DNA from: Thermogemmata fonticola
GTDB lineage: Bacteria; Planctomycetota; Planctomycetia; Gemmatales; Gemmataceae
Direction of reading: 5' to 3'
Assembly (NCBI RefSeq): GCF_013694095.1
Contig: NZ_JACEFB010000009.1
Coordinates: 62,001-126,000 of the forward strand
DNA length: 64,000 bases
Position 1 is the stretch's first letter. Every line of letters begins with the position of its first letter. Below the pieces are notes generated by a model, which did no database searches, was not told where the DNA came from, and was given only the letters and a program-made list of their open reading frames with translations. The position numbers were made by a program, and so were the translations under genes. Shown piece after piece: positions 1 to 64,000 of the stretch.

Positions 1-2
1 AA

Positions 3-359
3 ATCGAGGAAAAGATTGAAAAAGGGGAGTTGGTTCCCAAATCCGCCACGCCGAAGACCCGTACCGAGCTGGAAGAGTGGGCCGACGAGTTGGAACGGGA
101 AAGTGTGCGTCTAGCGCAAGAGTGGAAGAAACTTGAGGAGGAAAAGCGGCAACTGCGCGAGGATGAAGAGGCTCTGGAAAACCAGATGCGGCACACCGAG
201 AAGGAGATGGCCAAGGAGCGAGCCGAACTGGCTCGACAGCGCCGAGAATTGGAGCGCCTCCAGGAGGAAATCCGCAACCAGATGGAATTGATCCAACGGG
301 GGGACGCGTCCTTACACCAGCAGCTCCACAATTTCCGGCGGCGGATTCAGGAACAGTAA
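3..359 (+). CDS. Coiled-coil protein, 5'-truncated by the window edge
   Basis: The reading frame is already open at base 3 and runs to a TAA at 357-359, so this is the C-terminal 118 residues of a longer protein. A TTG at 30 could serve as a start, but the codons before it (IEEKIEKGE) look coding. The visible part is almost entirely charged heptad-like helix rich in Glu, Arg, Lys, Gln and Leu (about residues 20-105), with no membrane segment, signal or catalytic motif. It resembles the tails of zinc-ribbon/coiled-coil regulatory or structural proteins, but no family can be named. A strong hairpin follows about 45 bp downstream and probably ends the transcript. The function is unknown; the coding call itself is firm. 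Confidence 0.7.
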   Translation: MEEKIEKGELVPKSATPKTRTELEEWADELERESVRLAQEWKKLEEEKRQLREDEEALENQMRHTEKEMAKERAELARQRRELERLQEEIRNQMELIQRGDASLHQQLHNFRRRIQEQ

Positions 360-403
360 AGTAGCCGGTCCGCCCCGCGGATATAATAGGTAACCTCCCA
401 TGC

Positions 404-450
404 AGCACCGTAGCCCGGTGGGGTCGCACCCGCCGGGCTGCGGTGTTTCT
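404..450 (+). terminator. Strong GC hairpin downstream of the coiled-coil gene
   Basis: CACCG-T-AGCCCGG (406-418) pairs with CCGGGCT-G-CGGTG (433-445), giving 12 base pairs interrupted by a single T/G mismatch, with a 14-base loop and only TTTCT after the stem. It is placed as a rho-independent terminator for the plus-strand gene ending at 359. The U-tract is short, so a structured RNA element is an alternative. Confidence 0.55.
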
Positions 451-847
451 GGCCCCAGGGCAGCCGCTGTCCCTGACCTGCCTCCGCCCCGCCTTCGGCT
501 TGCGGACTTGCCCCTGCCGGAAGGCTGCCGTTCCGCCCTATCCTCCGCCTGGCAGCTCCTCCGCTCGTCCCTTGGGCTGATGGCTCTTCTCGTTTAGCCT
601 CTTCTTCGAACGTTCCTTTGTCTTATTCTGTATAATTTATCTTTTTGCTAGATTTGACAGATGTCCTTGATCTGTATGAATGGCCATATCTCCAAGTTGC
701 CACTTCCGCTCTACGAGAGCCTCCTTGCAGGAGGGCCACACATCCTGGCTGCTGCCGAATCCTCCGCGAGGCAGCGAGGCCGGAAACAGGAGAAGGATGG
801 CTGGGGTTCATGGAGGAAAGGGGGAACAAGGGCGAGAAGCGGAAATG
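451..847. other. Intergenic, no gene seen
   Basis: This lies between a plus-strand gene end and the 3' end of the minus-strand LRR gene. It contains an AT-rich island (about 595-660) with a TATAAT-like hexamer near 631 and a TTGACA-like hexamer near 654. CAGAT-N7-ATCTG (658-674) forms a small inverted repeat. Short open frames here have unconvincing composition. Confidence 0.4.
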
Positions 848-2203
848 TCAGGCGTTCAAGCGGGGTGGGAAGAGCAGATTGAGTTCCTGGTTGAGGCGGT
901 AGGGCAGGGTTATGGACGTTCGCAGCAGTCTGCAGAGGGCGGGCAAGCGGCGCGTGAAAGGTTCGACGAAGGCCCGGAAACCCTCGCCGCCGATGGGATT
1001 GTTGCTCAGGTCCAAGGTGTGGAGCTGGCGGAGGTGAAAGGCGTGAGCAAGGGCCTGGGCGCCGGCGTCACCGATGTTGCACCAGCAGAGGATGAGGACA
1101 CGCAATTCCTCCAGGTGCTGGGCTGAGGCTAGGGTGATGGTGCCAGTATCGCCGAGAGGGTTACGGCTGAGGTCCAGATAGCGAACCGCTAAGGCCGGAC
1201 CGGCTGGCGGGGGGAAGAGCAAGCCGCGGAGGGACTCGGCAGTCAAGCCGTTGTCTGCCAGGTCAAGGTGGGGGACGCTGAAGAGGGAATGGAGGGGGGC
1301 GGTGAACTGGAACTGACCCAGGTGATTCCCGGCAAGACCCAGGAACTGGAGCTGGCGGAGCAGGGGGCCTTCCGCAAGATGGAAAGCCCCGGCGGGTCCG
1401 AGATCGTTGTCGCGGAGCTGGAGGCAGCGCAGGCGCGGAAAGGCCTGGCTTTTCTGGAGGTGGATTACGGCGTCGCCGGTCAGGCCATTGTCGCTTAAGT
1501 CCAGCTCTTCTAAAGACGGCCAGCTACGGCGGCACAGATGGACCAGCCCGTCATCGCCGAGGCGGTTGCGGCTCAGGCGGAGTTGGCGCAGATGATTGAG
1601 ATAGGGGGAGCGAGCCAGGGCTGCCGCCAGGGAAGGGCCGCAGTACTGGGCGTGGATGGTCAAAGCTTCCAGGCGGTCTAGGAAAGGACAGGCGGCTAGG
1701 GAGTCGGCCCAATGGTCCAAGTCGAGAATCTGCACGTGGCGCAACGGTGTGAGGGCGAAGAGACGCGGGGCGTAGGCCAGGAAGGCCCGTGCGGTAATTT
1801 TGACACTTTCGACAAACCCGCGGCGGAATTCCTCGCCGCTCGTCCAGCCGCGGAACGGAGCGAGCCACTCCTCCCGGTGGCGGCTCAGAAGTAACCATTC
1901 CCGGCGGCGCAACTCGGCCTGTCGCGACGATAGCTCCCCCGCCGGAGACGGCCAGACGGACGTGGCCGCAGAAACCAGCGTGCTGGGAAGATACGAAAAG
2001 GGATTCCTGCCGGCCAACCGCGCCAGGGCAATCTGGACCCGGATGAATTCGCCGCGGGGATCGCCGCGCTCGTCCAGCCAATCGGCATAGATCAGCCGCG
2101 GGGTATCATCATCGGGATAGGCCCGGATGCGCTGATATTCCTGTTCGATCCCTGGCGGCAGAGGCGGCAATTCCAGCGAAGGCGGCATTCCGGTCGAACT
2201 CAT
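848..2203 (-). CDS. Leucine-rich-repeat protein with N-terminal TIGR02996-type domain
   Basis: This 451-residue protein starts with about 60 residues carrying YPDDDTPRLIYADWLDERGD, the signature of the repeat-companion domain TIGR02996 that is abundant in Gemmata-type planctomycetes. From about residue 150 to 430 it has leucine-rich repeats of the ribonuclease-inhibitor kind, with recurring L..L.LS.N.LG/TGD..... units. There is no signal peptide or membrane helix, so it should be cytosolic and presumably a protein-binding scaffold. GGGGG lies about 7 bases before the ATG. It follows the HEAT-like gene by 63 bp on the same strand and could be co-transcribed with it. Domain calls are firm; the partner is unknown. 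Confidence 0.85.
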   Translation of the reverse strand: MSSTGMPPSLELPPLPPGIEQEYQRIRAYPDDDTPRLIYADWLDERGDPRGEFIRVQIALARLAGRNPFSYLPSTLVSAATSVWPSPAGELSSRQAELRRREWLLLSRHREEWLAPFRGWTSGEEFRRGFVESVKITARAFLAYAPRLFALTPLRHVQILDLDHWADSLAACPFLDRLEALTIHAQYCGPSLAAALARSPYLNHLRQLRLSRNRLGDDGLVHLCRRSWPSLEELDLSDNGLTGDAVIHLQKSQAFPRLRCLQLRDNDLGPAGAFHLAEGPLLRQLQFLGLAGNHLGQFQFTAPLHSLFSVPHLDLADNGLTAESLRGLLFPPPAGPALAVRYLDLSRNPLGDTGTITLASAQHLEELRVLILCWCNIGDAGAQALAHAFHLRQLHTLDLSNNPIGGEGFRAFVEPFTRRLPALCRLLRTSITLPYRLNQELNLLFPPRLNA

Positions 2204-2266
2204 GGCAGGCCCCCACGTCGCAGTTCCGGCGGGACGAGCCGGGCGGAACCAGCCGGTCAGCGCGTG

Positions 2267-3892
2267 TCAGGACGGAGTCAGCGGCGGTGCTGAGGAAGCC
2301 GGGCCGGGGGACGAACCCTCGCCGAGGACCTGTTCCAACGGGATGAAGCGGGATTCTTCCAGACCGTCGTTGTCGGGGGCGCCAGGGGGAGTTGCTGCCC
2401 GTTCCTGCGGCGTGCTGCGATGGATGGACTCTTCGGCTGACCTCCCAACAGAGCCGAAGGCGGAGGAAGCCGGAGCGGCGGAAGAGCCGGAAAAGTCGGT
2501 GAGCGGATCGGGATTGCACTGGTTGGCCCACTGGAGGAGTCGGCGGGTCAGTTCGGCTGCGGCTTTACTGCTGGGAGCCGGCGGGGATTGCGGATCGATC
2601 CCCAGGTCCACCCCCAGATAAGTCTGCAAAATGAGGGCGACATGGACCGCTAGTTCCCGATTGCTTTGGCGTGCCAGTCCTCGCAGGACGTCGATGCCGT
2701 CCGGATCGTGAGGGTTGATCCGCAGCATCATTTCCGCGGCAAACAGCCGCATGGGCGCCGGTTGATCCACATTAGTCAGGCGGTCGAGAACTTCTGGGGA
2801 GAGGAGGTCGAAGTCCCGCAGCAAGGCGGCCAGCTCCACGCGCAGGGTCGGCGGGGTATCGGTATGGAGCATCAGTTCGACCAGTTCGGCGGTTAGTTCC
2901 GGTTGCAATCCCGCCTGGAGTTCTGCCCGGAAGTAGGCGATGAGGGTGAGAACGGCCCGAGGCGCCAGAGGCGGCGGTTCCGCGGCCCAGGTGATCAGGT
3001 CGGCGATGGCGGCACCGGGCAGCCGCAAGCCGGCGGTAGGGTCGAACTCGGTGAACAAAGCCCCATCGAGAGGATAGAGGGGATCCGCGAGGATGTCGCG
3101 GATGCTTTCGCGGATCAGGGGCCAGCGGCGCTCGGCTTGCCAGAGCAGCACGGCGATGGTGTGGCGGCGGACCTCCTCGGAGGGATCGCGCAGGAAAGCG
3201 GTCAGGGCGCTGAGCAGGTCCACTCCTTGGACGCCGGCCAGGGCTTGCACGGTCGCTACCCGCACCGCTTCGTGGGGACTGTGGCCGGTGGCCTGGAGCA
3301 CATATTCCGCTTCCCCGGCGTACCAGTGGGTGCGGTAAGCCAAAGCATGGAGGGCTGCCAATTGCAGCGGGGGCCGCGGCGAAGTCAACAGGGGCAGCAC
3401 GGGGCGAATCTCGCGCTGGTCCTGTACGATCTGCCGCAGGCGCTGGACTGCCGGCTCCTGCACGCACTCTTCCAGATGAGCGGGCCACTGCCGCCGTTGT
3501 TGCACGGCCCGTGCCGCGGCCCAAGCCCGGCGCAACGGCTCCGCACCGCTTGCCTGCAACTCATACCCGGCCCAGCTCAGAACCCCCGTCAGCAGCAGGA
3601 CGCCACGGGCGAGCGATGCCATTCCGTCTGGGGAAGGCACCCACCAGGTGATCACCACCGCCACCAGATACAGGAGAATCAGGGTCGCAGGAGAGGACGC
3701 GGGATTTCCCTTGACTCTGGAGTAGATCAAACTCGCTCCTAGCAAGGCTAAGGCCGCGGCTGCGGCGCCGACCCACCAGATTCCGGCTTTGCCGCCGACT
3801 ATCCCAACGGCAACAGCCGGAAATATCGCCAGGAATAACCTCCCGGCGGAGGGCCGATTCCCACTCCCGCGATAATTGTTCGCCTCCGACAT
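2267..3892 (-). CDS. Membrane protein with HEAT-like repeats
   Basis: The 541-residue product has three or four hydrophobic helices in the first about 120 residues (20-42, 45-62, 70-88, 92-110). A soluble alpha-helical part follows (about 130-460) with HEAT/armadillo-like units such as LQLAALHALAYRTHW and VRVATVQALAGVQGV. The last about 80 residues are Pro/Ser/Ala-rich and look disordered. It probably sits in the inner membrane with a cytosolic helical solenoid for protein binding. There is no catalytic motif. The start ATG has no clear Shine-Dalgarno, so the exact N-terminus is uncertain. It is the upstream partner of the LRR gene, and both encode repeat scaffolds. The function is unknown. 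Confidence 0.75.
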   Translation of the reverse strand: MSEANNYRGSGNRPSAGRLFLAIFPAVAVGIVGGKAGIWWVGAAAAALALLGASLIYSRVKGNPASSPATLILLYLVAVVITWWVPSPDGMASLARGVLLLTGVLSWAGYELQASGAEPLRRAWAAARAVQQRRQWPAHLEECVQEPAVQRLRQIVQDQREIRPVLPLLTSPRPPLQLAALHALAYRTHWYAGEAEYVLQATGHSPHEAVRVATVQALAGVQGVDLLSALTAFLRDPSEEVRRHTIAVLLWQAERRWPLIRESIRDILADPLYPLDGALFTEFDPTAGLRLPGAAIADLITWAAEPPPLAPRAVLTLIAYFRAELQAGLQPELTAELVELMLHTDTPPTLRVELAALLRDFDLLSPEVLDRLTNVDQPAPMRLFAAEMMLRINPHDPDGIDVLRGLARQSNRELAVHVALILQTYLGVDLGIDPQSPPAPSSKAAAELTRRLLQWANQCNPDPLTDFSGSSAAPASSAFGSVGRSAEESIHRSTPQERAATPPGAPDNDGLEESRFIPLEQVLGEGSSPGPASSAPPLTPS

Positions 3893-4268
3893 ATCGGGCC
3901 ATCCCGTGGCGCTGCGTCCGGGCCGGACGTACGCCGCCGCTCTCCTGCCGCAACCCTAGTGGATGTTTTCCCGCCAGTCAAATCGCCTCCCGGAAAAAAT
4001 GCCTAGCAGGGATTCCTTCTCCTGGGTAAGGTAACGCCGGTTTCTCCGGAGAAGAGGCCGTTCATCGTCCCCGGCTGGCCGCCTGGAGGCTTTCGCGCTT
4101 CCTGCCGCGGGGCAGAGTGTTCTCAGACTGTCACCATCGCGGCTCCAGCTCCCCCGTCCGTTTCGCAAGGAGGAGGACAACAGGGAACGCACGACCCGGA
4201 CCCAACCCGAAAGAATCGGGAAATGAGGATGAGGGAGGCTGTCGGAAAGCGAGGAACGAGAGGATGAG
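3893..4268. other. Intergenic, no gene seen
   Basis: This lies between the start of the HEAT-like gene and the stop of the FG-GAP gene, both on the minus strand. It should hold the promoter of the HEAT-like/LRR pair. No convincing hexamers, hairpin with U-tract or coding frame were found. Confidence 0.4.
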
Positions 4269-5687
4269 CTAACCCTGGGGGTAGGGGACGGTCAGGGTCC
4301 GATTGGCGGGGGGATTGAGCAAGATGACGGCGACGCCATCCGGCCAGACCACCTCCACGCGTTCGACGCGTCCTTGGGGTCCGAGGCCGAAGTGGGCCAC
4401 GGGTTCCATTTGGCCGAGGTAGCCGCTGCCGCCGCAGATACCGCGAATTTGCAGGCGGCCATTGATGAGAGCACGGACGACCGCCCCGCGCGCTGGGGCC
4501 TGGAAGCGGGTCAAGGGGCGGATGCGAACATAGCCGTTCTGCTGGCCAGCAGCGGCCTTGAACAGGCCGAGCGGTTGCCGGGCTTGTTCGCCGCGTGCGA
4601 GGAGGAGTTCGAGCCGCCCATCGCCGTCGATGTCCGCCACGGCAGCTCCCGTTCCGCAGCCGTAGGGGTCCGCCGCCGCCCCCGCCTCCAGCAGGACCAC
4701 CTGAGGGTCCTCGCCCTCCGCTGCTGGGGGATAAAGGCGGTACAGGCGGTTGGCTTCCCCATGATTGTGGAGAAAAATTTCCTCATAACCGTCGTTATCA
4801 AAGTCCGCCACGATGACATTGCGCACCCGCGCGGGAAAGGCGAAGCCCGCACTCGCGCAGTTCCGCCAGGCGCCTTGCCGCTGTGGGATCATCAGGCGAT
4901 GCGGCCCTTCCCAGTTTCCCCAGCACAAGCCGAAGCTCCCGCCGACGTCGCACACCGCCACGCCCCGCCCATGCTCCGTGGGGTCATCCAATCCCAAAGC
5001 GGAGGCACATTCCCAGAAGGTGCCATCCCCCTGATTGCGATAGACCCAGTTGGGACCATGCTCATTGATGCAGATGATGTCCGGCCAGTCGGAGACCACC
5101 GGCAGGGTGAGCAAGCCGCGCCCGCCGCTGATCAAGGCCAATCCCAGGGCTGGGGCCAGGTCCGCCAGCCGCTCCTGCACGCTCCACTCGTACAGACGCA
5201 GCGGCTTGCCGTAGGAGGCGACCACAAAGCCATAGCGGCCTACGCCCCGTCGGTCGATGACCGCTACACTCCGTCCGGCCCACTCATTTTGGAGGCCGGC
5301 ATGTTCGGGACGGGCGAACCAGTCCTCCCATTGGCCATCGGGCTGAATGTCCCAGAGGCGATCCGGCGCCCGCTTGCTGCCGCTGAAGCGCTCGCTGTTG
5401 TGGACGTAGATTTCCTCCCGGCCGTCACCGTCTACGTCCCCCGCCGCGATCGCCAGGCTGGCCTGGTCCACATCCTCAAACGCTGGCGGCGCCACGTCCC
5501 GCAATTGCGTGCCACTCCAGCGGAGCAGCCGGTTGGCACCGTCGAAACTCGCCACCAGAAACTCGCAGCGGCCATCGCCATCCACATCACTGACTGCCAC
5601 CCCGTAATGGGATGCCGGCGGATTGAACGCGATCCAGTCTGACACATCGGTGAAAAAGCCGCCCGACCTCGGCTCAGGCTCCGTCAT
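4269..5687 (-). CDS. FG-GAP/VCBS repeat protein with ASPIC/UnbV-type C-terminus
   Basis: This is a beta-propeller protein of the CRTAC1 kind. It has repeated calcium-binding blades (VSDVDGDGRCEF, AAGDVDGDGREEI, VADFDNDGYEEIF, VADIDGDGRLELL) followed by a C-terminal ASPIC/UnbV-like domain (GSGYLGQMEPVAHFGLG and VEVVWPDG). Such proteins are usually exported, but no signal peptide is visible here, which is odd. The start at 5687 gives MTEPEPRSGG with GGAG six bases upstream, for 472 residues. An ATG 15 codons further up (5732) is possible. The gene is flanked by 176 bp from the cupin gene and reads in the same direction. The role is probably calcium-dependent binding; no enzyme activity is implied. 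Confidence 0.85.
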   Translation of the reverse strand: MTEPEPRSGGFFTDVSDWIAFNPPASHYGVAVSDVDGDGRCEFLVASFDGANRLLRWSGTQLRDVAPPAFEDVDQASLAIAAGDVDGDGREEIYVHNSERFSGSKRAPDRLWDIQPDGQWEDWFARPEHAGLQNEWAGRSVAVIDRRGVGRYGFVVASYGKPLRLYEWSVQERLADLAPALGLALISGGRGLLTLPVVSDWPDIICINEHGPNWVYRNQGDGTFWECASALGLDDPTEHGRGVAVCDVGGSFGLCWGNWEGPHRLMIPQRQGAWRNCASAGFAFPARVRNVIVADFDNDGYEEIFLHNHGEANRLYRLYPPAAEGEDPQVVLLEAGAAADPYGCGTGAAVADIDGDGRLELLLARGEQARQPLGLFKAAAGQQNGYVRIRPLTRFQAPARGAVVRALINGRLQIRGICGGSGYLGQMEPVAHFGLGPQGRVERVEVVWPDGVAVILLNPPANRTLTVPYPQG

Positions 5688-5909
5688 GACCCGCTCCGCT
5701 GACTGCGCTGACTTCCACCCACCTGGAGACATCGTAGGACTTCTCTTTAGTACAAACTATTTATCCTCGGACGGATGCGCAGCGGAGTCGAAAGCTCTCA
5801 TCCTAATGCTGCTGTCCGAAAGCGGGGTGGGGTGCCCCTCCTGGCCGCCGTTGGCCGGCGCTGCCGGTAGAAGGACGCAGTTCACACATCTGATGCGGAC
5901 ACGGTGTTG

Positions 5910-6389
5910 TCAGCACGTATCGAGGATGTCCACGCCGTAGCGCGCGCAGAGGGCGCGAATGGCCGCGAGGTCGTCATCGGCGACGCCATCTACATCCAGG
6001 AAGTATTGGGCGAAGGCGCCGGGGATCACGGTCAGCAGCAGGCGGGACTCGCTCGGACCGACGTTGCGAAAGGTGTGCGGGATGTCCCGCGGGCCGGCCA
6101 CCAAGGTCCCGGTAGTACCGCGGAAAGTCTGGCCGGCCACGGTGAACTCGAAGGTACCCGCCAAAACGTAGAAGATCTCGGTCTCGTGACGGTGGACATG
6201 GAGCGGCGGCCCGCTCCCCGGCGGCACTTGCTGCTCCAGCACGGCATAAGCGCCGCCTGTCTCCGCGGGAAGGATTTTGAACGTCGTGCGTCCACGCACT
6301 ACACCCACGGTCTTCCCCTCCCCGGCAGACCGCACAATCGGAGCGGCCAACTCGGACCGCGGCAGAAAGAGGCTTGGCTCGGCTGCCAT
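5910..6389 (-). CDS. Single-domain cupin protein
   Basis: At 159 residues this has one conserved beta-barrel cupin domain (about 35-135). Metal-binding motif 1 is HVHRHETEIFYVLAG (two His, one Glu) and motif 2 is PRDIPHTFRNVG (third His). These are the ligands of mononuclear metal cupins of the quercetin-2,3-dioxygenase-like class, but the substrate cannot be inferred. AAGGAG lies 6 bases before the ATG, a strong ribosome-binding site. It is cytosolic, with no signal. It follows the giant surface-protein gene by 111 bp on the same strand. Acting as a small-molecule dioxygenase, isomerase or sugar-binding protein is equally possible. Confidence 0.85.
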   Translation of the reverse strand: MAAEPSLFLPRSELAAPIVRSAGEGKTVGVVRGRTTFKILPAETGGAYAVLEQQVPPGSGPPLHVHRHETEIFYVLAGTFEFTVAGQTFRGTTGTLVAGPRDIPHTFRNVGPSESRLLLTVIPGAFAQYFLDVDGVADDDLAAIRALCARYGVDILDTC

Positions 6390-6416
6390 GTACTCTCCTT
6401 AAGGAATTCCGTGCCC

Positions 6417-6436
6417 ATTTCCCGCCTGGCGGAAAC
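6417..6436 (-). terminator. Weak hairpin between the giant gene and the cupin gene
   Basis: TTTCCCGCC-T-GGCGGAAA forms an 8-pair stem with one bulged C, located about 65 bp past the giant gene's stop. There is no U-tract, so it may only attenuate transcription or be incidental. Confidence 0.25.
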
Positions 6437-6500
6437 GAACCGGAAGGAAACCAAGCGAGGCAAAAACCAGACCAGGCGCCCGCCCAACACCCGCACGGCT

Positions 6501-9500
6501 TTACCCACCGGACCGTTCCCCGCTCTCGCGATCTCCGATCCGATCGCCGGAGAACGGCACGAACCAGTCGCGGCCAGCACCGCCGAAAAGCCAATCGGAT
6601 TCCCCGTCATCGCTCAGCACCGAACTGTCGAGGAAAACGCTGCCGTTGAGGCGTTCCGGACTGCCTGTGCCGTCGATCAGGTTCTGGACGCGCTCGGCAT
6701 ATGCACGGGAGGAGTGCCACTCTGCCGCGAGCGCTTGTAGGGACGCTCCGTCGTCGTCCCAGGAGACCGTTCCGCCGATGAGGATGTCCTCCCCGCCGCG
6801 GCCCAGGAGGACATCGGCCCCTGCTCCGCCGATCACGATGTTGCGCCCCGGACCTCCGAGCAGGTAGTCGGCGAAGCGGCTGCCCAGGATGTTCTCGATT
6901 GTGCCGTCCAGTCGCAGGCGGCTGCCCACGGCGTCCAGAGTCTGGAAGCGGGAACTGGTCAAGTCCACCTGCACTCCGGACAAGGCCGCGGCCAAGTCCA
7001 GGGTATCGATGCCGCCGTCGTCCTGAATCCGGACAGACGTGGACCGAGTTGCGAGGCGATAAACGTCGTCGCCGAGGCCGCCCTGGAGGACCACCGTTCC
7101 TTGAGCCAGCGGGGTTCCTTGGATGCTCAACAGGTCGTTTCCCTCCCTGCTTTCCACGGCCAGCACCTCGACGCCGCTCCAGCGCACCGCCAGTTGGTCA
7201 TTCAACCGGGCCTGGTTCCCGGAGATGTGGACGCGATCGAAACCGTTGCCCAGGACCAGCCGCAGAGCGTCCTGCTGGCCCGTACCGGCCCGGAAAGTGA
7301 TTCCGCCGGGAAGATCGAAGCTGCCGCCCCGGGCCAAGTCCACGACCAGCCGGGTGCGCAGATTCGCACCGCCGAGGAGGGTGAGCGAGTGAACCTCCGG
7401 GAGGGCATAACTGGCGATCACACCGCGGAACCGGTCCAGGATTTCGAGCCGGTCGCCGCTGCGGACCAAGCGCAACACCCGGCTTTGCGCAGGAACGTGG
7501 AACGTGATGTCGGCTGCCGCTACAGTGCCAAAATGCCTGTCGAGTTGAGGTGCTGAACTGGCCCCGATGCGGATGCGGTGCAACTCCCCGCCGGGGATGG
7601 TGATCTTCTGACCCGCTTGGGGCGCAACCCGGACGTGATAGACGCCCGGAGCCAAACCCGCGAAGGCATACAGGCCATCGGCACCGGTTCGCATCCGCGG
7701 CTCACCGCGATCGAGCCGGCCATTGCGGTTGAGGTCCACATACACCGTCGCTCCGGCCAAGCCCGGTTCGTGACCCGTGAGCCGGCCGTCGCGGTCCACG
7801 TCGGCGAACACCTTGCCGCCGACCTGGCCGAACTGCGCGTTGACGAAGTTGTTGCCGTTCGACACGTTCCCATCGACCGTCACATCGATCGGCGTTGGCC
7901 GGGTCACCGATCGGTTCGCGAGAACCTGGACTGTATTGGCTTCCTTGTCGATGACGATTAGCTCGGCCAATCCGTCGCCGTCGAGGTCGGCGGCGGTCAT
8001 CCGCACATCCCCGGCCGGTGCGGAGGCTAAGCCCCAGATGGTATCGTCGCCGTGGCGGAACCACCGCCCGGTTTCGCCGGTGTTGAGAACCACATGGACC
8101 GCCTGGCTGCCCACCCCCTGCACGACCCAGACCAGATCGGGTTTGAGGTCGCCATTGACATCGTGGAAGAGGGCCGAGCCGACCGTCTTGCCCAGCACCC
8201 CCAGCCCCGGCGAGATGGCCGAGAAGTTGCCCGTTTGGTCCTGGATGGCGTAGTGGAACTCGCCGTTGGTGTCGAACACGCCGAGGTCGATCAGACCGTC
8301 GCCGTTGATGTCCGCGGCCAGAACGTGATAGGCGGAGGGCAACACGGAAATGGAGGTCTGATGACCCAAGGCGGTGTAGTGGAAACCCGGACGATTCTCA
8401 TTGGGCGAGTCGGAGCCGAAGAGTACAACCGGGCTGCGCCATCGGTCGGAGATGATCAGGTCGTGGTAGCCGTCGCCGTTGACATCGACACTGAGCATCT
8501 GCTGAGGAGAAGCTGCATCTGCAAGTGGGGCATAGTTATAAGCCGCACCGTTGGGTCCGAGCAGGTCCACTATGGAGATGGTCGGTTGGCCTTGGTGGTT
8601 CCAGTAAAAAACTCCCACAGTATCCCAGACCCCGTAATACAGTGACTTGTCGTGAGGTAGTAAGACAAAGTCGCCGACAATACCCCGGTCAAAGTTTTGC
8701 AATTCCCACAGGTCATAAAGCAGATCTTCAAAATTACGGGTGCGGGATCCCGTTCGATTCATCAGTGCGTCGATCCGGCCATGATAGCGCTGTTCCGACA
8801 GACCAAAGAAGGCGATGCTCGGCCGGCCGATCCCCCAGAAGTTACCGATGACCATCTTGGAGTAGTTCGTACCGTACTCCAGGCCGTAACGGGCCGGGTG
8901 TGCCCAGTCGCCGTTGTAGTAGATGTGGACAAAGCTCTGGTTGTTGGTTTCGTTGAAGACGGCATGGAGGACGGCCACGTCGAGCTTGCCGTCGCCGTCG
9001 AAGTCGGCCACGCCCACGTCGATGGGCCGCGGATTGCCCGGCAGGTTCGGCAGATGCCACAGGTTGCTGCCGGAGGGGCTTTGCAAGTGGAAGTCCGAGG
9101 TGAAGGGGGAGACTTCCCGCCAGCCGCTCGGAACCGCTTGAGCCACCGTGTAGTTGCCCGCCTTCAGGCCCGTGAAGCTATAGTTGCCCTGGGCATCGGT
9201 CGTGGTCGAGGCCACAATTTCATGTACTTCGATGCCATTGATCTGCGGATTGTCCCAAACGGAGTAAAAGTCGATGTTGATGGAACCCTGCGCGTCTGCC
9301 ATGATCGTGAATGATTCGATCACAGCCCGGAAGGCACCTCCCGCGCGGGCAAAGATGTCGTAGTTGTTGAGCACCTGCTGGCCGTTGATCCACACGTCAA
9401 AGAGTCGCTGGCCCTGACCGGACCAGAACAACTCCGCAAAGTGCAAGCGAATCAAATGCGGGGCATTGGGTTTCAGACCCGTGATCGTGTACTTGAAACT

Positions 9501-12500
9501 CCCACCGTAGCGGTTGCTCTGGTAAACCGCCTGCGGCGCGGGATCATCAACGCCGCTGAGGTCGATCGGATGGTCGTAGTTGGAGGCCGAATGGGTGGTG
9601 CCGCTAGCTGGTCCCGGGTCGGCCTGGTAGTTGCCCTGGACATCGCCGCCGATGTTCAACAAGGCCCGCGTTTGCAGCAGGTTCACCGTGACCCCTGGCT
9701 GCGGCGTCGGCGTCGGCGACAGCGTGCCGTGGTGCAGCGTATAGCCCGTGATCGTACCGCTGATGGTCGAGAACGGTAGCGCGGTGAAATCGTTATGGCG
9801 GTAAACCTCGAACGGGTCGCCCGAGACATTTACCAGCCGGGAATCGAAGGAGGTGAGGTAATAGCCCTCCGGCACGACCACCCGCACGATTTGTGTCGTG
9901 TTCAAGGTGAGATGACGGAACACATAGGAGCCGTCCGCCGCCGTCAGCGTCTGGACTTCGCCGTCGTCGAGCGAGCCGTTGTTGTTGGCATCCAGGTAGA
10001 CGGTCCAGGCCACCAGCGGTTGGCTGCCGGCGTCGAAGTTGGCCGTGATTTGCCCGTGGATCGCCGCGAATTCGTCCACCACGAAATTGACCAGTAACCC
10101 ATCGGTGCCGTTGTAAGTGAGATTCGTGACGAGGCTGGAACTGCCCCCGTGCATCTGGAAGCCGCTGGGGAGGATCAAGCCGACGTTGAACGGCGTATTC
10201 AGCGGCAAGGCGGACGAGTCGAACGCATACAGGCCGAATTCATTGGTGGAAGTGTACGGATCGATGCCGGGGTCGAATTGCTGGTTGTCGTTGTGGTCCA
10301 CGAATACCAATAGCCCGTTTTCCCGGAAGCTTTGGTTGTAGGTGGTGACGGTGCCGTAGAGGGCGGGATTGGGCGTGGCCCCGGCCGAGTAGGCCGAGTG
10401 AACCGGCGCGTTGACCCCGTCGTTGATCGAGGCATACACGTAGTACTGCCAGGGCATCAGGCCGTCCATGTTCCAATCGGTTTGCACGGTCCAATGACCC
10501 TGGGCGTCCACGGTCAGCGGCAGGTTGGTCGCCCCGGCGATCGGCGTTCCGTCGTAACCCGAGTTGTCCCGATCGACGTACAGGGTGACGCGGGCATTCG
10601 GCCCCAGGCTGCTGGCGACCCGGCCCGTGAGCATCACCGGCGTGGACAACGACGTGGGCGGTTGCACCACGACCGATTCGATCGTCGGCCGGGCGGTGCC
10701 GAACGAGGCCGTCAGCTTCGGGGCGCTGGAGAACTTGTAATTGCTCGTCAGCACGAGTTGATACGTTCCCGGCGTCAGGGTCACGAACGGGTCGCCGCTG
10801 GAACCTGCCATCCCTACCCCGATCGACTTCCGCGAACTGAGCGACGGCAGGAGGGTCAGGTTGTGGCGGGGGTCGCTGAACTGGCTCTGATCGACCGTCG
10901 TGCCGTCGGGCCGGACGATGGCTACGGATTGAATCCCGCCGATCTCTGGCCAACTCACCTGCAAGGTCCCGTGCGTGACGTTCTCCGGAACCGTGTACGG
11001 GATGCGGTAGTGATAGATCTGCGGCTGCGAGTCCGGCGGCGGCGAATCGATGCTGTGAATGAAACTGCTGCCGATCAGCGACGCATGCCCGGTGAAATCG
11101 ACCTTCACTCCCACGTCAATGGAAAAGAAGAAGAAGTCGAGGTCGACCCAGGCGGCCACGAAGTTCTCATCATCGGGCCGATCCCGCCGCCACTCCAGAA
11201 CGAAATCGACCTCGGCCAGTGTTTGCCCGCCGATGAAGGGAATGTGGTCCGGCACATTGACGTCGGCCTTCGCTTTCACATACACACTGTCGCCGTCGTG
11301 GATGTTGATAATCGCATCGAACCGGATCATGCCGTCGAGCCAATCGACCTTCACCGCCGCCGTGTAGTCCTGCTCGCCCCAATCCAGCACCAGCCGCACG
11401 TCACCCTTGCCCACCCCATCGAGGAAGTTGATGTTGCCATGCAACACCAGTTCGTCGGCGTCGATGGTGAAGTCGCCCTCGATCTGGACGAAGCTCCGGT
11501 ACAGCCAGATGGCCTCCAGCTTGCCGGTCACCACGATGTCCGAGGGATGTTGCAGGTTGTACACCCCCGCCTCGAAGCCGGTGATCATGATGCCGGTGTC
11601 GGCGATCTCGATCCCCTGATTGCCCTCCAATCCCAGGTCGATGCCGTTGAGCTGGCCGTCTTCCCACTGCACATACCCTTTCACTTTCCAGCCCGCCGGG
11701 AACCACAAATCCAGCGTGACGGCGAAGGTGTCCGAGGTGAAGGCGACCAGCAGCTTGTCGATGGTCATCGCCCCCAAACTCACGTCGGACAATTCGAATC
11801 GCACATCCTCCAGCTCGAAATCGCCCCCCTTGACGACCAGGCCGGGATGGCCCTGCGAACCGAGGATGACGGCGGCGTTCCACAACTGCGGCACCGAAAG
11901 CTGCCCCGAGAGCGTGAACAAGCTCGGTGTGTTCGCGGTGGCCTGCGAGTAGGTGATCGTGATCGGGTTGGTGGCCGTGCCCAACTCCACCTCCAGCCCC
12001 AAGAGGCTGAGCCGCCCTTGAAACATCATGTCCAGGTCGGTCAGCTCGCCGTTGGCGATCCGCAACCCCGCGGTGCCGCCCTGGCCGAACGTGACGGTCA
12101 GCGATTGGCCGCCGATGGTCGCCTGCACTTGCCCCGTGAGCGTGAACACGTCGTTGGCATAGTTGAACCGCAAGTTCTTCGTGGCGAAATGCACGCCGGC
12201 AAACGTCAAATCGCTGTTCAAAACCAGCGGGAAGGTGAGGATCTGCCCGCCGCTGACCTGCAAACCGGGGCTGGCAAAAATCACCTCCACGTTCTCATTC
12301 TCCGCCAGGCTGATCTGAGCCGAGCCGGTCAGGGTGAAGGTGCCGTCCGTATAGGAGATCGACAAGTTGTTGATGCTGAAGACCAACCCCCCGATGCTCA
12401 GGCCGCCGCTGAAGGCCGGTGATACCCCCGTCAGCTCCACTCCCTGCTCGGTGAGCTTGACGAAGTTGGACCCCGCCACGGTCATACTCACGCCGATCAG

Positions 12501-13079
12501 CGGCACCTGCGTGAGGCTCCCCTGCATCCAGATTTGCCCTTTCTCTTCTCCTTCGCCGTCGGGATCGACCATGCGAATGTTGTCCATGGTGAACTGGCCG
12601 GCCTCCACCGTGAACGGATGCGCCCCCGAATAGATGTTGACGCCGCCGGTCGCCGAGGCGAGTGCCGCCGCATTGAACGTGAAGGAAGTCTCGGTCTCCC
12701 ACAGCGTCAGGTTCGGCACCGAAACCATCGAGATGAGTTCCGCTTTCTCGACCGTAAATTCGGGATTGGGGTTGCTCGGCGAGAACCACACCTTGCCGTC
12801 CGGCTCGGTGGAGAAGACGGCCAATTCCTCGAAAGGCTCACTGTCGGCGGAGGCAAAGCCGAGTTTGATCTCCCCCTTGGCCCACCAGTTGCTCTGGGTA
12901 TCCATGAAGAAATCGCCGTAGAGGTACATCGGCCCGATGGCAAACCCCTGCACATCCGGAACCGTGCGGTCCTCCAGGACCTCCAACCCCAGGGGCCGCC
13001 GGCGGGTGGGCCAACGGCGGGGTGCAAACAGAGTCTGAACCCAACGCAAGGAACGGCGGGCGAACTGACTTGTGCCCAT
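6501..13079 (-). CDS. Giant secreted multidomain surface protein (2192 aa)
   Basis: The N-terminus has an Arg-rich stretch followed by LEVLEDRTVP (about 32-41), the planctomycete extracellular-protein signature. Residues about 190-640 hold divergent 60-85-residue beta repeats, each with an F-TLTGQ-like core (about 240, 303, 386, 445). Then come a beta-sandwich region (about 690-900), Cna-B/SdrD-like domains with DxNxxG loops (about 903-980, 1006-1090), and a third SdrD-like domain interrupted by a malectin-like domain (about 1140-1288). FG-GAP/VCBS repeats (about 1347-1726), another SdrD-like domain (about 1730-1800) and RTX-like nonapeptides (GGAGADVLLGRGGEDILIGG, about 2070-2106) follow. 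GAGGAGG precedes the ATG. It is likely exported and calcium-dependent, acting in adhesion or carbohydrate binding; the ligand is unknown. The 8.5-8.8 kb part is noticeably more AT-rich than its surroundings. Confidence 0.9.
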   Translation of the reverse strand: MGTSQFARRSLRWVQTLFAPRRWPTRRRPLGLEVLEDRTVPDVQGFAIGPMYLYGDFFMDTQSNWWAKGEIKLGFASADSEPFEELAVFSTEPDGKVWFSPSNPNPEFTVEKAELISMVSVPNLTLWETETSFTFNAAALASATGGVNIYSGAHPFTVEAGQFTMDNIRMVDPDGEGEEKGQIWMQGSLTQVPLIGVSMTVAGSNFVKLTEQGVELTGVSPAFSGGLSIGGLVFSINNLSISYTDGTFTLTGSAQISLAENENVEVIFASPGLQVSGGQILTFPLVLNSDLTFAGVHFATKNLRFNYANDVFTLTGQVQATIGGQSLTVTFGQGGTAGLRIANGELTDLDMMFQGRLSLLGLEVELGTATNPITITYSQATANTPSLFTLSGQLSVPQLWNAAVILGSQGHPGLVVKGGDFELEDVRFELSDVSLGAMTIDKLLVAFTSDTFAVTLDLWFPAGWKVKGYVQWEDGQLNGIDLGLEGNQGIEIADTGIMITGFEAGVYNLQHPSDIVVTGKLEAIWLYRSFVQIEGDFTIDADELVLHGNINFLDGVGKGDVRLVLDWGEQDYTAAVKVDWLDGMIRFDAIINIHDGDSVYVKAKADVNVPDHIPFIGGQTLAEVDFVLEWRRDRPDDENFVAAWVDLDFFFFSIDVGVKVDFTGHASLIGSSFIHSIDSPPPDSQPQIYHYRIPYTVPENVTHGTLQVSWPEIGGIQSVAIVRPDGTTVDQSQFSDPRHNLTLLPSLSSRKSIGVGMAGSSGDPFVTLTPGTYQLVLTSNYKFSSAPKLTASFGTARPTIESVVVQPPTSLSTPVMLTGRVASSLGPNARVTLYVDRDNSGYDGTPIAGATNLPLTVDAQGHWTVQTDWNMDGLMPWQYYVYASINDGVNAPVHSAYSAGATPNPALYGTVTTYNQSFRENGLLVFVDHNDNQQFDPGIDPYTSTNEFGLYAFDSSALPLNTPFNVGLILPSGFQMHGGSSSLVTNLTYNGTDGLLVNFVVDEFAAIHGQITANFDAGSQPLVAWTVYLDANNNGSLDDGEVQTLTAADGSYVFRHLTLNTTQIVRVVVPEGYYLTSFDSRLVNVSGDPFEVYRHNDFTALPFSTISGTITGYTLHHGTLSPTPTPQPGVTVNLLQTRALLNIGGDVQGNYQADPGPASGTTHSASNYDHPIDLSGVDDPAPQAVYQSNRYGGSFKYTITGLKPNAPHLIRLHFAELFWSGQGQRLFDVWINGQQVLNNYDIFARAGGAFRAVIESFTIMADAQGSINIDFYSVWDNPQINGIEVHEIVASTTTDAQGNYSFTGLKAGNYTVAQAVPSGWREVSPFTSDFHLQSPSGSNLWHLPNLPGNPRPIDVGVADFDGDGKLDVAVLHAVFNETNNQSFVHIYYNGDWAHPARYGLEYGTNYSKMVIGNFWGIGRPSIAFFGLSEQRYHGRIDALMNRTGSRTRNFEDLLYDLWELQNFDRGIVGDFVLLPHDKSLYYGVWDTVGVFYWNHQGQPTISIVDLLGPNGAAYNYAPLADAASPQQMLSVDVNGDGYHDLIISDRWRSPVVLFGSDSPNENRPGFHYTALGHQTSISVLPSAYHVLAADINGDGLIDLGVFDTNGEFHYAIQDQTGNFSAISPGLGVLGKTVGSALFHDVNGDLKPDLVWVVQGVGSQAVHVVLNTGETGRWFRHGDDTIWGLASAPAGDVRMTAADLDGDGLAELIVIDKEANTVQVLANRSVTRPTPIDVTVDGNVSNGNNFVNAQFGQVGGKVFADVDRDGRLTGHEPGLAGATVYVDLNRNGRLDRGEPRMRTGADGLYAFAGLAPGVYHVRVAPQAGQKITIPGGELHRIRIGASSAPQLDRHFGTVAAADITFHVPAQSRVLRLVRSGDRLEILDRFRGVIASYALPEVHSLTLLGGANLRTRLVVDLARGGSFDLPGGITFRAGTGQQDALRLVLGNGFDRVHISGNQARLNDQLAVRWSGVEVLAVESREGNDLLSIQGTPLAQGTVVLQGGLGDDVYRLATRSTSVRIQDDGGIDTLDLAAALSGVQVDLTSSRFQTLDAVGSRLRLDGTIENILGSRFADYLLGGPGRNIVIGGAGADVLLGRGGEDILIGGTVSWDDDGASLQALAAEWHSSRAYAERVQNLIDGTGSPERLNGSVFLDSSVLSDDGESDWLFGGAGRDWFVPFSGDRIGDRESGERSGG

Positions 13080-13768
13080 GCACTCCTCCTCTCAACAGGT
13101 GTCGTGTCTGGCAAAGCGACCGGTCACACTGCATCGGTACGGTCGTGCTTGAGGGGAGTAAGCAGAAGGAGTTCAAAAACTTGCACACTCACGAACGCTG
13201 ACCGTGAGCCTGAACCCTCATCCCTTCTCGATGTGCCTGAACACGTTCCTGTTGGTGGAGTGCAAGATTTTGCTTGTGCTACCCCAATCAATCATGGCCG
13301 AAGCCGACATCTTCCCCGCTGTCCTCATCGCTCTGACAGCGGGAAAGACAACTTCCATGTTACTTCCCCTGAGAAGCTGTGCAATACTTTTTTGGCGACC
13401 CATGAACTGGCAAACCCCTGCCACCTCTTCCTCACCCGTCCAACCCCGTCGACTCCCACCGTCCCGCCGCCTCTCCTCGACATTTCCCTTGCATCGCATG
13501 CCCATCCCGCAGCCATCGAGGCAGCATCGTGACATGCCACTGCCGACAAATCTCAAACCAGTCCTGCGATATACCTCCCGCTAGCCATCAAGATGTCTCG
13601 CCATCCATTCCACGCGCAGAAGCCCCCTCCTCGCCACCCCTACCTCCCTCACCCCTTCCCTAGCCTCTGGTGTCCGCTGGTCCTTTCTCTCCTCCGCTAG
13701 CCTCTGGTGTCCGCCACTCCTTCTTCTCACCCCGTCTGAAGGACCGCGAGGCTTCCTAGTCCTTTCTT
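13080..13768. other. Long intergenic region upstream of the giant gene
   Basis: This 689-bp stretch is lower in GC than its neighbours and pyrimidine-rich on the plus strand between 13430 and 13770. It should contain the promoter of the giant gene and the end of the 13769 transcript. A pair of 18-bp direct repeats lies at 13660-13714. Open frames of about 110 codons on both strands have implausible composition, so no gene is called. Confidence 0.4.
13660..13714. repeat. Pair of 18-bp direct repeats, period 37
   Basis: CTAGCCTCTGGTGTCCGC occurs at 13660-13677 and again, identically, at 13697-13714. The sequence between is also pyrimidine-rich. It lies just downstream of the minus-strand gene ending at 13769 and is one of several short duplications in this window. 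Confidence 0.85.
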
Positions 13769-14857
13769 CTACCCCTCGGAGTGGCCGCGACGCAGACGGC
13801 GAGCTAGCCAGCGGAAGAAGACCGCCAAGGTCAGCAACACCCCCGCCGCCACCAACAACCACACATACACCGGCGTCCGCCTCTCCTGCACCCACGTCAC
13901 ACCCGGCGGCTCTGGCAAACCATAATACGATAAACGAAATCGATCCTCCGATACAGGACCATACTCGATCTGAATATCCTTCATCTCAATCATCGAATCT
14001 GGTGGTAAATCCCGCCAAGATGTTGATTCCTTAAATTGTATAACTATCGGACGACCTTCGAAATCAATATTATATAAAACCTCACCATTTACACGTGCCT
14101 TGACTAAAGGTATCTCCGGCTTGTGCCCCGGCGCCATGTAGGTGTACTCAAACGCTCGAACGGTCCACTCCTGATCCGGTGCCACCTCAAACCAACCCCA
14201 CACCGGCTCCCGCGTCCAACTGATCCTCGGATCCGTAAACGGCTGGCCCGGACGGACCTCAAAATCCGCCCGAATCACCCGCACACCCTCCCGTTCCCCA
14301 TCCCTCAACTTCAATACCCGAAACGTCGGATGCCTCAGCAAAGCCGGCAAAGGGAGCGTGCGCAGACTAAACGGCGCGCGAATCGGAGACAACCAAAAAG
14401 CTATCATGTCACGAATCCCACCGCCTGAGGGTTTTGAGGCGACTTCTTCGGCCATCTCGTAGGTTTCCAGCCGCAATTCCCGCGTTTCGTACCGGCCTGT
14501 TAGAAGGAAACTGTACACCGAATTGGCCCCACGCACCGACTGCTGGTAATGAACCTTATGAAGCTGGCCCTTACGCCACTCCTCCAGGTTATGGCAGATG
14601 ATCAGCCACTGCTCACCTGATACCGCAAACTCCACGTCGCGGATCAATTGCCAATCGACTCGAGGCATGGTCTCGATGATTCGATAGCGACCGGAACAGT
14701 GGCGGTACCGTTCTTCCAGTTTGGTCACACCGTCTAGACAATCTGCGCGAAATTGTTCAGGTGTATACTGAGACGAAGCCGGTGAGGCGGCACAAACGCT
14801 GAGAAGAACACAGCCGAGTCCACCGAGACCCAGACGTGTGACCCTTGAACTTCTCAT
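13769..14857 (-). CDS. Secreted/membrane-anchored hypothetical protein with atypical base composition
   Basis: The 362-residue product begins with a signal peptide (MRSSRVTRLGLGGLGCVLLS, probable cleavage after ASPASS) and ends with a single hydrophobic helix (TPVYVWLLVAAGVLLTLAVF) followed by Arg/Lys. It should therefore be exported and C-terminally anchored. The body is rich in beta-type sequence, in a style often seen for planctomycete proteins of unknown function, but matches no domain I recognise. The chosen start has AGGGGAG about 8 bases upstream; an upstream in-frame ATG at 14965 would bury the signal peptide. Codons with A/T at the third position (AAA, ATA, TTA, AAT) are far commoner than in neighbouring genes, especially 13950-14110, which suggests foreign or relaxed sequence. 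Confidence 0.75.
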   Translation of the reverse strand: MRSSRVTRLGLGGLGCVLLSVCAASPASSQYTPEQFRADCLDGVTKLEERYRHCSGRYRIIETMPRVDWQLIRDVEFAVSGEQWLIICHNLEEWRKGQLHKVHYQQSVRGANSVYSFLLTGRYETRELRLETYEMAEEVASKPSGGGIRDMIAFWLSPIRAPFSLRTLPLPALLRHPTFRVLKLRDGEREGVRVIRADFEVRPGQPFTDPRISWTREPVWGWFEVAPDQEWTVRAFEYTYMAPGHKPEIPLVKARVNGEVLYNIDFEGRPIVIQFKESTSWRDLPPDSMIEMKDIQIEYGPVSEDRFRLSYYGLPEPPGVTWVQERRTPVYVWLLVAAGVLLTLAVFFRWLARRLRRGHSEG

Positions 14858-15685
14858 TGGTTTTTCTCCCCTCAAAGGCGTGGCTGGCCCGGAAAGAGCC
14901 ACGAAAAGGAGAGGAGGGTGCAGCCTCCGGGCCAGCCTTCCTTGGTGTGACGAACGCCCTGTCAAAAGCTAACTCCGCCGTTGGGTAACAAGCGGGATTG
15001 GCAGAACGCAGGGCGAGAACATAGAAGTGTTGTCCCTAGAAAATGGGCCGACAGTGAGGCTGAACATTCGGGTCGACTGGGTCTGGTTGACAGAAGCATG
15101 AGGCGGAGCAATTGGCGGTGTTTTGTCCATTTTCATCGCAGGGGGCACCGATCTGTCCGACGCACAGGGTGGTGCATTGCGTGCATGAGGGACCACCAAC
15201 GGTTCACGCCGCCGGAGTCGGAAAACACCCCCGATGACCTGCCATCGTCACCGGAACAGGAATCCTCGCCAGGCCACGCCCTCGGAGCCGGGATTTCGCC
15301 CGATGACATGTCCAAGTCCCTGGAATAGGAAGCTCCTCCCGAACGACATAAACGTGCCAGCGGAATAAAAGCCTAAGCCGCACACGCTGTAAGGAGCCGC
15401 CATTCCCGGCGTCCTGCGCGGTACATTTCCCCTGATCTTCCCCGTTACTTTCCGTGGACAAAAGAAGGCGAGGAAGCCCAAGGTTTTCCTGGTGATCCCA
15501 CGGTTGGGGAGGGAGGCGCAAGAGGGGCCAGCGGGAGTCTGAACATTCCTCTGTCGAAGCCAGTGGCCGTGGAGCAGTTGCCCTAGACCGAAAAGCCGCG
15601 ATCGGCGATGATACCCAAGGACTGAGAGATATCCGGCCCGGTCCCGACAGCCTCTGGCGAAGGGACATAGCAGGAGAGAGTGTCT
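14858..15685. other. 828-bp divergent intergenic region
   Basis: It separates the minus-strand secreted gene from the plus-strand small membrane protein, so it should carry promoters for both. Several overlapping frames of 60-225 codons exist on both strands, but none has convincing codon usage, ribosome site or recognisable motif. A 51-codon minus-strand frame starting at the ATG near 15403 (MAAPYSVCGLGFYSAG...) is the most protein-like but is not supported enough to call. Confidence 0.35.
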
Positions 15686-15883
15686 ATGGCAGCAAAAGCG
15701 ACATCTAAGGAACCCAAGGCTGGGGAAAATGCCCTGGCGGACAGCAGCGGGGATTACCCCCCCGATCCGTATCCGGATTACCGGCCGGTGTATGGCTGGG
15801 TGTTCCAATCCTGGCTGGTGATGTTCCTGGCGGTGATCTGCTTGGCGCTGGTGTTTTATTTGCTTTCGTATGTGCCCTGGTAG
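15686..15883 (+). CDS. Small single-pass membrane protein (65 aa)
   Basis: The product has a 35-residue hydrophilic N-terminus containing a Pro/Tyr-rich stretch (DYPPDPYPDYRPVYG), then one strongly hydrophobic helix (residues about 43-61) ending in YVPW. GGAG lies 9 bases before this ATG; a GTG two codons upstream (15680) is less well placed. Size and layout suit a small inner-membrane subunit or regulator, with the N-terminus probably cytosolic. The gene stands alone, converging on the CBS-pair gene 57 bp away. No family is recognised; the coding call rests on composition and the ribosome site. Confidence 0.65.
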   Translation: MAAKATSKEPKAGENALADSSGDYPPDPYPDYRPVYGWVFQSWLVMFLAVICLALVFYLLSYVPW

Positions 15884-15940
15884 TAGGGTCAAGCGGGCGG
15901 ACTCCCACTCCAGCCAAGGAGGGGGAAGCAAGCCGGGGTG

Positions 15941-16345
15941 TCATTCCAGTTTTTTGAGCACGTCGATGGGACTGATCACCCCGATGACGACTCCGGTGGC
16001 ATCGACCACGAAAAGATGATGGACGTGGAGGTTGAGGAGTTTTTCCACAACGGAACGAACGGAGGTGTCGGGCCGGACGGAGATGACGGCCGGGGTCATG
16101 ATGTCGGTGACCGGCGTATTGTCGGGTTCCACAGTTTTGGAGCGTTGCCGAGTGTGGACGAGCACGTCGGTCTTGGTGACGACTCCCAAGGGATGCCCCG
16201 CCTCGTCGATGACGACCGCTGCTCCAAAACCGCGTTCGGTGAGAAAGGCCGCCGCTTGAGCGACTGTAGCGCTAGCACTGAGCGAGACAGGCCCCGGCGT
16301 CATCAAATCAGCCGCCGTCTGGGCGCGGAGGATCATCGGTTCCAT
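15941..16345 (-). CDS. CBS-domain pair protein
   Basis: At 134 residues this is a free-standing Bateman module. The first CBS domain is about residues 8-64 (AADLMTPGPVSLSASATVAQAA, GFGAAVVIDEAGHPLGVVTKTDVL) and the second about 75-131 (VTDIMTPAVISVRPDTSV, HHLFVVDATGVVIGVISPIDVLKKL). CBS pairs bind adenosine nucleotides such as AMP, ATP or S-adenosylmethionine and act as sensors. No effector domain is attached, so it must act in trans or as a binding protein. GGAG lies 9 bases before the ATG. It converges with the small membrane protein gene. The family call is secure; the ligand and partner are unknown. Confidence 0.93.
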   Translation of the reverse strand: MEPMILRAQTAADLMTPGPVSLSASATVAQAAAFLTERGFGAAVVIDEAGHPLGVVTKTDVLVHTRQRSKTVEPDNTPVTDIMTPAVISVRPDTSVRSVVEKLLNLHVHHLFVVDATGVVIGVISPIDVLKKLE

Positions 16346-16899
16346 ATCACATACTCCTATCTAGGATCAAAGCAATTATTTCCCTGGCAGCTCGGAAAGC
16401 CAATCCCTCCGGCGGCAACCCGGAAACCCACCCTGCGGGTGATCTTCTATCGAGAGCTTCCGGATGGTAACCAGAAGCACCGCATTTCGACCGCAAACCT
16501 TGCGGCAAGAATCTCTCCCCTCGCTGTGATGGTATGGCTGGCGCCATGCTGAGGCGATACGCCGAGTGCGGAAGGGAGCCTCAATTTCTGCACGGGGAGG
16601 TTGCCGAGAGGGCGAATGACTCCTAAGAATGGTGTGTCTGCGTTGTGCAGGGAAGCGTGATGCCCCCGGTAACTTTCCCCGATGGGTATCCGTGACTCAT
16701 CGTATCTTCCGCCGGGGGACGCGGAGGACGATTCCTCCCGCTCATCGGCTCACCGGCCGAGTGCGCGGATTGTGACAGCGGCACACGATGGTTCGCCGCC
16801 GGCCAGAACCAGTTTTTCCCGCGGGGCGCAGACACTCCTCCCAGGAACGAGAGGTCATTCCGAAGTCCGAGGAGGAACCATCCGAACATCTTTTGTCTG
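16346..16899. other. Intergenic region before tRNA-Glu
   Basis: This 554-bp stretch should contain the CBS gene promoter (minus strand) and the tRNA promoter (plus strand). No clear hexamer pair, riboswitch motif or coding frame with support was found. Confidence 0.35.
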
Positions 16900-16972
16900 G
16901 ACCCTGTCGTCTAGAGGCCTAGGACATGGCCCTTTCAAGGCCAAAACCGGGGTTCGAATCCCCGCAGGGTCA
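16900..16972 (+). tRNA. tRNA-Glu (anticodon UUC)
   Basis: It folds into a full cloverleaf. The acceptor stem is GACCCTG (16900-16906) with CAGGGTC (16965-16971), followed by discriminator A. The anticodon stem is TGGCC/GGCCA (16927-16931, 16939-16943) around loop CTTTCAA with anticodon TTC at 16934-16936. The T-arm is CGGGG-TTCGAAT-CCCCG (16948-16964). The length is 73 nt and the terminal CCA is not encoded (CTG follows). A run of six T starts 5 bases after the gene and could aid termination. Confidence 0.97.
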
Positions 16973-17473
16973 CTGATTTTTTGTATAGAATAACTGCTGG
17001 CAGTATCCAGCCTCTCTGCGGCGCGTGCTGACCGCTCTATGCGCCCGATCTATTCCCGCCCCTACTTTCCTCCTCGGATGTTCCCCCTCTCATTCTATTT
17101 TTTTCTTTTGATGCTTCAGTATTCTATTTCCCCTCTTCGACGGCTCCTGAGTTTGATCATACTGCATGAGGCAGCCTGTGGTTTATTCTGCATGGGGCAG
17201 CTTGCCGTCCTAATCTCGAAGCCGGGCGGCAGGTTCTAGGCGGAATCCGCGAGGGGGAGGAGGGGGGCTGATGGGTCTGGGATGTGGCGGCTCGATGGGT
17301 CTGGGTTGGGTCGGAGCGGTGGGCCGTTGTCGCGCGGCGGATCAATCCGTTGCATGGACTATGGTATCGGAGGCACGGCGGACTGGGTCAACGCAGGAGA
17401 GCACCGAGAGGTTTCCGAGCAGTTCTCTGGAAGTTCCCCGGAGGAGGAAGTGGCGGTGATGGAAGGGAGCAGC
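16973..17473. other. Intergenic region, tRNA to PEP-utilising gene
   Basis: This 501-bp stretch is AT-rich just after the tRNA (16973-17170). It has two near-identical 14-base words, CTGCATGAGGCAGC and CTGCATGGGGCAGC, at about 17162 and 17190, each of which is itself partly palindromic. GATGGGTCTGGG is repeated at about 17270 and 17293. These could be operator-like or simple duplications. No gene was seen. Confidence 0.35.
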
Positions 17474-20008
17474 ATGAATACATGGGTAGTATGGCTGGAG
17501 TCGCCGGAGGCGGTGGACGTGGGGTCCAGCGGCGGGAAGGGGGCCAGTCTGGCCGTGCTGCGGCAGGCCGGGTTGCCGGTGCCGGAGGGATTCATCATCA
17601 CGACGGCTGCCTATCGCTATTTACGGGATTACGGGGTTCGCTCGGAGAAGCGGTTTGTGGAGCTATTGCGGCAGAGTTACGAGCGGTTGGGTCGGGGCCG
17701 GGTAGCGGTGCGTTCCAGTGCGACAGGGGAAGATGCCGCCGAGACGAGTTTCGCCGGGCAGCAGGAGACGATCCTGGGGGTCGAGGGCGAGGACGCGTTG
17801 TTGGAGGCGGTTGAGCGGTGCTGGCGGTCGCTGCAAGGGGAGCGGGCGGCGGCTTATCGCAGCCGGCAAGGGGTCGATGAGCAGCAGATGGCGATGGCCG
17901 TGGTTGTCCAACGACTCATCGAGGCGGAGGTGGCGGGTGTGCTGTTCACACGCAATCCGCTGGATCCGGACAGACGGACCATGCTGGTGGAAGCCTCGTG
18001 GGGACTGGGGGAAGCGGTGGTGTCTGGGCGGGTGCAACCGGACCGCTTCGTGCTGGAGTGGGACAGCGGCCGGGTGCGGGAGCAGCAACTGGGGATCAAA
18101 GCGATCCGGCGGACGGCACACGGGGAAGAACACGTACCGGCGCAAGAGCAGCAGCGGTACTGTCTGGACGAGGCGGCGTTAGCCCAGTTGGCGGCTTTGG
18201 GCCGGCAGGTGGAGGCTTACTACGGCGCACCGCGGGATGTGGAGTGGGCGTGGTGCCAGGGACGGCTCTATCTGTTGCAAGCCCGTCCCATCACCACCGC
18301 CGATGCCGCCGAGCGGGAACGCCTGCGTCAGGAAGAGATCGCCCGCCTGCGGCAGCTTGCGGGAACACAGCCGGCCGTCTGGGTCCGCTACAACCTCAGC
18401 GAAATTTTGCCGGAACCGACACCGATGAGCTGGTCGGTCGTCAGCCGGCTTCTGGCGGCAGATGGGGGATTCGGGGCGATGAACCGCGCCCTGGGGGCGG
18501 AGCCGGACCCGGCGCTGGGATCACAATCGGCCTTCGATCTGGTCGCGGGGCGGCCCATGCTGAACCTGGCGCGCCTCCCCCGCTTGCAATCGCCGCATCC
18601 CCCGTTCGACTATCCCCTGGACGAGTACAAGGCCCATCCGGAGCGTGCCCTGGACCCCAAGCCGCGGATTCAACCTCTGGCGGGTCAGGGATGCCTGCTG
18701 GGATTGCTTCGCTTGCCCGTGACGGTGTGGCGCCTGTTCCGTCAGAAGGCGGCGGTGCAACGCCAGATGGCGGATTATCCCCCGCGGATGGAGGCGTTGA
18801 GCCGGGCCTTCGCCGAGGAATGCCAGCAGGCGCTGCGGCAGGATCGGTCGGCACTCCCGCCGGCGGAGGTCCACCGCCAGTTGCTGGCCTGGATCGAGCG
18901 GACCCTGGTTGCATTCGCGTCGGAAAGCCTCAAGGCCACGGTATTCGCCGACACGCTCTGGAATGAGCTGAGCGTGTTGTTGGACCAGCGCCTAGGAGGG
19001 GCGGAGGCGGCGCGAGCGGCAATCGGGCGGCTGGCCTTGGGAGCGCGTCCCCCGGCAGAGGCGGACCTGGCCCAGGCGTTGGAACACCTGCAAAACGGGT
19101 TGCTGAGCCGCGAAGAATTTTTGGCACGGTTTGGCCACCGCGGGCCGCACGAAATGGAGCTGGCCCAGCCCCGCTGGCGGGAACAGCCCCAGTTGCTGGA
19201 CGCACTGCTAGCACCGCGGGCCGCCTCCGCTTCCCCCCTTGCCCCTTCGGTTCCTTCTTCCTCCTTGCCCCGACGGGATCGACTGGCGGAGGAAACCCTG
19301 GCATCCGCGGTCGGGGAGGAAGTCTTCGCCAATGCCCGGCTGAGCGGTCCGTTGCGGGATCGCTGCCAGCATCTGGTGGAGCAGTTACGCCTGTTTCTGG
19401 GCTGGCGCGAAGCCGCCAAGCACTACCTGATGCTGGGCTATGCGGTGATCCGCGAGCATCTGCTGGAGCTGGACCGCCGCTTCGGCTTGCAGGGGGGGAT
19501 TTTCTATCTCACTCTGGCGGATTTACCCCGGCTGCTGGCCGGCGAGAATCTGCGCGGCGAGATCGCGGCGGCCCGGCGGCGCCGGCAGGCTCTTCTGTCC
19601 TTGGAAGTGCCGCCGGTATTGTTTTCGGATGATCTCGAAGCCATCGGTCGGCCTGTACCGCTCCCTGCGGGGGCGGAGCTGTTCCAAGGGGTGCCGCTGT
19701 CAGCAGGGATCGCGGAAGGAGCGGCCTTGGTTCTCACGGAACCGGCGGCTGCCCCCCCGAACCAGCAGGGCTACATCCTTGTCTGCCCCTCGACGGACCC
19801 GGCTTGGGTGCCGCTCTTTGCCCAGGCCAAGGGTTTGATCATGGAAACCGGCGGCGTCCTCTCCCACGGGGCCATCGTGGCCCGCGAGTTTGGCTTGCCG
19901 GCGGTCGCAGGGCTGCCCCACATCACCCGGCAGATTCGCACGGGCGAACGCCTGCGCGTTGAGGGGGGAAGCGGACGCGTGGTCCGCTTGGGACCAGCAG
20001 GCGGCTGA
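17474..20008 (+). CDS. PEP-utilising phosphotransferase, rifampin-phosphotransferase-like architecture
   Basis: The 844-residue product has three parts. An N-terminal ATP-grasp PEP/pyruvate-binding domain (about 1-290) carries GGKGASLAVLRQAGLPVPEGF, VAVRSSATGEDA, TSFAGQQET and VGVLFTRNP-like stretches. A long middle domain (about 310-720) contains EILPEPTPMSWSVV. A C-terminal swivelling phosphohistidine domain has GGVLSHGAIVAREFGLPAV with the His near residue 798. The C-terminal TIM-barrel domain of PEP synthase and PPDK is absent, and this ATP-middle-His order is that of rifampin phosphotransferases and their uncharacterised relatives. The true substrate is not deducible. AAGGGAG lies 4 bases before the chosen ATG; in-frame starts further up (17459) exist. 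It stands alone and converges on the 20119 gene. Confidence 0.85.
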   Translation: MNTWVVWLESPEAVDVGSSGGKGASLAVLRQAGLPVPEGFIITTAAYRYLRDYGVRSEKRFVELLRQSYERLGRGRVAVRSSATGEDAAETSFAGQQETILGVEGEDALLEAVERCWRSLQGERAAAYRSRQGVDEQQMAMAVVVQRLIEAEVAGVLFTRNPLDPDRRTMLVEASWGLGEAVVSGRVQPDRFVLEWDSGRVREQQLGIKAIRRTAHGEEHVPAQEQQRYCLDEAALAQLAALGRQVEAYYGAPRDVEWAWCQGRLYLLQARPITTADAAERERLRQEEIARLRQLAGTQPAVWVRYNLSEILPEPTPMSWSVVSRLLAADGGFGAMNRALGAEPDPALGSQSAFDLVAGRPMLNLARLPRLQSPHPPFDYPLDEYKAHPERALDPKPRIQPLAGQGCLLGLLRLPVTVWRLFRQKAAVQRQMADYPPRMEALSRAFAEECQQALRQDRSALPPAEVHRQLLAWIERTLVAFASESLKATVFADTLWNELSVLLDQRLGGAEAARAAIGRLALGARPPAEADLAQALEHLQNGLLSREEFLARFGHRGPHEMELAQPRWREQPQLLDALLAPRAASASPLAPSVPSSSLPRRDRLAEETLASAVGEEVFANARLSGPLRDRCQHLVEQLRLFLGWREAAKHYLMLGYAVIREHLLELDRRFGLQGGIFYLTLADLPRLLAGENLRGEIAAARRRRQALLSLEVPPVLFSDDLEAIGRPVPLPAGAELFQGVPLSAGIAEGAALVLTEPAAAPPNQQGYILVCPSTDPAWVPLFAQAKGLIMETGGVLSHGAIVAREFGLPAVAGLPHITRQIRTGERLRVEGGSGRVVRLGPAGG

Positions 20009-20072
20009 TCGGCGGATCAGGAAGGAAACCCGGATCGGCGGTGCACGGCCCGATGGCGGATGCGAAAGATCG

Positions 20073-20086
20073 CCGCTCCGGAGCGG
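20073..20086. terminator. 14-bp perfect palindrome between convergent genes
   Basis: CCGCTCCGGAGCGG is fully self-complementary and sits in the 110-bp space between two convergent genes. It could form a bidirectional stem, but with no T-tract on either side the terminator call is tentative. Confidence 0.3.
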
Positions 20087-20118
20087 CTGGTTCTACGTGA
20101 CTAGCGCCCAGCGGGGGT

Positions 20119-21549
20119 TCAGGGTTGTCCACGGTAATCCTGGGGGGCAATCCGCAGGAGGGTGAAGGGATAGATGATGGTGGCGTAGAGGGTGCCATCG
20201 CGGGCCATGTGGAGGGCCATGTGCACGTGCAGCGGGGTGATGGTGCCGTCCGGCAGGGTATGGAAGCCGTGGCTCCAGGGTTTGGGCTTGCCGTGGGCAT
20301 CGTGGAACTGGAACCAATCCTTGTTGCGGACGGCGATCACGCCGTGATCCACGGTTTGGTTTCGAGCTGGGTCATAGCTGACCAGGTGGTGCAGGTAGCC
20401 TTTGCCAAAGCCGGTGTCATTGTCCACACGGATGAGCACATAGACCTTGCCGTCATGGCCGACGATGAGGGAGCCGCGGGAATCGAAGCCTTTCCCTGGC
20501 AACAGCCGGCCGAGGTCGGCGACAGGAACGCTGGGACCGGCGGCGGTCAGGTCGATGCGGAAGAGGCGGGAATCCGACATGCGAATCAGGTAGGCTGTTT
20601 TGCTGTCTGCAGTCTTCGCCCAGCATGCCGGACCGAGCTTATCATCGGCACGCCCGACCGGCTGGCCATTAGATGCCAGTGTGAGATACTCCAGCTTGCG
20701 GGTTTTGGGATCGTAGCGGATGAGTTGAAAGTCCCGGCTCAGGACTACGGCGCGGTTCTGGGCGTCCAGAAGCGTCTGAGCGTAAGGGGTGAGGCGGAGT
20801 TTGGGGTCCGGCTCATGATAGCGGCGGGTTTTCAGGTCCAGGATCATCCAGTGATGCTCTTCGCAGGTGACGACATAGACCAGGCCGGCGTCCTCGTCGG
20901 CTGTCACGTCATTGACACCTTCTCCCGGATAGGGCATGCCCAGGCATTCGGCCTTGTCGGTCTTGGGATCGTACACGATGACGTAACCGCCGGGGTAATC
21001 GGCGGTGTCCTCCTTGCCCCGACGGTAGCCCTGCTTGCTGCCGACGTAGATTTTGCCGGAAGGGGCCACGAAGTTCCGCGTGTGTATCTTGGCCTGAGCG
21101 GCATAGGTGGGCTTGGCTGGTGTGGGCAGGCCGCAGACCTTGTTCACATCCACGACGATCCGCTGGCGCTCTGTCACCGGATCGAATTCGACCAAGTAAG
21201 CGTTGAAGCCATAAGCGGCGGTGCCGACGTAGATTTTGCCGTTGTGCCCCTCGCAGAGGGAAAAGTAGCCGGATTCATCGGTGTGGGTTTCCGGCAGAAT
21301 GTGGTAGGCTTTTCCCCATACATAGCGGAAGGGGGCCTTGGCGGGCGGAGCGGGCGGGGCAGCCGGCGCCTGAACCGAGGCGGGCCGGAGCGGGGGCCCG
21401 GCATCTGCCAGGCCTGGCGTCGCCGGTGGGGCGGCGGCCTGCAGCCCAGGACTGCCCATTTCAGACGGTACGAAGGGCAGGAGCAGGACAAGACCCGCCG
21501 GCAGATACCAGAGGGCTTTCGGCACCAGGCGGTCAGCGAGCGATTTCAT
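20119..21549 (-). CDS. Secreted beta-propeller-like protein
   Basis: The 476-residue product starts with a positively charged stretch and a hydrophobic helix (LWYLPAGLVLLLPFVPS). A Pro/Ala-rich linker (about 35-72) follows, then about 400 residues of repeated beta units with phrases such as GHNGKIYVGTAAYGF, PSGKIYVGSKQGYR, DAQNRAVVLSRDF and GHDGKVYVLIRVDND. These suit a six- or seven-bladed NHL/SMP-30-like propeller. No catalytic residues can be assigned. GGAGG lies 8 bases before the ATG. It reads in the same direction as, and 217 bp downstream of, the large glycosidase-like gene, so the two may act on the same extracellular substrate. The family assignment is general only. Confidence 0.75.
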   Translation of the reverse strand: MKSLADRLVPKALWYLPAGLVLLLPFVPSEMGSPGLQAAAPPATPGLADAGPPLRPASVQAPAAPPAPPAKAPFRYVWGKAYHILPETHTDESGYFSLCEGHNGKIYVGTAAYGFNAYLVEFDPVTERQRIVVDVNKVCGLPTPAKPTYAAQAKIHTRNFVAPSGKIYVGSKQGYRRGKEDTADYPGGYVIVYDPKTDKAECLGMPYPGEGVNDVTADEDAGLVYVVTCEEHHWMILDLKTRRYHEPDPKLRLTPYAQTLLDAQNRAVVLSRDFQLIRYDPKTRKLEYLTLASNGQPVGRADDKLGPACWAKTADSKTAYLIRMSDSRLFRIDLTAAGPSVPVADLGRLLPGKGFDSRGSLIVGHDGKVYVLIRVDNDTGFGKGYLHHLVSYDPARNQTVDHGVIAVRNKDWFQFHDAHGKPKPWSHGFHTLPDGTITPLHVHMALHMARDGTLYATIIYPFTLLRIAPQDYRGQP

Positions 21550-21766
21550 GGGTGGTTCCTCCGAAGAACAAGACAGTCAGGGAGAGGTCAGTCAAACTTC
21601 GGGTGGTTCCAGGACATTCGGCAGCGCGGCGTTGGCAGCGTGCATGGGGCAGCGGGCATCCGGCAGTGCGGGAGGGAAGGTCCGGCAGCACGGGAAGGGA
21701 AAGCTCGTGCTGGGGGAGGGCGCCGTCCGTTGGCCGCCCTGGGTGCTGATGCGGACTGACGGCAAA

Positions 21767-24700
21767 CTACCGGTCGATCAGCAGCATATCCGCGACATCG
21801 AGCGGCACGTTCAGGCGCAGCCCCTCCGGCGTCTGGGTATATTGTAACTCGCCCCGTTCGACGGAGCGGATGCGGCGTACCTGGGGCAGATCGCGGATGA
21901 GCACATTCAGTTGGGGGATCGGCCGGCCGCTCCAGTTGATCAGGGGGATGGCCAGGCGGGCCGGCTGACCCTGAAGCGCGGGCGTGTCGATGCAAGTGGT
22001 TTCCACCAGTTCCGCCTCGACGAGCACGGGGCGGAGACGGGCATCGTCCGGGGGCAGGAAGTCCTCCACCAGGCGGGCGCGGAGGTGGCGATCCAATTGG
22101 GTGGGGAGGAAGTGGGCGTAGCTGTGGGGAGAAGCGCCGCGATCCACGGGGCGCAGAGGCAGGCCGCTACGCAGATACGCCTGGCCGGGGAGGAAAGCGA
22201 AGAGCACGGCGCGCCCCCGTCCATGTCGCTGGACTGTCACCGCTGGGGTGCCATCGCGGAACCGGCCGGCCACCTGCGCCGTCTTGACCGTCAACGCTTG
22301 CTTCCAGGCCACTACCGGGACTTTCTCGATGCGGCGGTGGGGTTCCCCTTGTCCCCCGGCGCCTGCTTTCCCCGCCTCAGCTTTCCCGGCCTCGGCCTTC
22401 CCCCGTAGAAGGGAGCCATCCCAACTGGCATAGTCCCACGGTTCATAGCGGGGCAGGTCCTGCTTGGCGAAGAAGGGGGCGTTGGGGTTGCCGTGCAAGT
22501 AGCGCGGGACCAAAGCGGGGTCCGTTTGGATTGGGCCGCTCTCGACGCCGTAGAGGACCGCCGCGGCAGGATTGTCTTTCTGGAACTCATTGCGGAAGCC
22601 GCCGCCGCACAGGGCGACGAGCGTTCCGCCGGCTTCCACCCACTTCTGCAAGGCGGCCAGGCAGCGCGAGTGCAGATACTGCTGCGTCACATAAATGACC
22701 GCGTAGTCCTGGGCGCGGCCTTCGATGACGTCGTCTTCACTCAGGAAATCGACTGGCACCTGGGCATGCCGCAGGGCGAAATAGAGCGCCTTGCGTTCGT
22801 TGTTGTGCAACGCCAGGGAGAAGTTGTTCACGCCGGTGATCAGCTCATCGACGCTGGACAGGAGCAAGGCGACGCGGCCCGGCCGCACCCAGCCATCGAC
22901 GACATAATCCTCGAAGATGCCGGCTTCGTGGGTGCAGCGGTGGATCATCCGCCACATGGGGAGATCCTCGGTATCGACGTAGTTTTCCGTGTAGGCGACG
23001 CTCAGAGGAGTGGCGGTGAAGTAGTTGATGATCTTCGCTCCGTGGGCGATGGAGCAATAGAAGCTCTGGCGGAACTCGCGGGGGATTTGGCCGGGGGAAT
23101 GCGGCATGACGTACATGTGGATGGGCAGGCGGTCGTATTTGGCCCCGGCGCGCAAGCCGCTGAGCAGATAGCCGACGACTTGCGGGCTGAACTCCGCCAC
23201 CTGCCAGGCGTAGTCCTCCGTCCAGGGCATGCTCATGGCTCGCAATTTGAAGGGGCGGATGTAGTCGATCTCGCTGACCAGGTAGTTGGCATGGGGCGAA
23301 TAGTTGGCGCCGGTGAGCACGCCGTGGGTCTTGTAATAGGCCGTGGCAGCGGCGTAGCGTGCCCCGCCTTTTTCCTTGGCCGCTAACTGGGAGTAGTAGA
23401 AGAGCGGATCGTTGCGGTCGCTGGTGAAGCGGATCGGCCCGTCATACTGGATGCCCCGCGCTTGCAGCCAGGCGGCGAATTCCGCATCGGTCATTTTGTC
23501 GGCGGGCAGATGGATTTCATCTCCGTAGCTGACAATGAGCACATCGCTGAGTCCCCCGGGTCGCTTGGCGACTTGCTGTTCAATCCATTTGAGATCAGTG
23601 TTGCCCCAATGGGCGATCAGGCCGCGCTTTTTCCCCTGGCCACCGACCGTGGTGTTGTCGCCGAGGGCGAGGGCCAGTTGCCGTCCTTCCACGGAGTCGC
23701 CGGCGGAGATGCCGTAGATGAGCAGCCGTTCGGGCACGCGCCCCACCGGGGGGAACTTTTTCACTTCCGCTAAAAGGTAAGCCAGTGCTTCCTTCTGGGT
23801 GCGGATGTGCGGCAGCCAGTAACGCTGCTTGAGGATGTTCGCCAAAGCCGGATTGGGATGCACGCAGCCGGGAATGTCAAAGGTGTAGGCGGTGCGCTCG
23901 GCGAGCGGAGCGCGCACAGTCACATCCTTGATGACACGGATGCCGCCCTGCCCATCGGGGACGCCGAACTCGTAGCGCAGATAAACCTCCTGGGTTTCCT
24001 TCCCCTTCGGTTTGCCACCCTGGGCTGATTTGCCACCCTGGGCAGGTTTTCCACCCTTTGGGACTTGGCCTTGCGCCGGGGGGTGGAAGTATAGCACCTG
24101 GGCCGCCCACTGCCCGGTGTTCAAAGCGTCGCACGACTGGCCGAGGGGCACCCAACCGGAGCGGTCGCCCGGCCGCAGATACTGCTCTTCGGGGATTGCC
24201 TTGGGCCAAGGGAGCAAGGGGGCAAGGTGTTCAGGCCGCACTTGCTGGGAACGGGGGCCGGCCAGTTGATAGGCGGTTTCTGTCACCGCTCGCCCTTGGC
24301 GCAACACCAGGGTGGTGGGCCAATCCCGGACGTGCACCCAATACGGCGAATGCTGGGCTTGCATCGGCGGAAGGGTGACCGCCACCGGGGCGGGGGCATC
24401 CGCGGGATTGGTGATCCGCAGGAACAGGTCCCCCTCCTGGACCAGCCAGCCGTCGAACTCTAAATACCCCGTTTTTTTCTGCCGTTCCATGCCGGCGCGA
24501 TCGTTGGTCAGGCAGACCACATCGACATGGCGGCGGGCCGCCTGGCGGCGCGGCCGGCCTCCCTCCACTTGCGCCGTGGCCAGCAAGCGCAGAGTCGCAG
24601 CTCCTCCTTCTAACCGCACCTGACCCGGATGCTGCCAAACGATGTTGTCCGTCGCACTCCAGCCATAGCGCACCATCGGTTCCCGCTTGTGATTGTTGAA

Positions 24701-25270
24701 CGCCCAGATTTTCGGGTCCTGCAAGCGGCCGCAGTCCCAGCGGGCCACCACCTTCCCTTTCTGTTCCACTTCGACCGTAAACTCGCAGGAGAAGTCATAC
24801 GGCTGCTCGTAACGCACCAGCAGCTCGTAGGTGTCCTCATACGGCACGTGGATGGTCTGCTCCGCGATCGCCGTTTGACCCGGCGGCAACTGCTCCGGCG
24901 CTCCCAGGCAGGCCATGCGGGACAGGAAGGTGATGGCGAAGGTGCAGGCAAAGTAATTCTCCCGGTACGGCACAATTTCCCAGCCGGACTTGATCGTGAA
25001 GTCTTCCGCCTCGGCCAGCAGGCGGACCGGGAGGCGTTCGGAACCCGCGCCGGACCGAGCAGCAGCGTTTGGAGCGGCGGGCTGGTCCTGAGCCAGAAGG
25101 GGCGTTCTCTCCTGCCCGTTCCCATCTGCTACTTGCCCGTTCGCATCTGCCAGGAGCATGCCGACTGGTGCGGGAGCTACCTCTCCCCCTGCGAGGAGCA
25201 GACCTAGCAGGGCGGCGGTCAATGTTGCTTGGGCCAAGCGGAAACCAAGGGGCGATGGTAGCCTGGGCAT
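21767..25270 (-). CDS. Large secreted protein with glycosidase-like and glutamine-amidotransferase-like regions
   Basis: The 1167-residue product begins with a signal peptide (about 1-30, LAQATLTAALLGLLLAGG). A beta-rich N-terminal part (about 60-300) looks carbohydrate-binding. A low-complexity Gly/Lys/Gln linker follows at about 395-425. The central part (about 490-790) reads like a TIM-barrel hydrolase, with ISAGDSVEG, WTEDYAWQVAEFSPQ and AHGAKIINYFT. A class-I glutamine-amidotransferase-like fold follows (about 800-930: RVALLLSSVDEL, YAVIYVTQQYLHSRCL, WVEAGGTLVALCGGG), as in the trimerisation region of GH42 beta-galactosidases. A second low-complexity tract (GKAEAGKAEAGKAGAG) comes before the C-terminal beta domain. 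ACGAGGA lies 9 bases before the ATG. A GH42-like role is an inference from the order of domains; no catalytic Glu pair can be named with certainty. Confidence 0.7.
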   Translation of the reverse strand: MPRLPSPLGFRLAQATLTAALLGLLLAGGEVAPAPVGMLLADANGQVADGNGQERTPLLAQDQPAAPNAAARSGAGSERLPVRLLAEAEDFTIKSGWEIVPYRENYFACTFAITFLSRMACLGAPEQLPPGQTAIAEQTIHVPYEDTYELLVRYEQPYDFSCEFTVEVEQKGKVVARWDCGRLQDPKIWAFNNHKREPMVRYGWSATDNIVWQHPGQVRLEGGAATLRLLATAQVEGGRPRRQAARRHVDVVCLTNDRAGMERQKKTGYLEFDGWLVQEGDLFLRITNPADAPAPVAVTLPPMQAQHSPYWVHVRDWPTTLVLRQGRAVTETAYQLAGPRSQQVRPEHLAPLLPWPKAIPEEQYLRPGDRSGWVPLGQSCDALNTGQWAAQVLYFHPPAQGQVPKGGKPAQGGKSAQGGKPKGKETQEVYLRYEFGVPDGQGGIRVIKDVTVRAPLAERTAYTFDIPGCVHPNPALANILKQRYWLPHIRTQKEALAYLLAEVKKFPPVGRVPERLLIYGISAGDSVEGRQLALALGDNTTVGGQGKKRGLIAHWGNTDLKWIEQQVAKRPGGLSDVLIVSYGDEIHLPADKMTDAEFAAWLQARGIQYDGPIRFTSDRNDPLFYYSQLAAKEKGGARYAAATAYYKTHGVLTGANYSPHANYLVSEIDYIRPFKLRAMSMPWTEDYAWQVAEFSPQVVGYLLSGLRAGAKYDRLPIHMYVMPHSPGQIPREFRQSFYCSIAHGAKIINYFTATPLSVAYTENYVDTEDLPMWRMIHRCTHEAGIFEDYVVDGWVRPGRVALLLSSVDELITGVNNFSLALHNNERKALYFALRHAQVPVDFLSEDDVIEGRAQDYAVIYVTQQYLHSRCLAALQKWVEAGGTLVALCGGGFRNEFQKDNPAAAVLYGVESGPIQTDPALVPRYLHGNPNAPFFAKQDLPRYEPWDYASWDGSLLRGKAEAGKAEAGKAGAGGQGEPHRRIEKVPVVAWKQALTVKTAQVAGRFRDGTPAVTVQRHGRGRAVLFAFLPGQAYLRSGLPLRPVDRGASPHSYAHFLPTQLDRHLRARLVEDFLPPDDARLRPVLVEAELVETTCIDTPALQGQPARLAIPLINWSGRPIPQLNVLIRDLPQVRRIRSVERGELQYTQTPEGLRLNVPLDVADMLLIDR

Positions 25271-25798
25271 GGTGCAAATCCTCGTGAGACACAGCTTGTC
25301 ACATGGGGAGGGATATTACTGGGGAACCTCATGGTAATCTCACCGGAGCGGGAAAGCAAGCTAGCAAACTGTCCCTGGCGAACCAGTGAGCGGGCATCCC
25401 CATGCTACTAAGGTCTTTTCCCGGCGACACCGGCCGTTCCCAAAGTTTGTTCCCAGAGCTTCGGTTTCCTTGCACACAGACCCCAAACTTACGGCGATGG
25501 CTCAACTTTCTCCCGGATTCGGGGAGGAAAAAGTCATGAGAAATGGCGGCGGCGGGAAACAATGACTGGTGCCGTGGGTTAGACTCAATGGAGTGATGTT
25601 TGTGGGAACGGTGAGTGATCGACGCGGGTGATTCAACCGGGTCCAGAGTCTGGAACGGATCGGCGAACTCCGTGCAGGATGCGGCATCCTCGGAAACAAC
25701 ATGGAGCAACGGAGGGGAGGAGTCCCTGGTGTTGGCAGGCGGGTCGATCCCTCCGCTTGGGGATCCCTCCGCTTGGGACTGAAAGGGGAGGAAGTGCG
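25271..25798. other. 528-bp divergent intergenic region
   Basis: It separates two divergently read genes, so both promoters should lie here. It contains the 16-bp tandem repeat at 25746-25777 and an open plus-strand frame from 25628 that is simply the in-frame upstream extension of the DUF1549 gene. No separate gene was seen. Confidence 0.4.
25746..25777. repeat. Perfect 16-bp tandem duplication
   Basis: GATCCCTCCGCTTGGG occurs twice in direct succession (25746-25761 and 25762-25777), ending about 20 bp before the start codon of the DUF1549 gene and about 7 bp before its ribosome-binding site. It therefore lies in the 5' leader. Confidence 0.9.
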
Positions 25799-28450
25799 AT
25801 GCACGGGCCGGCGCGGTTGCTTCTTCGGGGGCTGTTCCGAGGGATAATCATCCTTTGGGGGCTGTTTCTGGGGGCGATCCTGGGGGTCGGGATGACCCTG
25901 CTGGACGGAGGGTCGCTCCTGGCCCAGCGCGCGGTGACGCAGTTTGTCGAAGACCCGACGCCGGAGCAAGTGGCCTTCTTCGAGAAGAAAATCCGGCCGG
26001 TGCTGGTGGAGCACTGTTACAAGTGCCACGCAAGCACGGCGGAGAAGGTACGGGGAGAATTGCTGCTGGACAGCCGGGCGGGTGTGCGGCAAGGGGGGGC
26101 CGGGGGAGCGATCATCGTGCCGGGCCGGCCGGACAAGAGCCGGTTGATCCAAGCACTGCGGCATACCGATCCGGACACCGCCATGCCGCCGAAGGGGAAG
26201 CTGCCGGAGGCGGTGATTGCGGATTTTGAAGCCTGGGTGCGGATGGGCGCTCCCGATCCGCGGGATGGCACCGCTGCGTCACCGAATCATAAATATGCGA
26301 TCGATCCGGTCAAGGCTCGGAATCACTGGGCGTTTCAGCCGCCGCGGCGTCCCCCCGTGCCGGCGGTTCCTCCCTCCGCGGCGGGGACACCGGTGCAACC
26401 GATCGATGCCTTCGTCATCGCCGCTCGCCAGGGGAAGGGGCTGCAACCGGTGGGGTTCGCCGATCCCCGCACGCTATTGCGCCGAGTCTATTTCGATCTC
26501 ATCGGCCTACCCCCGACCCCGGAGGAAGTGGAAGCCTTTCTCAACGACACTTCGCCGCAAGCCTTCGAGAAAGTGGTGGACCGCCTGCTCGCCTCGCCGC
26601 ACTTCGGGGAACGCTGGGGCCGACACTGGCTCGACCTCGCCCGCTATGCCGAAAGCACAGGCAAAACCGTCAACACGAATTATCCCCACGCCTGGCGCTA
26701 CCGGGATTATGTCATCGCCGCCTTCAACAACGACAAACCGTATGACCAATTCATCCGCGAACAGATTGCCGGCGACCTGCTGCCGACTGAGGACCCCAAG
26801 CTCAAGGCCGAGCGGCTCATCGCCACGGGATTTTTGGCCATCGGCCCCAAGGCGCTCAACGAGTTCAATACCTTGCAGTTTGAACTGGATGTCGCCGATG
26901 AGCAAATCGATGCCGTCACGCAGGTGTTCCTGGGACTGACCATCGCGTGTGCCCGCTGCCATGACCACAAGTTCGATCCCTTCACCCAGCGGGATTACTA
27001 TGCGCTAGCCGGTATCTTCCGCAGTACACAGACCTGCTACGGTACCATTCGCCAGGTTCAAGCTCAGCGTCCCAGTCCGCTGCTGGAGTTGCCCAAGGAC
27101 TGCGGCCTGCCACCGGGTACGCCGGAGAAACTCAGCGCTGCGGAGCGCGAACGCCTCCAGCGGCAGATCGAAGAGTTGAACAAGCAGATCGGGGAAAGCA
27201 ACGATTTCATCCGGCGGTTGATTCTGAGCGCTCAGGTGGCGGGGATTCGCAGCCGGTTGGATTCCTTCGATGCTCAAGGGGAACCGAAACTCCTGGCGAT
27301 GGGGGTGCGAGACAAGCCGCCGCCGCGGGGTTTGGGCGGGGGTCCATTCGGGCCGCGTCCAGGTCCGTTTGGGGGAGCGGGAGGCATGATGCCGCCGCCG
27401 CGGGCCAATCGCTTCACAGGCCAGACCGTCATCGGGGACAGTCCGATTTTTACCCGCGGGGAACCGGACCAGCCGACGGCGGAGGTGGTGCCGCGTGGGG
27501 TTCCCGCTCTCCTGGCCCGGCAACCGCTGCGGATTCCGGCCAACACGAGCGGCCGCCGCCAGTTGGCGGATTGGATCGCCTCCCCGGACAATCCTCTGAC
27601 CGCCCGGGTGTTCGTCAATCGCGTCTGGCTGCATTTGTTTGGCCGCGGCCTGGTTCCCACGCCGGATAATTTCGGCCTGGCCGGCCAGCCGCCGACCCAC
27701 CCGGAGCTGCTCGACTACCTCGCCGTCACCTTCGTCCAGGAGGACCGCTGGAGCGTCAAAAAGCTGATCAAGCGAATCGTGCTGACCGAGACCTACCGCC
27801 TGGACAGCCGCTGGGACCGCCCCAATTATGAGCGGGACCCGGACAATGCCTATCTGTGGCGGATGACGCCGCGACGGCTGGAAGCGGAGTGCCTGCGGGA
27901 TGCCATGCTGGCGGTCAGCGGGGAATTGCAGCGGACGCCGCCGGTCGGTTCCCCCGTGGCCCGCGCCGGGGAAGGCCCGACCAATCTGCCGCGCTTCGGA
28001 GTCGGCAATCTGTCCCTGGCTGCCAACGATCCCCGCAACAGTCACCGCAGCATTTATCTGCCGATTCTCCGCGAGATGCTGCCGGATGCTCTCGCCCTCT
28101 TCGATGCGCCGGACCCCAGCCTCATCGTCCATGAGCGGCCCGCGACCACCGTACCGTCCCAGGCCCTGTTTTTGCTCAACAATCCCTTCGCGCTGCGCTG
28201 TGCGGATGCCCTAGCTGGCCAGATTCTCCGCTCCGGCTCCAGCGACAGCGAACGGATCCGTTGGGCGTACCTCCGCTGCTTCAGCCGCCCGCCCACCGCC
28301 GCGGAAATCCAACACGCCGAGCAGTTCCTGGCCGATTATAAGGCCCAACTGACCCGCGAACGGGTTCCCAACTACCGCAAAGAGCGCCAGGCCTGGACGG
28401 CCCTAGCCCAAGCCCTCCTGGCAAGTGCTGAGTTCCAATACCGCCGGTGA
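25799..28450 (+). CDS. Planctomycete cytochrome c-type protein, DUF1549/DUF1553
   Basis: The 883-residue product has an N-terminal hydrophobic helix (about 8-40). A cytochrome-c-like domain has the haem site HCYKCH (about residue 71) and the downstream MPPKGKLP methionine region. A DUF1549 region (about 195-400) contains GERWGRHWLDLARYAES and CARCHDHKFDPF (a second CxxCH). A Gly/Pro-rich spacer and a DUF1553 region (about 590-840) with LTARVFVNRVWLHLFGRGLV and SQALFLLNNPF complete it. These proteins are exported and abundant in planctomycetes, usually next to a DUF1501 gene, as here. The biochemical role is unproven. GGGGAGG lies 7 bases before the ATG at 25799, the chosen start because it directly precedes the export helix. 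Confidence 0.95.
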   Translation: MHGPARLLLRGLFRGIIILWGLFLGAILGVGMTLLDGGSLLAQRAVTQFVEDPTPEQVAFFEKKIRPVLVEHCYKCHASTAEKVRGELLLDSRAGVRQGGAGGAIIVPGRPDKSRLIQALRHTDPDTAMPPKGKLPEAVIADFEAWVRMGAPDPRDGTAASPNHKYAIDPVKARNHWAFQPPRRPPVPAVPPSAAGTPVQPIDAFVIAARQGKGLQPVGFADPRTLLRRVYFDLIGLPPTPEEVEAFLNDTSPQAFEKVVDRLLASPHFGERWGRHWLDLARYAESTGKTVNTNYPHAWRYRDYVIAAFNNDKPYDQFIREQIAGDLLPTEDPKLKAERLIATGFLAIGPKALNEFNTLQFELDVADEQIDAVTQVFLGLTIACARCHDHKFDPFTQRDYYALAGIFRSTQTCYGTIRQVQAQRPSPLLELPKDCGLPPGTPEKLSAAERERLQRQIEELNKQIGESNDFIRRLILSAQVAGIRSRLDSFDAQGEPKLLAMGVRDKPPPRGLGGGPFGPRPGPFGGAGGMMPPPRANRFTGQTVIGDSPIFTRGEPDQPTAEVVPRGVPALLARQPLRIPANTSGRRQLADWIASPDNPLTARVFVNRVWLHLFGRGLVPTPDNFGLAGQPPTHPELLDYLAVTFVQEDRWSVKKLIKRIVLTETYRLDSRWDRPNYERDPDNAYLWRMTPRRLEAECLRDAMLAVSGELQRTPPVGSPVARAGEGPTNLPRFGVGNLSLAANDPRNSHRSIYLPILREMLPDALALFDAPDPSLIVHERPATTVPSQALFLLNNPFALRCADALAGQILRSGSSDSERIRWAYLRCFSRPPTAAEIQHAEQFLADYKAQLTRERVPNYRKERQAWTALAQALLASAEFQYRR

Positions 28451-28622
28451 CGATGGAATGCCATCGGTGGTGGGATAGCCCCCTGCTATGAGACTTCGAG
28501 GTTTCGTGATTACTCCCGCTTGGCGACCCATGACTCCACTTGATGACGACCCAGGATTCCACCTAGCGCCCCCTGACTTCATCTGGCGACTAGCGAACAC
28601 GAGGAACACAAGGAGGCCAGCG

Positions 28623-30128
28623 ATGACGCCGCATGACCCCATGGCCCGTGAGACTTCCCCAGGCCGGAATCCGGCTTGGCCCATCCTATCGCGCCGCGCT
28701 TGGTTACAAAGCACAGCGTCGGGTTTCGGTTATTTGGCGTTTGCCGCCTTGGCCTATGAGCAGGCTTTGCGCGATACCGCCGCGGCTGCCACCGAGAATC
28801 CATTGGCTCCGAAGCCGCCGCACTTTCCCCCGAAAGCCAAGCGGGTCATCTTCCTGTGCATGGACGGCGGCCCGTCCCATGTGGACACCTTCGACTACAA
28901 GCCGCGCTTGAAAGCGGATGACGGCAAAGCGCCGCCGCGGTCGGGGGGTGGAGGATTCCGCTTTGGCCGCCTGATGGCTTCGCCATTCCAGTTCCGCCAG
29001 CACGGCCAGAGCGGGCTATGGATCAGCGAGCTGTTTCCCCAGCTTGCCCGGCATGCCGACAAACTCTGCCTGCTTCACGGCATGCAGACCGATTTACCCA
29101 ATCATCCCCAGGCGTTTTTGCAGATGCATTGCGGCATCTTCCAATTCCCCCGCCCCAGCATGGGCGCTTGGATTCTCTACGGTCTGGGGACGGAAAACCA
29201 GAACCTGCCGGGCTTCATCACGATCAATCCGCCGCTGGGGAATGGGGGTCCGGCCAATTACGGCGCGGCTTTCCTGCCGGCGATGTATCAGGGGACGCGG
29301 ATCGGCCGGGGCTTCGGCGGTTTTGGCGGACCGGGCGGCCCGCAAGCGGTGGCCAATTTGCAGAATCCCCGTCAGTCCCTGGCGGCGCAGCGCGTGCAGC
29401 TCGATTACTTGCAACGTCTCAACCGCCAGGCGCTGGACGAGAGCGGCGGACATTCCGAGATCGAAGGCTTGATCGCCTCCTATGAGCTGGCCTTCCGCAT
29501 GCAGGGTGAGCTGCCGAAGCTGCTGGACATCAGCAACGAGTCGGCGAGCACCTTGCGCTTGTACGGTTTGGACGGTCGCGGGTCCGCCGCGGCACCGGGG
29601 GGAGCGGGAGGCAATCCCGGACCAGCGCGGGCGGCGTTTGCCCAGCAATGCCTGCTGGCCCGCCGCTTCGCCGAGGCGGGCGTCCGCTTCATCGAAGTCA
29701 CCCTGGGCGGATGGGACCACCATCGGAACATCAAGGAGGCGCTGGCCGCGTCCTGTGCCGCCATCGATCAGCCGATCGCCGCCCTCCTGCAAGACCTGGA
29801 ACAGCGCGGTTTGCTCCGCGATACTCTTGTGCTCTGGGGCGGGGAGTTTGGCCGGACCCCCACCGCTCAAGGCGATGGCCGCGATCACAACGCCCGCGGC
29901 TTCACCATGTGGATGGCTGGCGGGGGCGTCAAAGGCGGCTTCGCCTACGGGCGCACCGATGACCACGGCTTTGAAGCCGTCGAAGGGAAAGTCCACATCC
30001 ACGACTGGCACGCCACCATCCTCTACCTCCTCGGCCTCGATCATGAGAAACTGACCTACCGCCACGCGGGGCGGGACATGCGCTTGACCGACGTCAAAGG
30101 GCACGTCGTCAAGGAGATCATCGCCTAA
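28623..30128 (+). CDS. DUF1501 family protein
   Basis: The 501-residue product has a Tat-type leader (LSRRAWLQSTASGFG, about 18-32). The DUF1501 body follows, with VIFLCMDGGPSHVDTFDYKP, FITINPP, GVRFIEVTLGGWDHH and LVLWGGEFGRTPTAQGDGRDHN, the arrangement of metal ligands that links this family to the alkaline-phosphatase/sulfatase superfamily. It is probably exported folded. AGGAGG lies 6 bases before the ATG, an ideal site. The start is 172 bp after the DUF1549 gene, the usual partner, and the two are presumed to act together in the periplasm. The enzymatic substrate is unknown. Confidence 0.95.
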   Translation: MTPHDPMARETSPGRNPAWPILSRRAWLQSTASGFGYLAFAALAYEQALRDTAAAATENPLAPKPPHFPPKAKRVIFLCMDGGPSHVDTFDYKPRLKADDGKAPPRSGGGGFRFGRLMASPFQFRQHGQSGLWISELFPQLARHADKLCLLHGMQTDLPNHPQAFLQMHCGIFQFPRPSMGAWILYGLGTENQNLPGFITINPPLGNGGPANYGAAFLPAMYQGTRIGRGFGGFGGPGGPQAVANLQNPRQSLAAQRVQLDYLQRLNRQALDESGGHSEIEGLIASYELAFRMQGELPKLLDISNESASTLRLYGLDGRGSAAAPGGAGGNPGPARAAFAQQCLLARRFAEAGVRFIEVTLGGWDHHRNIKEALAASCAAIDQPIAALLQDLEQRGLLRDTLVLWGGEFGRTPTAQGDGRDHNARGFTMWMAGGGVKGGFAYGRTDDHGFEAVEGKVHIHDWHATILYLLGLDHEKLTYRHAGRDMRLTDVKGHVVKEIIA

Positions 30129-30180
30129 CATCTCCCAGGGGATGCCGTCCTGGAGATCAGCGCTGAGACTGCTGCATTTT

Positions 30181-30224
30181 CCCCAAAGGATCGAGCTTGA
30201 CGCCCCAAAGGATCGATCTTCACG
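30181..30224. repeat. 22-bp tandem duplication, 2 mismatches
   Basis: CCCCAAAGGATCGAGCTTGACG (30181-30202) is followed directly by a copy differing at two bases (30203-30224). It lies 53 bp downstream of the DUF1501 stop codon. Confidence 0.85.
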
Positions 30225-30295
30225 AAGAGGGTCCATCCCTTTTATCAAGGGGCAATCGTGGAGCTGGGGAGAACTCCAGGCCTGTCTTCCTCACC

Positions 30296-30319
30296 GCGAT
30301 GGGAGCCGCGATGGGAGCC
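30296..30319. repeat. 12-bp perfect tandem duplication
   Basis: GCGATGGGAGCC occurs twice in direct succession, 110 bp before the start of the fusion gene at 30429. Confidence 0.8.
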
Positions 30320-30428
30320 GAAACTTGCCGCCCGTTACCGGGGTATCCCGTAGAGGTATTCCGCATGGGTAGAGAGATTTCGTAGTGAGGTGGCGGTAGG
30401 GAACATCGGGAGGTCGTAAGGAGGATTT

Positions 30429-32546
30429 ATGGATCGCAGGGGAACACGACGGAGCGGGCGGATCGGGGGGCTGCTGGGCGGCGTGCTGCTCGTCGGGGGG
30501 GCGTTGCTCGTCCTCCGGCCGGTGTGGGCGGACCCTCCGAGTGCAGGGGCGGCCTCTTCCAGCGGTTCCTCGGTTGCGGCGGCGCCTGCGGAATCGCCTC
30601 CATCTCTCCGGGAAGCTCCGCGGCCATTACCCGCAGCGGAGGCCGGCATCGGCCGGTTGATCCCGGATGCGGCCTGTAGGGACAGTCAGGGCCGCACAGT
30701 GCGGCTCACGGAGCTTGTGGCGGGCAGTCCGTGGACGGTGTTGGCGTTCACCAATGCCACCTGCCCGCTCTGCCGTAAGTATGCCCCGGTGCTGGCCCGC
30801 CTGGAGAAGGAGTACGCGCCGCGGGGGGTGGCCTTCGTCTTTGTCAATCCGACGCAGAAAGACAAGCCGGACGATGTGCCGTTTGCAGGCCGTTACCTTC
30901 TCGACACGCCGGGGAAGTTGCGGGCTGCCCTCGGAGCCACCTCGACCACGGAAGTTTTTGTGTTGGATCAGCGCCGGACCTTGCGCTACCGCGGCGCCGT
31001 GGATGACCAATACGGCCTGGGTTACGCCCTGGAATCGCCCCGGCAACGGTATCTGGCGGCGGCTTTGGACGAGTTGCTCGCGGGCCGCTCGCCCACGGTC
31101 GCTGCGACCACGGCGCCAGGGTGCGTGCTGGAGAAGGAAGAGGCCGCTTCCGCGCCGACCGTGCCGCTGACCTACCATGCCCGCATCGAACGCATCATCC
31201 AGGTGCATTGCCTGGAGTGCCACCGCCAGGGAGGAGTGGCGCCGTTTTCGCTGGAGACGTATGATGACGTGGCGGCCCATCGGGGGATGATCCGGCGGGT
31301 GGTGATGGAAGGCCGCATGCCTCCCTGGCTGGCTGCTCCCCCGCCGGCAGGCCAGCCCTCCCCCTTCCTCAACGACCGCCGCCTGCCCGAAGCGGACCGG
31401 CGCGACCTGCTCGCCTGGCTGGCCAGTGATCGGCCCCAGGGCGATCCCGCGGATGCCCCCTTGCCCCTGCGCTTCGCCTCCGGATGGACCATTGGACAGC
31501 CCGATGTCATCTACCAGTTGCCGCAGCCGATCGCCGTCAAGGCGGAAGGCACCATGCCGTACCAGAACGTCTTCATCGATACGGAGTTTGAAGAGGACCG
31601 TTGGGTGCAAGCGCTGGAAGTGCAGCCGACGGCGCGCGAGGTGGTCCACCACGTCCTGGTGTTCACGCTCCCGCCAGGCAGCCGCCGGATCGTGGGGGGA
31701 GAAACCACAGGCTTTTTCGCCGCCTACGTGCCGGGGAATAACAAGCTCATCTATCCGCCCGGCTACGCGAAAAAGCTGCCGAAGAAGGCCGTGCTCCGCT
31801 TCCAAATCCATTACACGCCCAACGGCAAGCCCACGACGGATCAAACCCGCCTGGGTCTGATCTTCGCCAAGGAGAAGCCGCGCTACGAAGTCCAGGTGGC
31901 TGCCATCGCCAATCTGGGTTTCCGCATTCCGCCGGGAGCTGAGAATCACGAAGTGTCTGCCCGCCTGCCCGTGCCCTTCGATGTTCGCCTGCTGGCCCTC
32001 TTTCCCCATGCCCACCTGCGCGGCAAGGCGGCGCGATACGAGCTGCGCACCCCGGACGGAACGGTGACGACCTTGCTCCACGTGCCCCGCTACGACTTCA
32101 ACTGGCAGCTTGAATACCGCTTCGCCCAGCCGGTCGCCGTGCCTCGCGGCAGCACCCTCATCTACCGCGCTTGGTACGACAACAGCGCCAACAACCCCGC
32201 TAATCCGGACCCGACCCGCACGGTCCGCTGGGGCGAGCAAACCTACGACGAAATGCACCTGGGTTACGTCGAATACGTCGTGGACGGGTTGGCCGGTCGC
32301 ATGGCCCTGCTTCAGGGCGGCTTGGGCGGCAATCCCGGCGGCCCGCCCCCTGCCGACGTCCGCTTCCCCCCAGAAGGGGTACCCATCCCGGAACGCTTCC
32401 AGCGCCTCTTCCAGCGCTTCGACACCAACGGCGACAAACGCATCGACCCCAAAGAGTTTGAACAACTGCCCCCCTTCCTCCAAAACGGCGTGCTGGAATA
32501 CCTCCGTGCCAATCCGCCGCCCGCCCCTCCGGACAAAAAGGATTGA
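30429..32546 (+). CDS. Thioredoxin-like / cytochrome c / copper-monooxygenase-like / EF-hand fusion protein
   Basis: The 705-residue exported protein has a signal helix (about 10-35) and an AhpC/TSA-like thioredoxin fold (about 75-215) with the redox pair TCPLCRKY. A short cytochrome c-like segment has HCLECH (about residue 260) and a distal MPPWLA Met. A region like the catalytic core of type II copper ascorbate-dependent monooxygenases (PHM/DBH) spans about 370-620, with candidate copper ligands HHVLVFTLP, FQIHYTP and FPHAHLRG. An EF-hand, DTNGDKRIDPKEF, lies near the C-terminus. AAGGAGG is four bases before the ATG. Whether monooxygenase activity is retained is unknown. The combination implies electron transfer from thiol or haem to copper. 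It follows the DUF1501 gene by 300 bp. Confidence 0.88.
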   Translation: MDRRGTRRSGRIGGLLGGVLLVGGALLVLRPVWADPPSAGAASSSGSSVAAAPAESPPSLREAPRPLPAAEAGIGRLIPDAACRDSQGRTVRLTELVAGSPWTVLAFTNATCPLCRKYAPVLARLEKEYAPRGVAFVFVNPTQKDKPDDVPFAGRYLLDTPGKLRAALGATSTTEVFVLDQRRTLRYRGAVDDQYGLGYALESPRQRYLAAALDELLAGRSPTVAATTAPGCVLEKEEAASAPTVPLTYHARIERIIQVHCLECHRQGGVAPFSLETYDDVAAHRGMIRRVVMEGRMPPWLAAPPPAGQPSPFLNDRRLPEADRRDLLAWLASDRPQGDPADAPLPLRFASGWTIGQPDVIYQLPQPIAVKAEGTMPYQNVFIDTEFEEDRWVQALEVQPTAREVVHHVLVFTLPPGSRRIVGGETTGFFAAYVPGNNKLIYPPGYAKKLPKKAVLRFQIHYTPNGKPTTDQTRLGLIFAKEKPRYEVQVAAIANLGFRIPPGAENHEVSARLPVPFDVRLLALFPHAHLRGKAARYELRTPDGTVTTLLHVPRYDFNWQLEYRFAQPVAVPRGSTLIYRAWYDNSANNPANPDPTRTVRWGEQTYDEMHLGYVEYVVDGLAGRMALLQGGLGGNPGGPPPADVRFPPEGVPIPERFQRLFQRFDTNGDKRIDPKEFEQLPPFLQNGVLEYLRANPPPAPPDKKD

Positions 32547-32588
32547 GCCGGGACCGCCCGCCCCTCCGAACAAAATGGATTGAAGCCG
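32517..32588. repeat. Tandem duplication of the gene's 3' end (period 37)
   Basis: The last coding bases and stop of the fusion gene (CCGCCCGCCCCTCCGGACAA... to TGAGCCG, 32517-32550) are repeated with four differences directly downstream (32554-32588), including a second TGA in the same relative position. Confidence 0.85.
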
Positions 32589-32870
32589 AAGGTCCGCACT
32601 TCTCTGATCGAAGCGGTGACGCCCGGTTGTTCCACCCGGCGTGGAGGGAATGATCACGGCCCGCCACGAGGAATGACGCCAACCTGGCACGGACACGCCA
32701 AGGATCACAAGGCATCATGCACGGGGTGAGAATAACAATGCTGTCTTGGCCTGAATGGGACGGGACTATCGGGAGAAACGGAGGGTCGCTCACAAGGCCA
32801 GGAGGAATTGGCGGAACGAATGCGGATTTTACCCCTGGCAGCGGGGCGAGCTGCGGCTTACAACGGCGGT
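32547..32870. other. Intergenic region before the DapA-family gene
   Basis: This 324-bp stretch starts with the duplicated gene end and contains an AGGAGG at 32800-32805. That site is 2 bases from a TTG at 32808 and 14 from an ATG at 32820, both in frame with the next gene, so the translation start of that gene may lie here. No other gene was seen. Confidence 0.45.
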
Positions 32871-33833
32871 ATGAGCAGCCCAGAAACACTTCCCGGATTG
32901 GACCCGTTGACTTTGCTTCAGCCGCGGCGGCAGATTCACGGCATTTCCGCTGTTTTGCTGCCATTTACCGAGTCCGGGGATATTGACTGGCCGTCCCTGG
33001 CCGCCCACTGTGTGCGCACGGCGGAAGCAGGTTTGACCCCCGCGGTGAACATGGACACGGGTTACGGCCACCTGTTGACGCCGGAAGAGCGGCGGGCGGT
33101 CCTCGCGGCGGTGCGCTCGGCTTTGGGCCGCCGCCCCTTCGTCGCCGGGGCTTGGGTCACGGACACGCCGGGCGCCCCTTTGCAGCTCGATGCTTACCGC
33201 CGCGCCGTGGAGGAAATCCAGGACCACGGCGCTATCCCCGTCATCTTCCAATCCTACGGCTTGACCAGCTTGCCGGAGGACCAACTCCTGGAGGCGTATC
33301 GCCAACTGGCGCAGGTGTGCGACCAGTATCTGGCCTTCGAGCTGGGACCCGTGTTCGCGCCGTTTGGCAAAATCTATTCCCTGGAGGTGTTCCGCGAGCT
33401 GATGGGTATTCCCCAGTGCCGCGGGGCGAAACATTCGTCTTTGAGCCGCTCGCTGGAATGGCAGCGCTTGCAGGTGCGCAACCAGGTCCGCCCCGACTTC
33501 CGCATCTACACCGGCAACGACTGGGGGATCGACATGGTCATGTACGGCAGCGATTACCTGCTGGGGCTGAGCACCTGCGCTCCGGACCTGTTCGCCCGCC
33601 GCGATCGTTACTGGCGGGACGGCGACCCTGCCTTTTACGAACTCAACGACCGCTTGCAGTATCTTGGCTGGTTTGTCTTCCGCCCGCCGGTGCCTGCGTA
33701 TAAACATTCCGCTGCCATGTTCCTGAAAATTCGCGGCTGGATTCCCTGCGATGCCACCCATCCCCGCAGTCCCACCCGCCCGGATTCCGACCGGGACGTT
33801 TTGCGGGACATCGCCCAGCTTCTGGGTTGCTGA
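32871..33833 (+). CDS. Dihydrodipicolinate-synthase (DapA) family aldolase/lyase
   Basis: The 320-residue product reads as a TIM-barrel class I aldolase. An N-terminal GISAVLLPFTESGDIDWPSL is the usual opening of the family. VIFQSYGL contains the conserved Tyr, and RGAKHSSLSRS contains the likely Schiff-base Lys. TGNDWGIDMVMYGSDYLLGLS corresponds to the glycine-rich phosphate/pyruvate loop. Family length is about 290-310. It may act as a 2-keto acid lyase rather than in lysine biosynthesis, because the context has no lysine gene and the TPAVNMDTGYG segment differs from the usual GTTGE motif. Starts at 32808 (TTG) or 32820 (ATG) would add 17-21 residues. The protein is cytosolic. Confidence 0.8.
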   Translation: MSSPETLPGLDPLTLLQPRRQIHGISAVLLPFTESGDIDWPSLAAHCVRTAEAGLTPAVNMDTGYGHLLTPEERRAVLAAVRSALGRRPFVAGAWVTDTPGAPLQLDAYRRAVEEIQDHGAIPVIFQSYGLTSLPEDQLLEAYRQLAQVCDQYLAFELGPVFAPFGKIYSLEVFRELMGIPQCRGAKHSSLSRSLEWQRLQVRNQVRPDFRIYTGNDWGIDMVMYGSDYLLGLSTCAPDLFARRDRYWRDGDPAFYELNDRLQYLGWFVFRPPVPAYKHSAAMFLKIRGWIPCDATHPRSPTRPDSDRDVLRDIAQLLGC

Positions 33834-33871
33834 ACTCAGCGGAACCTCTCCCAGCTTCACGGCTGTTGCCT

Positions 33872-33916
33872 ATCCGGTAGTTGCCTCCCGGCAGTTGTTT
33901 ACCCGGTAGTTGCCTT
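33872..33916. repeat. Three imperfect 15-bp tandem units
   Basis: ATCCGGTAGTTGCCT, CCCGGCAGTTGTTTA and CCCGGTAGTTGCCTT lie end to end, 40 bp past the DapA-family stop. A further pair of CTGCCCTTTCTGCGG-like words follows at about 33972 and 34000. The region is between convergent genes. Confidence 0.75.
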
Positions 33917-34074
33917 GACGGCGGTGGGCACCGCTCGGCGGCTGAGGGACGCGACCTTTTGGAACAGCCCGCCCTTTCTGCGGTCCTTTGGCGCAGTCTG
34001 CCCTTTCTGCGGAATCTGTCAGAAAAATGCCCGATGTCGCTGGAGGGGGGAACGTCGGGAGGGGAAAAGGAACT

Positions 34075-37000
34075 TCAGGACTGGCGCGTGAGGCGCAGGC
34101 CGATGGGGAGCGAATCGCCGAAGAGGCGGGAGGAGTCCTCGCGGGCTTGCGTGGCCACCTCTTCGACCATGCGGAGCCAAGCGGCTGGGGCTTGCTGCTG
34201 GCGGAGGGTCTCCAGGACGCGCCGCCGGAGGGTTTCCTCCAGATCGAGTGCTCGGATGCCGCTGCGGCGGGCGAGATGGGTCAGGCAGAAGAGCCATTGA
34301 TGCCGCTGCTGCTCATCAGGGGGTGTGAAGCCGAGTAGGGTTTCGACCCAGCGGCTAGCGCTTTCCGGATGGACGACGGTGTTGAGCGGGCCGTACAGCA
34401 GGACGCGCGCACCCAGGCGGGTCAGGGACCAGAAGAGGTAGGGGGGAAGGGGCGTCTTTTTCAGATCGCGCAGGAGTTGTTCCGCCAGTTGCTCTTTGGT
34501 GCGGGGGTCGAGACGTTCCAGAGCAGCGGCGGCACGCCACATTTCGATGTATTCATTGGCGGCGGGGCGGGAGAAGGCCTTGCCTTTCTGCGGCAGCAGG
34601 ATAGGACGCAGGCGGGAGAAGAGTTGCTGCTGCAGCGCCGTGTTGAGGCCGCCGGCCACTCGGCGCCACATGATCCAGTATTCCGCACCGCCTTCACCCA
34701 CGGCGGCCTTGTTACTGGTGGGTCCGGCGCTGGCCGCCGACATGATCAGCTTCCAGAGCGACTCCACGCGGTAGCGATCCAGCGGGTCGCCGAAGCCGGG
34801 GCGCAGGACAAACCCGCTCAGGTTGTACCAGCGGGCGAGATGGGCGGGGGACTTGCTCCGCCCTGCTGCATGGGCTTCCAGGGCGTCCCAGAGGCGGCGG
34901 CAGACCGTGGTGGGCCAGTCGCTGCGCGGGCTCTCGAGCACCTCTTCCAACTGGCGGGTCAATTCCTGGGCCGTCGGCGTGGGCGCAGGAGAAGGGCGAG
35001 CCGCCGCTTCCGCACTGGCCGAGGACGAACTCCCGGAAGCGAAGACTTGGGCAATCAGCGTCTGCGCCGCCTGGATTTTCTCTTCAGGGAAAACATCCAC
35101 CAGGCGTGCCGCCCCGGCGACGTCTTCGGTCTCGGCCTCTTTACCCGGCGGTTGCAGCACTTCCCGCAGGTTAAACTCCAGACGCCAGCGATTCCCTTCG
35201 CGGGATTCGCAGAACAGTTCAAGGGTGCCGATCTCAGTACAGCGGGCCGCTAGGGTGACTGGCACCCGTTTGACACCGGCACGTTTGCCGCCGCGCAACA
35301 GGGTATGCAGAGGAGGCAAAGGGAGCAGGGCGCTGGGGGGCAAGCGCAGGAGCTGGCCAGGCTGGTCCTCGCCCCGCACCGTCGAACTGTAGAGGGGAAA
35401 CAGCACCGGCTGGCCCAGGGTCAATTCCAGCACCGGCTGGGGAATGCGGATTTCCGTCCCTTCTTCCATCCGCCGCGGGACGACGCAGAGCACCGGGATG
35501 CTGTCCGGTTCGGCGGGGGAAGCATTGGGGGAAGCCGGGGGAGTAGCTTCGCTGGGGGTGGCTTGCGCGGGGGGGGAAACGCTTGCCGAAGCCGAAGCGG
35601 GCCACTCTGGGACGGACCCCTCGGCATTCAGCGCTGTTGAGTCCGTATCGGGGCGTGCGGAGCCGCCAGGCGATTTTGGGGAAGAGGAGGGAGCGGCAGG
35701 GGCTAAGTCTTCGGTGGCGATCTGGATGTAGTAGGAGCGGGGAATGCCCCCCCCGATGCGCCGCCCCCCGGTCGCTTTGAGCCAAGCGAAGTAGGCGGCC
35801 CCCCAGGCCACGGCCAGGTCCAGGGAGGGACTGGTCAGGACCAGCGGCTGCCAGGGTTGCCCGGCGGTGGCGAACCAACTCTGGAGCACTTCCAGGAGGC
35901 GCTGGCGGACGCTCGCCGGCTGGAAGACGCCGCCGTTGAACAGGATGGCATCCGGGCGGGTGTCTGGAGGCAGATGCCGCCGCAAAAAAGCGGCCAGGTG
36001 GCGGGTGATCCCCGGATCGCTGACATAAGGCAGTCCCATCTCCTGGAGACCCAAGTGGTCGTTCCCCTGCTGCGGTTCGGCCTGGAAGGGGACGTGGGGG
36101 AAGAAACCCTCGAAGAGGAATTGCCGCACCTGCTGGGGTTGCAGGGTCAGGGAGAGGGAGCCGCCGACCACGGTCCGGCCTCGTCCCATGACGGTGACGG
36201 GATATTGGGGCGGAGGCGGGTCAGCCAGCAGGGCCTCCTTGGCCAGCCGGCACGCCTGAACCAAAGCGCCAAAGCGTGCGCTGTCGAGACGCCCGCCCGG
36301 CAGGTGCGGCTCCCATTGTTTTTCCACCCAGCGGGCCAGGGCGAGGTCCATGTTATCCCCGCCGAGCAAGAGGTGATCGCCGACGGCTTCCCGGACAAAG
36401 GCGGCCTCCCCGTGCTCTTCCTCCACGCGGATCAGGGTGAAGTCGGTGGTTCCACCGCCGACATCGACGACCAGGCAGCGCATTCCCGGCCGCAACTGGG
36501 CAGCTTCCGCCGGAGCATGGGTGCCCAGCCAGGCGTAGAAGGCGGCTTGCGGTTCCTCCAGCAAGGTCACTTGCTGCAAGCCGGCGTGCCGGGCCGCTTC
36601 CGCGGTCAAGTTGCGGGCCACATCGTCGAACGAAGCCGGGACGGTGATAACTACCCGCTGCTCTTCCAGGCGTTCTTCGGGACTGCGCTGCGGTTGGCTG
36701 TTCCAGGCGTGCACCAGGTGGCGCAGGTAGCGGGCGGATGCCTCCAGGGGAGACAGACGCGGCACATCAGCAGGTGCGCCCCACGGCAAAAGCGGAGCGG
36801 TGCGATCCACCCCCGCATGGCAGAGCCACGATTTCGCGCTGGACACCTGCCGGCCGGGCACCTTGGCTCCGTGGTCGCGGGCGAAAACCCCCACCACCTC
36901 CGCGGCCCCTTTCTCCCAGGGGACATCCAAAGCTCCGGGCGGGAACTCCGTGGCGGCAGGCAGATACAGGAAAGAGGGGAGCAAAGGGCGCGCGGCCACC

Positions 37001-37134
37001 TCTCCCGGTGCCACCACTTGCGGGATCGGGAAGGTGTGCAACTTCGGCCCGCCAGGCGAGCGCTCCCGGCTGTCCACATAGGCAACCGCTATGTTCGTCG
37101 TGCCCAAATCGATACCGACATGATACCGTGCCAT
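34075..37134 (-). CDS. Large Hsp70/DnaK-family protein with C-terminal extension
   Basis: The 1019-residue product starts MARYHVGIDLGTTNIAVAYV, with the phosphate-1 loop of Hsp70 ATPases. It continues with VVDVGGGTTDFTLI (about 220, phosphate-2), SLDLAVAWGAAY (connect/adenosine region) and a beta-rich substrate-binding-like part (about 520-680) interrupted by an Ala/Pro/Ser-rich insert (about 475-520). The last about 330 residues are helical and contain YWIMWRRVAGGL and LPPYLFWSLTRLGARVLLYG, as in the DUF3731-type tail of long bacterial Hsp70s. Classical DnaK is about 630 residues. The long open extension above the ATG at 37134 is not used, because it overlaps the divergent mfnF-like gene and lacks similarity. 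No GrpE or DnaJ is adjacent. It is a chaperone-like ATPase; the client is unknown. Confidence 0.9.
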   Translation of the reverse strand: MARYHVGIDLGTTNIAVAYVDSRERSPGGPKLHTFPIPQVVAPGEVAARPLLPSFLYLPAATEFPPGALDVPWEKGAAEVVGVFARDHGAKVPGRQVSSAKSWLCHAGVDRTAPLLPWGAPADVPRLSPLEASARYLRHLVHAWNSQPQRSPEERLEEQRVVITVPASFDDVARNLTAEAARHAGLQQVTLLEEPQAAFYAWLGTHAPAEAAQLRPGMRCLVVDVGGGTTDFTLIRVEEEHGEAAFVREAVGDHLLLGGDNMDLALARWVEKQWEPHLPGGRLDSARFGALVQACRLAKEALLADPPPPQYPVTVMGRGRTVVGGSLSLTLQPQQVRQFLFEGFFPHVPFQAEPQQGNDHLGLQEMGLPYVSDPGITRHLAAFLRRHLPPDTRPDAILFNGGVFQPASVRQRLLEVLQSWFATAGQPWQPLVLTSPSLDLAVAWGAAYFAWLKATGGRRIGGGIPRSYYIQIATEDLAPAAPSSSPKSPGGSARPDTDSTALNAEGSVPEWPASASASVSPPAQATPSEATPPASPNASPAEPDSIPVLCVVPRRMEEGTEIRIPQPVLELTLGQPVLFPLYSSTVRGEDQPGQLLRLPPSALLPLPPLHTLLRGGKRAGVKRVPVTLAARCTEIGTLELFCESREGNRWRLEFNLREVLQPPGKEAETEDVAGAARLVDVFPEEKIQAAQTLIAQVFASGSSSSASAEAAARPSPAPTPTAQELTRQLEEVLESPRSDWPTTVCRRLWDALEAHAAGRSKSPAHLARWYNLSGFVLRPGFGDPLDRYRVESLWKLIMSAASAGPTSNKAAVGEGGAEYWIMWRRVAGGLNTALQQQLFSRLRPILLPQKGKAFSRPAANEYIEMWRAAAALERLDPRTKEQLAEQLLRDLKKTPLPPYLFWSLTRLGARVLLYGPLNTVVHPESASRWVETLLGFTPPDEQQRHQWLFCLTHLARRSGIRALDLEETLRRRVLETLRQQQAPAAWLRMVEEVATQAREDSSRLFGDSLPIGLRLTRQS

Positions 37135-37213
37135 AGCCGTGGGGTGACTCCTATATCTACAAATCGCCGGGTGTTCCTTCCCGCCAGACTGCACCGTCCG
37201 GGGCTTGATACTG
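37135..37213. promoter_or_regulatory. Short divergent promoter region, hsp70-like / mfnF-like
   Basis: Only 79 bp separate the two start codons, so both promoters and any shared operator must lie here or inside the genes. No canonical hexamer pair is obvious by eye; the call rests on geometry. Confidence 0.45.
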
Positions 37214-38296
37214 ATGGCTGGTGTACAAGCAGCCCGCCCGCCTCTGGAAGAATCCGCCTCCCGTGCTACTGCTGTTTTAGGATGGGACATTGGCGGTGCG
37301 AACCTCAAAGCGGTCCTGCTGGCCCCATCGGGCCAACCGCTCCAGGCAATCAGCCGGCCTTTTCCCCTCTGGAAGCAACCGGACAGGTTGGCGGCAACTC
37401 TCGCGGAGCTGGCGGCGGCATTTCCACCGGCGGCGCTCTGGGCGGTAACAATGACCGGCGAGCTGTGCGATTGTTTTTCCAGCCGGCGGGAAGGCGTTTC
37501 CGCGATTTTAGATGCTGTGGAACAGGCAGCCGGTGCAGCCAGCGTGCGGGTCTGGACCACGGCCGGCCAGTTCGTGACCCCGGACAGGGCACGGCGGGAA
37601 GCGCTACGGACGGCTTCCGCCAACTGGCATGCCCTGGCCACGGCGGCGGCCCGCCGCTTCGCCCCCCACGGCTCTGCCTTGCTTTGCGACATCGGTTCGA
37701 CCACCACCGACGTGATCCCCATCCTTCAGGGCCGCCCCTGCCCCAGCGGTTGGACGGATGAAGAACGCCTCCGCAGCGGGGAGCTGATCTACCGCGGCGT
37801 CCGCCGCACACCCCTGTGTGTCTTGATGCCGGAAAAAACCTGCGCGGAATGGTTCGCTACCACCCTGGACCTGTTCCTGATTGTGGGCGATCTGCCGCCG
37901 GATGCCAGCGATACAGACACGGCGGATGGCCGGCCCGCGACCCTCCCGTGCGCTTACGCCCGCCTGGCGCGCCTGTGGGGAACCGACAGCGAACGGATGC
38001 ATCCGGACGCCTTGCTTCGCCTGGCCGCTCAGCTCCGCCAGCGTCTGGAAGAGGAAATCACCAGCGCCTGGACGCAGGTCTGCCAGCAGGACGGCGGAGC
38101 GCGCTGGCCGCAAACCATCCTCCTGTCCGGCAGCGGGGAATTCCTGGCGCGGCGGGTGCTGCCCCGCTTCCTCGCGCTGCACTCCCAGCAGCCGGTCCCC
38201 CGGATTCTCTCGCTCGCGGAACAGCTCGGTCCCCGGCTCTCGGCCGCAGCCCCGGCCTGGGCCGTAGCGGAATTGGCACGCCCCTCCGCCGCTTAA
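37214..38296 (+). CDS. MfnF-like hydantoinase/oxoprolinase-family protein, methanofuran-linked C1 pathway
   Basis: The 360-residue product opens LGWDIGGANLKAVLL and carries TMTGELCDCFSSRREGV and LCDIGSTTTDVIPI, the ASKHA-type nucleotide-binding motifs of the one-carbon family TIGR03123. In archaea MfnF joins the furan and gamma-glutamyltyramine parts of methanofuran, and planctomycetes and methylotrophs carry homologues in their tetrahydromethanopterin-linked formaldehyde pathway. Here it stands alone: no fhc, mch or mtd gene lies within reach. The ATG at 37214 has GGGG about 8 bases upstream; a TTG three codons earlier is an alternative. The family call is strong; the bacterial substrate is taken from the archaeal enzyme. 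Confidence 0.82.
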   Translation: MAGVQAARPPLEESASRATAVLGWDIGGANLKAVLLAPSGQPLQAISRPFPLWKQPDRLAATLAELAAAFPPAALWAVTMTGELCDCFSSRREGVSAILDAVEQAAGAASVRVWTTAGQFVTPDRARREALRTASANWHALATAAARRFAPHGSALLCDIGSTTTDVIPILQGRPCPSGWTDEERLRSGELIYRGVRRTPLCVLMPEKTCAEWFATTLDLFLIVGDLPPDASDTDTADGRPATLPCAYARLARLWGTDSERMHPDALLRLAAQLRQRLEEEITSAWTQVCQQDGGARWPQTILLSGSGEFLARRVLPRFLALHSQQPVPRILSLAEQLGPRLSAAAPAWAVAELARPSAA

Positions 38297-38609
38297 GCAT
38301 GCGGTCTAACGGCTGCTTCCAGGATGCCCCGCCCGCGGTTGCCGCCCCCTCTGAGGTCTCCAGTGATTCCTTCTCTCCCCGCCCCGGCCTGCACCGCCGC
38401 CTACGATAATGGTGTCGGGAGTGCTGCCGCCAAAAACTTTCTGACTAATGGTCGATGAAGACCTGGGCAACTGAGGAGAAGGGCAGGATAACGAAAGCGG
38501 TCGGGGAGTTCGGAAAGGCGGGGAGCGTGGAGCGAACGCCGATCAGCGGGTCGGATGAGTGACAGGGGGATGGCATGCAGACGGTGATAATGAGTGACAG
38601 GGGGATGGC
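38297..38609. other. Intergenic region before hpnE, with duplicated start region
   Basis: This 313-bp stretch between two plus-strand genes has a duplicated ribosome-site/ATG segment at its end (38555-38615, listed separately). Nothing else was recognised. Confidence 0.4.
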
Positions 38610-38615
38610 ATGCAG
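38555..38615 (+). repeat. 26-bp duplication of the hpnE ribosome-binding site and start codon (period 35)
   Basis: ATGAGTGACAGGGGGATGGC followed by ATGCAG occurs at 38555-38580 and again at 38590-38615. The second copy supplies the AGGGGG and ATG (38610) of hpnE. The first copy's ATG (38575) is in another frame and opens a 16-codon leader frame that ends at 38625, overlapping the hpnE start. Confidence 0.9.
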
Positions 38616-40055
38616 GTGGTGGTGATTGGCGGGGGGCTGGCGGGGCTGGCCGCCACGGTGGCCCTCGCCCGGCGGGGAGTGGCGGTGACCTTGCTGGAAG
38701 CCCGCCCCCGCTTGGGAGGCCGGGCCGGCTCATTCCGCGATACTCCCACCGGCCAGTGGCTGGATGTCTGCCAGCATGTGGCGATGGGGTGCTGCACGCA
38801 GCTATTGCAGTTCTTCCGCACGGTGGGGTTGCAGCATTATCTGGTGGCGCAGCCTCGCTTGGTTTTCCTGACGCCTGAAGGCCGGCATAGTTACTTTCAA
38901 GCGGCCTGCTGGCCGGCGCCGTTCCACCTCAGCCGGGCCTTGCTCGCCGCCCACTACCTGACCCCCGGCGACAAAATCCGCATCCTGCGCGGACTGGCCG
39001 CCCTGCTACGCTGCGATCCGGACGAGGACGTGCCGCTGGAACCCTGGCTGCGCACCCACGGCCAGACGGATCGCACCTTGGCCCGCTTCTGGAACACCGT
39101 GCTGGTCAGCGCCTTGAACGAACCCTGCGCCACGGCGGGACGCAAATATGCCCGCAAGGTTTTTGTCGAAGGCTTCCTCCAGCAGCGCGACGGCTGGAGG
39201 GTCCACCTTCCGATCGTACCTCTGGAGCGCCTCTACGGTTCGGAGTTGCAGGCCTTTTTTGCCCGGCATGGGGTGAGGGTCCGCCTCCAGGCCGCCGTCC
39301 GCCGTCTGCTGCTCGATCCGCTTCAACCGCGGGTCGCTGCCGTCGAACTCCGGGATGCTTCCCGCCTGCAAGCTGACCACTACATCCTGGCCGTGCCGTT
39401 CTATCGCCTGCCGGACCTGCTGCCTCCGTCCCTCTTCGAGCAGTTTCCGGTCTTGGACCGCATCCGCCAATTGGAAACCGCCCCGATCACCAGCCTGCAT
39501 CTCTGGTTCGACCGACCCGTATTACCCTGGCCCCATGCTGTTGTGGTCGGCGGTGTGTCCCAGTGGCTTTTTCGCCGTCCCTTCCCCGCTGGCGTGGAGC
39601 TGAACGGCACGGAGAACTTCTCCCCAGAAAACTCCTCGCCTTCCGCGGATGGCCATTCCGCCACGGTTCTGCCCTCTCCGCAGCAGCCTGCGGTTCCGCC
39701 TGCGGTTTCCGCTGAGAGCCATTACCTTCAGGTGGTCATCAGTGCCTCGACGGCTCATCTGGCGGGGGGACATGCGGACTTGCAGCAGCGCGTCGTACAG
39801 GAACTACGGCAACTGCTCCCGGCGGCCCGGACTGCCCGCCTCCTACACGCCCGCGTCATCACGGAGCATCAAGCCACCTTCCGCCCCGTGCCGGGTGTCG
39901 ATCGCTGGCGCCCGCCCCAGGCTTCGCCGCTCTCCAACCTGGCCCTCGCCGGGGATTGGACCGCCACCGGCTGGCCCGCCACCATGGAAAGCGCCGTCCG
40001 CAGCGGCTATCTGGCCGCCCAGGTCGTCTTGCAGCGAGCGGGAGAACCGTCTTGA
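38610..40055 (+). CDS. hpnE: Hydroxysqualene dehydroxylase-type FAD amine oxidase
   Basis: The 481-residue product begins MQVVVIGGGLAGLAATVALARRG with the Rossmann FAD motif GxGxxG. It continues ARPRLGGRAGSF, then NTVLVSALNEPCATAG-KYARKVFVEGF, a hallmark stretch of the squalene-associated FAD desaturase HpnE. It ends with LALAGDWTATGWPATMESAVRSGYLAA, the second FAD-contact motif of the phytoene-desaturase superfamily. HpnE reduces hydroxysqualene to squalene for hopanoids or sterols. The partner genes hpnC/hpnD are not next to it, so the step is encoded separately. An Ala/Pro/Ser-rich insert of about 30 residues (about 330-365) is unusual. AGGGGG lies 5 bases before the ATG. A related carotenoid desaturase is a less likely reading. 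Confidence 0.85.
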   Translation: MQVVVIGGGLAGLAATVALARRGVAVTLLEARPRLGGRAGSFRDTPTGQWLDVCQHVAMGCCTQLLQFFRTVGLQHYLVAQPRLVFLTPEGRHSYFQAACWPAPFHLSRALLAAHYLTPGDKIRILRGLAALLRCDPDEDVPLEPWLRTHGQTDRTLARFWNTVLVSALNEPCATAGRKYARKVFVEGFLQQRDGWRVHLPIVPLERLYGSELQAFFARHGVRVRLQAAVRRLLLDPLQPRVAAVELRDASRLQADHYILAVPFYRLPDLLPPSLFEQFPVLDRIRQLETAPITSLHLWFDRPVLPWPHAVVVGGVSQWLFRRPFPAGVELNGTENFSPENSSPSADGHSATVLPSPQQPAVPPAVSAESHYLQVVISASTAHLAGGHADLQQRVVQELRQLLPAARTARLLHARVITEHQATFRPVPGVDRWRPPQASPLSNLALAGDWTATGWPATMESAVRSGYLAAQVVLQRAGEPS

Positions 40056-40257
40056 CCTCCCCGCGACTCCTCATTTCCTCATTTTGACTCTCCCCGCCAG
40101 CCTGTCCAAATAAACCAACTTTTTGGGGAAGTCCTCTGGAATTTTCGTCTATATCGGTTATGGAGCGGACTTTTGTTCGCTCAGGTGGAAACGGTGGGTG
40201 GAGCTGCGGCCAAGCCGTTGCAGAGGGGTGACCCTGAAGGAAGGCGGAGGGGCGATC

Positions 40258-41091
40258 ATGACGGAACCATCTTCAGCCGCTCAGCGTTTGGGTGATGCAG
40301 GTTCTCCGCTGGGAACCGTCCGCATTCTTCGAGAACCTACCATCTACGTTTTGGGTCGCCAGATGCTCAACACCGAGGAGTTGCGCCGCTTCCTGGCCGA
40401 TCATGGCGTCACCTGGTCCAGTGACAGCGACATCCCCGCCGAGATACTCTGCGAAACCGCAGGCCGAGTTTGCTACATGAGCTTTGCCCGACCACGACCC
40501 GGCGGCAACAAAGCTTACCTCCACCACATCAAAGAATCCGGCCACGGCTCCGTCCTCGAACACGCTGTCTGGAACTTCCTCATCACCGGCGTCAGCCGCA
40601 GCCTCACCCACGAACTGGTCCGCCACAGAGCGGGCTTTGGCTTTTCCCAACTCTCCCAGCGCTACGTCGATGAAAGCGTGGCGGAATATGTGGAGCCGGA
40701 CATCATTGCCCATGACCCGGAATTGCATGCCGTCTGGCTGGAGGCGATTCAAACCGTCCACCAGGCTTACGTCCAGCTCGTCGAGCTGCTCCAGCGCAAG
40801 CTGCCAGAAATGGAGGACAAGACCCTGCGGCGCAAGCTGGCTCGTCAAGCCGCCCGAAGCGTTCTGCCCAACGCCACTGAGACCAAGATATTCATCACGG
40901 CCAACGCCCGCGCCCTGCGGCACTTCCTCGAACAACGGGGCAGCCGCCACGCCGAGCCGGAAATCCGCAAACTCGCCAATCGCCTGCTGGACATACTCCA
41001 AAAGGAAGCCCCCAACCTGTTCGGGGACTACCAGCGCGTCGATCTGGGCGACGGCACCTTCGAGATCGTCACGGCGTACCGTAAGGTGTGA
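40258..41091 (+). CDS. thyX: Flavin-dependent thymidylate synthase ThyX
   Basis: The 277-residue product has the ThyX signature RHRAGFGFSQLSQRY (about residue 120) that binds FAD and dUMP. HGSVLEHAVWNFLITGVSR upstream and LPNATETKIFITANARALRHFL towards the C-terminus are family hallmarks. It makes dTMP from dUMP with methylene-tetrahydrofolate and NADPH as a tetramer. The length suits the family (220-300). GGAGG lies 8 bases before the ATG at 40258; the longer upstream frame has no ribosome site. It converges with the Clp_N gene 165 bp away. The call is secure. Confidence 0.97.
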   Translation: MTEPSSAAQRLGDAGSPLGTVRILREPTIYVLGRQMLNTEELRRFLADHGVTWSSDSDIPAEILCETAGRVCYMSFARPRPGGNKAYLHHIKESGHGSVLEHAVWNFLITGVSRSLTHELVRHRAGFGFSQLSQRYVDESVAEYVEPDIIAHDPELHAVWLEAIQTVHQAYVQLVELLQRKLPEMEDKTLRRKLARQAARSVLPNATETKIFITANARALRHFLEQRGSRHAEPEIRKLANRLLDILQKEAPNLFGDYQRVDLGDGTFEIVTAYRKV

Positions 41092-41220
41092 AAGGGCGAG
41101 GGGTCGGCATTCCCGATAGTCCGTGCCGGTCTAGCAACGTTTGGAGAGTTGGCTGTGGCGATACGCGTAGATCGGTCTGTTTCGGCAGGGTCGGTTCTGA
41201 GGAGCTTTGAGGCCGGGCGG

Positions 41221-41245
41221 AAGGGGAGCACAGGTTTGTGCCCTT
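41221..41245 (-). terminator. Weak hairpin after the Clp_N gene
   Basis: AAGGG-GAG-CACA pairs with TGTG-CCCTT across a 4-base loop, with a 3-base bulge, 12 bp past the Clp_N stop codon. There is no T-tract, so the call is tentative. Confidence 0.25.
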
Positions 41246-41256
41246 GCGCCGGGGGA

Positions 41257-41766
41257 TTACTGGACGGTGACTTCGTGTTCCGCCCGGACCGCGATTTCGG
41301 TGAGTTTGGCGGCAGTGACGCCGACGCGCTCGAAGCATTCGGCCACGATGCTGTTGGGGGTGGTGAAGAGAGTGATGAGAAGGTCCAGGGGGGTGATGCG
41401 CGAGCGCCCGCAGTCTTTGGCTCGCTGAAGGGCATCGCGGAGGATGCGGATGACATTGTCTGAGAGGAATTCGCGGTTGAGCAGAAGGGGGGGAGGGGGT
41501 TCGCCGTCCGTTTGGAGGAAGAGTTCGCGGAATTGTTCGAGCAGGTTGGGGATGTCGGCACCGAGGCGGTTGGCCCATTTATGCACGCCGCTATCGGGAG
41601 CGGCGAGTAGGCCCATGAAGAGGTGCGGCGTGCGCACGCTGTCCCAATTGGTGAGACGCGCTTGGGTCAACGATTCCCGGATGGCACGGGCCGCCGCATC
41701 AGTCAGTATGTCGGACCGCAACCGTCCGCCTGCAAGGAAAATATCGTCGTCCACGGCTCGTTCCAT
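41257..41766 (-). CDS. Stand-alone Clp N-terminal-domain protein
   Basis: The 169-residue product holds two copies of the Clp_N helical repeat (about 22-85: AARAIRESLTQARLTNWDSVRTPHLFMGLL; about 100-160: NVIRILRDALQRAKDCGRSRITPLDLLITLF), as at the N-terminus of ClpA, ClpB and ClpC. No AAA+ module follows. It could act as an adaptor or decoy that binds substrates or regulators for the cell's Clp chaperones. The alternating T/RTPxHL/DLL positions are intact in both repeats. The ATG has no strong ribosome site. Its promoter presumably lies in the 428-bp region shared with the divergent secreted gene. The domain call is firm; the role is inferred. Confidence 0.88.
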   Translation of the reverse strand: MERAVDDDIFLAGGRLRSDILTDAAARAIRESLTQARLTNWDSVRTPHLFMGLLAAPDSGVHKWANRLGADIPNLLEQFRELFLQTDGEPPPPLLLNREFLSDNVIRILRDALQRAKDCGRSRITPLDLLITLFTTPNSIVAECFERVGVTAAKLTEIAVRAEHEVTVQ

Positions 41767-42194
41767 TGGCTAACCGGGGGGTGCGGGAAGCGGTATCTGC
41801 CCCACCCGCCCGAAGACCGAGGGATTCCTACTCCGGCTAGCCGTGATTATGGCACCATCCCGCCAACTCTTCAAGCGTTTTTGCACCGCTTTTTGACGAT
41901 TTTTCCTTGCTCATCAGCTTTCTGAGTTTCAGCAGGAAAAGAGAAGGGGTGGAAAGGATGGCCTGGACCGGAGAAGGGACGGCAGGGGGAGGGACCCGAT
42001 CAACAGGGGAGGGGCGGAGGGGAGGCAGGAGGGGACCAGGGAAACCAGCCGCCGGTCGCCTGCCCAACTTGCCCCGGCCTGGGAAAGCGACCCCAGCGGT
42101 GGAAGGACAGGACCGCTTCCGTTACCGAGTTTCTCAGTATCCTGATCCTGGGGGTTTCCCGTTCCCCTGTCCTGACGCACGGAGGAACCTGCGT
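41767..42194. other. Divergent intergenic region, Clp_N / secreted gene
   Basis: This 428-bp stretch contains an A/T-rich core (41875-41950). A minus-strand frame ending at 41837 encodes a Lys-rich 25-residue peptide (MSKEKSSKSGAKTLEELAGW...) that could be a micro-protein or the leader of the Clp_N transcript. It is too short to call. Confidence 0.35.
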
Positions 42195-43187
42195 GTGACC
42201 AGAGCGACTACCTGGACCAGCCATGCTCGTTTCGGCAGGCTTTTCGGAGTGTTTTCGCTAGCGATCTCTCTGCTGGCGGCATCTCTGCCAGCTATGCCTC
42301 TGTTGGGGATGACTCCGCGAGGGATGCGGGGGCTGTCGGCCCAGCAGCCTCCCAAGGCGGCTCAAGCGGTTGTCGTCGATACCGAGGGTCAGGAAACGGC
42401 CCTTCAGCAGGTGGAATGGAGCGGCAATGTCCGGCGCCTGGCTTGGCTGGCGGACCCCAACGCCGCGGACGAAGACGGACGGCGCGGACCTTTGGCCCTG
42501 GTCATCCGCGAACCCCATTCCACGACCTTGACTCAAGGCGTGCTCACCTTCGTGCCGGTCCGGTCCTTGGCGGCGGTCGAGTTCGATTACGACCGGCAGT
42601 TCGTCACCTATCGCATCCAGGGTCTCCAGCAGGCCTTGACGGGAACCCTCCAATACCGCGGGATCAACACTTTCACCCTGGCCGGCCTGACGGCTGCGGG
42701 CGAGAAGCGGACCTTTTCCGGCGGGGTTCGGGGCGGCAAAATGTCGGCCATCCGCAGCGTGACTTTTCCGCAAGCCCAGCCACTGCAACGCCCACGGGAA
42801 GGCCTGGCCTGGAATGTCCAAATCCTCCAACCGACGGCGAACGATCCTCTCGTGCCGGCCCGCAATCTCAAGCCGCTCTTCGCTCTGGCCGGCGGGCGGG
42901 AACGCCTCCGGGACGCTCTGCCGCTGCGCAAGGCCGAGCCGCTCCCCTTCGGCCCCCAACTGCTCCGCTGGGAAATGCTCGCCCATGACCCCAACACCCA
43001 CCATGCTGCCGCCGAAGTGACACTGGCTGGTCAAGGCGAACGGCTCGTCATCATCCCCCTGACCCTGCCGGAGGAAGGACAGACCGCGCAGCTCCTCGGC
43101 CTGCTAGGCGAAACCGACGCCGGCTGGAAACTCTTCCCCCTCCACACCATCCGGGTGATCACCCCTTCCAAGCGGAAAATCGAGTGA
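42195..43187 (+). CDS. Secreted hypothetical protein
   Basis: The 330-residue product starts at a GTG (42195) with GGAGG nine bases upstream, directly before a signal peptide (RFGRLFGVFSLAISLLAASLPAM). The much longer open frame above this lacks protein-like composition. The mature part (about 55-330) is a beta-rich domain with phrases such as SGNVRRLAWLADPN, GPLALVIREPHSTTLTQGVLTFVPVRSL and YRGINTFTLAGLTAAGEKRTFSGG. It belongs to no family I recognise. The style is that of planctomycete periplasmic proteins. It is followed 288 bp later by the thioredoxin gene on the same strand, which may be a separate unit. Confidence 0.72.
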   Translation: MTRATTWTSHARFGRLFGVFSLAISLLAASLPAMPLLGMTPRGMRGLSAQQPPKAAQAVVVDTEGQETALQQVEWSGNVRRLAWLADPNAADEDGRRGPLALVIREPHSTTLTQGVLTFVPVRSLAAVEFDYDRQFVTYRIQGLQQALTGTLQYRGINTFTLAGLTAAGEKRTFSGGVRGGKMSAIRSVTFPQAQPLQRPREGLAWNVQILQPTANDPLVPARNLKPLFALAGGRERLRDALPLRKAEPLPFGPQLLRWEMLAHDPNTHHAAAEVTLAGQGERLVIIPLTLPEEGQTAQLLGLLGETDAGWKLFPLHTIRVITPSKRKIE

Positions 43188-43366
43188 CCACGGCCCTCGC
43201 ATCGCAGCCGGCATGTGCCCTGAAACACTTGCCGCCTGACGGCTTTCCCATCGTGCGGCCCTTCTTCCTGGGATGCTGCACCTTGCCAGGCCAACGGCTG
43301 CGGCGATGCCTCTTTGTAACCTCTGCGCTGGGGAAATCATCCTGAACGGTGACGCTGGAACGCTGC

Positions 43367-43387
43367 CCTCAGGTACTACTACTGAGG
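43367..43387. promoter_or_regulatory. Inverted repeat in the trxA leader
   Basis: CCTCAG-N9-CTGAGG, about 90 bp before the thioredoxin start codon, could be an operator half-site pair or a small stem. TAAAAT about 30 bp downstream could serve as a -10 element. Both calls are tentative. Confidence 0.25.
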
Positions 43388-43475
43388 TGGTACAAGGCGC
43401 AGCCGTGTGTAAAATGGCAGTGGTGATCCATGACGGGAACACCGCGAAACGACCTTTAACACGAGGAATTGACGT

Positions 43476-43805
43476 ATGGCCAGTCCCAATGTGGTCGAAT
43501 TGACCGAGCAGAATTGGCATGAGCATGTCGGCGGCGATACGCTGGTGGTGGTGGATTTCTGGGCCCCGTGGTGCGGCCCCTGTCGGGTCTTGTCGCCGAT
43601 CATCGATCGCCTGGCCGACCGCTACGCGGGCAAGGTTAAGGTCGCCAAACTCAACGTCGATGAAAACCCCAATCTCGCGGTCAAATACGACGTGATGACC
43701 ATTCCGCGCATCATCTTCTTCAAGGGGAGCGATCGCCCGCTCTACCAGGAAGTGGGATTGGTGTCGGAGGATCACCTGGCCCGGCTCATCGACAAGTACA
43801 AGTGA
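43476..43805 (+). CDS. trxA: Thioredoxin
   Basis: This is a 109-residue classical thioredoxin. VVDFWAPWCGPCRVLSP carries the WCGPC redox site (Cys about 33 and 36), KLNVDENPNLAVKYDVMTIPRIIFFKG carries the cis-proline at TIP, and the C-terminal helix is complete. It reduces protein disulfides in the cytoplasm, taking electrons from thioredoxin reductase. The residue after the cis-proline is Arg where most family members have Thr, a small deviation. GAGG lies 10 bases before the ATG. It converges with pyrD 90 bp away and has no reductase gene nearby. Confidence 0.96.
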   Translation: MASPNVVELTEQNWHEHVGGDTLVVVDFWAPWCGPCRVLSPIIDRLADRYAGKVKVAKLNVDENPNLAVKYDVMTIPRIIFFKGSDRPLYQEVGLVSEDHLARLIDKYK

Positions 43806-43895
43806 GGAGACGGCGGTTCCGGCATTGAAGGAACCGGAGGGTCGGAGTTGCCCAGGAGCCGCTGATCCTGGTCGCCGATCCTGTCCGGCTTCCGT

Positions 43896-44810
43896 TCACA
43901 CTTGCAGCGAGCCGATGATGTCGCTGAGGCGGCGGGCGCCGAGTTGGGCCACGGCTTCCGGCAGGGCTTGGGCCAGGCGCGAGCTGACGCTGGGATCGTA
44001 AAAATGAGCGGTGCCGATCTGGACGGCGGAAGCCCCGGCCACCAGGAACTCCATAACGTCATCGAGCGTGGCAATGCCTCCGATGCCGATGACCGGCACG
44101 ATGCGGCGCCGGGCAATGGCCCAGACCGCGCGTAGTGCCAACGGTTTGATCGCCGGGCCGCTCAGTCCGCCGGTGACATTGCCCAGACGCGGGCGCTGCC
44201 GCCGCCAGTCGATGGCCATCCCCAGATAGGTGTTGACGGCGCTGACGGCATCGGCTCCCCCCTCCGCTGCCGCCGCTGCGATCGCGGTGATGTCCGTCAC
44301 GTTGGGCGTCAGCTTGGCGATGATCGGCACGTGGGGACAGGCCTGACGGCAGCGCTGCACGATCCGCCGCGTCCGCTCCGCATCCGTGGCAAAGTCCAAT
44401 CCCCCGCTCACGTTGGGGCAGGACAGGTTCAGCTCCAGGGCGGCGATCTCCGCTCCGCGTTCCGCCACATCCGCGGCCAAAGCCACAAACTCGTCCTCGC
44501 TTTTGCCGGCAATGTTCACAATGATCGCGGTCGGCAAGGTGCGCAAATACGGCCAGTGGTGCTCCCAGAAGTGCTCCCAGCCGTCGTTGTCTAAGCCGAT
44601 GGCGTTGAGCAGGCCGCAGGGGGTCTCCACGGTGCGCGGCGGGGGATTGCCCGCGCGGGGCTGCCGGGTCACCGTCTTGGGGATCAGGCCGCCCAAGTGG
44701 CGGAAGTCGAGGTAGTCCTCCATCTCCCGCCCGTAACCGATGGTTCCCGAAGCCGCCAGAATCGGATTGCGCAAGCGCAAACGTCCCAGTTGGACGCTCA
44801 AATCCACCAT
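43896..44810 (-). CDS. pyrD: Dihydroorotate dehydrogenase, class 1
   Basis: This is a 304-residue FMN TIM-barrel enzyme of pyrimidine synthesis. ASGTIGYGREMEDYLDFRHLG and GGLIPKTVTRQPRAGNPPPR are the first loops. LELNLSCPNVSGG has the class-1 catalytic Cys (about 130). AKLTPNVTDI, AVNTYLGMAID and IGIGGIATLDDVMEFLVAGASAVQIGTAHF complete the FMN site. The length and PNVSGG pattern fit class 1B, which works with a PyrK electron-transfer subunit, but no pyrK lies nearby. GAGGAG is six bases before the ATG at 44810; the open frame above it (to 45086) is not coding-like. It is cytosolic. Confidence 0.95.
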   Translation of the reverse strand: MVDLSVQLGRLRLRNPILAASGTIGYGREMEDYLDFRHLGGLIPKTVTRQPRAGNPPPRTVETPCGLLNAIGLDNDGWEHFWEHHWPYLRTLPTAIIVNIAGKSEDEFVALAADVAERGAEIAALELNLSCPNVSGGLDFATDAERTRRIVQRCRQACPHVPIIAKLTPNVTDITAIAAAAAEGGADAVSAVNTYLGMAIDWRRQRPRLGNVTGGLSGPAIKPLALRAVWAIARRRIVPVIGIGGIATLDDVMEFLVAGASAVQIGTAHFYDPSVSSRLAQALPEAVAQLGARRLSDIIGSLQV

Positions 44811-45082
44811 GCTGGCTCCTCTTGGCCGGCGGAGCGATACTCCATCCTCCCACCGGAGTGGCACGCCCTCCAGTCCCGCCCGAATCTCGGACACCCCGGA
44901 GTACCCGCCTCCCGGCCTATCCGGCACCCTGGGGTATCTTACTCTCTCCTTTCTCCTCCGGGGGAGAAGAAGTAAACAGTGGGAGCAACGCCTGCACTTG
45001 GAAAACATCCAGCAAACAGTCGAACAGTATGGAGATGATTTTCCGGCAAAGCCGGAGTTGGACACCTGCGAGCGCCGTTCCT

Positions 45083-45844
45083 TCATTGGAGCGGTTCGGG
45101 TCGTAGGCGATAGTCCACCAGGAACTGATGGACCGCTTGCCGGTCGCGTTCCGCGGGGAGAGGGGATTGCTGGTAGCTCCGATCCAGGAGTTCCTCTAGC
45201 TCGCGGAGTTGCTGGTCGTGGAAGGTCCAGTCGAGGGCCGGGGCCGTCCCCTTCTCTTGCTGTTTCTGGGCGATCAGTTCCAGCAGGAACGGGCGCTGAT
45301 ACTCCTCAGCCAATTGGGGCAGAGAGGCGACGACCTCGCCGGTGCGCAACAGATGGATGCCGCTGAGGAGCACGCGGTAGGCGTACAAGACCGTCTTGAG
45401 GATTTTCGGCTGTTGTTTGTTGAGGAGCTTGCGCTGGGTGGCGAAGAAGCCGCGGTAGTGATGGTAGTGGTGCCGCGTGATGCAGCGGCGAGCCAGGGGG
45501 CGCAGCTCGTGGAGAAAATCCGCGCCGACCACGATCAGCGGGGAGAAAATCTGCTCCATCACGTAGCCGTTGTTTTTCACGAGCAGGCGCAGGTATTTCC
45601 CCAGGTCATGGCTGACCAGTTCCACTTCCGTGCTCGCCAGGTCCAGCTTCCGCTCCACGGTCTGTTCCGGGAGGTCCAGCCCGACGACTTCGCGCAGAGG
45701 CAACAGATGCGCTCCCCGCAGGTCCACATCGCTATCGGGTGAGGGGAAGCCGTAGAGGTGAGCGCCGCTGACCGTAACGAACAGAGGGCGATAGTGCTGG
45801 GTTTCCACCAGACGCCGAAGGGCCTGGAGATCAAGATCAAGCAT
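45083..45844 (-). CDS. PF10127-like nucleotidyltransferase, second of an overlapping pair
   Basis: The 253-residue product has a DNA-polymerase-beta-type nucleotidyltransferase core. SGAHLYGFPSPDSDVDLRG (about 26-44) supplies the helix-turn and DxD metal-binding Asp pair, and TEVELVSHDLGKYLRLLVKNN (about 70-90) holds the likely third acidic residue. A helical C-terminal part follows. This is the arrangement of PF10127 (RlaP, linked to RNA repair). In the usual GS motif the Ser is replaced by Ala (GAHLYG), so catalysis could be altered. The ATG sits inside the end of the upstream gene (8-bp overlap) with GGAGG 7 bases before, indicating translational coupling. The substrate is unknown. Confidence 0.82.
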   Translation of the reverse strand: MLDLDLQALRRLVETQHYRPLFVTVSGAHLYGFPSPDSDVDLRGAHLLPLREVVGLDLPEQTVERKLDLASTEVELVSHDLGKYLRLLVKNNGYVMEQIFSPLIVVGADFLHELRPLARRCITRHHYHHYRGFFATQRKLLNKQQPKILKTVLYAYRVLLSGIHLLRTGEVVASLPQLAEEYQRPFLLELIAQKQQEKGTAPALDWTFHDQQLRELEELLDRSYQQSPLPAERDRQAVHQFLVDYRLRPEPLQ

Positions 45845-46805
45845 CAACCATCCTCCGCCGTGCCCAGATCAGGAATTGATCCACCTGTCGATAGTCGGGT
45901 TGCTCCGGAAGCCGGGTTTGTTGGTAGGCTTCCTGGAACTGCTGGTTCAGGGCTAGAGCTTTCTGGTGGACCTCTTCCCAGGTGAGCAGTCCCGCCTTGA
46001 TCGCCAGCAATTCCTCGCGGTGTTCCGAAACGTCGACGCGAATCTGGCCAGAACGCAGAGCGTCGATGCCGGAGTAGAGCAAGCGAATCAGATGCATGGC
46101 GTGCTTGGATTTCCAGGTTCCTGTGCGTGCGTAAGCCTTGGCCATGAGACGGAACTGACTGAGGACATAGCCGGAGTAGGTCCGATACAGGTGGCGGGAC
46201 AGGAAGGCCTCCCGGATCTCGCGCAGGCGTTGAGCCACGGGGTCGGCATACAACACGCGGGGGGTCCAGAGCGTCTCCAGCACGTTCGGGTTGGCCTTCA
46301 AGGCAAGTTTGAGAAACTTTTCCAGTTCCCAATAGACCTCATCCTGGGTTTCGCAGGCGTATTCCAGTTGTTCCGGGAGTTTCCAGAGCGACCAGTGCCA
46401 GCGGGCGGGAGGCAGGTAGATGCCGCGGAGGTCGGTGTCGGAATCCTCGGTGGCCAAACCGTAAGCATGGGAACCCACCTGGCAGCAGTAGATGATCCAG
46501 GGGCGCAGATTGGCATTGGGTCGGGCGAGCTGGTCCTCGACCTCCTTGCGGCGGATGGCCAGTTCCTGGAAGAAAGCTGACACCGTCGGACCATCCGCAA
46601 AGCGTATAGTGTAAGCGTGGCGGTTGTCCTTGGGGATGTCCACGATCACGGCCACACTGCCCGGCGGGCGCACCGTGCCATCCGCAAGGGCTTTGGACAC
46701 CTTCAGGACTACCTGCGTCCCCGGCGGAATGAGAAAATCCGAACGGTGATGCTGGAATGGATACTCTTCGACGGCCATCGTGGGTTTCCCCGCCCGCTTC
46801 GGCAT
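45837..46805 (-). CDS. PF10127-like nucleotidyltransferase, first of an overlapping pair
   Basis: The 322-residue product has a beta-rich N-terminal add-on (about 20-80: IPPGTQVVLKVSKALADG, VAVIVDIPKDNRHAYTIRF) resembling an SH3/KOW-type fold. The nucleotidyltransferase core follows: GSHAYGLATEDSDTDLRGIY has the complete GS and DxD motifs (about 110-129), and DEVYWELEKFLKLALKANPN has the likely third carboxylate. A helical domain extends to the end. It belongs with the downstream gene to the RlaP/PF10127 group but is well diverged from it, and only this one keeps the canonical Ser. An alternative start nine codons on (46778, MAVEEYPFQ) is possible. No RNA ligase or kinase lies next to the pair. 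Confidence 0.82.
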   Translation of the reverse strand: MPKRAGKPTMAVEEYPFQHHRSDFLIPPGTQVVLKVSKALADGTVRPPGSVAVIVDIPKDNRHAYTIRFADGPTVSAFFQELAIRRKEVEDQLARPNANLRPWIIYCCQVGSHAYGLATEDSDTDLRGIYLPPARWHWSLWKLPEQLEYACETQDEVYWELEKFLKLALKANPNVLETLWTPRVLYADPVAQRLREIREAFLSRHLYRTYSGYVLSQFRLMAKAYARTGTWKSKHAMHLIRLLYSGIDALRSGQIRVDVSEHREELLAIKAGLLTWEEVHQKALALNQQFQEAYQQTRLPEQPDYRQVDQFLIWARRRMVDA

Positions 46806-46934
46806 ATTGTACGCCCTGCAGTAAAGAGCCACTGATGGGGCCGAGACTTGGTATCGGCCGTTTCCAACACGCGTCCCAGGAGCCTAGCGGGCTTGACCGA
46901 ACGGATGCGGGGCGACGCTTAGATTCGAGGAGTG

Positions 46935-47033
46935 GTAGGCCAGGGGCGGCGGGGGGGTGGTGGGGGGCGGACGGCGCGGGGGACGGACGGCGTGGGGAGA
47001 GTGGGGGAAGAGGGGGAGGGGGGAGGGCGTAGC
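46935..47033 (+). repeat. G-rich tract with quadruplex potential
   Basis: About 100 bases contain many runs of three to seven G separated by 1-5 bases (for example GGGGCGGCGGGGGGGTGGTGG at the start). It lies between the DUF885 stop and the nucleotidyltransferase pair. On the transcribed minus strand it reads as C-rich RNA. Confidence 0.6.
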
Positions 47034-49040
47034 TCAGCGGACGAGGTTGGGCAGATACTTGACGGGCAGGGTGCCGTGGCTGAGGACTTCTTCGTGGAAG
47101 CGGCCCAGATCGAAGGCGTCGCCCCGGCGGCGCTGCACCTGCTGGCGAAGGCGGTAGAAGGCCATTCGGCCCACGAAATAGGTCGAAAGCTGGACGCTAT
47201 TTTGCTTGGCGCGGAGGATTTTGCCGACGGCTTCCCCCTCCGTCTGGAAGCCCCGTTCCATGAGCAGGCGGCGGGCGGTCTCATCATCCCAGTTGCTGCA
47301 ATGCATGTGGTAGTCGAGCAGGGCGTTGAGCACCGCTCGCAGGTAAAACTTCAACTGATGCAGGCGCAGGGCCAGATCACCTTGGCCGTAGCCTTGATCC
47401 AGCATCATCTGTTCGGTGTAGACGGCCCAGCCTTCGGCAAAGACCCCGGAGGCGAACACCTTGCGGATGAGGGAGGGATGGCGGTTGGCATAGGCCAGTT
47501 GGACGTAGTGGCCGGGATAGGCTTCGTGGATGGTGAGAATCTGGAGCATGTGGCGGTTGTATTCGCGGAGGAAGGCTTCGATGCGCGGGGCGGGCCAATC
47601 GGCGGGGGGTGGGGCCACGGCATACAAGCTGGCGGCTTTGGGGTCCAGCGGCGGAGCGGGATTGAGATAGGCGACGGAGTAACCCCGCTGGAAGGGGGGC
47701 ATCTCCACGATCTGGCAGGTGTCAGGTTCCGGCAAGGTCAGGATGCGGTTGTCGCGGATGAAGCGGCGGATGTTCTCGACGGTCCGGCGGACTTCTTCGA
47801 CCAGGTCCTCGGCTTTGGGATGGTCTTTGGCTAGCTCGTCGAGCACGCTGCGGATGGTGAAGCGGCGGCCTTCGGCATCGTCGGGCGGAAGCGGCTTACC
47901 GGGAAAGAGACGGGACCAGAGCTGGCGGGCGACGTACCACATTTCCAGCTCCACGCGGTCGGCTTCGGCTTCGGCCAGGCGAAGCACTTCGGCGGCGGTC
48001 AGGCCGGCGTCCAGTTCCAGGGCCAGCTTCTGGGCGAATTTTTCCGGTCCGAGCCGCCAGTCGCCTTGGGAGCGGGGGAGAAGCTCCTGTTCCAGCCAGC
48101 GGAGGTAATCCTGCAAGGCGGTGACCGCGGCCCGGCAAGGCGTGGCCAGCGGTTCGCTTCCAGGTCTTTCCCCGGCGAGGGTGTAGATGTCCTTTTCGTA
48201 GAAGGCGATGGCGCCCTTGGTCCGCTGGATGGCGACTTCCGTCAGCACCCGCGGGGGATTGTGCAGGCTGGCCTGAGCGGCGGCGATGATCCGGGGAAGG
48301 TAGGTGATCCGCCGGGCGGCATTCTGCACGTTGCGCTCCCGTGGCAAGGTCGATTGGGTGAACAGCGCGAAGACGCTATCGGTCAGGTACTCGCCGTAGA
48401 CGCGGGGATCGTAGCGGAAGCGGTCATCGTGTTCGGCTTGCCAGAGGGCGTAGTCCAGCGCGTGTTTCCAGATGGCCAGATCGATCTGGGCCGAGGGGGA
48501 GAGGCGGCGGGGGTCGATGTCCCGTTCCAGCCGTTGCCGCCAGATGCGCCACTGTTCCACGTCTTTTTGCCGGGCCGCGGGGGACAGATCATCCAAGCGG
48601 TCGTCGTGCTCGTGGTTCCCCAGTTGCGTGGCCCAATAGGGGTGCCGCTGGCATTGCTCCTGGACGTATTGCTGGAACAATTCCGCCAGCCGCTGGTCCG
48701 CTGGCTGCTGTTCTGCTGGCTGTTGTCCGGTCTGCTGTGGCCCGCTGTGCTGTTGTCCGGTTTGTTGGGGTTCGGTCATGGACAGGTCTCCCCGAAGCCC
48801 GCCGGCGCTGGGTCCGGCCGCCAGTGCCAGGGCGATTCCCAGACTTGCTGCCCGAAGGAGCCAGCGGTAGGCGTGCGGCCAACGGCGGAAGGACGAAGCG
48901 CCCCCGGAGGAAGAATCGCGTTGGGCCTTCCGGCAGGGCGGGCCAGGTGGCAGGGGCATGACATTGTCCGCTTCCAGCTCCGGCGGCAGCGGGGTAGCCG
49001 GGGGAAGAGGACGGGACAGGGGGAGCGTCGAGGGTTTCAT
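47034..49040 (-). CDS. DUF885 family (putative zinc-peptidase-like) protein
   Basis: The 668-residue product has an N-terminal basic/Pro-rich stretch, one hydrophobic export helix (about 58-85) and a Gln-rich low-complexity linker (about 90-115). The DUF885 domain runs to the end. TIHEAYPGHYVQLAY (about 501-515) has the HExxxGH metal-binding pattern, and VFAEGWAVYTEQMM supplies the downstream Glu of this gluzincin-like family. Members are membrane-anchored or secreted peptidase-like proteins of unknown substrate. It overlaps the nitrilase gene by 4 bp (ATGA), so the two are translationally coupled. Ribosome-site sequence for its own start is weak, as expected for coupling. Confidence 0.9.
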   Translation of the reverse strand: MKPSTLPLSRPLPPATPLPPELEADNVMPLPPGPPCRKAQRDSSSGGASSFRRWPHAYRWLLRAASLGIALALAAGPSAGGLRGDLSMTEPQQTGQQHSGPQQTGQQPAEQQPADQRLAELFQQYVQEQCQRHPYWATQLGNHEHDDRLDDLSPAARQKDVEQWRIWRQRLERDIDPRRLSPSAQIDLAIWKHALDYALWQAEHDDRFRYDPRVYGEYLTDSVFALFTQSTLPRERNVQNAARRITYLPRIIAAAQASLHNPPRVLTEVAIQRTKGAIAFYEKDIYTLAGERPGSEPLATPCRAAVTALQDYLRWLEQELLPRSQGDWRLGPEKFAQKLALELDAGLTAAEVLRLAEAEADRVELEMWYVARQLWSRLFPGKPLPPDDAEGRRFTIRSVLDELAKDHPKAEDLVEEVRRTVENIRRFIRDNRILTLPEPDTCQIVEMPPFQRGYSVAYLNPAPPLDPKAASLYAVAPPPADWPAPRIEAFLREYNRHMLQILTIHEAYPGHYVQLAYANRHPSLIRKVFASGVFAEGWAVYTEQMMLDQGYGQGDLALRLHQLKFYLRAVLNALLDYHMHCSNWDDETARRLLMERGFQTEGEAVGKILRAKQNSVQLSTYFVGRMAFYRLRQQVQRRRGDAFDLGRFHEEVLSHGTLPVKYLPNLVR

Positions 49041-50050
49041 GAACGTGTCTCCGCAGAGGGTCGAGCGACGAGGCGGACCTTGGCGCTTTGGGTGGCGGCG
49101 TCGTTGCTGGCGAGGGTGAGGGGGCCGTCCGCGAGGCGCCCGGCGGGAAAGGCGGCCTGGCGCTGGGCCGTGTAGGCTTCCACGCGGCGGTGGGCCAAGA
49201 AATGATGACCCCGGCGGCGCTCCCGCTCCGCCCGCAAGGCGCCCAGATCAAGCGGCGCGACCACGATCTTGTCCCCCGGTCCGGGGTCCGCTTGCGCCAG
49301 GATGCGGCCGTCGTAATCGACGATCATGCTGCCCCCCGGCCAGGAGAACGGCGGATAATGGGAGAGGCTGGCCCCCTGATTGGCTGCCACCACGTAGGCC
49401 ATGTTCTCCAACGCCCGGCAGCGATTGACCAGCGTCCACCAATCCATCGGCGGCGTAGCACCCCAGGGGTCCATGTAAGCCGACACGCGCAGCAGCACCT
49501 CCGCTCCCTGCACCGCCAGCTCGCGGATCGCTTCGGGAAACAGCCAGTCGTAGCAGATGGCGCAGCCGAGGACGCCGATTTCGGTGGCCGTGACGGGAAA
49601 AAGCGGCTCGGTATAGCCGGGCAGATCGTGCGGGCTGGCATGCACTTCCCAGGGCAGCCAGGGGTGGACCTTGCGGTATTTCGCCAGCAATCCCTCCGGT
49701 CCGATCAGACAGGTGGTGTTGAATACGCAATCCGGGTAGCGGGGGTCCGTTTCCAGGAAGGTGCCGGTTTGGATGTACACGCCATGCTGCCGGGCCTTGC
49801 GGAGGTAGCGGTCGGTCTGCTCGTTGGGCAGGGGGACGGCGAGGCGGTCGCGCAGCTCCTCCACCGTGGGATAGATTGGGGCGGCGTGCGCAAACTCCGG
49901 GAAGACCACCAGGCGGACATCGCCGAAGGGGGCATAGCCCAGCACCGCCTGATCGATCCGCTCCAGCAGCAAGCTGACCCGCTCCGGCAGAGCCTGGCGG
50001 TCGGCCGGATTGGGCAGGTCCGTCTGGATAGCCGCAGCCCAGTAGCGCAT
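49037..50050 (-). CDS. Carbon-nitrogen hydrolase (nitrilase superfamily)
   Basis: The 337-residue product carries the nitrilase catalytic triad. The Glu is in VVFPEFAHA (about 50), the Lys in AKYRKVHPW (about 127) and the Cys in LGCAICYDWLFPEA (about 162). ALENMAYVVAANQGA and GGSMIVDYDGRILAQA are further family markers. The substrate could be an amide, carbamoyl or N-acyl compound; the branch is not clear. The ATG at 50050 is preferred to the longer frame because the first beta strand (WAAAIQTDLP) begins there. The gene ends in an ATGA overlap with the DUF885 gene, suggesting a two-step hydrolysis of a shared peptide-like or amide substrate. Confidence 0.92.
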   Translation of the reverse strand: MRYWAAAIQTDLPNPADRQALPERVSLLLERIDQAVLGYAPFGDVRLVVFPEFAHAAPIYPTVEELRDRLAVPLPNEQTDRYLRKARQHGVYIQTGTFLETDPRYPDCVFNTTCLIGPEGLLAKYRKVHPWLPWEVHASPHDLPGYTEPLFPVTATEIGVLGCAICYDWLFPEAIRELAVQGAEVLLRVSAYMDPWGATPPMDWWTLVNRCRALENMAYVVAANQGASLSHYPPFSWPGGSMIVDYDGRILAQADPGPGDKIVVAPLDLGALRAERERRRGHHFLAHRRVEAYTAQRQAAFPAGRLADGPLTLASNDAATQSAKVRLVARPSAETRS

Positions 50051-50137
50051 CGCAGATTCCCGATGGCCAGAATGTGCACTGTGCAGCGCCCCTACGCGCG
50101 GCTGAATGCCTCGGCGGGAGCGAGGAGGTTCCGATTG

Positions 50138-50209
50138 GCAGCGTGGCTTTTCACTTGGCGAAGCGGCGATGCCCCGGTTCGCAGCGTGGCTTTTCACTTG
50201 GCGAAGCGG
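50138..50209. repeat. 29-bp duplication of the double-propeller gene's 3' end (period 43)
   Basis: GCAGCGTGGCTTTTCACTTG followed by GCGAAGCGG occurs identically at 50138-50166 and 50181-50209. The second copy contains the last codons and stop (TCA on the plus strand, 50194-50196) of the gene ending at 50194. The first copy is its downstream duplicate. Confidence 0.9.
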
Positions 50210-52272
50210 TAGATGCCTCGGCCGTCGGGAGCCAGCACCAGCATGTAGAGTTCGCCTGTCGCATCCTCGCCGAAGGACAGGACCGGTTTTTTCGGGTCCG
50301 GTAAGGGGCGATTGGCCACGACCCGGCCGAGTTTGTCGTCGTATTTCAAGGCCCACACCCGCGAGGTCACATAGTCCGCATACAGGTAATACCCCTGCAA
50401 CTCCGGCAGGCGGCTGCCCCGATAGACGGCTCCGCCGGTGATGGACTTGCCGAGGTCATGATGGTATTCCCAGATCGGGTCGATGTACTCCGGCTTGGGT
50501 CCGCTGCCTTTGGGTCCGAAGGGGTGCAGTCCTTCGCGGCGGTTCCAGCCGTAGTTGCCTCCTTTGACGATGAGGTTGATCTCTTCGTAGAGGTTCTGGC
50601 CGACATCGCCGCACCAGAGCTGGCCGGTCGGCTTGTCGAAGGCGATCCGCCAGGGATTGCGCAAGCCGTAGGCGTAGATTTCCGGGCGGGCATCGGTTCG
50701 AACCACGAAGGGGTTGTCCGGCGGAATGGCGTAGGGCCGACCTTGTTCGCGGCGGTTGACGTCGATCCGCAGGATTTTGCCGAAGAGCGTCTTGAGATTC
50801 TGGCCGTGATCGAAAGGATCGTTGGCGGAGCCGCCGTCCCCGTGCACGATGTACAGATAGCCGTCCGGGCCAAAGAGAATGGTCCCGCCGTCGTGGTTCC
50901 AGAAGGGACGCTGGCGGTATTCGAGGATCAGCTCTTCGGAGTTGGGATCGAAGCGGGCGGGGTCTTTGGCATCCCGGCGGAAGCGCACGACCCGGTTGCG
51001 CATCTCCTCACTGGGGCGGGTGCGCTTGGGGGTGTAAAAGACGTACAGTTCCCCAGTGCGGGCAAAGTCGGGGTGGAACGCCAGACCCAGCAAGCCTTCC
51101 TCGTTGGTCCGGTCGTCGTATTGCACGCGGTCCTGGATGTCGAGGACGATCTCCGTCTTGCTCGCTTTGGGATCATTCGGGAAGGCGTGGATCACGCCGT
51201 GCTGCGTGGCCAGATAGAGGCGGTTGGAGCCGTCCCCGGCGTGGGTCAAGGCGATCGGGCGGAGCGGATTGGGTTTGCCCTCCGCGGTTTCGGGGGACCA
51301 GCCGGTCAGTTGCAACTGGGGGAAGGCCAGTTCCACGCGCAGGGCCAAGGGGGTTTCATCGACCGGCTCGTTGGGCACCTGGGCGGGGACCGCCACCACG
51401 GTACCGGCGGTCATATCCGGCACCAGGATCGCCTTGCGCTGTGGATCGTAACAGATGTCTGCCGCTGCCTTGAACTTGTCGCTGAGCAAAACCGGTTTGG
51501 CTCCCGGACGGGGAATGACATACACCTGCCCCTTGGACCAACTGGAGAGGAACAGCCGGCCATGCATGTCCCAGGCTAGGCCGTCCGCCCCCTCGATGCC
51601 GCTGGCGATCTTCTCGGCGCTGCCGTCGGCCAGTTTGACGCGGAACAGGTCCCCCGTATGGAAATCGGCGACGAGCAGGAAGGAAGTGCCGTCATTGAGC
51701 AGGCCGTTGGGCGTCTTCAGGGCCGCAAACTTTTTCGTGGAAATGACTGTGGAGACGGCGCCGGTTTTCGGATGAATGCGGTACACGGCCCCGCCGCCGC
51801 CCATGAGGTCCCCGGAGTCGCTGACGTAGATCACGCCGGTCTCGGCATCGACAGCCACGTCGTTGAGGAACTGGGGCTTTTCCGGGAACTTGTCCGCCGC
51901 CACAAAGACTTCCGCCTGGGGAGTCCGAGCGTTGGCATTGATCCGCAGCAGGCGTGTCTTATCCGTGACGTAGAGCCAGTTCTGGAAGGCGGCGATGCCC
52001 TTGGGATCGTTCAAGCCGCCGACAAAAGTGCGGACCTTGCCGTTGTCCAGCACCAGGACGGCGCCGTCGCCGTCCTTATCAAACTCGCCGATCACTGTGA
52101 TGAACACGCGATGGCCTGGCCCGATGCAGACGGACTCCGGATTGATCAAGCCGCTCGCCAGGGTTTTCTCCTGGGCGGCCAGCGGGGAAGTCGTTCCGGC
52201 CAGCAGCACCACCGTCAGAATCAGCGTTGGCATCCCGGAGCGCATCGCTTCCGTGAAACGTCGGCGCGGCAT
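50194..52272 (-). CDS. Secreted double-propeller protein: SMP-30/NHL-like plus PQQ sugar-dehydrogenase-like
   Basis: The 692-residue product has a signal peptide (about 1-33, MPTLILTVVLLAGTTSPLAA). An SMP-30/gluconolactonase-like propeller (about 36-310) includes NPESVCIGPGHRVFI, VYVSDSGD-like and NGLLNDGTSFLLVAD segments. A glucose/sorbosone-dehydrogenase-like propeller (about 330-692) follows, with LLGLAFHPDF, NHDGGTILFGPDGYLYIVHGDGG, GKILRIDVN, YGLRNPWRIAFD, GDVGQNLYEEIN and GGNYGW. The second half corresponds to soluble PQQ-dependent aldose dehydrogenases, including the likely catalytic His in NHDGGT. The pairing suggests oxidation of a sugar and hydrolysis of the lactone in one protein. 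GGAGG lies 6 bases before the ATG. It is divergent from the TolC-like gene. Confidence 0.9.
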   Translation of the reverse strand: MPRRRFTEAMRSGMPTLILTVVLLAGTTSPLAAQEKTLASGLINPESVCIGPGHRVFITVIGEFDKDGDGAVLVLDNGKVRTFVGGLNDPKGIAAFQNWLYVTDKTRLLRINANARTPQAEVFVAADKFPEKPQFLNDVAVDAETGVIYVSDSGDLMGGGGAVYRIHPKTGAVSTVISTKKFAALKTPNGLLNDGTSFLLVADFHTGDLFRVKLADGSAEKIASGIEGADGLAWDMHGRLFLSSWSKGQVYVIPRPGAKPVLLSDKFKAAADICYDPQRKAILVPDMTAGTVVAVPAQVPNEPVDETPLALRVELAFPQLQLTGWSPETAEGKPNPLRPIALTHAGDGSNRLYLATQHGVIHAFPNDPKASKTEIVLDIQDRVQYDDRTNEEGLLGLAFHPDFARTGELYVFYTPKRTRPSEEMRNRVVRFRRDAKDPARFDPNSEELILEYRQRPFWNHDGGTILFGPDGYLYIVHGDGGSANDPFDHGQNLKTLFGKILRIDVNRREQGRPYAIPPDNPFVVRTDARPEIYAYGLRNPWRIAFDKPTGQLWCGDVGQNLYEEINLIVKGGNYGWNRREGLHPFGPKGSGPKPEYIDPIWEYHHDLGKSITGGAVYRGSRLPELQGYYLYADYVTSRVWALKYDDKLGRVVANRPLPDPKKPVLSFGEDATGELYMLVLAPDGRGIYRFAK

Positions 52273-52454
52273 TCTGTTCCTCCCTGCGGAAAAAACATGA
52301 TGTTGGGGCAGTTCCTGGTAGAGAAACTGCGTGGTGTTGATAGTGTCTGAAGCGTGGAGCGGCGGGGCAAGGGCCGTCGGAAAAACTGGGGCAAATCACG
52401 GGATTGTGCCGATAGTAACGGCGAGGTGCTCGCCAACGAGGAAAGGGCGGCGGT
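52273..52454. promoter_or_regulatory. Divergent promoter region, double-propeller / TolC-like gene
   Basis: These 182 bp between two divergent start codons must hold both promoters. No clear -35/-10 pairs were recognised by eye. Confidence 0.4.
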
Positions 52455-54134
52455 ATGCTGACCGGCCGGAAGATGCGGCGCTGCGGATGGTTCTGCCTGC
52501 CTGTGGTGGGGCTAGCTGGCTGCGTCGGAGACCTTCATCCTCATCACGGACCGGCGTTCCTGGAACGGCGCTCCCCGCCGCCGCTTGCCCGGATGGCATC
52601 GGTTCCGCCACGGCAAGCCGCCTCCCCTTTTCCCAAGGAACCGGAACCCCCTCCTTTGGCCGAGCTGCCCTTGCAACCGACGGCCGACCGGGAAACGGCT
52701 TCCTCGCTTTCCCAGGCCGATGCACTTTCCGCCGCCGAGACCCCGCTGGGAAAAACGGAGGGAAGCAGCGGAGCGGAACGGGCTGACGCTGCGCGGCCAG
52801 AAGCCGGTGGGCCTCCCCGGTCCGCTTCAGATGGGCCTCCCCGGTCCGCTTCAGATTCCGGAGCGAGTTTGCCACCGCCCGCCGTTCCGCTTCCCGAGGC
52901 TGCTCCGCTGCCGGCCGCACCCTTGACCCTGGATCAGATTATCCACGCGACCCTTTGGGCGGACCCGTTTCTGCGGGCTGGTTTTGAGAGCATACCCCAG
53001 GCACAAGCCGACGCCTTGACCGCCTCCTTGCTGCCCAATCCCCAGTTGATCATCAGCCAAACGCTCCTGCCCTTGACCCGCCCTTTCACTCCGGACAAGG
53101 AAGGGGGGCCGCCGCAGTTGGATGTGGGCATCCGCTACCCGATCGACTGGTTCCTCTTCGGCAAGCGGGTGGCAGCATTGCAGAGTGCCGCCTTGGGCGT
53201 GCGCGTGGCGGAGGCGGAGTTTGCCAACGTTGTCCGGCAGCGGGTCCTGGAAGCGGCCCTGCGCTACTACGATCTGCTGGAAGCGAAGGCGTTGGTGGAG
53301 TTGGCGGCCCAGGATGTGGAAAACCTGCGGCGGATCGAGGAGATCACGGCCAAAGCGGTGGCTGGCGGCGGACGCCCGCGGGTGGAATTGCAGCGGGTCC
53401 AACTCGACCGTTTGCGCGCCGAACAAGGACTGCGCGAGGCAGAAAAGAATCGCGTAGCCGCCGCGGCCCGCTTGCGCGCGGTCTTGGGACAAAGCGCAGC
53501 CGACCCCGCTTTCGATGTCGCCGGCGATATTCGGGAGGTGTCCATTCCGGTGCTGCCCTCCGCTGAAGAAGCCTATGCCCTGGCGGTGGAAGAACGCCCG
53601 GACCTGGCGGCCCTGCGCCTGCGCGTGCAGCAAGCCGAGGCGAACCAGCTCGTCGAACAGCGCAAAGCCTGGCCGGATGTTACCCCCTTCCTCGGTTACA
53701 CCCGCCAGTTCCAGCGCCGGGCAATGGCCATGCCGGATGCCAGCTCCTTCGGCTTCGGCCTGGAAGCCTCTTTGCCCGTCTTCGACCGCAATCAGGGGAA
53801 TCGCCTGAAGGCCCAGTCTGTGACAGCACAGAGTCAGTATCAATTGCAGGCAGCGTTGGCGGGGCTGCGGGCGGAGGTGGAACAGGCGGCCCAGGAAGTG
53901 CGCACCGCCGCGGCCAATGCCCGCACTGTGGCGGAGGAACAGTTGAAACTCGCCGCCGAGGTCCGCGATAGCATCGCCAGGGCCTACGAGGCCGGGGGCC
54001 GGCCCCTCCTGGATGTCCTGGATGCCCAGCGGAACTACCGGGAAACTTACCGCCTTTACATCACCAGCCGGGCAGCCTTGGCTCGTGCCATCGCCCAATT
54101 CAATGCCGCGGTCAACCGCCGTCTCCTGCCCTAG
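52455..54134 (+). CDS. TolC-like outer-membrane efflux lipoprotein
   Basis: The 559-residue product has a lipoprotein signal with lipobox LAGC (Cys23). A Pro/Ala/Ser-rich linker (about 30-155) contains an exact 8-residue tandem (GPPRSASD twice). The outer-membrane-factor domain (about 160-555) has two coiled-coil/beta repeats: LTLDQIIHATLWADP and ADALTASLLPNPQLIIS open it, and YEAGGRPLLDVLDAQRNYRETYRLYITSRAALARAIAQFNAAVNR is the typical C-terminal hairpin. It forms the outer-membrane tunnel for a type I or RND efflux/export pump. No membrane-fusion or inner-membrane pump gene is adjacent, so the partner is elsewhere. GAGGAAAGGG lies upstream of the ATG. Confidence 0.93.
   Translation: MLTGRKMRRCGWFCLPVVGLAGCVGDLHPHHGPAFLERRSPPPLARMASVPPRQAASPFPKEPEPPPLAELPLQPTADRETASSLSQADALSAAETPLGKTEGSSGAERADAARPEAGGPPRSASDGPPRSASDSGASLPPPAVPLPEAAPLPAAPLTLDQIIHATLWADPFLRAGFESIPQAQADALTASLLPNPQLIISQTLLPLTRPFTPDKEGGPPQLDVGIRYPIDWFLFGKRVAALQSAALGVRVAEAEFANVVRQRVLEAALRYYDLLEAKALVELAAQDVENLRRIEEITAKAVAGGGRPRVELQRVQLDRLRAEQGLREAEKNRVAAAARLRAVLGQSAADPAFDVAGDIREVSIPVLPSAEEAYALAVEERPDLAALRLRVQQAEANQLVEQRKAWPDVTPFLGYTRQFQRRAMAMPDASSFGFGLEASLPVFDRNQGNRLKAQSVTAQSQYQLQAALAGLRAEVEQAAQEVRTAAANARTVAEEQLKLAAEVRDSIARAYEAGGRPLLDVLDAQRNYRETYRLYITSRAALARAIAQFNAAVNRRLLP
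52808..52855 (+). repeat. 24-bp in-frame tandem duplication in the TolC-like gene
   Basis: TGGGCCTCCCCGGTCCGCTT followed by CAGA occurs at 52808-52831 and 52832-52855 without mismatch, adding eight residues (one extra GPPRSASD) to the linker. Confidence 0.9.
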
Positions 54135-54356
54135 CTTCGTCTGGCTTTGGGCGAGCAGGACAAAGAGCGCGCACTGGCCCTGCCTGGGACAACCGGCTTC
54201 GGCAAGCCCTTGTCTCGATGTGGCAAGCTACTGGCCCCTGGCCGGGAAGCGGACGGCTCGTGTTGGCCGAACGTCCAGCCGCCGGGCATAGTTCCAGGGC
54301 CGCATTCCGTGGTCGTGGGACAGGGGCGCGTCAGCGGCGCGGTTCGGAATCAGGCA

Positions 54357-57300
54357 TCAAGGCCGGGCAGCTTCCAAAGCGTTCCGCACAGGACCCTGGA
54401 TGGGGCTGAGCAGGTTGTTGAGTTCCCGGTAGGACAGTCGGGTGCTCTGCTCGCGGCTGCTTGCCTGGCGGAAGTCATCGGCGGCGCGGTCCCGCTGGCC
54501 GAGCATCCAGTGGGCGGCGCCGAGGTAGTACCACGCGACGGGATCGCTGGGGTCGTGGAGCAGCGCCTGTTCCGCGGCTTGGGCGGCCTGGGGGAAGCGT
54601 CCCTGGCGGTAGGCCTGGATGGCCTGGTGGAGGTGGGAGCGGGCCAGTTGCGGGTTTGTGGGTTGCTCCTGGGGCGGCCGGCGCAGGGGCGCGAGAGGAT
54701 CGTGGACAGCGAGGCGGGCTTGCTCAGCCAGGGCGACCCAGGAACGCTGGGCTTGGCGGGCCGGTTCATAGGCGGGGCTTTGCCGGGCCTGGTCCAGGTG
54801 CGCCAGGGCTTCCGCCGGCTGTTGGGCCAGGACGGCGGCCAGTGCCAGCAGCACGTGGGCCTGCGCCGCTTCCTCCGAGGCGGGATCGGCCCGTTGGAGC
54901 ACTTTGCGGGCGGCTTGTTGGGCGGCGGGAACGTCGGCGGGCCGGCGGGCTTCCGCCAGCAGTTGCAGCCAGAGCTGGAGCAGCTCGGCGTCGCTCGGAG
55001 TCTGGGCCAGCTTCTGCCGCAGGTTCTCCTGCTGCTGTTGGGCCTGACGCAGCTCCGCTTGTAGTTCCTGCTCCCGCTTCTGGGCGGCGGCTTGCAACTG
55101 CTCCCGCAGCCGTTTCTGCTCCGCGGCCGCTTGCTCCTGCAAACTCCGGCGTTCTTTGGCAAAGGCGTCCGCCTGCTGTTGCACCTGCTGTTGCAAGCGC
55201 TGGAGGGCAGCCGTCAGGGTGCGCTTGTCCTCTTGCAGTTGCCGCAGTTGCTGCACGTCCGGCTTGCTGTTAAGCAGGGCGATGGCACGGCGCTGGGCTT
55301 CCAGCAGAGCGGCGGGATCGTACTGATCCGCCAGGAGGCGGGCCGCTTGCAGCTCCTTGGCCAACGCGAGCAGTTGCTGCTGGAACTGCTGCGCCTGCTT
55401 TTCCAGATTCTGCCGTTGTGTGAGGCTGGCTTGCAGTTCCTTGTCCAGCTTTTGCATCTGTTGGCGGACCTGAGCCAGGTCAGCCTCCAGCTTCTTGCGC
55501 TGGTCCCCGGCGTTGCGCAGTTCCTTTTCGACTTCCTCTCGCCGGGCGAGGGCCGTACGCAGGTCGTCCTGCACTTTGGTGAGGTTCTTTTCCAGTTGTT
55601 GCCGCTCGGTTTCCAATTGCTTGCGGGTCTCGGCGGCGGCTTGCAAAGTTCGCTCCACCTGCTGGAGCCGGCTTTGGACCTGCTGGAGTTGCTGGGCGGT
55701 CTGTTGCGCTTGCTGGGCGAGGCGCTGGTTTTCATCATCCTTGAGGCGGGCGGCCTCCTGGGTTTGGTTCAGTTGCTGCTGGGCCTGTTCGAGTTGTTGC
55801 CGGGCTTGGGTCAATTCTGTGGACAGAGCAGTGAGGCGTTGTTCGGCTTCGCGGTTGCGGCTTTCCAGAGCGGCGGTCGGGCCGATGGCGCCCGTGAAGT
55901 AAAGGGCAGCTCCCACTCCGACAGGCAGGGCCAAACCGAGCAGGGTCCCTCCGACCCAAGCTCCGAAGCGGCTGGCGGCGGGAGCAGGGGCCGCTCGGCG
56001 GCGCAGGTCCTCGGCTTCCGGCGGCGGAGCAGCCAGACTGGACGGGATCGGGGCCGCTGCTGGGACCGAGGCGGCCTGAGCTTCGGCGGCGATCTCCTGC
56101 GGTGTAGGACGCGACAGAATCGCCGAACTGCTCGGCTTGATCACCGCGGAGCGCGGACCGGAGGGAACCGCCGGCTCACCGCTGAAGAGATCGGAAGACG
56201 GGGTGGCCACCGGCGCTTCCTCGACGCTCCATTCGATGATGCCGCTGTCGGTCGGCTGGACCGTGGGTTTGGGGCTGGGGTGAGCTGGGGGAGCCGCCGT
56301 CCCGCCGAGCAGCTCCGTGCCTGCTTGGAAATCGAAGTCCGCGTCGAAGATGCTGGAGGGATCGCGCGGCGGAGGCGGAACCGCCGAGAGGATATGCTCC
56401 TGCGGGTCCTCGACGTACATTTCCGGGATGGTCGCTTCCGAGGGGGGCTGACGGCGGACCGGGGATGGCAGAATGTCCGAGGACGCGGCCTTTTCCGCCT
56501 CCTCCAGTTCCTTGGGGACCGGGCCAAGGTCCACGTCGATGTCGAAGCCGGACTCCGTGGACGAACCGGGGCGCAGGGTCCGTCCCACACCGGGGTTGGG
56601 AATGTGGACGGCGGAGGAATGGTGGCCCGGTTGCATCAGGTCCGCCAAAATGTTGGAGGCTTCCGGCATGGGGAGCGGGGCGGCACCGTAATCCGGGGCA
56701 TCCGACGGCGGCTGAAGCTGACCGCTGGAAATGTCCTCAGCCAGTGGCGGAGCGGAAGCGGAACCCGACGGCGGCCGGCGCATTCCCCCCAGGAAGGACA
56801 ACGCGCTGTCCTCTCCTTCCGACCAGGCCGGACGCGCACTGTGGATGTTCGAGCTTTCCGTGCCCGGAGGGGTCAGGAACGGCCCGAAGAGATTGGAGCT
56901 TTCCGCAGCCGGTCCCGGCGGCGGGGCCGAAGCATGGATATCCGAGCTGACTTCCCCACCCGATGGAGCTGCGGCTAAAGAGGCCGCCGAGGCTGTTTCT
57001 TCGTTCCCTGCCAACGGGGGAACAGTTGGGGCAGCGGGAAGCGGTGCCTCGGTTCCTTCCGGCGGTTGGCTCGCCGCAGGGAGATCGACAGCGGGTGGAG
57101 CCACGGCCTGCGGATCGACAGGGCCTTCTGCCCCCAGCTCCACGTCCTCAGCCAGCGGAACTTCTTCGGCTTCCGGCAGCTCACTTCCTGCGGACGAAGA
57201 AGCATCGCGGGACGAAGCCGCAGACGATGGAGGCGAACCGACGAAGCTTTCCGCTCCAGCCGTCCAGGCACTGGTTGGACGAATTGGATGAGCCGAGGCG

Positions 57301-57566
57301 GAAGTTACACTCCCTGGCCCAGGAGGCGGGGCATCCAGGGGGATAGCGGCCTCATCTTCCCAAGCGGAGGCGGCCGGAGGGGATGGCTCCGCGGCCTGAT
57401 CAGCCGGTGGGCCTGCCGTCGCCGCGAAAAGATCGGCTAGCTCCGGGGGCAATTCGCCGGGCGAAGCCGCCGGGAGGAACTCCGGCCCCGTTCCCGCCGT
57501 TGGCTCTGGCTCAGGCTGTCTTTCCGCTTGTCTTTCCGAAGGGGGAACATCGGATGGCTGATTCAT
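54357..57566 (-). CDS. Large membrane protein: Pro/Ala-rich N-terminus, coiled coil, TPR-like C-terminus
   Basis: The 1069-residue product has about 530 residues of Pro/Ala/Ser/Glu-rich low complexity at the N-terminus. One transmembrane helix (about 535-562, VGGTLLGLALPVGVGAALYF) follows, then a very long coiled coil (about 568-855; Gln/Leu/Glu/Arg heptads such as QQLEQAQQQLNQTQEAARLK). A helical TPR-like end (about 860-1060) contains AYRQGRFPQAAQAAEQALLHDPSDPVAWYYLGAAHWML. It is probably a scaffold, with N-terminus and coiled coil on opposite sides of the membrane. The ATG at 57566 has GGAG about 10 bases upstream; the longer frame is not protein-like. It is divergent from a small RHH-like gene. 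No enzyme motif was seen. Confidence 0.8.
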   Translation of the reverse strand: MNQPSDVPPSERQAERQPEPEPTAGTGPEFLPAASPGELPPELADLFAATAGPPADQAAEPSPPAASAWEDEAAIPLDAPPPGPGSVTSASAHPIRPTSAWTAGAESFVGSPPSSAASSRDASSSAGSELPEAEEVPLAEDVELGAEGPVDPQAVAPPAVDLPAASQPPEGTEAPLPAAPTVPPLAGNEETASAASLAAAPSGGEVSSDIHASAPPPGPAAESSNLFGPFLTPPGTESSNIHSARPAWSEGEDSALSFLGGMRRPPSGSASAPPLAEDISSGQLQPPSDAPDYGAAPLPMPEASNILADLMQPGHHSSAVHIPNPGVGRTLRPGSSTESGFDIDVDLGPVPKELEEAEKAASSDILPSPVRRQPPSEATIPEMYVEDPQEHILSAVPPPPRDPSSIFDADFDFQAGTELLGGTAAPPAHPSPKPTVQPTDSGIIEWSVEEAPVATPSSDLFSGEPAVPSGPRSAVIKPSSSAILSRPTPQEIAAEAQAASVPAAAPIPSSLAAPPPEAEDLRRRAAPAPAASRFGAWVGGTLLGLALPVGVGAALYFTGAIGPTAALESRNREAEQRLTALSTELTQARQQLEQAQQQLNQTQEAARLKDDENQRLAQQAQQTAQQLQQVQSRLQQVERTLQAAAETRKQLETERQQLEKNLTKVQDDLRTALARREEVEKELRNAGDQRKKLEADLAQVRQQMQKLDKELQASLTQRQNLEKQAQQFQQQLLALAKELQAARLLADQYDPAALLEAQRRAIALLNSKPDVQQLRQLQEDKRTLTAALQRLQQQVQQQADAFAKERRSLQEQAAAEQKRLREQLQAAAQKREQELQAELRQAQQQQENLRQKLAQTPSDAELLQLWLQLLAEARRPADVPAAQQAARKVLQRADPASEEAAQAHVLLALAAVLAQQPAEALAHLDQARQSPAYEPARQAQRSWVALAEQARLAVHDPLAPLRRPPQEQPTNPQLARSHLHQAIQAYRQGRFPQAAQAAEQALLHDPSDPVAWYYLGAAHWMLGQRDRAADDFRQASSREQSTRLSYRELNNLLSPIQGPVRNALEAARP

Positions 57567-58160
57567 GATCGCTCCACTCCCTGCCCTGACTGATATGGGA
57601 TAATGGTCCGGCTTGGTTCCGCTGCGGAACCGCGGCCTGGCGGAGCTTCCCTGCTTCTGAATCCCGTTCCCGGCCGTCATCCTTCAAGGCGTGCGCCAAG
57701 GGGATTGACTCCATTGTCTGTGCGTGGCTGAGGCGATGCAATGGTTTTTTACCACATTTTCCCCCTCCTTGGTGCTCCTCGTCGGGGAATCGGAAGAATT
57801 GGGACGCGGACTTGTTGGCGGAGGTGAAATTTTGCCGCTTCACTCGCAAAAGCAGGAGGCCGCCGGGGCTGCGGTTTCCCCCTTGCCTGGAAAGCGGGCA
57901 GGGATGCCAACAAGCGCGACAGAAGGAGGAAGACCAACCTTGCCGGTGACTGAAGACGGGGATCGGGATGAGGGACGGCAATCCCGCGTTGGCTCGAAGG
58001 GGAGAAGGTGGAGGGGAAAGTTGGCTCCGAGGCGGCACAGGGTTTGCTCCGATCTTCGGCACGGGCAGGGAAAGCCGCGAGGACCTGGGAGATGTCAGCG
58101 GCTGACCCCTCCTGGCGTGGGGAACGGGGTAGTTGGCCCGCTGGCGGTGAGGATTCGATC
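57567..58160. other. 594-bp divergent intergenic region
   Basis: It lies between the coiled-coil/TPR gene and the small RHH-like gene. It contains a pyrimidine-rich, lower-GC stretch at 57740-57775 and should hold both promoters. A 188-codon frame crossing it has irregular composition and overlaps the better RHH-like frame, so it is not called. Confidence 0.4.
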
Positions 58161-58367
58161 GTGCAACCGCTTTTCGATGCAGTCTGTGGTGAGGTCGTGC
58201 GGAGCGATGACGAAGTGGTGGAGCTGTCGCTTTTGCTGCCGCGCTGGCAAATCCTGGCTCTGGAAGAGGCCGCCCACCGCTGGGGTATGACCACGGGCCA
58301 ATTCATCCGCAAGCTGCTGGCTGAAGTGCTGGCCGCTCCCCCCGCCCTGCCGCCGGATTGGCAGTGA
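58161..58367 (+). CDS. Small ribbon-helix-helix-like protein (68 aa)
   Basis: Starting at GTG (58161), with GAGG 8 bases upstream, the product has a short acidic lead-in, a strand (EVVELSLLLP, about 20-29) and two helices (RWQILALEEAAHRWG and TTGQFIRKLLAEVLA). That is the strand-helix-turn-helix plan of ribbon-helix-helix regulators such as CopG/Arc or of antitoxin N-termini. Frames that extend upstream to 58008 are less protein-like. A regulatory role, possibly on the divergent coiled-coil gene, is inference. No toxin gene is next to it. It converges on the cytochrome gene 45 bp away. Confidence 0.6.
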   Translation: MQPLFDAVCGEVVRSDDEVVELSLLLPRWQILALEEAAHRWGMTTGQFIRKLLAEVLAAPPALPPDWQ

Positions 58368-58412
58368 GACCCTCCTGACACGGGGCCGATCCGATCCCCC
58401 GGCGCAAGCCGT

Positions 58413-59831
58413 TCAGAGGGTTTTCAAGTACTCGATCAAGTCCCAGCGTTGGGATTCGGTCAAAGAGTCGCCGTAGGTATGGCCGGCGTTGCTCCGCCCC
58501 GGCTGGGTGGTGTCGTAGATTTTGCGGCGCTCGATGGGGGGCAAGTTGGGATCAGGGGGTTGGGTCAGTTCGGTGAATTTCCAGCCGACGCGGAGGGTGT
58601 CGTAATCCTCGACCTCGGTGCGGAAGGAGCGGGTAAAGCGGCGGGGGCGCGCGCTGGATTTGAGCACGTGATAGAGCGTCGGGACGCTGCCGTTGTGGAA
58701 ATACGGTGCGGTGGCCCAGATGCCGTCGAGCGGCGGGGCCTGGTAGCCGTCGGTCCAACGCAGGCGCTTGCCCCGGAAGAACCAGCCATCCGCTTCTTGC
58801 CCGAACCAGGAGCGGGAGTAAGCCTCGCCGTAAGCGATGCTGACCGCGGCATGACGCTGGGGATCGGTGCCGATCTCCTCCAGGGGAATGATTTTGTTCG
58901 GGTAGGTCCCGTTCGGGCCGTAGGTGCCGTGGCAGCGGGCACAGTGCTGGCGGAAGATGGCTTCTCCCCGGCGGGCCTTGGCCGAGTCGATGGGGAAGGG
59001 GTACTTGGGCGGCTCCAGGCTCAGCAGGTACTGCTGAATGTCGCGGAAGGCCGGTTCCGCCCGGTGGAAATCCGCGGGAGCGGTCAAGGGGTGCATCATG
59101 AATTGCATGAGGGTGCGCACGCTGCGGCTGTCCATGCCGCCGGTGTAGTAAAGCGTTTGCTTCTTTTTCATCAGCCACCAGGCGGGAACGTCGGCGCAAC
59201 TGTCGTCGCGCAGGCCGAGGTTTTGCCACTGGCTGCGGAGTGTCAGGTCAGGCTGGCGCCAGCCGAGCAGATAGACGCCGAAGGCATCCGCCTCATTCGT
59301 GCCGCGGACATTGCAGAAGGTGAAGGGCAGCTTGACAGGGCGGCCGTCGGCCCGGAACAACTCCTCGAAAAGCGCCTGAATGTCCAGGGTGTGATTCCCC
59401 AATCCGATATAGCTTTGGCCGAAGAGGGAGCTGCCGTGGCAGAGCATGCAGTCGATGGCGATAGCGGGACGGAGGAGAATCTGGCCGCGGCGCAGACCCA
59501 TCGGCAGGCCGTCGTTTGGGTAGGGGGCCGGGTGCAGGCCGTAGCGCTGCCGGAAGGCGGCGGCATAATCGGCGGGTTTTTCCGGCACGCCCCATTGCTG
59601 CCAGGCCCGCTCCACGGAGTGCACGCTCCAGAAACCCGGAACGAAAGCCGTGCGCGTCAACGCCTGGTAGCCCCGCTCCACGGCGGCCTGGCTCTCGGCT
59701 CGCCGGTCGGCGCTGCGCGAATCCTCCCCCGCCACACCGGGCACGGCCAGCCACCACAGTCCAGCGCCCAGCAGCAACACGCCGCTGCCTCCGATTAGGC
59801 TCCCAAGCCGTGGCACTCCTCGCACTCTCAT
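58413..59831 (-). CDS. Di-haem cytochrome c protein
   Basis: The 472-residue product has an export helix (about 10-32, GGSGVLLLGAGLWWLAVPG). It has two haem sites: CMLCH (about residue 125) and CARCH (about 293). Between them it reads like the cytochrome c peroxidase/MauG-type scaffold, with IGLGNHTLDIQALF, DGYQAPPLDGIWATAPYFHNGSVPTLYHVLK (a conserved di-haem-peroxidase-like stretch) and a C-terminal LTESQRWDLIEYLKTL. Electron transfer or peroxidase-like oxidation in the periplasm is likely; the substrate is unknown. The ATG at 59831 is chosen because it precedes the export helix and has GAGGGAGGG about 5 bases upstream. It stands alone. Confidence 0.88.
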   Translation of the reverse strand: MRVRGVPRLGSLIGGSGVLLLGAGLWWLAVPGVAGEDSRSADRRAESQAAVERGYQALTRTAFVPGFWSVHSVERAWQQWGVPEKPADYAAAFRQRYGLHPAPYPNDGLPMGLRRGQILLRPAIAIDCMLCHGSSLFGQSYIGLGNHTLDIQALFEELFRADGRPVKLPFTFCNVRGTNEADAFGVYLLGWRQPDLTLRSQWQNLGLRDDSCADVPAWWLMKKKQTLYYTGGMDSRSVRTLMQFMMHPLTAPADFHRAEPAFRDIQQYLLSLEPPKYPFPIDSAKARRGEAIFRQHCARCHGTYGPNGTYPNKIIPLEEIGTDPQRHAAVSIAYGEAYSRSWFGQEADGWFFRGKRLRWTDGYQAPPLDGIWATAPYFHNGSVPTLYHVLKSSARPRRFTRSFRTEVEDYDTLRVGWKFTELTQPPDPNLPPIERRKIYDTTQPGRSNAGHTYGDSLTESQRWDLIEYLKTL

Positions 59832-60221
59832 ATGGCCCTCCCTCGGAGGCGGGAATGCAGGGGAATCTCCCCGTCTCCCGCGCGAAAATCCTGCTCGGTA
59901 TCTGCCGATTCCCCCTCTTCGGTCCGTGCTCCTTGATCCCTTTTCCCTTCCCCATGGGGAACCGCCCCATTCATCATAATCCCCGCCGAGGGAGTTCTGG
60001 CAATCCTCTTTCGCTGTCCTGGCCGCCGCGGCTGGGAATGAAATCACCAGGGCATCAGCAGAGCGGTGCAAGGGAAAGGACGGAGGCATCTGAAAGGTCG
60101 AAAGCCCAAGCGGGAAGAAGCGGAAAGGGAGAAAGCGGGGTTCAAGATGAGGAGCCAAGCAGGAAGGGCCAGACGAAGGAGCAAGCGGAGTGGGGGAGGT
60201 AGTGGGAGAGACACTCCGGCG
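59832..60221. other. Intergenic, no gene seen
   Basis: This 390-bp stretch lies between the wall-hydrolase-like stop and the cytochrome start on the minus strand, so it should hold the cytochrome promoter. The 11-base word CACTCCGGCGT at 60212 is a near copy of the adjoining end of the 60222 gene (CACTCCGGCAG). Nothing else was recognised. Confidence 0.4.
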
Positions 60222-61859
60222 TCACTCCGGCAGGACGAAGGGGCTGAGGCGTCCGAAGCGATCGAGCACGGCCACGGCGGGGGCGGCCTCGCCTTCCAGG
60301 GGCAGATGGAGGGGCTGCTGCGGCTCGGAGGGGGGCGGGAGCAGGCGCGTGGTCCAGCCGCGGGCGGTGCGGTGGCGCAGGACCAGGAAACGGGTGTCGC
60401 GCGGGGGGTCGATGCGGAGCACGGGAGGCTGCTGCTGGCGGAGAAGCTGGCAGCGGGGGGGAGGAAGCTGAGTCAGTCCCAGGGGCAGGGGCGGAGCGCT
60501 CCAGTCGATGGCGGGCACCAGGGCCGCCTCGGCGTAGAGGCGGTGCAGGTGGTCGGCCAGCCGGTCCGGGTTGTCCCGCAGCGCCTTGATGCTGAAGTGG
60601 ATGGCCCCGCTGGCTCCCCGCTGCTGGCGGATCAACGCGATCTGTTCGGCGATTTCCTGAGCGGGCCAGCCCTTGGGTCCGTTCTCGCTTGGGCGTTCCC
60701 GCACGCGGCTGGTGTACAGTCCCGGCCAGAGATGGCGGCGCTGGGTGTTCTGCTCGGCCCACCAGGCTAACAGTTTGGGAAAACTCTGCCGCGGCTGCGC
60801 GATCGGCCAGTAGAGCTGCGGGGCGAGATAGTCGCACCAGCCTTCCTGGAACCAGAGGCGGGCGTCGGCATACAGCTCGGCAAACGCATCCAGCCCCGTG
60901 ATGCCCGGCGGGTGATTGGGCCGCCAGATGCCAAAGGGGCTGATCCCGACTTTGACCCACGGCTTGAGGGCTTTGACTTCCCGGTAGAGGTCCCGGACAA
61001 AGGCGTTGATGGCGGCCCGCCGCCAGTCGTCCCGCCCCAGTGTTCCCCCCGCTTGGCGGTACTTTTGCCAGGTATCCTCGTCGGGAAAGAGCAGGAGTTG
61101 GCCGTCCGGGCCGCGCTCGCGGTAGGGGTAAAAGTAATCGTCAATGTGGACGCCGTCGATGTCGTAGCGCCGCACCACATCCCGAATGACGGCCAACGTG
61201 TGCGCTGCCACCTCCGGATGCGTCGGGTTCATCCACTGATGGGTCCCGTAAGTTTTGATCCACTCCGGCCGGCGGCGGATGAGATGCTTGTCGCTGATGG
61301 GAGAGCGGGAGGACGGGTGGCGGGCGCGATAGGGATTGAACCAGGCGTGCAATTCCAGCCCGCGGGCATGAGCGGCCGTGATGGCGAAAGCCAGGGGATC
61401 GTAACCGGGGGATTGGCCCATGCGCCCCGTGAGGAATTCGCTCCAGGGTTCGAGAGCGGATTCATACAGGGCATCGGCCATGGGGCGCACCTGGAAGATG
61501 ACGGCGTTGAGGCGCAGCTCGGCGGCACGGTCCAGCAGAGCGAGCAGCTCTTGCTTCTGTTGCTCGGCGGTCAGGCCGGGCCGGCTCGGCCAGTCGATGT
61601 TGGCCACCGTGGCGATCCACACGCCGCGGAACTCCCGCGGCGGCGGAGGCACTTCCGCGGCGTCCGCAGCGGCAGCCATCGGCTCCGACGCCGAGGTTCC
61701 CCTTCCTGCGGGGAGGCGAGCTATCTCGGAACCGATCGTGGCAGCAGCGGTTCCCAGACAGGCGCTCAGCCAACCAGCGGCCAGGAGACTTGCGGCCAGT
61801 GGGAGGAAGGCCAGGGGTAAGCGGGATGGCAGGCGGCGGCGAGGAGCGGGGGCGGGCAT
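60222..61859 (-). CDS. DUF187/GHL10-type glycoside hydrolase lipoprotein
   Basis: The 545-residue product has a lipoprotein signal with lipobox LSAC (Cys34). A family TIM barrel follows (about 75-420): REFRGVWIATVANIDWPSR, AELRLNAVIFQVRPMADALYES, GLELHAWFNPYRA, YDIDGVHIDDYFYPY (the Asp pair typical of the catalytic site) and WVKVGISPFGIWRPN. A C-terminal beta domain (about 450-545) completes it. This is the YngK/DigH group, whose E. coli member hydrolyses peptidoglycan glycans lacking peptides. GGAG lies 6 bases before the ATG. It is the last gene of a probable operon after the MurQ-kinase fusion (117 bp gap), which fits release of wall sugars at the membrane. Confidence 0.9.
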   Translation of the reverse strand: MPAPAPRRRLPSRLPLAFLPLAASLLAAGWLSACLGTAAATIGSEIARLPAGRGTSASEPMAAAADAAEVPPPPREFRGVWIATVANIDWPSRPGLTAEQQKQELLALLDRAAELRLNAVIFQVRPMADALYESALEPWSEFLTGRMGQSPGYDPLAFAITAAHARGLELHAWFNPYRARHPSSRSPISDKHLIRRRPEWIKTYGTHQWMNPTHPEVAAHTLAVIRDVVRRYDIDGVHIDDYFYPYRERGPDGQLLLFPDEDTWQKYRQAGGTLGRDDWRRAAINAFVRDLYREVKALKPWVKVGISPFGIWRPNHPPGITGLDAFAELYADARLWFQEGWCDYLAPQLYWPIAQPRQSFPKLLAWWAEQNTQRRHLWPGLYTSRVRERPSENGPKGWPAQEIAEQIALIRQQRGASGAIHFSIKALRDNPDRLADHLHRLYAEAALVPAIDWSAPPLPLGLTQLPPPRCQLLRQQQPPVLRIDPPRDTRFLVLRHRTARGWTTRLLPPPSEPQQPLHLPLEGEAAPAVAVLDRFGRLSPFVLPE

Positions 61860-61976
61860 GGGTGCTCCGAAAGCGTGGTGGAGGGAGGGCAGGTTCGAGT
61901 CGGTCCGTTTCCGCTGGGACCGGTCGATTCCGCTAGGACAGACCCGTTCCGCGGGGGCCAGCGCTGATATTTGATG

Positions 61977-63845
61977 TTAGGAAAGGGGTGGGGCGTTGGA
62001 CACGGAAATGGCCAGGCGGTAGGCGCGACGCAAGGCGCCCAGGGCCGGCTCCGAGACGCGGGTGAGAGGATGGGCCTGGTAGCCGCGTTCTGCCAGGGCA
62101 TGGAGGAAGCGATCGCGGTAGAGGCGGGAACCGAGGAATAAACCGCCGGCCAGGGCCAGCGGCACCGTAGAGGGCAAAGCGACGCGTGCCGCAGCAGTGG
62201 CAGCGATGGCGGCTAGCTCGGCGGCTCCCTCCTGGACCAGGCGATCCGCGACAGCATCGCGGCTGGCACAGTCCAGCACCACGGGCGCCAGGGCGGCCAG
62301 AGCGGCTCGATCCGCCCGGCCATAGACATATTCGATCAGTTCCTCTGGCTGGGTCAGGCCGCAGGCGGCCAGGAGGCGCTCCGTGAGCAAGGTGGCCGGG
62401 GCGCGGCCATCCGCCGCACGCAGCACGGCGCGCAGGGCAGCCTGGACCAGAGCGTAGCCGCTCCCTTCGTCTCCCAGCAGCCAGCCCCACCCGCCGGCGC
62501 GCGCGGTCTCCCCGGCCGCATTCTGAGCGAAGGCCATCGAACCGGTCCCCGCGATCACTGCCAGTCCCCAGCCTTCGGGCGTTCCGGCAGCCAGAGGGAG
62601 CACAGCATCCTCGACGACTTCCACCGCGGAAGTGCCCAAGCGCTGCTCCGCCCATTCCCGCACCAGGCGTTGTTCCGCACTCCGGCCCGCGCCGGCCAAG
62701 CCGAAACAGGCTGCCCGTACTGTCATCCCGGAGACACCGGCAGCAGCCAACGCCTCGCGCAGGGCCAGGTCCAGGGCCGCCAGTGCCGCCGAGACTCCCG
62801 CCGCGCGCAGATTGCTGGAACCGGCGGTGCCTCGCCCCAGAACTTCCCACCCGTTCCCCGCGGTTGGGAGCCGGGCGAGCAGGGCCGTGGTCTGGGTCCC
62901 GCCGCCATCGACGCCTAAGATCCACGGGCCGCCCTCGTGAACCGCACGACTCCGCGGCAGGCCGCTCAAAGCGGCGCGCACCCGCCCGCGTGCCTGACGC
63001 AGCCGTTCCCGCGCCGTCTCCACATCGAAGCCGCCCAGGTGCGCCACCAGGGCCGTCTTGACCTCCCCGCCGCAACGCTCCAGCAGCTCCGCCGCTGCCT
63101 CCCGGCTCAGACCCGTCACCTCCCGCACGATCCGATTGGCCCGCCAGCGCAGCTTCTCATTCGTCGCTTTCAGGTCCACCATGAGATGCCCGTAGGTCTT
63201 GCCCAGGCGGACCATCGCCCCGGTGGAAAGCATGTTCAAAACCAGCTTGGTCGCCGTGCCTGCCTTCAGACGGGTGGAACCACTGAGCACTTCGGGACCC
63301 ACGACGGGGATGATGGCCAGGTCCACCAGCGGGATGAGTTCAGCGTCGCTATTGCAGGCCAGGCCGATGGTGAAGGCGCCGCAGCGCCGGGCATAATGCA
63401 GACCGCCGAGAACATACGGCGTGCGCCCGCTGGTGGCGATCCCCACCACCACGTCCTGCGCGCTCAGGTGCAAGCGCTGCAAATCCTGCTCTGCCGCTTC
63501 CGGATGGTCCTCCGCCCCTTCCACTGCACGGGTCAACGCCTCGACACCTCCCGCGATGACGCCGACGACCATCTCCGGCGGGGTCTGAAATGTCGGCGGC
63601 ATCTCCGTGGCGTCCAGCACGCCCAAACGGCCCGAAGTTCCCGCGCCCAGGTAAATCAATCGGCCGCCCCGTTCCAGCCGCTCGGCGATCACGGCAATCC
63701 CCTGGGCGATGGCCGGAGCTTGCGTGGCCACCGCTGGCGCGACGCGCGCATCCTCGGCGTTCATCAGCCGCACGATTTCCAACGGCGTCATCTCATCGAG
63801 GTGGGCCGAGGCGGCCAGGCGGCCTTCCGTTTGCAGATGATCCAT
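61977..63845 (-). CDS. MurNAc-6-phosphate etherase fused to an N-acetyl-hexosamine kinase
   Basis: The 622-residue product joins two enzymes. Residues 1-300 are MurQ: YLGAGTSGRLGVLDATEMPP (about 64-83, SIS sugar-phosphate loop), VEGAEDHPEAAEQDL with the catalytic-type Glu, and LVLNMLSTGAMVRLGK. Residues about 305-622 are a BadF/BadG-type kinase: LGVDGGGTQTTALLA (ATP loop), AGTGSMAF, GGWGWLLGDEGSGYAL and LAGGLFLGSRLY. MurQ cleaves MurNAc-6-P to GlcNAc-6-P and D-lactate; the kinase part is of the type that phosphorylates GlcNAc and/or MurNAc. Separate proteins are about 300 and 300-330 residues, so both halves look complete. It lies 39 bp after a truncated transporter gene. AGGA lies 9 bases before the ATG. 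Confidence 0.93.
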   Translation of the reverse strand: MDHLQTEGRLAASAHLDEMTPLEIVRLMNAEDARVAPAVATQAPAIAQGIAVIAERLERGGRLIYLGAGTSGRLGVLDATEMPPTFQTPPEMVVGVIAGGVEALTRAVEGAEDHPEAAEQDLQRLHLSAQDVVVGIATSGRTPYVLGGLHYARRCGAFTIGLACNSDAELIPLVDLAIIPVVGPEVLSGSTRLKAGTATKLVLNMLSTGAMVRLGKTYGHLMVDLKATNEKLRWRANRIVREVTGLSREAAAELLERCGGEVKTALVAHLGGFDVETARERLRQARGRVRAALSGLPRSRAVHEGGPWILGVDGGGTQTTALLARLPTAGNGWEVLGRGTAGSSNLRAAGVSAALAALDLALREALAAAGVSGMTVRAACFGLAGAGRSAEQRLVREWAEQRLGTSAVEVVEDAVLPLAAGTPEGWGLAVIAGTGSMAFAQNAAGETARAGGWGWLLGDEGSGYALVQAALRAVLRAADGRAPATLLTERLLAACGLTQPEELIEYVYGRADRAALAALAPVVLDCASRDAVADRLVQEGAAELAAIAATAAARVALPSTVPLALAGGLFLGSRLYRDRFLHALAERGYQAHPLTRVSEPALGALRRAYRLAISVSNAPPLS

Positions 63846-63884
63846 AGCTCACGTTCCTGAATCCGTCCGACTCTGGTAGGGACT

Positions 63885-64000
63885 TCAGTGCCGCGGCGCC
63901 GGCCGAGGGTTTCCCCAGCGGTCAGCCAGCAAAGCCACAGCGACGGTGGTGAGCGTGCCCAGGGGCGCCCACCAGGGCCAGGCGAGCGTGGTGGACCACC
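63885..64000 (-). CDS. C-terminal end of a membrane transporter, probably a sodium:solute symporter (truncated by window)
   Basis: Only the last 38 residues are in the window: a hydrophobic stretch (TLAWPWWAPLGTLTTVAVAL) followed by LADRWGNP and a short basic tail ending in RH. The pattern of Trp/Pro before a final helix recalls the last helix of sodium:solute symporters, and the codon use is normal. It stops 39 bp upstream of the MurQ fusion on the same strand, suggesting an operon in which it imports an amino sugar. The family call needs the rest of the gene. Confidence 0.5.
   Translation of the reverse strand, partial: WSTTLAWPWWAPLGTLTTVAVALLADRWGNPRPAPRH

Follow-up and report, generated by a model that had tools for sequence, protein, structure and literature searches.

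Does a planctomycete that carries genes for the use of MurNAc recycle its own wall with them, or does it feed on the walls of other bacteria? The peptidoglycan of Gemmata-like bacteria is disputed: the genes for it are absent, but there are reports of wall sugars and sacculi. The original prediction, made for a stretch of 64,000 nucleotides of Thermogemmata fonticola (the window; C9:62001-126000 of genome G000), was of an operon for the salvage of peptidoglycan sugars that could serve either purpose. We searched this 4.81 Mb planctomycete genome (97% complete) family by family, and with its relatives a total of 59 genomes, 37 of them Gemmataceae. We consider it probable that the locus is a MurNAc catabolic operon, providing strand cleavage, import, phosphorylation and an etherase step for sugar of foreign source.

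A predicted operon for MurNAc use

Three genes lie in a row on the minus strand at the end of the window. Only the last 116 nt of the upstream gene, its 3' end, fall inside the window (63885..64000). Read from the contig past the window edge, the whole gene (C9:125885-127354, minus strand) encodes a 489-aa protein that matches PF00474 (127 bits versus 22.8) and TIGR00813 (211 bits versus a cut-off of 184), and for which the best solved structure is 5nv9, a putative sodium:solute symporter. The gene thus encodes a transporter of the SSS sodium:solute symporter type, as had been proposed. It is followed by a gene for a MurQ-kinase fusion (61977..63845, minus strand; 622 aa) and one for a GHL10 protein (60222..61859, minus strand; 545 aa), and the earlier coordinates of both of these open reading frames are correct. 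Profile scores bear out all three gene identities. The intergenic gaps are 39 bp (symporter to fusion) and 117 bp (fusion to GHL10). Our terminator scan returned matches above chance, none of them inside either gap, and found no site on the minus strand within the 39-bp or the 117-bp gap; the promoter scan gave no signal exceeding chance. The short gaps on a single strand and the lack of a terminator-like site between genes fit one transcript for all three, which upholds the proposed operon structure. The genes are real, their order is kept in relatives, and together they fit one predicted operon.

The GHL10 protein matches PF02638 at 250 bits (cut-off 27.9), with a catalytic domain at residues 76-388. 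It had been described as a DigH/YngK-like lipoprotein. The family assignment stands, and we take DigH to be a member of GHL10, but the closest solved relative is Cwp19 of Clostridioides difficile (5oq2, E 1e-84). Likewise, an N-terminal hydrophobic signal region with an LSAC lipobox can be read from the sequence, whereas the orthologs that we inspected have a signal peptide and lack the lipobox cysteine, which leaves the lipoprotein label weak. Cwp19 is a lytic transglycosylase that also gives some hydrolytic products (PMC6016235), and DigH has been described as a denuded-glycan hydrolase (PMC12288456). Both share with the present protein a GHL10 catalytic domain that acts on peptidoglycan glycan strands; however, Cwp19 has repeats that bind the cell wall, and DigH acts in the separation of daughter cells, whereas the GHL10 gene here sits in a sugar-uptake operon. 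We therefore predict an exported enzyme that cleaves peptidoglycan glycan strands, with Cwp19 as its nearest structure.

Other genes of the pathway are encoded elsewhere in the T. fonticola genome. We found AnmK (on C6), a NagB-PIG-L protein that exceeds the NagB cut-off (on C8) and two NagA-like proteins, both under the NagA cut-off (on C24 and C1). Gene content thus supports the proposed route from MurNAc to GlcNAc-6-P. Relatives favour it too, as AnmK adjoins an unfused kinase-MurQ pair in G056 and a paralog of the kinase in G016 and G020. We infer the substrates, the direction of flux and the source of the sugar as follows. The exported GHL10 enzyme would cut denuded peptidoglycan strands, by hydrolysis (DigH-like) or by lytic transglycosylation (Cwp19-like), and the SSS symporter would take up free MurNAc together with sodium. 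Inside the cell, the kinase half would use ATP to convert MurNAc to MurNAc-6-phosphate, from which the MurQ half would remove D-lactate to yield GlcNAc-6-phosphate, and the NagA-like and NagB enzymes would carry this on to fructose-6-phosphate. AnmK would feed anhydroMurNAc to the same pool. As Cwp19 is a lytic transglycosylase, the GHL10 products may bear anhydroMurNAc ends that need AnmK; the chemistry of this enzyme would decide which of the two, the kinase half or AnmK, receives its products. The MurNAc would come from other bacteria, as debris, neighbours or prey, and would be spent as carbon and nitrogen.

Wall synthesis genes and the source of the MurNAc

The T. fonticola genome lacks genes for MurA, MraY, MurC-F and penicillin-binding transpeptidases. 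The sole MurA match is AroA (404 bits to aroA), the sole MraY match is a WecA-type transferase, the single match for MurC-F is FolC (367 bits), and penicillin-binding transpeptidases gave no match at all. The same holds across the family: all 37 Gemmataceae lack MraY and a complete set of Mur ligases. None encodes a convincing transpeptidase either; the 24.5-bit match in one of them (G025) is partial, and we do not count it as a PBP. MraY above its cut-off and strong transpeptidase matches co-occur in the same five of the 59 genomes (G045, G048, G050, G054 and G058), none of which is from the Gemmataceae. Loss of wall-synthesis genes in this family was already known (Mahajan 2020a and Wiegand 2020, as cited in PMC8567305). 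To this we add that a complete-looking operon, predicted to use MurNAc, persists where canonical wall synthesis does not.

Could the operon nonetheless recycle the organism's own peptidoglycan? In Gemmata obscuriglobus, Jeske et al. found sacculi sensitive to lysozyme, along with MurNAc, GlcNAc and DAP (PMC4432640), and given this biochemistry a wall may be built by genes that are not recognised as such. MurQ is also present in four of the five relatives that retain MraY and transpeptidases. However, MurQ extends well past these genomes, as it occurs in 24 of the 59 searched, and 20 of those 24 have no MraY. GH3/NagZ, which is part of the usual recycling route, was not found either: PF00933 had no match in 13 planctomycete genomes, and the profile does match in 10 control genomes. 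With these observations added to the missing synthesis genes of T. fonticola and of the Gemmataceae as a whole, own-wall recycling appears unlikely. Of the two purposes first suggested for the locus, recycling of a canonical wall is thus disfavoured because the synthesis genes are absent, and for the same reason MurNAc of foreign origin is the best reading.

Amidase_3 also had no match, even in relatives with MraY and PBPs, and is therefore uninformative as a sign of wall metabolism. As neither GH3/NagZ nor Amidase_3 was matched, no gene is assigned to the freeing of MurNAc from GlcNAc and peptides, and we count this against the reading of the locus as MurNAc catabolism.

The fused kinase and etherase

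MurQ occurs in 14 Gemmataceae genomes, including T. fonticola, and is fused to the kinase in all 14. The order symporter, fusion, GHL10 recurs in about ten Gemmataceae-type loci, in some of which the symporter stop overlaps the MurQ start. Most other families of planctomycetes have a stand-alone MurQ gene next to one for the kinase, and the symporter is usually divergent, although fusions are also found in a few lineages outside the Gemmataceae. Of 280 good genomes sampled across the phylum, 199 contain a match to the query, mostly via MurQ. As the two genes are separate neighbours in most other families, we take the fusion to have joined an ancestral murQ-kinase pair, probably more than once. 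A single origin of the fusion is disfavoured, as parsimony for the fused versus separate states needs nine changes on the kinase tree and seven on the MurQ tree; well-supported branches force only two and one of these, respectively, and the trees are quick ones with long branches. Repeated fusion or splitting is thus likely from the half-trees, if not firmly established. Our literature search, which left most subscription journals outside its scope, found no described MurQ-kinase fusion and no planctomycete MurQ.

The kinase domain (residues 307-615; 62001..62927, minus strand) is of the MurK/NagK type. Residues 310-605 match PF01869 BcrAD_BadFG at 121 bits, and the ASKHA motifs DGGGTxT and GTGS are intact, with the catalytic D413 kept in 60 of 60 sequences; D313, T319, T434, G451-G452-W453 and D459 are further residues of note. 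Family and motifs thus point to an amino-sugar kinase, in line with the original prediction. The nearest solved structure is the Clostridium acetobutylicum MurK (8zo3, Z 36.1), and the MurNAc-bound Tannerella MurK matches less closely. In the latter enzyme, the pocket residues that leave room for the lactyl group have been identified (PMC10465942). Our criterion for accommodating the lactyl ether was that no bulky Glu or His stands at the position of Tf_MurK S133-P134-L135, and the T94 position was also compared. Gly451-Gly452-Trp453 aligns with S133-P134-L135 and is shared with C. acetobutylicum MurK, which phosphorylates both MurNAc and GlcNAc, and with human NagK. Glu412 occupies the T94 position just before the catalytic Asp413, where residues vary widely among relatives. 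The C. acetobutylicum enzyme differs in standing alone and in having Asn before the catalytic Asp. The kinase half is therefore compatible with MurNAc use, but its sequence does not reveal whether it prefers MurNAc to GlcNAc, and the case for MurNAc rests on gene context.

This matters for a second alternative, in which the fusion is chiefly a GlcNAc route, for chitin-derived or generic amino sugar, and the MurQ half is used only when MurNAc is present. The pocket motifs resemble those of human NagK and the dual-specificity C. acetobutylicum MurK, and the top NCBIfam match of the kinase half is a NagK model, but at 98 bits it falls far under the 370-bit cut-off. The gene context argues in the other direction. 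Throughout the planctomycete families the kinase is either fused to MurQ or encoded next to it, the next gene in the operon encodes a GHL10 peptidoglycan enzyme, and an unfused paralog (48% identical) could handle GlcNAc separately. Furthermore, the kinase is linked to AnmK in one relative (G056). We regard the GlcNAc route as improbable.

The MurQ domain (residues 1-294; 62964..63845, minus strand) matches the TIGR00274 MurQ model over residues 4-293 at 375 bits, above the equivalog cut-off of 302. The glutamates E81 (53/54 sequences), E109 (53/54) and E112 (54/54) are kept, and S139 and S190 are also conserved; we take E81 and E109/E112 to be the equivalents of E. coli MurQ E83/E114. The model of this half superimposes on solved MurQ structures (4lzj, Z 39.1; 4s12, rmsd 1.4 Å). 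The Haemophilus influenzae and Yersinia enterocolitica proteins (4lzj, 4s12, 1nri) are ~50-55% identical to it across the whole etherase, with rmsd values of 1.3-2.0 Å, but are stand-alone rather than fused to a kinase. Enterobacterial MurQ is supplied by a phosphorylating PTS (MurP), which makes a kinase unnecessary. The MurQ half is thus predicted to be a MurNAc-6-phosphate etherase with intact active-site residues. It is highly implausible that it instead regulates the kinase as the eukaryotic glucokinase regulatory protein (GKRP) does: GKRP is a MurQ relative whose profiles and structures match this half, but the equivalog score, the intact glutamates and serines and the ordinary MurQ of unfused neighbours all speak for an etherase.

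Between the domains lies a linker (residues 295-306; 62928..62963, minus strand). In an AlphaFold2 monomer model of the fusion (88 sequences, mean pLDDT 94.5, pTM 0.76), residues 299-304 have pLDDT under 50 and are predicted to be disordered, which gives no indication of a fixed channel. In sister families, two unfused genes side by side serve the same purpose. The earlier suggestion that MurNAc is channelled through the fusion therefore finds no support in the model; the fusion would couple two enzymes that act in sequence and need not form a channel.

Parallels with Tannerella

The closest known system is the murTKQ operon of Tannerella forsythia (PMC5790795, PMC10465942), in which the SSS-type transporter and the kinase restore growth of E. 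coli on MurNAc (PMC5790795). That operon likewise combines an SSS-superfamily transporter, a BcrAD/BadFG MurNAc kinase and MurQ, the likeness being at the family level. T. fonticola encodes the same three components together, with MurNAc activities that are predicted. T. forsythia, which is without MurA/MurB (PMC7670621), keeps kinase and etherase as separate proteins and also feeds MurNAc into cell-wall synthesis. In T. fonticola, by contrast, the two enzymes are one protein, GHL10 is added and the downstream wall synthesis genes are absent; we reject a return of MurNAc into wall precursors in the Tannerella manner because MurC-F and MraY are missing. The gene content is thus of a known kind, and what is new is the fusion, the added GHL10 and the occurrence in a lineage that lacks the canonical route of wall synthesis.

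A MurNAc-using operon in such a lineage separates the making of MurNAc from the eating of it. The fusion would offer conversion of MurNAc to GlcNAc-6-P by a single protein, and is a candidate marker of peptidoglycan scavenging in environmental genomes. More tentatively, planctomycetes without peptidoglycan synthesis may draw part of their nutrition from the walls of other bacteria by means of a dedicated fused kinase-etherase system, and the MurNAc found in such cells could in part be foreign.

Genes downstream of the operon

The next gene downstream of the operon (window 58413-60158, minus strand) has a product that combines two cytochrome c domains, one RoxA-like and the other of cbb3 type. 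The same strand encodes a 1107-aa protein (54357-57680) whose N-terminal half is rich in Pro, Ala and Ser. This protein also has a long stretch that is rich in Gln and resembles a coiled coil, and it carries TPR repeats at the C-terminus.

Operon-type genes in oddly labelled records

A Gemmataceae-type operon occurs on JAIXLE010000137.1 (L062; 28,917 bases), labelled 'Bacteroidales bacterium'. It is exactly as long as the contig of G020, here a Gemmataceae genome, and the record is probably a mislabelled MAG. MurQ and kinase genes of Planctomycetia-like type on contigs L073 and L094, labelled 'Candidatus Kuenenia stuttgartiensis', probably reflect binning errors.

Related enzymes and a stand-alone kinase

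GH3-family proteins (the NagZ family) were found in none of the 13 planctomycete genomes searched and in 10 of 14 control genomes. Several Gemmataceae, including G008, G017, G018, G021 and G036, have ORFs with a Mur-ligase domain that span about 870-990 codons and may encode proteins resembling cyanophycin synthetase.

The T. fonticola genome (G000) also encodes a stand-alone kinase (locus L034, 9632-10567; G000:C2:152632-153567) with 48% identity to the kinase half of the fusion. Genes for AnmK adjoin related kinases in G016 and G020. In the sequence tree, the stand-alone kinase groups with Gemmataceae fused kinases, a position that suggests it is a copy derived from them.
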